Positions 1 through 32,274 of a stretch of DNA of 32,274 nucleotides are shown in pieces. A program made the translations under genes and the position numbers. Each line of letters begins with the position of its first letter. Within the stretch, counting starts at the first letter, position 1. Below the pieces are notes generated by a model. It made no database searches. It was not told the DNA's origin and was given only the letters and a program-made list of their open reading frames with translations. The DNA comes from Frankia sp. (GTDB lineage: Bacteria; Actinomycetota; Actinomycetes; Frankiales; Frankiaceae): positions 1-32,274 of the forward strand of contig JADGHD010000003.1 in the NCBI GenBank assembly GCA_019689615.1, read 5' to 3'.

Positions 1-6
1 TTTTGT

Positions 7-822
7 TTATACGAGACCGGTGGGGCGGCCGCCGGCGCGGGGGCGGGACGGGCGTGGGGCCGGGCGGGGCGCCGCGGCGGGCCGGGCCGGCGTGGTGACC
101 AGGTTGGCCAGGTCGCGGTCGTCCTCGGAGTCGGCCGGCGGGTACGGGGAGGATGCGGCGCGGGCGGCGCTGCGCCTGGCGGCGGCTCGGGAGCGCAGCA
201 CCTCGAGCCCGATCGGGAGCACCGAGATCAGGACGATCAGGATCGCGATGACCTCGATGTTCTTGTGGACGAACTCGATCCGGCCCAGGTAGTAGCCCAG
301 CGTGGTGATGCCGCTGCCCCAGAGGACGCCGCCGATGATGTTGAAGGTGACGAAGGTGCGGTAGTCCATCCGGCTGACGCCGGCGATGATCGGCGTGAAC
401 GTGCGGACCACCGGAACGAACCGGGCCAGGACGATCGAGCGTGGACCGTGCTTCTCGAAGAACGCGTGCGCCTTCTCCACGTTCTCCTGCTTGAAGAACC
501 GGGAGTCCGGCCGGCGGAACAGGGCTGGTCCCACCTTGCGCCCGAACAGGTAGCCGACCTGGTCGCCGGCTACCGCGGCGACGCCGACCAGCACGGCCGC
601 CAGCCACAGCGGGTACGAGACCTTGTCCATGGCGATGAACAGGCCGAAGGTGAACAGCAGCGAGTCGCCGGGCAGGAAGAAGCCGATGAGCAGACCCGAC
701 TCCGCGAACACGATCAGCATGATCGCCAGTAGGCCGGCCTGGGCCAGCGTGTCGGCGTCCAGGATTCCGGGCAGCGCCACGGTGGTCGACGCAAGCGTGG
801 TCACAGTCTTTGGCCTCCGCAC
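7..822 (-). CDS. DedA family (VTT/SNARE-associated domain) membrane protein
   Basis: 271-aa ORF with hydrophobic segments and DedA-like motifs (ESGLLIGFFLPGDSLLF; GRKVGPALFRRPDSRFFKQENVEKAHAFFEKHGPRSIVLARFVPVVRTFTPIIAGVSRM). Confidence 0.93.
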   Translation of the reverse strand: MRRPKTVTTLASTTVALPGILDADTLAQAGLLAIMLIVFAESGLLIGFFLPGDSLLFTFGLFIAMDKVSYPLWLAAVLVGVAAVAGDQVGYLFGRKVGPALFRRPDSRFFKQENVEKAHAFFEKHGPRSIVLARFVPVVRTFTPIIAGVSRMDYRTFVTFNIIGGVLWGSGITTLGYYLGRIEFVHKNIEVIAILIVLISVLPIGLEVLRSRAAARRSAARAASSPYPPADSEDDRDLANLVTTPARPAAAPRPAPRPSRPRAGGRPTGLV

Positions 823-963
823 CCCGCCCGCGGCGGGCGGCGTCTGCAGAAGCGTAACCGCCGGGTTCTGTCCGCCGGTGCGCTGACCGCCACGGTTGCG
901 CCGACGGTGGGTGAGCGACCATCGGCGGACAGGCCCTGCATTCGCGACCCATACCCTCGACGC

Positions 964-2151
964 GTGCGAGCGCTGACGTCCCGGGCTGGGCGCAAGGCCG
1001 GGCTCGTGGTGGCGCTGGTGGCGTTCGCCGTGGCCGCCTGTGGCGGGGGATCAGCCGGGGGTGCTGACGAGGACCGGCCGGTCCCGCTGTCGGCGGACGC
1101 GCCGGCACCCGGGGAGCTGCTCGCGGCCGAGCCACGGGACGCGCCGGCCGGGATGGTGGCCTGGCGGGTCGTCTACGGCTCGACGGACCAGGCCGGGGAG
1201 GTCATCGCGACCTCCGGGGTCGTGCTGGCCCCGGCCGGCGTGCCGCCGGTCGACGCCCGTCCCGTCGTCGCGTTCGGGCATGGCACCACCGGGGTGAGCG
1301 ACGCCTGCGCGCCGTCGCTGTCGCAGCCGCCGCTGGCCACGCTGGGCGGCGCGTTCCCGCTGGTCGAGGCGGGGTACGTGGTCGCGGCCGCCGACTACAT
1401 CGGGCTCGGCACGCCCGGCGACCACGCGATCTACGTCGCCCGCCCGGAGGGGCAGGCGCTGCTGGACGCGGCGCGGGCCGCCATGGAGCTCGCCCCCGCG
1501 CACGCCCGCCCCGACGTCGTCCTGTGGGGGTACTCCCAGGGCGGCCAGGCGGCGCTGGCCGCCGGGGCGCTCGCCGCGAGCTACGCGCCCGAGCTGCGGG
1601 TGCGCGGCGTGGCGGCGACCGCGCCGCTGGCCGACGTGACCGCCTTCCTGCGCGAGCTGCGGGATGGCCCGGACAGCGCCGCGTTCACGGTGCTGGCCGC
1701 GTACGGCCAGTCGGTCGCCAACCCGACGGCCGGGCTCGCCGACGCCCTCACCCCGGCCGGCCACCGGCTGCTGGCCGAGGCCCGCGAGCGCTGCGCGCCC
1801 GAGCTGATCGCCGACACCGCCGGGCGGGGCGTGGACGGGCTGTTCTACCAGGACCCGCTGGACGGCGGGCCGCTGGCCGAAGGGTTCGCCCGCCAGCTGG
1901 CCGAGGTGATCGCGCCGATGGCGCCGGTGCTGGTGCTGCAGGGCGACCTGGACACGGTGATCCGGCAGTCGACGACCGACCACGTCGTGCGCGGCCTGTG
2001 CGCGGCCGGGACCCAGGTCGAGTACCGCCGGTACCCGCTGGCCGATCATGGAACGATCTATCCGGCGTCGCTCGCGGACCTGCTCGGCTGGATCGGCGAG
2101 CGGTTCGCGGCCACGCCGCCGCCGGTGCGCGACATTTGTGCCTTCGGCTGA
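964..2151 (+). CDS. Secreted lipase-family alpha/beta hydrolase, predicted lipoprotein
   Basis: GTG start at 964 gives a signal peptide with lipobox-like AVAACGGG; GYSQGG nucleophile elbow; LIP-type secretory lipase layout. The ORF track begins upstream at 907. Confidence 0.85.
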   Translation: MRALTSRAGRKAGLVVALVAFAVAACGGGSAGGADEDRPVPLSADAPAPGELLAAEPRDAPAGMVAWRVVYGSTDQAGEVIATSGVVLAPAGVPPVDARPVVAFGHGTTGVSDACAPSLSQPPLATLGGAFPLVEAGYVVAAADYIGLGTPGDHAIYVARPEGQALLDAARAAMELAPAHARPDVVLWGYSQGGQAALAAGALAASYAPELRVRGVAATAPLADVTAFLRELRDGPDSAAFTVLAAYGQSVANPTAGLADALTPAGHRLLAEARERCAPELIADTAGRGVDGLFYQDPLDGGPLAEGFARQLAEVIAPMAPVLVLQGDLDTVIRQSTTDHVVRGLCAAGTQVEYRRYPLADHGTIYPASLADLLGWIGERFAATPPPVRDICAFG

Positions 2152-2196
2152 CCCGCCTCCGGTGACCTGGGGTCGCGGCTCCGCGAGAATGGCCAG

Positions 2197-3195
2197 GTGA
2201 CACAGGGCGGTCAGGCGACGGGCGAAGATCAGCAGTCGGTGGAGCCGGTTCTCGGCCTGGATCTGGGCGGCACGTCGATCAAGTGGGTCACGATGGCCGG
2301 CGGAACGGTGACCGCCAAGGGCCAGGTGCCGACCCCACAGACCGGGCCGCGGGACGTCCTGGCCGCGCTGGTGGGGATCGCGCGCAGGGCACCGGCGGCA
2401 CGCGCGATCGGGATGGCCGCGGCGGGCGTGCTGGACCCGGTCCGCGGCCGGGTGCTGCACGCGCCGAACATCGCCGGCGACTGGACGTCCTGCGCGTTCT
2501 CCGCCGAGCTGGCCGCCGCCACCGGCTGCCCGGTCAGCCTGGCCAACGACGCCCGCGCGTTCGCCTGGGGACAGCTGCGCTACGGCGTGGCGGCCGGCGC
2601 CAGCGACGCGGTCTTCCTGACGCTGGGCACGGGGATCGGGGGCGCCCTCGCCGCCGACGGGCAGCTGCGGCTCGGCCACGGCCGCCGGGGTGGCGAGATC
2701 GGGCACATCCCGATCGAACCGGTCGACGGCCGCGCCTGCGGCTGCGGGTCGACCGGCTGCCTGGAGACCATCGCCGGCGGCCGGGCGCTGGCCGAGCTCG
2801 GTGCCGACCTGGTCCGCGCGGGCGCCGCGCCGGCGCTGGCCAAGGAGGTCGGCGGCGACCCGGACCAGGTCACGGCGGGCGCGGTGGTGCGCATGGCCGA
2901 CCAGGACCCGGAGTGCGCCCGGCTGGTCGAGCGGGCCGGGCGGGCGCTCGGCCTCGCGCTCGCCGGGCTGGTGAACACGCTCGCGCCGGAGGTCATCGTG
3001 TTCGGCGGCGGGGTGGCCGCCGGGCTGCCGGCATTCCGGCCGTTCATCGACGAGCTGCTGGCCCGGCACACCCTGCTGATCGAGACGCCGCGGATCGCCA
3101 CCGCGACCGACGGTTTCGCCGGCGCGATGGGCGCCGCCGCCTGGGCGAACGAGCCGCCCGCCGGCTACCCCGCGCCGATCCGGCCGGGAGCCTGA
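2197..3195 (+). CDS. ROK family sugar kinase (glucokinase / polyphosphate glucokinase-like)
   Basis: N-terminal LGLDLGGTSIKWV, GTGIGGAL, EIGHIPIE, CGCGSTGCLE zinc motif and LAPEVIVFGGGVA. Confidence 0.92.
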   Translation: MTQGGQATGEDQQSVEPVLGLDLGGTSIKWVTMAGGTVTAKGQVPTPQTGPRDVLAALVGIARRAPAARAIGMAAAGVLDPVRGRVLHAPNIAGDWTSCAFSAELAAATGCPVSLANDARAFAWGQLRYGVAAGASDAVFLTLGTGIGGALAADGQLRLGHGRRGGEIGHIPIEPVDGRACGCGSTGCLETIAGGRALAELGADLVRAGAAPALAKEVGGDPDQVTAGAVVRMADQDPECARLVERAGRALGLALAGLVNTLAPEVIVFGGGVAAGLPAFRPFIDELLARHTLLIETPRIATATDGFAGAMGAAAWANEPPAGYPAPIRPGA

Positions 3196-3525
3196 CCAGG
3201 CCCGGAACGGGCGAGCCGCGCCGGCGCCGCGGCCGGCCGGGCGCGACGTGGGAAACGTCACGCACCGCACACTCCGACTGCGCTGCCTCGTCCGAACGTC
3301 GATCTCTGGTTGCCCGTCTGTTGCGCTGGGTAGTTAATCGCTGACGCTGGATGACAATCACGGAAGGTAAGTCCGGCTTTGATTATGGCTGCGTGAACGC
3401 TCCGTTACCGGATCTCCGCGGGCGCCGGTGAACATGACCGATTTAAGTGAAGATCGGTTCAAACTGTCCTAATGTGACAACAACGGCGCTGCTCTCGACG
3501 AGTTGGCGAGAGGGAGCCTGGACCG

Positions 3526-4905
3526 TTGGAGGGCGCACCGTTGCGGATCGCGTTGCTGTCGTACCGCAGTCTCCCCACCTGTGGTGGTCAGGGTGTGTAC
3601 GTCCGCCAGCTGTCGCGTGAACTGGTTGGCCTTGGCCACCAGGTGACGGTGCTGAGCGGGCCGCCCTACCCCGTCCTGGACGAGGGAGTCACGCTCGAGA
3701 AGCTGCCGAGCCTCGACCTGTTCGCCGGGCCACCGCCGTTCCGCTGGCCGTCGCCCCGCGAGCTGCGCACGTTCCCGGACTGGGTCGAGTTCGGCCTGAT
3801 GCGGACCGGGCAGTTCTCCGAGCCGCTGGCGTTCAGCCTGCGCGCCTACCGCGCGCTGCGCCCGCGCGGCGGCACCCCGCCGCCGTTCGACATCGTGCAC
3901 GACAACCAGGGCCTCGGCCGCGGCCTGCTGCGGCTGCGCCGGGAGCTGGCGCCGCACCGGATCCCGGTCGTGGCCACCGTGCACCACCCGATCACCGTCG
4001 ACCGCCGGCTGCACCTGGCAGCGACGACCGGCCTGCGCGCCCGGTTCGGGGTGCGCCGCTGGTACTCGTTCCTGCCGATGCAGGCCAGGGTCGCCCGCCA
4101 GCTGGACGCGATCGTCATCCCGTCGGAGAGCTCCCGCGCCGACATCATCGCCGACATGGGCCTGCGGTCCGAGCTGATGCGCACGGTCCCGCTCGGCACC
4201 GAGTCGGACGTCTTCACCCCGGACCCGTCCATCGCCAGGGTGCCGGGCCGGATCGTGGTCATCACCAGCGCGGACGTCCCGCTCAAGGGGCTGCCCGTGC
4301 TGCTGGAGGCGCTGGCGAAGATCCGGGTCGAGCGGGAGCACGCCCACGTCGTCTGCGTCGGGAAGGCCCGCGAGGGCGGTTCCGCCGCCCGCCAGGTGAG
4401 CGAGCTCGGGCTCGGGGACGCCGTCACCTTCCGCTCGAACCTGTCCCAGGCGGACCTCGTCGACCTGCTCCGCTCCGCCGAGGTGGCCGTCGTGCCGTCG
4501 CTGTACGAGGGCTTCAGCCTGCCGGCGGTGGAGGAGATGTCCTGCGGCCTGCCGCTGGTCGCGACCGCAGCCGGCTCGCTGCCCGAGGTGGTCGGCCCGG
4601 ACGGGGAGGCGGCGCTGACCGTGCCCCCCGGCGACGCCGGCGCCCTCGCGGCGGCGATCATGCGGCTGCTCGACGACCCGGAGCTGCGTGCCCGGCTCGG
4701 CGCCGGTGGCCGGCGCCGGGTCGAGGAGCGCTTCTCCTGGCGGGCGGCGACCCGGGCGACCGCGGAGTGGTACGCCGACTGCGTCGCCGCCGCCACCGGC
4801 ACCCGGCCGTCGCCGGCACCAGCGCTCGACGGCGCTGGCGTCGGCGCCGCGGCGGCGGGTGCCGACGAGCGCGGCGCCGCCTCGTCCGCCGGTGGCCGAT
4901 GCTGA
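3526..4905 (+). CDS. GT-B glycosyltransferase, family 4-like
   Basis: TTG start with GAGGGAG Shine-Dalgarno-like sequence; CGGQGVYVRQLSRELVGLGHQVTV and VVPSLYEGFSLPAVEEMSCGLPLVATAAGSLPEVV. Confidence 0.92.
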   Translation: MEGAPLRIALLSYRSLPTCGGQGVYVRQLSRELVGLGHQVTVLSGPPYPVLDEGVTLEKLPSLDLFAGPPPFRWPSPRELRTFPDWVEFGLMRTGQFSEPLAFSLRAYRALRPRGGTPPPFDIVHDNQGLGRGLLRLRRELAPHRIPVVATVHHPITVDRRLHLAATTGLRARFGVRRWYSFLPMQARVARQLDAIVIPSESSRADIIADMGLRSELMRTVPLGTESDVFTPDPSIARVPGRIVVITSADVPLKGLPVLLEALAKIRVEREHAHVVCVGKAREGGSAARQVSELGLGDAVTFRSNLSQADLVDLLRSAEVAVVPSLYEGFSLPAVEEMSCGLPLVATAAGSLPEVVGPDGEAALTVPPGDAGALAAAIMRLLDDPELRARLGAGGRRRVEERFSWRAATRATAEWYADCVAAATGTRPSPAPALDGAGVGAAAAGADERGAASSAGGRC

Positions 4906-5744
4906 CGGTCGATTTCGACCGGTTCCCAGTCGGCCCGGGTGTACGCCTGCTTGACCTGGGCTGCGGGGCGGGCCGGCACGCGTTCGAGGCCTACCGTCGC
5001 GGCGCCGACGTGGTCGCGCTCGACTACTCCTTCGACGACGTCGTCGGCGTCGGCGGGATGCTGGCGGCGATGGCCGCCGAAGGCCAGGTGCCCGCGACCG
5101 CACGGGCCGGCGCGACCAGGGGCGACGCGTTCGCACTGCCGTTCGCGGACGGCACGTTCGACCGGGTGATCGCGGCAGAGATCCTCGAGCACCTGCCCGA
5201 GGACACCCGGGCGATCGCCGAGCTGGTCCGGGTGCTGCGGCCGGGTGGCCTGGCCGCGGTGACCGTGCCGGCGTGGCTGCCGGAGCGGATCTGCTGGAGC
5301 CTGTCCACCGGCTACCACACCGTCGAGGGCGGCCACGTGCGGATCTACCGGCGGGCGGAGCTGCTGGGCAGGCTCACCGCCGCCGGTCTGGAGTACCTCG
5401 GCGGGCACAGCGCGCACGCGCTGCACTCGCCGTACTGGTGGCTGCGCTGCCTGGTCGGGGTGCACGACGACGATCACCCGGCGACCAGGCTCTACCACCG
5501 GTTGCTGGTCTGGGACATGATGACGCGCCCCCGGCTGACCAGGTGGGCCGAGCGGGCGCTCAACCCGCTGATCGGCAAGAGCATCGTGCTCTACCTGCGC
5601 CGACCGCTGTCCGACGGGCCCGCCGCCGCCGGCACCGGCGGCGTGGCCCCGGCACAGCGGGCCGAGCGCGCACCGGCGGCAGGGTCCGCCGGGCCTGCCG
5701 AGCCCACCGGCGCGGTGGCGCCTGGGAGGGCTGGGCGGTGCTAA
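4899..5744 (+). CDS. Class I SAM-dependent methyltransferase
   Basis: ATG at 4899 overlaps the upstream stop (ATGCTGA); motif I VRLLDLGCGAGRHAFEA; DRVIAAEILEHLPED; RVLRPGGLAAVTVP. Confidence 0.9.
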   Translation: MLTVDFDRFPVGPGVRLLDLGCGAGRHAFEAYRRGADVVALDYSFDDVVGVGGMLAAMAAEGQVPATARAGATRGDAFALPFADGTFDRVIAAEILEHLPEDTRAIAELVRVLRPGGLAAVTVPAWLPERICWSLSTGYHTVEGGHVRIYRRAELLGRLTAAGLEYLGGHSAHALHSPYWWLRCLVGVHDDDHPATRLYHRLLVWDMMTRPRLTRWAERALNPLIGKSIVLYLRRPLSDGPAAAGTGGVAPAQRAERAPAAGSAGPAEPTGAVAPGRAGRC

Positions 5745-6793
5745 CGCCACGACAGATCGCCAGGACCGCGGACGCGATTGTCGCCATGCAGGAGCCGGAC
5801 GGCGCGATCCCGTGGTATCCCGGCGGGCACACCGATCCATGGGACCACCTCGAGTGCGTCATGGCGTTGGAGCTCGGCGACCGGCAGGATGCCGCTGACC
5901 GGGGCTGGGACTGGCTGGTGCGCAACCAGCGGGCCGACGGCTCGTGGGCGACCAGCCATGTGGCCGGCGCGGTGAAGGAGGACTTCGCCGACAGCAACCA
6001 GTGCGCGTACGTGGCCACCGCGGTCTGGCACCACTGGCTGCGCACCAGGGACCGGCCGTTCGTTGACCGGATGTGGCCGGTGGTCCGTGACGCGCTCGAC
6101 TTCGTCGTCAGCCTGCAGGCGCCGGGCGGGCAGATCTGGTGGGCCAGGACCGCCACCGGGGAGGACCACGAGCAGGCGCTGGTCACCGGGTGCTCCAGCA
6201 CGCTGCACAGCCTGCGCTGCGGGCTGGGGCTGGCCGAGCTGGTCGGGGATCCCCAGCCGGGCTGGGAGCTGGCCATCGGCGCGCTGGCGCACGCGCTGCG
6301 CGCCCACCCGGAGTACTTCCTGCCGACCGCCCGCTGGTCGATGGACTGGTACTACCCGGTGATCGGCGGCGTGCTGCGCGGCGCCGAGGGCCGGGCGCGG
6401 CTGCGCGAGCGCTGGGACGACTTCGTCGTGCCGGGCCTCGGGATCCGCTGCGTCGACGACCAGCCGTGGGTGACCGGCGCGGAGACCTGCGAGCTGGCGA
6501 TCGCGCTGCACCTCGTCGGGGAGACCGCGAAGGCGCGGACGCTGGTCGCCGACATGCAGCACCTGCGCCACGACGACGGCTCGTACTGGACGGGCTGGCA
6601 GTTCGTGGACGAGGTGCACTGGCCGGAGGAGCTCAGCTCGTGGACCGCGGCGGCGGTCATCCTCGCGGTCGACACGCTCGACGGCGGGGTGACGGACGCG
6701 GTGTTCCGCGGCGACGGCCTGCCCCTGTCGGTCGGCGCCGAGCTCGCCGGCGGGCTGGAGCTGGCCTGCGACTGCGAGCTGGCCGCCGCCTGA
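5738..6793 (+). CDS. Alpha/alpha-barrel protein of the prenyltransferase/squalene-cyclase-repeat type (function uncertain)
   Basis: GTG at 5738 overlaps the upstream stop at 5742-5744; QW-like repeat GWDWLVRNQRADGSW and helical-repeat character. ORF track extends upstream to 5273 but translational coupling favours 5738. Confidence 0.75.
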   Translation: MLTPRQIARTADAIVAMQEPDGAIPWYPGGHTDPWDHLECVMALELGDRQDAADRGWDWLVRNQRADGSWATSHVAGAVKEDFADSNQCAYVATAVWHHWLRTRDRPFVDRMWPVVRDALDFVVSLQAPGGQIWWARTATGEDHEQALVTGCSSTLHSLRCGLGLAELVGDPQPGWELAIGALAHALRAHPEYFLPTARWSMDWYYPVIGGVLRGAEGRARLRERWDDFVVPGLGIRCVDDQPWVTGAETCELAIALHLVGETAKARTLVADMQHLRHDDGSYWTGWQFVDEVHWPEELSSWTAAAVILAVDTLDGGVTDAVFRGDGLPLSVGAELAGGLELACDCELAAA

Positions 6794-6824
6794 CTCCGGC
6801 CGCCCGACGGCTCGAGCGGCTCGG

Positions 6825-6863
6825 CCGGCCGCGGGATCAGCCGGCCGCCGGTCCCGCGGCCGG
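6825..6863. terminator. Strong GC hairpin between convergent genes
   Basis: CCGGCCGCGGGA (6825-6836) and its perfect reverse complement TCCCGCGGCCGG (6852-6863), 12-bp arms, 15-nt loop. Confidence 0.6.
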
Positions 6864-6892
6864 GTCCCGGGCAGCCGATGCCGCCCGGGACC
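6863..6892. terminator. Second GC hairpin between convergent genes
   Basis: GGTCCCGGGC (6863-6872) and GCCCGGGACC (6883-6892), perfect 10-bp arms, 10-nt loop. Confidence 0.6.
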
Positions 6893-6930
6893 GGCGGGCC
6901 GTGGCCGGCGCCGCGCGGACGTCGCGGGAA

Positions 6931-8948
<2,018 letters not shown>

Positions 8949-8972
8949 CGCCCGGCTCTCTTTCGTCGATTC

Positions 8973-8987
8973 GGGTGCAACGCACCC
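8973..8987. promoter_or_regulatory. Perfect inverted repeat upstream of lipase 2
   Basis: GGGTGC-AAC-GCACCC, about 25 bp upstream of the start codon at 8948 (minus strand). Confidence 0.35.
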
Positions 8988-9155
8988 AACTGGTGCACAC
9001 TCACGGGCGCCGCCGGTCCAGCTGGGCGCGGTGCCGTCAGCCAGGTTGGCGTGGCGCCGTTGGCCCGCTGGAACCCGCGTTTCGAATATTCAACGAAAAG
9101 GTGTACCTCTCAGATCATCGCCCGCACAACCACTTCTCGTGACAAACGAGATATC

Positions 9156-9177
9156 CCCGGCCCGGCGGCGGGCCGGG
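9156..9177 (-). terminator. Putative terminator of the hppD-hmgA-fahA operon
   Basis: CCCGGCCCG-GCGG-CGGGCCGGG, 9-bp perfect arms, about 48 bp past the fahA stop. Confidence 0.6.
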
Positions 9178-9225
9178 CGCGCGCCAGCGTGGCCAGCGGG
9201 CCCGTGCCCGGTGGCGGTGGGCTGG

Positions 9226-10428
9226 TCAGGGACGGGCTGGCCGGACGCGGCCGGCGACCGTGCCGAAGCCGACCCGACCGCCGGCCTCGCCGACGGCGGT
9301 GGCGGAGATGGCGAGCTCGTCGCCGTCCTCGAGGAACAGCCGCCGTTCCCCGTTGACGGTCACCGGCTCGGTGCCGTTCCAGGTCAGCTCCAGCAGGCAG
9401 GCGCGCTGGTGGCGGTCCGGGCCGGACAGGGTGCCGGAGGCGAACAGGTCGCCCGGCCGGGTGGCGGCGCCGTTGGCGGTCAGCTGGGCCAGCAGCTGGT
9501 CGGGCGACCAGTACAGGTCGCGGGCGTTGGGCCGAGCGACCACCTCGCCGTTCCAGGTCACCGCCAGGTCGACGTCCAGCCCCCACGGCCGCCAGTCCGG
9601 GGCGCGCCCGCGCAGGTAGGGCAGCGGCGGCGGGTCCTGGGGCGGCAGCGGGACCCGGGCGGCGCGCAGCGCGGCCATCGGCACCACCCAGGCGGACACG
9701 GAGGTGGCGAAGCTCTTGCCCTGGAACGGCCCGAGCGGCCGGGACTCCCAGTCCTGCAGGTCGCGGGCGGACCAGTCGTTCAGCAGCACGGCGCCGAAGA
9801 CGCGGGCGTCGAACTCGTCGACGCCGACCGGTTCGCCCAGCGGCGAGCCGGCGCCGACGACGAAGGCCAGCTCCGCCTCGAAGTCCAGGCGCAGGGTCGG
9901 GCCGTGGCCGGGGGCGCGCTCGCCGCGCGGCCGGCGCTGCCCGCGCGGGCGGACGATGTCGGTGCCGGAGACCACGACGGTGCCGGCCCGGCCGTGGTAG
10001 GCGACAGGCAGGTGCTTCCAGTTCGGCGGCAGCGGCGGCGAGTCCGGGCGGAAGATCCGGCCGACGTTGGCCGCGTGGTGCTCGCTGGCGTAGAAGTCGG
10101 CGAAGTCGCCGACCTGGACCGGCAGGTGCATGGTCACGTCGGCGACGGGGTGGGTGGCGCCGGGCGGGATGTCCCCGGCGGCGAGCAGGTCCCGCAGCCG
10201 CGCGCGGATGTCCGCCCACCGGCGTGGCCCGCGGGCGAGGAACGCGTTGAGCGTCGGCTGCCCGAACGCCTCGGCCGCGTCGTCGCCGAGCGGCAGCGCG
10301 GTGAGGTCGACGACGGTGTCGGCGAGGCGCACCCCCACCCGCGCGGGCGCGCCCGGGGTGGAGAAGACCCCGTAGGGCAGGTTGTCCAGGCCGAACGGCG
10401 AGTCGGCCGGCACCTCGATCGGGCTCAC
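9226..10428 (-). CDS. fahA: Fumarylacetoacetase
   Basis: FGLDNLPYGVFSTPG; HAANVGRIFRPDSPPLPPNWKHLPVAYHGRAGTVVVSGTDIVRPRGQ; NDWSARDLQDWESRPLGPFQGKSFATSVSAWVV. Confidence 0.96.
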   Translation of the reverse strand: MSPIEVPADSPFGLDNLPYGVFSTPGAPARVGVRLADTVVDLTALPLGDDAAEAFGQPTLNAFLARGPRRWADIRARLRDLLAAGDIPPGATHPVADVTMHLPVQVGDFADFYASEHHAANVGRIFRPDSPPLPPNWKHLPVAYHGRAGTVVVSGTDIVRPRGQRRPRGERAPGHGPTLRLDFEAELAFVVGAGSPLGEPVGVDEFDARVFGAVLLNDWSARDLQDWESRPLGPFQGKSFATSVSAWVVPMAALRAARVPLPPQDPPPLPYLRGRAPDWRPWGLDVDLAVTWNGEVVARPNARDLYWSPDQLLAQLTANGAATRPGDLFASGTLSGPDRHQRACLLELTWNGTEPVTVNGERRLFLEDGDELAISATAVGEAGGRVGFGTVAGRVRPARP

Positions 10429-10437
10429 CCGGATGTC

Positions 10438-11652
10438 CTACCGGCCGCGGCCGGACCAGGTCCAGGCGTAGCCGGGGTCTTCCACAGCACACGCGGCCTC
10501 GGTGAGCCGCAGCGGGTGGACGGTGTCGATCATGACGGCGAGCTCGTCGACGGACTCGGTGCCCAGGGCGGCCTCGATCGCGCCCGGCTGCGGGCCATGG
10601 CACAGCCCGGCCGGGTGCAGGCTGACCGACCCCTGGCCGATGCCGGAGCCGGAGCGCGCCGCGTAGTCCCCGCCGCAGTAGAACAGCACCTCGTCCGCGT
10701 CGGCGTTGGAATGGTAGTAGGGCAGCGGGACCGCCAGCGGGTGGTAGTCGATCTTGCGTGGCACGAAGTTGCAGACGACGAACCCGTCGGCGGCGAACAC
10801 CTGGTGGATCGGCGGCGGCTGGTGGAGCCGGCCGGTCAGCGGCTCGAAGTCGGCGATGTTGAACGTGTACGGGTAGAGGCAGCCGTCCCAGCCCACCACG
10901 TCGAACGGGTGGCTGCGGTGGACGTGGCGGGAGCCGGTCGGCCCGTGCGTGCCGCGGTGGCGGATCAGCACCGGCACGTCGCTGCCCTCGGCCAGCAGCG
11001 GCCCGACCGGGCCGTGCAGGTCGCGCTCGCAGTATGGGGCCTGCTCCAGCAGCTGGCCGCGTGGGGTCAGGTAGCGCGCCGGGGGCGCGATGTGTGATGC
11101 CGCCTCGATCACATACAGCCGCAGTGGCTCCGCGGCGGCCTCGCCACCGGTGGTGGCCGCCGGGAGCCAGCGGTGGGTGGTCGCCCGGGGCAGCACGACG
11201 TAGTCGCCGGCCCGGACGGGCAGCGTCCCGAAGACCGTCTCGACGATGGCGGAGCCGGCCTCGACGTACACGCACTCGTCGCCGGCCCCGTTGCGGTAGA
11301 GCGGGGAGGGCCGGCCGGCCGCCACGTAGCGGACCCGCACGTCGTCGTTGCCGAGGATCAGCCGGCGGCCGGTGACCGGGTCGGCGTCCCGCCAGCTCTC
11401 GCCCGGGAAGAGGGCGTGCAGCCGCAGGTGGCGCGCCAGCAGCGGGCGGTTGTCGACCAAGGGCGAATCCGGCGGCTCCCATGGGTCGGCCTCGACGATC
11501 GCCGACGGGATTTCGCGGTGGTAGAGCAGCGAGGCGTCGGAGGTGAACCCGTCTGCCCCCATCAGCTCCTCGTAGTACAGGCGGCCGTCGGGCGACCGGT
11601 GCTGGGTGTGCCGCTTCGGCGGGACCGAGCCGACGCAGCGGTAGTACGGCAT
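10438..11652 (-). CDS. hmgA: Homogentisate 1,2-dioxygenase
   Basis: MPYYRCVGSVPPKRHTQHR start; cupin-type HRSHPFDVVGWDGCLYPYTFNIADFEPLTGRLHQPPPIHQVF; 9-bp gap to fahA. Confidence 0.94.
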   Translation of the reverse strand: MPYYRCVGSVPPKRHTQHRSPDGRLYYEELMGADGFTSDASLLYHREIPSAIVEADPWEPPDSPLVDNRPLLARHLRLHALFPGESWRDADPVTGRRLILGNDDVRVRYVAAGRPSPLYRNGAGDECVYVEAGSAIVETVFGTLPVRAGDYVVLPRATTHRWLPAATTGGEAAAEPLRLYVIEAASHIAPPARYLTPRGQLLEQAPYCERDLHGPVGPLLAEGSDVPVLIRHRGTHGPTGSRHVHRSHPFDVVGWDGCLYPYTFNIADFEPLTGRLHQPPPIHQVFAADGFVVCNFVPRKIDYHPLAVPLPYYHSNADADEVLFYCGGDYAARSGSGIGQGSVSLHPAGLCHGPQPGAIEAALGTESVDELAVMIDTVHPLRLTEAACAVEDPGYAWTWSGRGR

Positions 11653-11707
11653 GCTCGCCTCCTGCGCGCCTGCGGCGCGGCGATCCGTCGCGCCCGGGCT
11701 GGTGTGG

Positions 11708-13557
<1,850 letters not shown>

Positions 13558-13614
13558 CCCGCGCCACTCCCGGCGGGCGGCGACGGTAGGCGGCCGAGCG
13601 GCGGGGCCCGGCGG

Positions 13615-14298
13615 TCAGACGCCGAGGAAGCGCAGCACGGCGTCCATGGCGCGGACGTTGGACTGCAGGGAGAAGTGGTCGGCGCCGGCGATGACCTCGA
13701 CGCTGGCGGTGGGCAGCTGGGCGGCGAGCTCCTCCGGCCGCCCGGCGGTCCGGTCCCGCTCGCCGGCGACGATCAGGACGTCGCAGGTGACGGCAGCGAG
13801 CTCGACGGGGGTGAGCGGGTTGCGCGGCCGGCGGGCGAACGCGCTGATCGCGGCGAAGTCGTTGCCGGCGCTGCGGGCGAGGTTGCGGAACAGCCTGGCC
13901 GCGACGTTGGCCGGGTCGATCTCCTCCCCGGTGGCCGGGAAGGCGGTGTCGGCCTGCGCCGGCGGCTTGAGCACCCGAGGCCCGACGCCGAGCAGCGCCA
14001 GCCGGTCGAAGGCGGCCAGGCCGCGGGCGGCGCACTCGAGCAGCAGCCCGCCGCCGGCCGAGAAGCCGACCCCGGCCACCGGCCCGCGGTCCGCGAACGC
14101 CTCGGCGACCTCCTTGGCGGCGTCCGCGTAGGCGGCGGGGTCGGTGTCGCGTCGGGAGGTCCCGTGGCCGGGCAGGTCGACGGGGATGACCTCGCGGCCC
14201 GCCTCGCGCAGGATCTCGAGCCAGCCGGCTGGTCCCCAGCCGTGCGCGGTGGTGGAGCCGATGCCGTGGACCAGGACGACCGGTGCCGTTTCCGTCAT
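13615..14298 (-). CDS. Alpha/beta hydrolase
   Basis: VVLVHGIGSTTAHGWGP, VIPVDLPGHGTSRRD, GVGFSAGGGLLLE nucleophile elbow, GADHFSLQSN catalytic His region. Confidence 0.88.
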   Translation of the reverse strand: MTETAPVVLVHGIGSTTAHGWGPAGWLEILREAGREVIPVDLPGHGTSRRDTDPAAYADAAKEVAEAFADRGPVAGVGFSAGGGLLLECAARGLAAFDRLALLGVGPRVLKPPAQADTAFPATGEEIDPANVAARLFRNLARSAGNDFAAISAFARRPRNPLTPVELAAVTCDVLIVAGERDRTAGRPEELAAQLPTASVEVIAGADHFSLQSNVRAMDAVLRFLGV

Positions 14299-14359
14299 GG
14301 CCGAAAAGTACTGTCCGCCGGTCGCACGCGCCCGTGCTGGCCGGCGCCCGAGCCGGGGC

Positions 14360-15340
14360 TCACACCGGCCTGGCCGCGCCCGCGCCGCCGGCCGGCGCGC
14401 CACCGGACCCGGCCGCGGTGGCGTCCGGCCCTCCATTACGACCCGACCGGTCGTAGTGGCGCAGGAACAGCTCCTCCAGCGTCGGCGGCTGGCTGACCAG
14501 GCCGCGGACGCCGACGGCGGTCAGCCGGGTCAGGGCGTCGTTGAGGGCGTCGGTGTCGGCCTCGAAGCTCAGCCGGTCGCCGTCGGCGGCCAGGTCGTGG
14601 ACCCCGGGGAGGGCGGCCAGCTCGGCTGCCAGCCGCTGCGCCGGTGCGGCCAGCTCCACCTGCACCGACGTGCGGGTGAGGTGGCGAAGCTCGGCGAGCG
14701 TGCCGGTCTCCACCGTCCGGCCGGCCCTGATGATCGTGACGCGGTCGCACAGCGCCTCGACCTCCGCCAGGATGTGGCTGGACAGCAGGATCGTGCGGCC
14801 GTCGCGGCGCTGCTCCTCCCGTACCAGGTCGCGGAACTGGTCCTCCATCAGCGGGTCGAGGCCCGACGTCGGCTCGTCGAGCAGCAGCAGCTCCACGTCC
14901 GAGGCGAAGGCGGCGACCAGCGCGACCTTCTGCCGGTTGCCCTTGGAGTAGGCGCGCCCCTTCTTGCGCGGGTCGAGGTCGAACCGGTCCAGCAGCTCGT
15001 CCCGGCGGCGCGGGTCGAGCCCGCCGCGCAGCCGTCCCAGCAGGTCGATCGCCTCCCCGCCGGTGAGGTTCGGCCAGAGGGTGACGTCGCCCGGCACGTA
15101 GGCGAGCCGGCGGTGCAGCTCGGTCGCGTCCCGCCAGGCGTCGCCGCCGAGCACGCTGGCCCGCCCGGCGTCCGCCCGCATCAGGCCGAGCAGGATCCGC
15201 AGCGTCGTGCTCTTGCCCGCCCCGTTCGGGCCGAGGAACCCGTGCACCTCGCCGGTGCGCACGACCAGGTCGAGGCCGTCCAGGGCCCTGGTCGCGCCGA
15301 ACGTCTTGACCAGTCCTTCGGCGACGATCGCCTCGGTCAT
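14360..15340 (-). CDS. ABC transporter ATP-binding protein (ABC-2/DrrA-like)
   Basis: [26 protein letters not shown] Walker [16 protein letters not shown] signature; [15 protein letters not shown] Walker B. Confidence 0.93.
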
Positions 15341-15466
15341 GCGCGGCCCTTCGGTGTCTGGCGCGGCCGCAGCCCGCCCGGTCCTGATCCGGCCGCGCGC
15401 GGCATGCGTCCGACAGTCTGCCCGCGGCCCAGCGTACGGCGGCCACGAACGGCAATACCCGCGGAC

Positions 15467-16129
15467 ATGAGCGCGCAGCCGACCGGCGACATCAACCAGG
15501 ACCAGCCACGTGGCGACGCTGGTCAGGACCAGCCGGGTGGCAAAGTCAGGCAGGACCAGCCGCGTGGCGACGCCCGGCAGGACCAGTCGCGTGGCGACCC
15601 CAGGCAGGACCAGTCGCGTGGCGACCCCCGGCAGGAACAGCCGCGTGGCGACGCCAGGCGGGAAGCGGCCAGCCCGGACGCGGGGTGGGCGCGGGCCGGC
15701 GGGCCGACGCCGCCCGGAGCGGGCCACCGGGCGCTGCCACACCCCGCGGACCTGGTCGTCGAGGCCTGGGCGCCGACGCTGCCCGCCTGCCTGGCCCAGG
15801 CGGTGCTCGGGCTGGTGGACACGTTCGCCGACGGCGCCGGCGTGCCGGCGAGCGGCCGGCACCAGTTCGCCCTGCCGGCCGCCCCGGCGGACGAGCAGTT
15901 GGTCGCGCTGCTCAACGAGGTCATCTTCGTGGTAGACGTGGCGGCTGCGGTGCCGGTCGCGGCCCGGGTCAGCCCGGACGGGGATGGCGGGTTCGCGGTC
16001 GAGCTGGCCACGGCACCGGTTGAGGCGGTCCCCGTGGTCGGGCCGGCCCCCAAGGCGGTCGCGCTGTCCGGGCTGCGCGCAGAGCAGACCGGCACCGGCT
16101 GGGTATGCCGCGCCCTGGTCGACGTGTAG
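15467..16129 (+). CDS. Archease-like protein with N-terminal tandem-repeat extension
   Basis: Core [43 protein letters not shown] and C-terminal [26 protein letters not shown] match the archease pattern; directly upstream of rtcB. Confidence 0.85.
15485..15646 (+). repeat. Six tandem 27-bp repeats encoding GDxRQDQxR
   Basis: Protein units GDINQDQPR / GDAGQDQPG / GKVRQDQPR / GDARQDQSR / GDPRQDQSR / GDPRQEQPR, then a degenerate seventh unit [12 protein letters not shown] units align without gaps. Confidence 0.97.
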
Positions 16130-16256
16130 CGGCGGGTGTGTAGCCACGGTCGCGGCGGGCAGAGCCGTGCGTGGGTGGCTCGCGCCCGGGCGGCGGTCCC
16201 CGCGGGGCACGGATCCGCGGGACGCGCCATGGTGTCCTGTCAGGCGGAGGCGGCCG

Positions 16257-17717
16257 ATGTCCACAAGCACCGTGACCGGGCAGCGGATCGAGCTGGTCGA
16301 GGAGACGCCCTACCGGTGGCGGATCGACCGGGCCGGGCCGATGCGGGTGCCCGGCGTCGTGTTCGCCTCCCATCGGCTGCTGCCCGAGCTGGCCGGCGAC
16401 CAGTCCCTCGCCCAGGTGGTGGGCGTGGCGACGCTGCCGGGGATCGTGCGGGCCGCGTACGCGATGCCGGACATGCACTCCGGCTACGGCTTCCCGATCG
16501 GCGGCGTGGCCGCCACCGACATCGACGAGGGCGGCGTGGTATCCCCCGGCGGGGTCGGGTTCGACATCTCCTGCGGCGTCCGGCTGCTGCTGTCCGACCT
16601 CTCCCGGGCCGACCTGGCCGGCCAGCGCCTGAACCGGCTGATGGACGCGCTCGACCGGCTGATCCCGCGTGGGCTCGGCCGGGGCGCGGTGTGGCGGCTG
16701 TCCCGCCGGGACGAGCTGGACGCCCTGCTGACCGGCGGCTCCCGGTACGCGGTGGAGCGGGGGCATGGCGAGCCGGGCGACCTGGCGCACTGCGAGGACC
16801 AGGGCGCGGTCGCCGACGCCGACCCGGCGCAGGTCAGCGAGCGGGCCATGGCGCGCGGGCTCGGCCAGGTCGGCAGCCTCGGCTCCGGCAACCACTTCCT
16901 GGAGCTGCAGGTGGTTGAGTCGGTCTACGACCCGGCGCTGGCCGACGCCTTCGGGCTGACCCGCGGCCGGGTCTGCGTCATGATCCACTGTGGGTCGCGC
17001 GGCCTTGGCCACCAGATCTGCTCCGACCACGTGCAGGCGATGCTGCGGGCGATGCCCCGGTACGGGATCTCGGTCCCGGACCGCCAGCTGGCCTGCGCCC
17101 CGGTCACCTCCCCGGAGGGCCAGCGCTACCTGGGCGCGATGGCGGCCGCCGCGAACTACGGCCGGGCGAACCGCCAGCTACTGACCGCGGCGACGCGCAC
17201 CGCCTTCCGCCGGGCCCTCGGCGACGCGCACAGCAGGCTGGACCTCCTCTACGACGTCTCGCACAACCTCGCGAAGATCGAGACGCACACCGTCGACGGG
17301 CGCGAGCGCCGGCTGTGCGTGCACCGCAAGGGAGCGACGCTGGCCCTGCCACCGGGCCACCCCGGGCTGCCAGCCGACCTGCGCCCGCACGGCCAGCCGG
17401 TGCTGGTCCCCGGTTCGATGGGCACCGCGTCGCACGTGCTCGCCGGCGTCCCCGGCGCCGAGGCCTTCCACTCCACCTGCCACGGCGCCGGCCGGCTGCT
17501 CAGCCGGCACGCCGCGATGCGCCGCATCCACGGCAGGACGCTGCGGGAGCAGCTGACGGCGGCGGGCGTCGCGGTCCGCGCGGCGAGCGAGCGCGGCCTC
17601 GCCGAGGAGGCGCCGTTCGCCTACAAGGACGTCGACGAGGTGGTGACCACCTGCGAGCGCGCCGGCCTCGCCCGCCGGGTGGCCCGACTGGTCCCCATCG
17701 GCGTCGTCAAGGGGTAG
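16257..17717 (+). CDS. rtcB: RtcB family RNA-splicing ligase
   Basis: [61 protein letters not shown] and STCHGAGR (guanylylated His region). Confidence 0.96.
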
Positions 17718-17727
17718 TCGTCCCGCT

Positions 17728-17755
17728 CGCCGGGCGGGCCGTGGCAGGCCCGGCG
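17728..17755 (+). terminator. Putative terminator after rtcB
   Basis: CGCCGGGC (17728-17735) and GCCCGGCG (17748-17755), 8-bp arms, 12-nt loop, just past the stop at 17717. Confidence 0.5.
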
Positions 17756-17960
17756 ACCCTCCCGATGATCGCTGCTTGAGCCAGCCGGCGAGGGCTGGCC
17801 CGAGGCGGCGCGCTGCCGGCGCGTCGGCGCGCCTCCACGGGTAGCGGCGGCGCGGCCCTATCGTCACTCTGAGTAATCGACCTGCTGTCGACTGCCATCG
17901 ATGTGGCGGGGTGCGCCGACGACGGCCGGCTGATGCCCGCCGGGGGGAGGGAGCCAGCCC

Positions 17961-19775
17961 GTGGAGACGGACAGCGCTGCCCGCAGCGCCCGGCGGCTCG
18001 CCGCGTTCCTGGCCCGCCAGTGGCACCTGCTGCTCGCCGCCGTGATCGTCTGTGCCGGCGTCGGCTTCCTGGTCGCGGCGTCCCAGCCGACGCTGTCCGC
18101 GAGCACCGCGACGATGCTGCTCGCCGACCCGAACGAAGCGGGCACCGGGCGCGCCGTCGTCGACCCGTCCCGCCACGTCCGCGGCGAGGCCAGACAGGTG
18201 ACCTCGACGCCGGTGCTGGTGGCGGCCCGCACGCTGCTCAACGACCGGCTCACGGTCGACGAGCTGCGCCACCGGGTCCGCGCCGAGGCCGCCGACCAGC
18301 TCGACCAGGTGAGCGTCACGGCGCTGGACGCCACCCCGGAGGGCGCGGCGCAGGTGGCCAACGCCGTCGTGGCGGCCTACCGCGACCACGTCCGCGAGCA
18401 GGCGCGGTTCGCCGCGGCGGCGGCCGTCGCCCAGCTCGACGAGAGGATCTCCAGCCTGCGCGACCAGCTGGCCGGCATCGACGAGCAGCTGGCCGCCGGG
18501 CGCGACGCCGACGGCGGCGCCGCGGGCGGCGGCCAGGACGATCCGGGCCTCACCGCCGCGCGCCAGGTGCTCCTGGCCCGGCTGCTGTCCCTGCAGAGCC
18601 GGGTCGAGGAGATCACCGTCAGCGCCGCGGCCCAGGGCGACGGCGTGCGGCTGGTCGAGGACGCCGTTGCGCCGGACTCGCCGGCCCAGCCCCGGCCGCT
18701 GGCCGCCGCCGCGCTCGGCGGGCTGTTCGGCCTGCTGCTGGGCGGCGCGGCCGGGTGGTGGCAGGAGCGCTACCGCCGCCGGGCAGACCGGCCGGCCGAG
18801 CCAGCCGCCGTGCTCGGCGCGCCACTGCTCGGCGAGGTCCCGCGGCTGCCGGCCGGCGGCGAGGACGACCAGGTCGCGCCCGAGGCGGCGGAGCCCGGCT
18901 CGGCCGCCGGGCAGGCCTACCGGGCGTTGGCCGAGTCCGTCTGGCGGGCCATGACCACCGCCGGCGGGCCGGCGCCCGGGGCCGGGACCGGCTGGGTGGT
19001 CGCGGTGACCAGCCCACGGCCAGGCGACGGCAGGTCGCTGACCACGTTCAACCTCGCCGCCGCCATGGCCGGGGCTGGCAGGCGGGTCGCGGCGGCCGAC
19101 GCCGACGGGCGGGGGCGAGGCCTGACCAGGCTGGCGGGTCCCGCCGACCAGCCGGGGCTGGCCGAGCTTGGCGCCGACCTGCCGGTGCCGCCGGCCCCGC
19201 GCCCGGTCGAGCCGGGCGGCAGCGCGGCGCTCGCCGTCGTGCCGGCCGGCGCCCGCCCCGCCGGCCCGGCCCCGCCCGAGCAGCTACGGCAGGCGTTCGA
19301 CCGGCTGCGCGAGCACGCGGACATCGTCCTCGTCGACACGCCGCCCCTGCTGGTGGACGGCGACGCGGCGGCCATCGCGGCCCGGGCGGACGCGGTGATC
19401 CTGGTGGTCGACCGGGGCAGCCGGCTGCGGGTGCTCGCCCGGGCCCGCCAGCGGCTGGCGCTCGTCGGCACGCCCGTGCTCGGCTACGTGTTCAACCGCT
19501 CGGGCGCCGGCCAGCCCGGCTACGGCGACTACGGTTACGGCTGCGACTACGACCTCGTCGACAGCGAGGGCCCCGGTCACGGCGCTGGCCGGGACCGCCA
19601 GGACCCGCAGCCGCCCGCCGCGCCGGCGCCAAGGGAACGCCCGGCCGCGACCACCGGCGCAGGGAGCGCGACGAGGGAGCGGGCTGTCGGGCTCGCGGCC
19701 GCCGCGGCGGAGGGCGACGCCGGCCGGGCCCGCGTGCCGGCCGGCCGAGGGGGAACCGAGCCGTGCGGATCGTGA
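17961..19775 (+). CDS. Wzz/chain-length-determinant and BY-kinase-like polysaccharide biosynthesis protein with degenerate Walker A
   Basis: Two TM segments around a coiled periplasmic-type region, then PGDGRSLTTFNLAAAMA and DIVLVDTPPLLVDGDAAAIAARADAVILVV; Tyr-rich tail YGDYGYGCDYD. Confidence 0.82.
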   Translation: METDSAARSARRLAAFLARQWHLLLAAVIVCAGVGFLVAASQPTLSASTATMLLADPNEAGTGRAVVDPSRHVRGEARQVTSTPVLVAARTLLNDRLTVDELRHRVRAEAADQLDQVSVTALDATPEGAAQVANAVVAAYRDHVREQARFAAAAAVAQLDERISSLRDQLAGIDEQLAAGRDADGGAAGGGQDDPGLTAARQVLLARLLSLQSRVEEITVSAAAQGDGVRLVEDAVAPDSPAQPRPLAAAALGGLFGLLLGGAAGWWQERYRRRADRPAEPAAVLGAPLLGEVPRLPAGGEDDQVAPEAAEPGSAAGQAYRALAESVWRAMTTAGGPAPGAGTGWVVAVTSPRPGDGRSLTTFNLAAAMAGAGRRVAAADADGRGRGLTRLAGPADQPGLAELGADLPVPPAPRPVEPGGSAALAVVPAGARPAGPAPPEQLRQAFDRLREHADIVLVDTPPLLVDGDAAAIAARADAVILVVDRGSRLRVLARARQRLALVGTPVLGYVFNRSGAGQPGYGDYGYGCDYDLVDSEGPGHGAGRDRQDPQPPAAPAPRERPAATTGAGSATRERAVGLAAAAAEGDAGRARVPAGRGGTEPCGS

Positions 19776-20515
19776 CCGTGGTGATGACGGCCGACCCGCG
19801 GCGGGACTCGACGCTCGCCCGCCGGGCCTACCAGCTGACCCGGGCCTACCCCAGGGTCGGCGGCCGGCGGGTGCGCGCCGAGCTGCTCACGCTGGAGCTT
19901 GGCCTGACCGACGCCCGGGTCGATGGGCTCGCGCCGGCGGTGGTCACCGCGCTGCCCTGCCGGAGCAGCCGCCTGTGCCTTCCCGGCCGCATCGAGCGGG
20001 TGGGCGAGCGGGTCGCCACCGCCGACGTCGTGCACCTCGTCGGCCACCGGGCCGTGCTCACCGTGCTCGGCTACCGGGCCGCCTGCCGGCTGCGGGTGCC
20101 GTACGTGCTGTCGCCCGGCGGGTCGCTGCCCGCCCCCCGGCTCGCCCGGCCGCTGGCGCGGGCGTTCGACGCCGCCGTCGGCGCCCGGATGGTGCGCCGG
20201 GCCGCGGCGGCCGTCGTGGCCAGCGCCGCCGAGGCCAGCGACCTCGTCGTCGGCGGCTGGGCAGCACCCGACGTCGAGGTGATCCCGGACGGGGCGGAGC
20301 CCGGTGGCCTCGGCGGCGGCCGGTCGCCACGCGGCCGGTACACCTGGGACGACGCCGCAGCCCGCTACCTGGAGCTGTTCGCCAGGATCGCGCGCCCGGC
20401 GATCCCGGCACCCGCCGGCCCACCGGCGCCGGGGCCGGCGCTCGGCACGCCCCGCGCCAGCGCGGACGAGCCGGCCAGGCTCACGGCGGCCGACGCCACG
20501 GACGGCGGCTCCTAG
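19763..20515 (+). CDS. Glycosyltransferase-like protein, apparently only the N-terminal GT-B domain plus the C-terminal helix
   Basis: GTG at 19763 overlaps the upstream stop. Sequence passes from EVIPDGAEPG directly to RYTWDDAAARYLELFARI, with no intervening sugar-nucleotide-binding domain. Confidence 0.7.
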   Translation: MRIVTVVMTADPRRDSTLARRAYQLTRAYPRVGGRRVRAELLTLELGLTDARVDGLAPAVVTALPCRSSRLCLPGRIERVGERVATADVVHLVGHRAVLTVLGYRAACRLRVPYVLSPGGSLPAPRLARPLARAFDAAVGARMVRRAAAAVVASAAEASDLVVGGWAAPDVEVIPDGAEPGGLGGGRSPRGRYTWDDAAARYLELFARIARPAIPAPAGPPAPGPALGTPRASADEPARLTAADATDGGS

Positions 20516-20961
20516 CTCGCGGTGTCCCGTGGCGCGGGGCCCCGGCGCTGCTCGCGCGCCGGGCCGGGCTGGTCGGTGCCGCAGGTGGGGCAGGTGATGA
20601 CCCTGGCGGTCGCGGGCACCGTCAGCCGGGCGGCGCAGGGGCGGGTGAGCCGGTGCAGCGGCCAGCGGCGGCGGACGCGCCCGCGGCAGATGACCGCGGT
20701 GTCGCGGGCTGGCTCGTCGCCGACGACGCGAGGGTGGACGGTCGCGCACACGCCGCAGACCACCTCCGGCGGCGAGCCGACGAGGGTGGGGTCGCTGGCG
20801 GTGACGGAGAAGACCTGGATCTCGGCCAGGTGCGGGGCCGGCGCCTCGCACACGTCGCAGTGGATGTAGCGCACGGACAGTGGGCCGACGCGGCCCCACT
20901 CGCGCGCGATCGCGCCCAGCACGGCCGGGAGGTCCCCACCCACCGGCCCGGTCTGCCCCAT
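20512..20961 (-). CDS. Hypothetical Cys-rich, probably zinc-binding small protein
   Basis: 149-aa ORF with CDVC, CGVC and CPTC pairs plus further Cys; fits between adjacent genes; stop codon overlaps the convergent gene at CTAG. Confidence 0.65.
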   Translation of the reverse strand: MGQTGPVGGDLPAVLGAIAREWGRVGPLSVRYIHCDVCEAPAPHLAEIQVFSVTASDPTLVGSPPEVVCGVCATVHPRVVGDEPARDTAVICRGRVRRRWPLHRLTRPCAARLTVPATARVITCPTCGTDQPGPAREQRRGPAPRDTAS

Positions 20962-21047
20962 GAGCCCATCGTCACACCTGACCCCCGCCGGGGGGCACGG
21001 AACGGGCGTACCGCGCCATCCCGGTCAGCGTCGGCGTGGACGCCCGG

Positions 21048-21725
21048 TCAGTCGTGGCTTGTGAAGGCGCCGACGAGCAGCTGGGTGACGCCCGTGGACA
21101 CGCAGGCCGACGCGCCGTTCGGCAGGTCGACGAGGACGGTGCCGGCGCTGCCCGCCGGGGCGACCCGCAGCGCGTCGGCCGGGCGCAGCTCGCTCGCGGC
21201 CACGCAGCCGGGCAGCGTGCCGGGCTGGGTGAGCCGCAGCTCGGCCACCGCCTGCCCGCCAGGCGGGACGGTGACCGGTGGCGCGTCGGGCCCGCCCTTG
21301 CCCGGGTCCTCCTCGGCCGGCGCGCCGAGGCGGGCGCCGGCGGCGTCGACGTACTCGACCGTGGGGTAGCCGGACAGCTGGCAGGCGGTGCCGCCGCGGT
21401 TGACGAGCACGATGTTGGCGTAGGTGTGCCCGACCGCGCCGTCGATGTCCTCCAGGGTCCCGGTGAGGTTCTGGGCCGCGCACACGCCCTGCTCGGGCAC
21501 GGCTGGCGGGGTGGTGGCGCCGGGGCCGGCCAACGTTTCCGGCTCGTCGCCAGTGGTCGCGGCCGGCGCCGGGCCGGTGGCGCCGCCCTCGGGGGCGTCC
21601 ACGACCGCGGTCCGCTCGTTCGAGCCGGAGCCCGTGACGGGATCACCGCACCCGGCCACCAGCGCAGCGAGCGCGGCGAGGAGCACTATGGCTGGGCCAG
21701 TCGCCCAGATCCGACCCGTCCGCAT
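21048..21725 (-). CDS. DUF4232-like lipoprotein
   Basis: Lipobox LVAGCGDP; VNRGGTACQLSGYPTVEYVDAAGARLG and PPGGQAVAELRL typical of DUF4232. Confidence 0.82.
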   Translation of the reverse strand: MRTGRIWATGPAIVLLAALAALVAGCGDPVTGSGSNERTAVVDAPEGGATGPAPAATTGDEPETLAGPGATTPPAVPEQGVCAAQNLTGTLEDIDGAVGHTYANIVLVNRGGTACQLSGYPTVEYVDAAGARLGAPAEEDPGKGGPDAPPVTVPPGGQAVAELRLTQPGTLPGCVAASELRPADALRVAPAGSAGTVLVDLPNGASACVSTGVTQLLVGAFTSHD

Positions 21726-21923
21726 CGCGGGCTCCTTCCCGTCGTGTCACATCTGACGCACCGCAAGCGACCGACGACGGAGAGGACCGTATCCGGGCCA
21801 AGGCGGTCAGGGAAGTTCCACGCGCCGCTGCGACGTGTCGCCGTCAGTGACGATTGGGCAAGTCGGGCGTGCCGTGCCCGAACCGCGCCCCGTGGGCGGC
21901 AGGGGACACCGCGGCGAGCGCGG

Positions 21924-23027
21924 CTACCTGGTCCGCGCGAGCTCGGCCGCGGCGGCGGTGAGCCAGCGCCGCGGGTCGGTGATCGCCGCCGGCACGCCAC
22001 CGGCCAGGTCGGCCAGGGCCAGCGCGGCGGGGACCGCGGGCGGTGGCGGCGCGGCGAGCTGGCCGGCGACCAGCAGCACGGGCACGCCAGGCTGGCCGGC
22101 CAGGCGCACGACGTTGCCCACGACCTTGCCGGACAGCGAGGTCGGGTCGAACCGGCCTTCGCCCGTGATCACGACGTCGGCCTCGGCCAGTGCGGCGGGC
22201 AGGCCGGCCAGGGCCGCGACCGTCTCGGCGCCGGGGACGAGCCGGGCGCCCCACCCGGCGGCCAGGCCGTAGCCGGTCCCGCCGGCCGCGCCGGCGCCCG
22301 GGGCTGCCGGGTCGCCGCCGAGCAGCGCCGCCAGCCGGGCGAGGCCTTCCTCCAGCAGGCTGATGTCGGCCGGGGATGCGCCCTTCTGCGGCCCGAAGAC
22401 GGCGGCGGCCCCGCGCGGGCCGAGCAGCGGCGCGTCGACGTCGACCAGGCAGAGCACCCCGTCGGGCGGTGCTGGGCGCAGCGCGGCGCGGTCGATGGCG
22501 GCCAGCCGGCGCAGCGCGCCGCCGCCGGGGGGCAGCTCGGCGCCGGTCTCGTCGAGGAACCGGGCGCCGAGCGCGCGCAGCGCCCCGGTGCCGCCGTCGG
22601 TCGAGGCCGAACCGCCGAGCGCGACCACCACCCGCCGGGTGCCCGGGTCGGCGACGGCGGCGGCGAGCAGGTCGCCGAGGCCGACCGTGTGCGCGCCCAG
22701 CGGGTCGCGCCGGTCCCCGAGCAGCGGCAGGCCGCTGCCCCTGGCCAGCTCGACCACGGCGGTGCCGTCGGGCAGCTCCAGCCAGTCGGCGTCGACCACC
22801 CGCCCGTCCGGGCCCGTCGCCCGCACGCGGCGGCGGGTGGCGGCCGGCTGGGCCGTGGCGAAGACGTCGAGCGTGCCCTCCCCGCCGTCCGCGAGCGGCA
22901 GCAGCCGCACCTCGTCGCCCGGGCGCACGGCGTGCCAGCCGGCGGCCAGCGCCGCCGCCACCTCGTCGGCGGGCAGCGACCCCTTGAAGGAGTCCGGCGC
23001 GATCACCACGGTCAGCTGGTCGGCCAC
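21924..23027 (-). CDS. Glycerate kinase
   Basis: VIAPDSFKGSLPADEVAAALAAGW, PLADGGEGTLDVF, VVALGGSASTDGGTGALRALGARF, VVITGEGRFDPTSLSGKVVGNV. Confidence 0.96.
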   Translation of the reverse strand: MADQLTVVIAPDSFKGSLPADEVAAALAAGWHAVRPGDEVRLLPLADGGEGTLDVFATAQPAATRRRVRATGPDGRVVDADWLELPDGTAVVELARGSGLPLLGDRRDPLGAHTVGLGDLLAAAVADPGTRRVVVALGGSASTDGGTGALRALGARFLDETGAELPPGGGALRRLAAIDRAALRPAPPDGVLCLVDVDAPLLGPRGAAAVFGPQKGASPADISLLEEGLARLAALLGGDPAAPGAGAAGGTGYGLAAGWGARLVPGAETVAALAGLPAALAEADVVITGEGRFDPTSLSGKVVGNVVRLAGQPGVPVLLVAGQLAAPPPPAVPAALALADLAGGVPAAITDPRRWLTAAAAELARTR

Positions 23028-23099
23028 CGGCTCATCATGGCCGCGCGGCCGCGGCCCGCCGCAACCGGCCGCCCGCCCGGTCCTGGCCGGGGTGCCGGG

Positions 23100-24095
23100 C
23101 TAGCTGGCCGGGCTGGCCAGCCAGGCGTCGATGCCGGCGAGGGCCCGCTCGCGGACGTCGGCCGGGGCGGCCCCGCCGATGATCGAGCTACGGGCGCACT
23201 CGGCGAGCTGCTCGTCGGTCAGGCCGAGCTCGGCGCGGCACAGCTCGTACTCCTGGAGGCAGTTCGGCCCGAAGACGAGCGGGTCGTCGGCGTTGATCGA
23301 GCAGCGCACGCCGGCGGCGAGCAGCGCCGGCAGCGGGTGCTCGGCCAGCGAGGGGACCACCGACAGCTGCAGGTTCGAGGTCGGGCACACGTCCAGCACG
23401 GTGCCGCGCTCGGCGAGCACCTCGACCAGCGCCGGGTCCTCGATGGAGCGGACGCCGTGCTGCAGCCGGTCCGCGCCGAGCACGTCGATCGCGCCGCGCA
23501 CCGAGGCCGGGCCGTCGAGCTCGCCGGCGTGCGGCGTCGAGAGCAGGCCGTTGTCCTTCGCGTAGCGGAACGCGTCGACGAACGGCTCGGGCGGGTAGCC
23601 GTTCTCGTCGTTGTGCAGGCCCAGGCCGACCACGCCGGCGTCGCGGAACCGGACCGCGGTCTTGGCCACATCGACGGCCTGCTCCGGGGTGTCGAGCACC
23701 CGGTCGACGGCGGCCATCCAGCGCACGGTGACGCCGTGGCGGGCGCCGGCCTCCTCGCCGCGGGCGATCACGGTCTCCCATGCGGCCTCGGCCGAGCCGA
23801 AGATCTCCAGGTACGGGTAGGGCCAGAAGCTCGGCTCCAGGTAGACGACGCCGTCGTTCGCCGCGTCCTCGACGACCTCGTCGACCAGCCGCTCGAAGTC
23901 GGCGCGTTCACGGAACAGCGGCAGGATGCCCCCGATCACCTCGCCGAAGCCGCCGAACTCCGTGAACCCCGTCGTGCGCGGGGTCGGGACGCCGCTGCGG
24001 GCCGCGAGGCCGGCCAGCATCGAGGGGCGCATGCCCAGCTCGAGGTGCAGGTGCAGATGCCCCTTGGGCAGGTCATGAAGGCTTCTCATGCTCAC
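23100..24095 (-). CDS. Adenosine deaminase family protein
   Basis: PKGHLHLHLELGMRP, STPHAGELDGPASVRGAI, RLQHGVRSIEDPAL, CPTSNLQLSVVPSLAEHPLPALLAAGVRCSINADDPLVFG. Confidence 0.92.
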   Translation of the reverse strand: MSMRSLHDLPKGHLHLHLELGMRPSMLAGLAARSGVPTPRTTGFTEFGGFGEVIGGILPLFRERADFERLVDEVVEDAANDGVVYLEPSFWPYPYLEIFGSAEAAWETVIARGEEAGARHGVTVRWMAAVDRVLDTPEQAVDVAKTAVRFRDAGVVGLGLHNDENGYPPEPFVDAFRYAKDNGLLSTPHAGELDGPASVRGAIDVLGADRLQHGVRSIEDPALVEVLAERGTVLDVCPTSNLQLSVVPSLAEHPLPALLAAGVRCSINADDPLVFGPNCLQEYELCRAELGLTDEQLAECARSSIIGGAAPADVRERALAGIDAWLASPAS

Positions 24096-24294
24096 TCCTC
24101 AGCCGCCGCGTCAGCCGCCGCGCCGCCCGCTGGCGGCATCCTGCGTTGACGGTACGAAGCGCGCGCGGCCGGCCGAAAGATCGCGACGGGGGATTTACCG
24201 GGCGGTTACGTAGTCGCAGCGTAGGTCGCGCCGCCGCGCACTCCGTGCGCGTTCGGTCGTCGGGTGGCGGACAGGTCTCGACAGCCGCGGCAAA

Positions 24295-24320
24295 AAAGTG
24301 CTATCACTTTGATAGATCAA
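24295..24320. promoter_or_regulatory. Nested AT-rich palindromes upstream of the SPFH operon
   Basis: AAAGTG-CTAT-CACTTT (24295-24310), CTATCA-CTT-TGATAG (24301-24315) and TTGAT-AG-ATCAA (24309-24320), about 70-100 bp before the ATG. Confidence 0.6.
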
Positions 24321-24392
24321 GGATGGCTACCGGGCACCGCCCGCTGGGCACGGTCTGGCGGGCGCGGTGGCCAGTACGTCGAGGAGGCCGAG

Positions 24393-25334
24393 ATGACGAG
24401 CGGCGCTGACCCGTCGACCGGGCAGGTGGAGATGCCCGAGCCGCGGGTGACCGAGCGGACGATGACCGGGGCGTCCGGGCTGTGGCGGTTCCTGTGGTTC
24501 CTGCTCGTGGTGCTGGTCGGCACCGTCATGATCGTGCTGGGCGGGGTACTGATCGACAACGACAGGCCAGCCGCCGGCGGGCCGGTGCTGGGCGTGGGCC
24601 TGATCGTCGCGCTCGCCGGCGTGGTGTGCCTGTGTGGGCTGACCGCGGTCGCACCCGGTGAGGCGCGGGTGGTGACGCTGTTCGGCCGCTATGTCGGCAC
24701 GATCCGCAAGCCCGGCCTGTGCTGGGTGAACCCGTTCACCCAGCGGCGCAAGGTCTCGACCAGGATCCGCAACCACGAGACCGGGGTCGCGAAGGTCAAC
24801 GACGCCGACGGCAACCCGATCGAGATCGCCGGGGTCGTGGTCTGGCAGGTCGCGGACACCGCCCAGGCGGTCTTCGAGGTGGACGACTTCCGGGAGTTCG
24901 TCGCCATCCAGACCGAGACCGCGGTGCGGCACATCGCCACCCGCTACCCCTACGACGCGCACGACTCCGGCGCCATGTCGCTGCGGGAGAACGCGGACGA
25001 GATCACCAGCCAGCTCTCCAGCGAGATCGCGAACCGGGTGGCGTCCGCCGGTGTCGAGGTGATCGAGTCCCGGCTCACCCGGCTCGCCTACGCGCCCGAG
25101 ATCGCCCAGGCGATGCTGCGCCGCCAGCAGGCGAACGCCGTGGTCGCGGCGCGCACCCGGATCGTCGAGGGCGCGGTCGGCATGGTCGAGTCGGCGCTGG
25201 CGCGGCTGGAGCACGAGGACGTCGTCGAGCTCGACGAAGAGCGCAAGGCGACCATGGTCAGCAACCTGCTCGTCGTGCTGTGCAGCGAGCAGGCCACCCA
25301 GCCGGTGGTGAACGCCGGGTCGCTCTACAACTGA
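24393..25334 (+). CDS. SPFH-domain / slipin-like membrane protein
   Basis: Two hydrophobic segments, then [68 protein letters not shown] (SPFH core). Confidence 0.93.
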
Positions 25335-25343
25335 TCCAGGGCC

Positions 25344-25724
25344 GTGACGGAGCGGAAGAAGATCCTGCTGCGACTCGACCCGGTCGTGCACGACGCGATC
25401 GCTCGCTGGGCCGGGGACGAGCTGCGCAGCACCAACGCGCAGATCGAGTTCCTGCTGCGCAGCGCGCTGGCCGCGGCGGGCCGCCTGCCGACCGGCGTGG
25501 GCCGACTCCCGATGCGGGGTCGGCCCCCCAGGTCGAGACCCGAGACCGAGACCGGCGCCAGCCCGCCCACCGCTGGCGGCGGCGCGGACGCGGCCGAGGA
25601 CTCCGGGGGCAGCGCCGACGCCGGCACCGAGAACTCCACCGCCACCGCCGCCGAGGGCGACGGCACCGGGGACAGCGGCGGGGGCGGCACCGCCGGCCCG
25701 GCCAGGCCGACGGACCCCGACTGA
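25344..25724 (+). CDS. Ribbon-helix-helix (Arc-like) DNA-binding protein with disordered C-terminus
   Basis: GTG start; TERKKILLRLDPVVHDAIARWAGDELRSTNAQIEFLLRSAL; acidic/Gly/Pro-rich tail; 9-bp gap from the SPFH gene. Confidence 0.83.
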   Translation: MTERKKILLRLDPVVHDAIARWAGDELRSTNAQIEFLLRSALAAAGRLPTGVGRLPMRGRPPRSRPETETGASPPTAGGGADAAEDSGGSADAGTENSTATAAEGDGTGDSGGGGTAGPARPTDPD

Positions 25725-25757
25725 CGACGAGCATCCCGACGAGTCCAGGAGCACGCC

Positions 25758-26429
25758 GTGGAACTGCCCACCTCCCTCGCGGCCCAGCTGTACCTGCTCA
25801 CGTACGACCCGGAGAAGGAGCGGATGGCCAGGGCGACGTTCCTCGGCCCAGGGCTGCGCGCCGCCGCGCTGTTCGAGCTCCTGCGCGACGGCCGGGTCGC
25901 CGACGAGGGCGGCAAGGTGGCCGTGCGGCCCGAGGTGCGCCGGCGGGCCGGCGCCCCGGCCGCCGTGGGCGCGGGCGACCCGCTGCTCACCCGGGTGGCC
26001 GAGCAGCTCGAGGGCTCGGCCCGGCCGCGCTCGTGGGCGCACTGGATCGGCCGGGACAACCGCGGGAGCACCCTGGCCGTGCGCGACCAGCTGGTCGCTG
26101 GCGGCTGGCTGCGGCTGGAGCAGGACGTGGTGCTCGGGATCTTCCCGCACACCACGGCGCGCGCCCGCGACCACCGGCTGGTGCGTGGCCTGCTCACCGA
26201 GGTGCGCCGGGCGCTGCGCGGCGACACCCCCGTCGGCCAGCTACCGGACCAGACCAGGGCGCTCGCCGCGCTCGCCGTGGCGGCGGAGCTCGGTCCGGTG
26301 GCGAACGGCCGGGAGCGGCGGGCCTACCGGGAACGCGCCCGTGCGCTCGCCGAGGTCCTCGGGCCCGTCGACCCGGCGCTGCGGCGCGTGATCCGGATCC
26401 ACAAGGCGGCCTCCAGCAGCTCCGGCTGA
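25758..26429 (+). CDS. GPP34 / GOLPH3-VPS74-like protein
   Basis: SLAAQLYLLTYDPEKER..., AALFELLRDGRVADEGGKVAV, LRDQLVAGGWLRLEQDVVLGIFPHTTARARD, TRALAALAVAAELGPV, characteristic of the family. Confidence 0.85.
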   Translation: MELPTSLAAQLYLLTYDPEKERMARATFLGPGLRAAALFELLRDGRVADEGGKVAVRPEVRRRAGAPAAVGAGDPLLTRVAEQLEGSARPRSWAHWIGRDNRGSTLAVRDQLVAGGWLRLEQDVVLGIFPHTTARARDHRLVRGLLTEVRRALRGDTPVGQLPDQTRALAALAVAAELGPVANGRERRAYRERARALAEVLGPVDPALRRVIRIHKAASSSSG

Positions 26430-26513
26430 CGGACCGGTGGCCAGACCGGCGCCGCGTTTGCCGTCCGGTTGGGCAGCGGGGGTCGGGCCCGGCGTGCGTC
26501 ATGTGGGGATCGG

Positions 26514-26576
26514 CGTCCGCCTGTTGCCGGGTGACGTCCGCCTGTTGCCGGGTGACGTCCGCCTGTTGCCGGGTGA
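26514..26576 (+). repeat. Three perfect tandem 21-bp direct repeats
   Basis: CGTCCGCCTGTTGCCGGGTGA repeated identically at 26514-26534, 26535-26555 and 26556-26576. Confidence 0.98.
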
Positions 26577-26586
26577 ATGGAACGCT

Positions 26587-27246
26587 GTGCTCGTGCGTGT
26601 CGTGCTCGCGGAAGATCTTGCCCTGCTGCGTGACGGGCTGGTGCGGCTGCTCACCGCGTACGAGTTCGAGGTGGTGGCGGCCGTCGACAACGCGCCCTCG
26701 CTGGTCCGGGCGCTGACCTCGGACCCGCCGGACGTGGCGGTCGTGGACGTGCGGCTGCCGCCGACGTTCACCGACGAGGGCCTGCGGGCCGCGATCGAGG
26801 CCCGCACCGCCATCCCCGGGCTGCCGGTCCTCGTCCTGTCCCAGGACGTGCAGCCGCTGTACGCCCGTGAGCTGCTGGCGAGCCCGGGCGGTGGGGTCGG
26901 TTACCTGCTCAAGGATCGGGTCGCCGACGTCGGGCAGTTCGTCGACGCGGTGCGCCGGGTCGCGGCCGGTGGCTCGGCGATGGACCCGGAGGTGGTCGCC
27001 GAGCTGCTGACCCGCCGGGCCAACGACGAGCCGCTGGCCGCGCTGACCCCGCGGGAGCGTGAGGTGCTCGGCCTGATGGCCGAGGGCCGGTCGAACGCCG
27101 CCATCGCCAACCGGCTGTTCATCACCGAGAAGGCGGTCGGCAAGCACACCAACAACATCTTCAGCAAGCTCGGTCTGGAGCAGTCCGGCGACGACAACCG
27201 CCGCGTGCTCGCCGTCCTCGCCTACCTCAACGCCACCCCTGGCTGA
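26587..27246 (+). CDS. LuxR/NarL-family response regulator
   Basis: Receiver VRVVLAEDLALLRDGLVRLL, VAVVDVRLPPTFTDEGLRAA; HTH LTPREREVLGLMAEGRSNAAIANRLFITEKAVGKHTNNIFSKLGL. An in-frame start farther upstream (e.g. GTG 26494) is possible. Confidence 0.92.
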   Translation: MLVRVVLAEDLALLRDGLVRLLTAYEFEVVAAVDNAPSLVRALTSDPPDVAVVDVRLPPTFTDEGLRAAIEARTAIPGLPVLVLSQDVQPLYARELLASPGGGVGYLLKDRVADVGQFVDAVRRVAAGGSAMDPEVVAELLTRRANDEPLAALTPREREVLGLMAEGRSNAAIANRLFITEKAVGKHTNNIFSKLGLEQSGDDNRRVLAVLAYLNATPG

Positions 27247-27278
27247 CCGGCACGCGCGGGCGGCGAGCCGGCAGCCGG

Positions 27279-28082
27279 TCAGACCCAGCGGTTCATGCCG
27301 GTGAGGATGTGGCCGATCTTCAGCCAGGTCTCCCGGCCGACCACGCCGTCCACCGTGATGGGCGGGTACCAGGGGGAGTTCAGCCGCTGCAGCGACCCGA
27401 CCCGGGCCCGGGTGGCCTCGCCGAAGACGCCGTCGGGGACGAGGCGCCACGGGTCGCCGGTCGGCGCCTCGTGCCCAAAAATGATGTTCAGCGCGTTCTG
27501 CAGCTCGACCACTTCCGGGCGGCGGTCGCCAAACCGCAGCACCGGCATGTGCTGGTAACGCAGCTGGGCCTGCGCGCTGCCGCCCTCGCCGCGCAGCGCG
27601 AGCGCCGTCGTCAGAACGTCGCGGCGCCGGTTCGCCCGGATGTCGCCGGGGCAGGAATGCCCGCCCCAGGCCGCGCCGCCCATCCGGTGGGTGCCGATGC
27701 CGAAGCCCTGGACGCTGTCGGTGATCTCCCCCCGCCAGCCGAACTCGCCCATACCCCAGGCGAAGATCTCGCCGAGGCGCTGGACCTGGATCGGCGTGTA
27801 GTCCTCGTGCGCGTATCCCTCGGTTTCCACGGAAATCCAGTAGGGATTGCCGTCCGCCTGCGCCCAGGCGCGCCGGTCCAGCTCGACGTACTGCTCGACC
27901 AGCCCGCTCCTGCTGACCCACAGGTGGCTGCTGACCTGCGACGACGAGTTGTTGAACCACCCGTACAGGCTGCCGTTGCCCTGCTGGACATGAGGGATCA
28001 GGCCGCGGGTTGGCTGGATCATCGACCCGCGCCAGTTGCGGACGGGGCGCCAGACGGCGCCCGGGTACCTCGTCGCGGCCAT
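27279..28082 (-). CDS. N-acetylmuramoyl-L-alanine amidase/PGRP-like protein with C-terminal peptidoglycan-binding domain
   Basis: GLIPHVQQGNGSLYGWFNNSSSQVSSHLWVSRSG, GGAAWGGHSCPGDIRANRR, RPEVVELQNALNIIFG...VPDGVFGEATRARV. Confidence 0.85.
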   Translation of the reverse strand: MAATRYPGAVWRPVRNWRGSMIQPTRGLIPHVQQGNGSLYGWFNNSSSQVSSHLWVSRSGLVEQYVELDRRAWAQADGNPYWISVETEGYAHEDYTPIQVQRLGEIFAWGMGEFGWRGEITDSVQGFGIGTHRMGGAAWGGHSCPGDIRANRRRDVLTTALALRGEGGSAQAQLRYQHMPVLRFGDRRPEVVELQNALNIIFGHEAPTGDPWRLVPDGVFGEATRARVGSLQRLNSPWYPPITVDGVVGRETWLKIGHILTGMNRWV

Positions 28083-28383
28083 CTCATCGCTCCCGCTGAT
28101 ATCGCTGGCCGACCGACGTTCCGTTGTGGCCCATGCCGTCCCCTCCGTGCCGCGGGTCCCGTGGCGATCTCGGTGCCAACCCGGCACCGAGCGGCAGGCC
28201 AGGTCCCGCCCCGGTAACGCGCTTTCGGTCGACATTCTGGGCATTGTCCGGAACAGCCCTTCCGCCGCCCCCGTCCAGTGCCGTCTGGCCGGTCGAGAAC
28301 GGGTCGTCCGGCCCGCTTTCCGCCGGCTACGGGCGTGATAGTGACAACCGCGTCCTGGCTGGCCGGGTCTTTACACTCCGTCC

Positions 28384-29496
28384 GTGACTGTCACTCCTTG
28401 TACGCATGACCCGCATCCGCCGGTCGACAACCACTCCGCCGCCCCGGCCGCCGGCCCGGCCCGGACACCTCAGGTGCTGCCTGGCCCTCCGCCGCCGGCG
28501 GTGCGCGCGCTGCGGACCGCGGTCTTCGTCGACGAGCAGGGCGTCCCGGCCGAACTGGAGCACGACGCGGCGGACGAGCTCGCCGACCACGCGGTGCTCT
28601 GGGACGACGCCGGGCAGGTGCTGGCGACCGGCCGGCTGCTCGACCCGGCCGCCGTCGCCAGCCTGGTCACCGGCCCAGCGGGCTGGGCCGCCGCGGCCGA
28701 CGACGAACCGGTCGGGGTGATCGGTCGGGTCGCGGTGCGGGGAGACGCCCGGGGCCGCGGGCTCGGGCGGGCGGTCACCGAGGCGCTCGAGCGCCGGGCC
28801 GCCCAGCGCGGGCTGACCACGATCAGCCTGCACGCCCAGGTCACGGCGGCCGGGATGTACGCCCGGCTCGGCTACCGGGAGTTCGGACCGCGCGACCGGA
28901 CGGTGGGGATCGAGCACGTCTGGATGCGCCGGGCGCTGCTGCCCGGGCTGCGCCGGGTGCGCGACGACGACGGCCCCGAGCTGGAGCGGCTGATCGGCGG
29001 GATCTGGGCCGAGTACCCCGGATGCGTGCTGGACGTCGACGCCGAGGAGCCGTGGATGCGCGCTCCGGCCAGCGCCTACGACGGCGACGCCGGCGGCCGC
29101 GGGTACCGGGGCGCGATGTGGGTCGTCGACGCCGCCGGGGCTGGCGTCGGTGCCGACGGGGGTGCCGACGGGGGTGCCGGCCCGGCCGGGCGGCTGGTGG
29201 CCTGCGTGGCGGTGCGCGAGACGGCGGAGCCACGGCGGGTGGAGCTCAAGTCGCTGTACGTGGCCGCCGCCGCGCGGCGCCGCGGGCTCGGTGCGGCACT
29301 GGTGTGGCGGGTCGAGCGGGAGGCCAGGCGGCGCGGGGCACGGTTCGTCGACCTCTGGACCGACACACGGTTCACGGATGCCCATCGCCTGTACGAACGG
29401 CTCGGATACGCAGCGACAGGGCAGACCCGCGATCTGCATGACCTGTCCAACACGACGGAGTACTACTACTCCAAGGAGTTGCCGAACCTCCGGTAG
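28384..29496 (+). CDS. Tandem GNAT-domain N-acetyltransferase
   Basis: First domain ALRTAVFVDEQGVPAELEHD, VIGRVAVRGDARGRGLGRAV; second domain VELKSLYVAAAARRRGLGAALVWRVEREARRRGARFVDLWTDTRFTDAHRLYERLGY. Confidence 0.88.
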   Translation: MTVTPCTHDPHPPVDNHSAAPAAGPARTPQVLPGPPPPAVRALRTAVFVDEQGVPAELEHDAADELADHAVLWDDAGQVLATGRLLDPAAVASLVTGPAGWAAAADDEPVGVIGRVAVRGDARGRGLGRAVTEALERRAAQRGLTTISLHAQVTAAGMYARLGYREFGPRDRTVGIEHVWMRRALLPGLRRVRDDDGPELERLIGGIWAEYPGCVLDVDAEEPWMRAPASAYDGDAGGRGYRGAMWVVDAAGAGVGADGGADGGAGPAGRLVACVAVRETAEPRRVELKSLYVAAAARRRGLGAALVWRVEREARRRGARFVDLWTDTRFTDAHRLYERLGYAATGQTRDLHDLSNTTEYYYSKELPNLR

Positions 29497-29614
29497 CACC
29501 GCGTACCGTGTCGTTGCCCTCTCGTTGTGCTGTCGGTGACGGTCGGGTCGGGTTCCGGTCGGAGGTCTCGCATTTCCGTGTGACCTGGGCTATACACCAA
29601 AGGACCCGCAACGT

Positions 29615-29628
29615 TTACTGATCAGTAA
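29615..29628. promoter_or_regulatory. Perfect 14-bp palindrome, candidate repressor operator
   Basis: TTACTGATCAGTAA equals its own reverse complement; AT-rich in a GC-rich window; ends 53 bp before the transporter GTG. Confidence 0.65.
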
Positions 29629-29673
29629 CTTCGGGGTTGCCGTCCCACGGCCGCCCCAGCCGAGCCGCCAGGA

Positions 29674-29787
29674 GCCCGCCTGTGTCGACGACACCGCCAG
29701 GTCCATCCGGCCAGCCAGCCGACCTGCCCGGGGCAACGCCGGGCGCGGCCTCGAACGCGGGAGCCGGGCAGCCCGACACAGGCGGGC
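29674..29787 (+). repeat. Long-range 14-bp inverted repeat spanning the transporter start codon
   Basis: GCCCGCCTGTGTCG (29674-29687) and CGACACAGGCGGGC (29774-29787), 86-nt spacer; GTG start at 29682-29684 lies in the left arm. Confidence 0.8.
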
Positions 29788-32274
29788 GCTCAACGGCCTT
29801 CTGGACCGCCCTGGCGGACTTCGCCGGCCGCCGGGGGCTGATCATCGCCCTGATCACGGTGCTGATCACCGGGGGTCTTGGCTTCGGCCTCACCCGGCTG
29901 GAGTTCACGACCGGCCAGGACAACTACCTGAACGCCGATTCGCAGATCGCCAAGGACAACGTCGCCTACCAGTCGCTGTTCGGCGGCCAGGCGATGATCA
30001 CGGTGCTGACCCTGGACGAGGGGCGCGAGCTCAAGGACCTGTTCACCCCGGCCAACATCGCCAAGTTCGAGGAGCTGGCCCGAGAGGTCGGGGAGAACGA
30101 GCGGATCGAGGCGGTCATCACGCCGCTCACCGCTCTTGAGTTCACCGACAACCTGATCCAGCAGGACAGTTCCGGCCAGCGGGTCGACAGCCCGGTCACC
30201 AGCGTCGCCGGGGAGCTGCTGCTCGGCGCCCGGGAGCGGGACCCGGACGAGGCGTCGAAGGCCACGAGGCTCGCCGACTCCCTCAAGACGCTGGAGCGGG
30301 TCACCGCAATCCCGCCGGCCGAGCGGGTGATGACGAACCCGGACTGGATCGACTTCCTGCTGTACGACAACTCCGGCGAGATCCGCAAGTCGCTGCTGCC
30401 CTTCTTCCCGAACGACCGCAACGCCCAGATCGTCTTCCGCATCGTCGGCAACGCCTCGCTGGAGGAGGAGGGCCAGGCCGCGGCCGTCGTCGAGGAGGCG
30501 ATGGCCGAGCGCCAGTTCGACAACGCGACGACCGTCACCACCGGTGCCCCGGTCCTGCTCCGCGACATCAACGACTACCTGCGCGGCGGCTTCCTCACCC
30601 TGGGCGGGATCGCGCTCGCGCTGATGGCCGGGCTGCTGCTGGTCGCGTTCGCGGTCCGCTGGCGGCTGCTCCCGCTCGGCGTCGTCGCGGTCGGCCTGGT
30701 GTGGAGCTTCGGCCTGGCCGGCTACCTCGGCCTGCCGCTGTCGGTGGTGACGATGGCCGGCCTGCCGGTGCTGCTCGGCGTCGGCATCGACTTCGCCGTG
30801 CAGCTGCACAGCCGGGCGGAGGAGGAGGCGCAGCTCGACCGGGTCGACAGCCCGGTGGCCGAGGCGCTGCGCCGGCTGATGCCCGGCCTGCTGCTGGCCA
30901 CCGTGGCGGCCGTGGTCGCGTTCCTCGCGCTGGAGTTCAGCGCGGTGCCGATGATCCGCGACTTCGGCGTGCTGCTGGCCGTCGGCCTGCCGGTGATCGT
31001 GCTCGCCACCGTCCTGCTCACGTCGGCGTCGCTGGCGTTCCGGGAGCGGCGCTCGCCGACCCCGCCGAAGGACTACACCCACGGGCCGCTCGGCCGGGCC
31101 ACCACCTGGCTCGGCTCGCTGCCGAAGGCCGCCGCGATCCCGCTGATGGTGCTCTCCGTCGCCGCGCTCGTCGGCGGCGTGGTCGCCGAGCCCCGGCTCA
31201 ACGTGGAAACGGACCCGGAGAAGTGGGTCAGCCAGTCGAGCCAGGTCATCAAGGACATCACCGAGCTGCGGCGGCAGACCGGATCCAGCAGCGAGCTGGG
31301 CATCTACGTGCAGTCCGACAACGTGTTCGACGACGAGACGGTCGCCTTCGTCGACCGCTTCGCCCGCGAGCAGCTGGACAGGTACCCGACCGAGCTGCTG
31401 ACCGCCTCGAGCATCGTGACCACGGTCAGCTTCCTGCTCGACGTGCCGGGCGTCGAGCCGGGCTCGGTGCCGCCCACCGGCGAGGACATCAGCAGGGCCT
31501 ACGACCGCGCCCCGGAGGCGATCCAGCGCAGCACGGTCGACCTCGTCGACGGGGATGGCCCGGGTGGCGCGCTCAACCTGATCTTCCGGACCGGGCCGGG
31601 CTCGCTGAAGGAGCGCTCCGTCGTCGTCAACGACATCCGGGACTCGGTCAACCCGCCCGAGGGCGTGCGGGCCACCCCGTCCGGGCTCGCGGTCGTCGGC
31701 GTGGGCCTGCTGGACAACTTCGAGAAGAACCGGGTCGAGCTGACCTACTTCGCGCTGGCCGCCGTCTTCGTGGTGCTGCTGGCGCGCTACCGCAGCCTGG
31801 TCAGGACCCTGCTGTCGATGGTGCCCGTGCTGATCGCGGTCGGCCTGACGTCGCTCATCGCCTGGGCGGCTGGGCTGACCCTCAGCCCGATGACCGCCGT
31901 CGGTGGCCCGCTGGTGGTGGCGCTGTGCACCGAGTTCACGGCCCTGATCGTGCTGCGCCACCTGGAGGAACGGGCGCGTGGCCGCGAGCCGCGGGTGGCC
32001 GCGCACGAGGCCGCCGCCCGTACCGGCCGGGCCTTCCTGGTCTCGGCGGCCGCCGCGGTCATCGGCATCCTGGTGCTCGCGACCAGCCCGCTGCCGCTCC
32101 TGCGCGGCTTCGGCCTCGTCGTCGCGCTGAACGTCGGCGTGGCGCTGCTGTCCGCGCTGATCGTGCTGCCGCCGCTGCTGGTGTGGGCGGACGCGCATGG
32201 CTGGGTGTACCGGCCGAGGCGGCCGGGCCCGGTGGTCCCGCCGCCCGCCCCGCCGGCCGAGGCGACACCGGCCG
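29682..32274 (+). CDS. RND/MMPL superfamily transporter (3'-truncated by window edge)
   Basis: GTG start with AGGAG 7 nt upstream; open frame to the window end with VTMAGLPVLLGVGIDFAVQLHSRAEEE and a second TM block FALAAVFVVLLARYRSLVRTLLSMVPVLIAVGLTSLIAWAAGLTLSPMTAVGGPLVVALCTEFTALIVLRHLEER. Absent from the ORF track because no stop lies in the window. Confidence 0.9.
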   Translation, partial: MSTTPPGPSGQPADLPGATPGAASNAGAGQPDTGGRSTAFWTALADFAGRRGLIIALITVLITGGLGFGLTRLEFTTGQDNYLNADSQIAKDNVAYQSLFGGQAMITVLTLDEGRELKDLFTPANIAKFEELAREVGENERIEAVITPLTALEFTDNLIQQDSSGQRVDSPVTSVAGELLLGARERDPDEASKATRLADSLKTLERVTAIPPAERVMTNPDWIDFLLYDNSGEIRKSLLPFFPNDRNAQIVFRIVGNASLEEEGQAAAVVEEAMAERQFDNATTVTTGAPVLLRDINDYLRGGFLTLGGIALALMAGLLLVAFAVRWRLLPLGVVAVGLVWSFGLAGYLGLPLSVVTMAGLPVLLGVGIDFAVQLHSRAEEEAQLDRVDSPVAEALRRLMPGLLLATVAAVVAFLALEFSAVPMIRDFGVLLAVGLPVIVLATVLLTSASLAFRERRSPTPPKDYTHGPLGRATTWLGSLPKAAAIPLMVLSVAALVGGVVAEPRLNVETDPEKWVSQSSQVIKDITELRRQTGSSSELGIYVQSDNVFDDETVAFVDRFAREQLDRYPTELLTASSIVTTVSFLLDVPGVEPGSVPPTGEDISRAYDRAPEAIQRSTVDLVDGDGPGGALNLIFRTGPGSLKERSVVVNDIRDSVNPPEGVRATPSGLAVVGVGLLDNFEKNRVELTYFALAAVFVVLLARYRSLVRTLLSMVPVLIAVGLTSLIAWAAGLTLSPMTAVGGPLVVALCTEFTALIVLRHLEERARGREPRVAAHEAAARTGRAFLVSAAAAVIGILVLATSPLPLLRGFGLVVALNVGVALLSALIVLPPLLVWADAHGWVYRPRRPGPVVPPPAPPAEATPA

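Follow-up and report, generated by a model that had tools for sequence, protein, structure and literature searches.

A 27-bp in-frame tandem array in the leader of a Frankia archease, most likely an ordinary repeat expansion

An archease gene of Frankia sp. carries, between its start codon and its conserved core, an array of 27-bp tandem units that was absent from all the other archeases examined and that is most likely the product of ordinary repeat expansion. The reading that we regard as probable is an in-frame expansion of a minisatellite within a polar, length-variable, disordered leader, giving a flexible spacer that is tolerated and probably near neutral. The archease itself is genuine and, paired with its RtcB, is probably a working protein.

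The array and its reading frame

The gene (positions 15467..16129 of the window, that is, the whole stretch of 32,274 nucleotides analysed; forward strand) encodes 220 residues. Directly after the initial MSA, seven in-frame units of consensus QPRGDARQD, the first of them degenerate, occupy 189 bp (15476..15664, forward strand; delimited by TRF and by a unit table made by hand). They are followed by a non-repetitive linker of 19 residues (67–85, 15665..15721, forward strand), which runs in translation up to a conserved GHR, whose GH is shared with relatives. The array reported by TRF had a period of 27, 6.2 copies, 84% matches and a score of 222 (15497–15663), whereas none scored above 100 in 200 dinucleotide shuffles of the whole window. 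The array is not due to chance. It is the same one that the first-pass annotation had placed at 15485–15646, read in another register.

Copies 4 to 7 share 23–25 of 27 bases pairwise, and copy 1 agrees with the other copies at 17–19 of 27. The divergence gradient toward the first copies, which had been proposed earlier, was broadly right, but the description of the central copies as nearly identical was overstated, these being 85–93% alike. At the protein level the 9-residue pattern is regular, with R-G-D mostly kept; relative to the consensus, 4 codon differences are synonymous and 14 change the amino acid. This regularity neither proves nor excludes selection on the tail.

Translation through the repeats encounters no stop. 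The ATG at 15467 is the only plausible start codon, since no in-frame ATG, GTG or TTG occurs between it and residue 113, a position inside the archease core where initiation would wreck the domain. Any archease made from this gene must therefore include the repeat tail. Upstream, the nearest in-frame start is an ATG 21 codons before the one at 15467, and its use would only extend the tail. A start downstream of the repeats, the objection that the first-pass annotation had foreseen, thus appears contradicted by the distribution of start codons. No clear ribosome-binding site was found before the gene, as is the case for many of its relatives. The GC content at the three codon positions of the repeats (0.86/0.52/0.81) resembles that of the archease core (0.85/0.53/0.93), unlike that of the upstream spacer (0.78/0.81/0.73), repeated units being non-independent data in this comparison.

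With units repeated beyond chance, a period divisible by three and an open frame, the array is of the same kind as the in-frame coding minisatellites known as variable-number tandem repeats in proteins, whose product, as here, is predicted to be disordered. It differs from them in that it sits in an archease and is known here from one genome.

The archease core and its RtcB partner

The identification of the protein as an archease was borne out by the match to PF01951 (E 2.6e-18, 67.1 bits against a cut-off of 25, profile positions 2–136 of 136), which covers residues 88–220, in frame with the repeats. Within the core (residues 86–220, 15722..16126, forward strand), D95, K196, D219 and the C-terminal V220 align with D51, K156, D178 and I179 of human archease, where the three side chains and the terminal carboxylate of I179 hold metal and phosphate (PMC10944509). 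The archease motif HTAD reads HPAD here, with the same proline in L019 and L025. An AlphaFold2 model, built on an alignment of 41 sequences, gave block means of 93–98 over most of the core. Residues 1–80 were at pLDDT 45–61 and had no secondary structure, low pLDDT being a prediction of disorder, not a measurement, for repeats that had no counterpart among the aligned sequences. Foldseek gave 12 matches at E <= 0.001, every one of them an archease, with the human RTCB-Archease complex at the top. The window protein is therefore alike in core sequence and fold to the PF01951 family of RtcB activators (for example 4n2p from P. horikoshii and 8btx/8odo from human), with which it also has in common the metal- and phosphate-binding residues and an rtcB neighbour.

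The partner gene, rtcB (16257..17717), starts 127 bp downstream on the same strand. It encodes a complete RNA ligase of 486 residues (PF01139, 549.7 bits, full length), whose alignment with P. horikoshii RtcB (1uc2) begins at residue 19 and reaches the end. The two genes are co-oriented, as in Mycobacterium loci; in most actinobacterial loci (65 of 97; L038–L117), rtcB is likewise downstream but is encoded on the other strand.

No archease was found in 34 other genomes of the family, where the archease-RtcB pair is missing. The family relatives examined that have RtcB carry a different type, 30–33% identical to that of the window and itself absent from this genome, and the window RtcB is at most 74–75% identical to other actinobacterial RtcBs that adjoin an archease. 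The pair may have entered this genome by transfer, or it may have been lost from the relatives. A phage or plasmid origin was rejected: there was no phage match, and the plasmid matches were five weak records, four from Streptomyces in which the core was matched and one from Natrialba in which only the low-complexity tail was. Misbinning of the contig was also rejected, because a divergent ABC gene, 125 bp from the 5' end of the archease gene, is 81–83% identical to genus relatives, which places the contig where it was binned. The ABC and alpha/beta-hydrolase genes beside the archease (13615–15341) have counterparts near each other in the genus relatives, but the hydrolase there seems to flank the ABC gene on its opposite side, approximately at the position that archease takes in the window.

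Leaders and tandem arrays in relatives and in the genome

Leaders were measured in 80 named actinobacterial archease loci from the nearest in-frame start to the conserved GH, a mechanical start call that gives the shortest possible leader in each case. They ranged from 2 to 48 codons with a median of 7, as compared with 85 in the window gene, most of which consists of the 27-bp repeats. None of the 80 loci carries the array. In 50 of the 80 loci, an in-frame stop (or the end of the locus) also limits the leader to below 86 residues. Upstream of archease in 100 relatives, a set that overlaps slightly with the 80 loci, TRF found no comparable array; the best other score was 97, for a 29-bp repeat in L048. 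This comparison of orthologues supports the proposal that the repeats are a genuine addition to the N terminus, absent from relatives. The longest other leader, of 47–48 residues and rich in P, R and G, is that of Thermomonospora catenispora (L084, 2860–3000), and it contains only a weak 18-bp repeat (score 47).

The closest resemblance was to leaders of the Streptomyces type, which are rich in D, Q, R and G, nearly charge-neutral and, like the tail, placed directly before GHR; an example is MADDTQGDRRGDTQRES (L007), which overlaps a weak 12-bp repeat. In contrast to the tail, these leaders are only 17–21 residues long and have no long array. The repeat unit had no second site in this genome, and searches of 13 relatives and of 394 other genomes of the class gave none either. 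A dispersed repeat family was thus rejected. Nothing useful on Frankia tandem repeats or minisatellites was found in the literature.

To place the array against its genomic background, non-overlapping arrays (period 12–60, score >= 80) were collected from 495 kb of this genome. Of the 40 arrays, 32 had a period that is a multiple of three, as did 24 of 34 in a genus relative; in the absence of coding constraint, such periods should make up one third. The archease array is the strongest with such a period in the 495-kb sample, and arrays of similar score with periods of 28, 32 and 34 bp are also present. Since arrays with in-frame periods are common in this genome and in the genus relative, that of the archease gene is ordinary in kind.

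Two other short arrays were observed in the window. Three exact 21-bp tandem repeats (CGTCCGCCTGTTGCCGGGTGA, 26514–26576) stand directly before the likely start of a response-regulator gene, probably upstream of its start codon and outside the protein. An exact 12-bp repeat (GGTGCCGACGGG, 2.6 copies, 29149–29179) lies within the ORF at 28384–29496 and is translated as GADGGADGGAG.

Origin and possible role of the tail

The leader is short in relatives, varies in length and is often polar. In the reading that we favor, a 27-bp minisatellite, which may have grown by replication slippage or unequal recombination, would have extended it here to 85 residues. Since each unit is a multiple of three bases long and encodes a disordered segment, the protein would stay intact as units are gained or lost. 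Judging from the aligned residues, the core is expected to activate RtcB in the usual way, with D95, D219 and the C-terminal carboxylate holding the metal and K196 contacting the phosphate. In archease, both termini lie close to the metal-binding tip (PMC3973293), so that the tail would emerge near the surface that enters RtcB and would have to be accommodated there. It is expected to serve as a flexible spacer whose effect is small or absent.

The same geometry also speaks for a functional tail, in which a disordered arm of balanced charge would contact RtcB or its RNA, or would hold archease close to RtcB for repeated activation, with the number of repeats tuning the effect. The tail exits the core next to the tip that enters RtcB (PMC3973293), extra N-terminal residues of human archease (10–21) become ordered upon RTCB binding (PMC10944509), and several Streptomyces leaders have the same polar composition. 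Nevertheless, we consider such a function unlikely, given that the net charge is about zero, that no relative has such a tail and that similar arrays unconnected with RtcB are frequent in the genome. Doubt is greater still for the more specific proposal that a length-variable disordered tail tunes RtcB activation, slippage then producing heritable variation in RNA-repair activity. The suggestion of the first-pass annotation that the polar, Arg/Asp/Gln-rich tail could bind RNA was not upheld: the repeat region contains 12 R/K and 13 D/E, and because of the resulting net charge of −1, simple electrostatic binding is improbable and was ruled against.

It is very improbable that the array is a regulatory or structural element, of DNA or RNA, that only happens to overlap the gene or that lies ahead of a later start. 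Its place at the 5' end of the gene, close to the divergent ABC gene, would suit such an element, but in addition to the lack of a later start codon before residue 113, it has no inverted repeats, no promoter- or terminator-like sites and an RNA folding no better than that of shuffles (z −0.63), and the repeat is not dispersed. A non-coding array was rejected on the start, inverted-repeat, folding and promoter/terminator results. Least probable of all is an assembly artefact in the array or its copy number, a concern raised in the first-pass annotation. A draft genome in 845 contigs and an array longer than many short reads speak for it; it is weakened by units that can be told apart (17–25 of 27 bases) and by the match of the adjacent ABC gene to genus relatives, although the number of copies may be wrong.

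If the tail were functional, then as a disordered arm, prone to slippage, on an activator of an RNA ligase it would offer a simple handle on lineage differences in the length of the archease N terminus. As it stands, the expansion is a clean case of minisatellite growth at a place where a conserved protein tolerates it.
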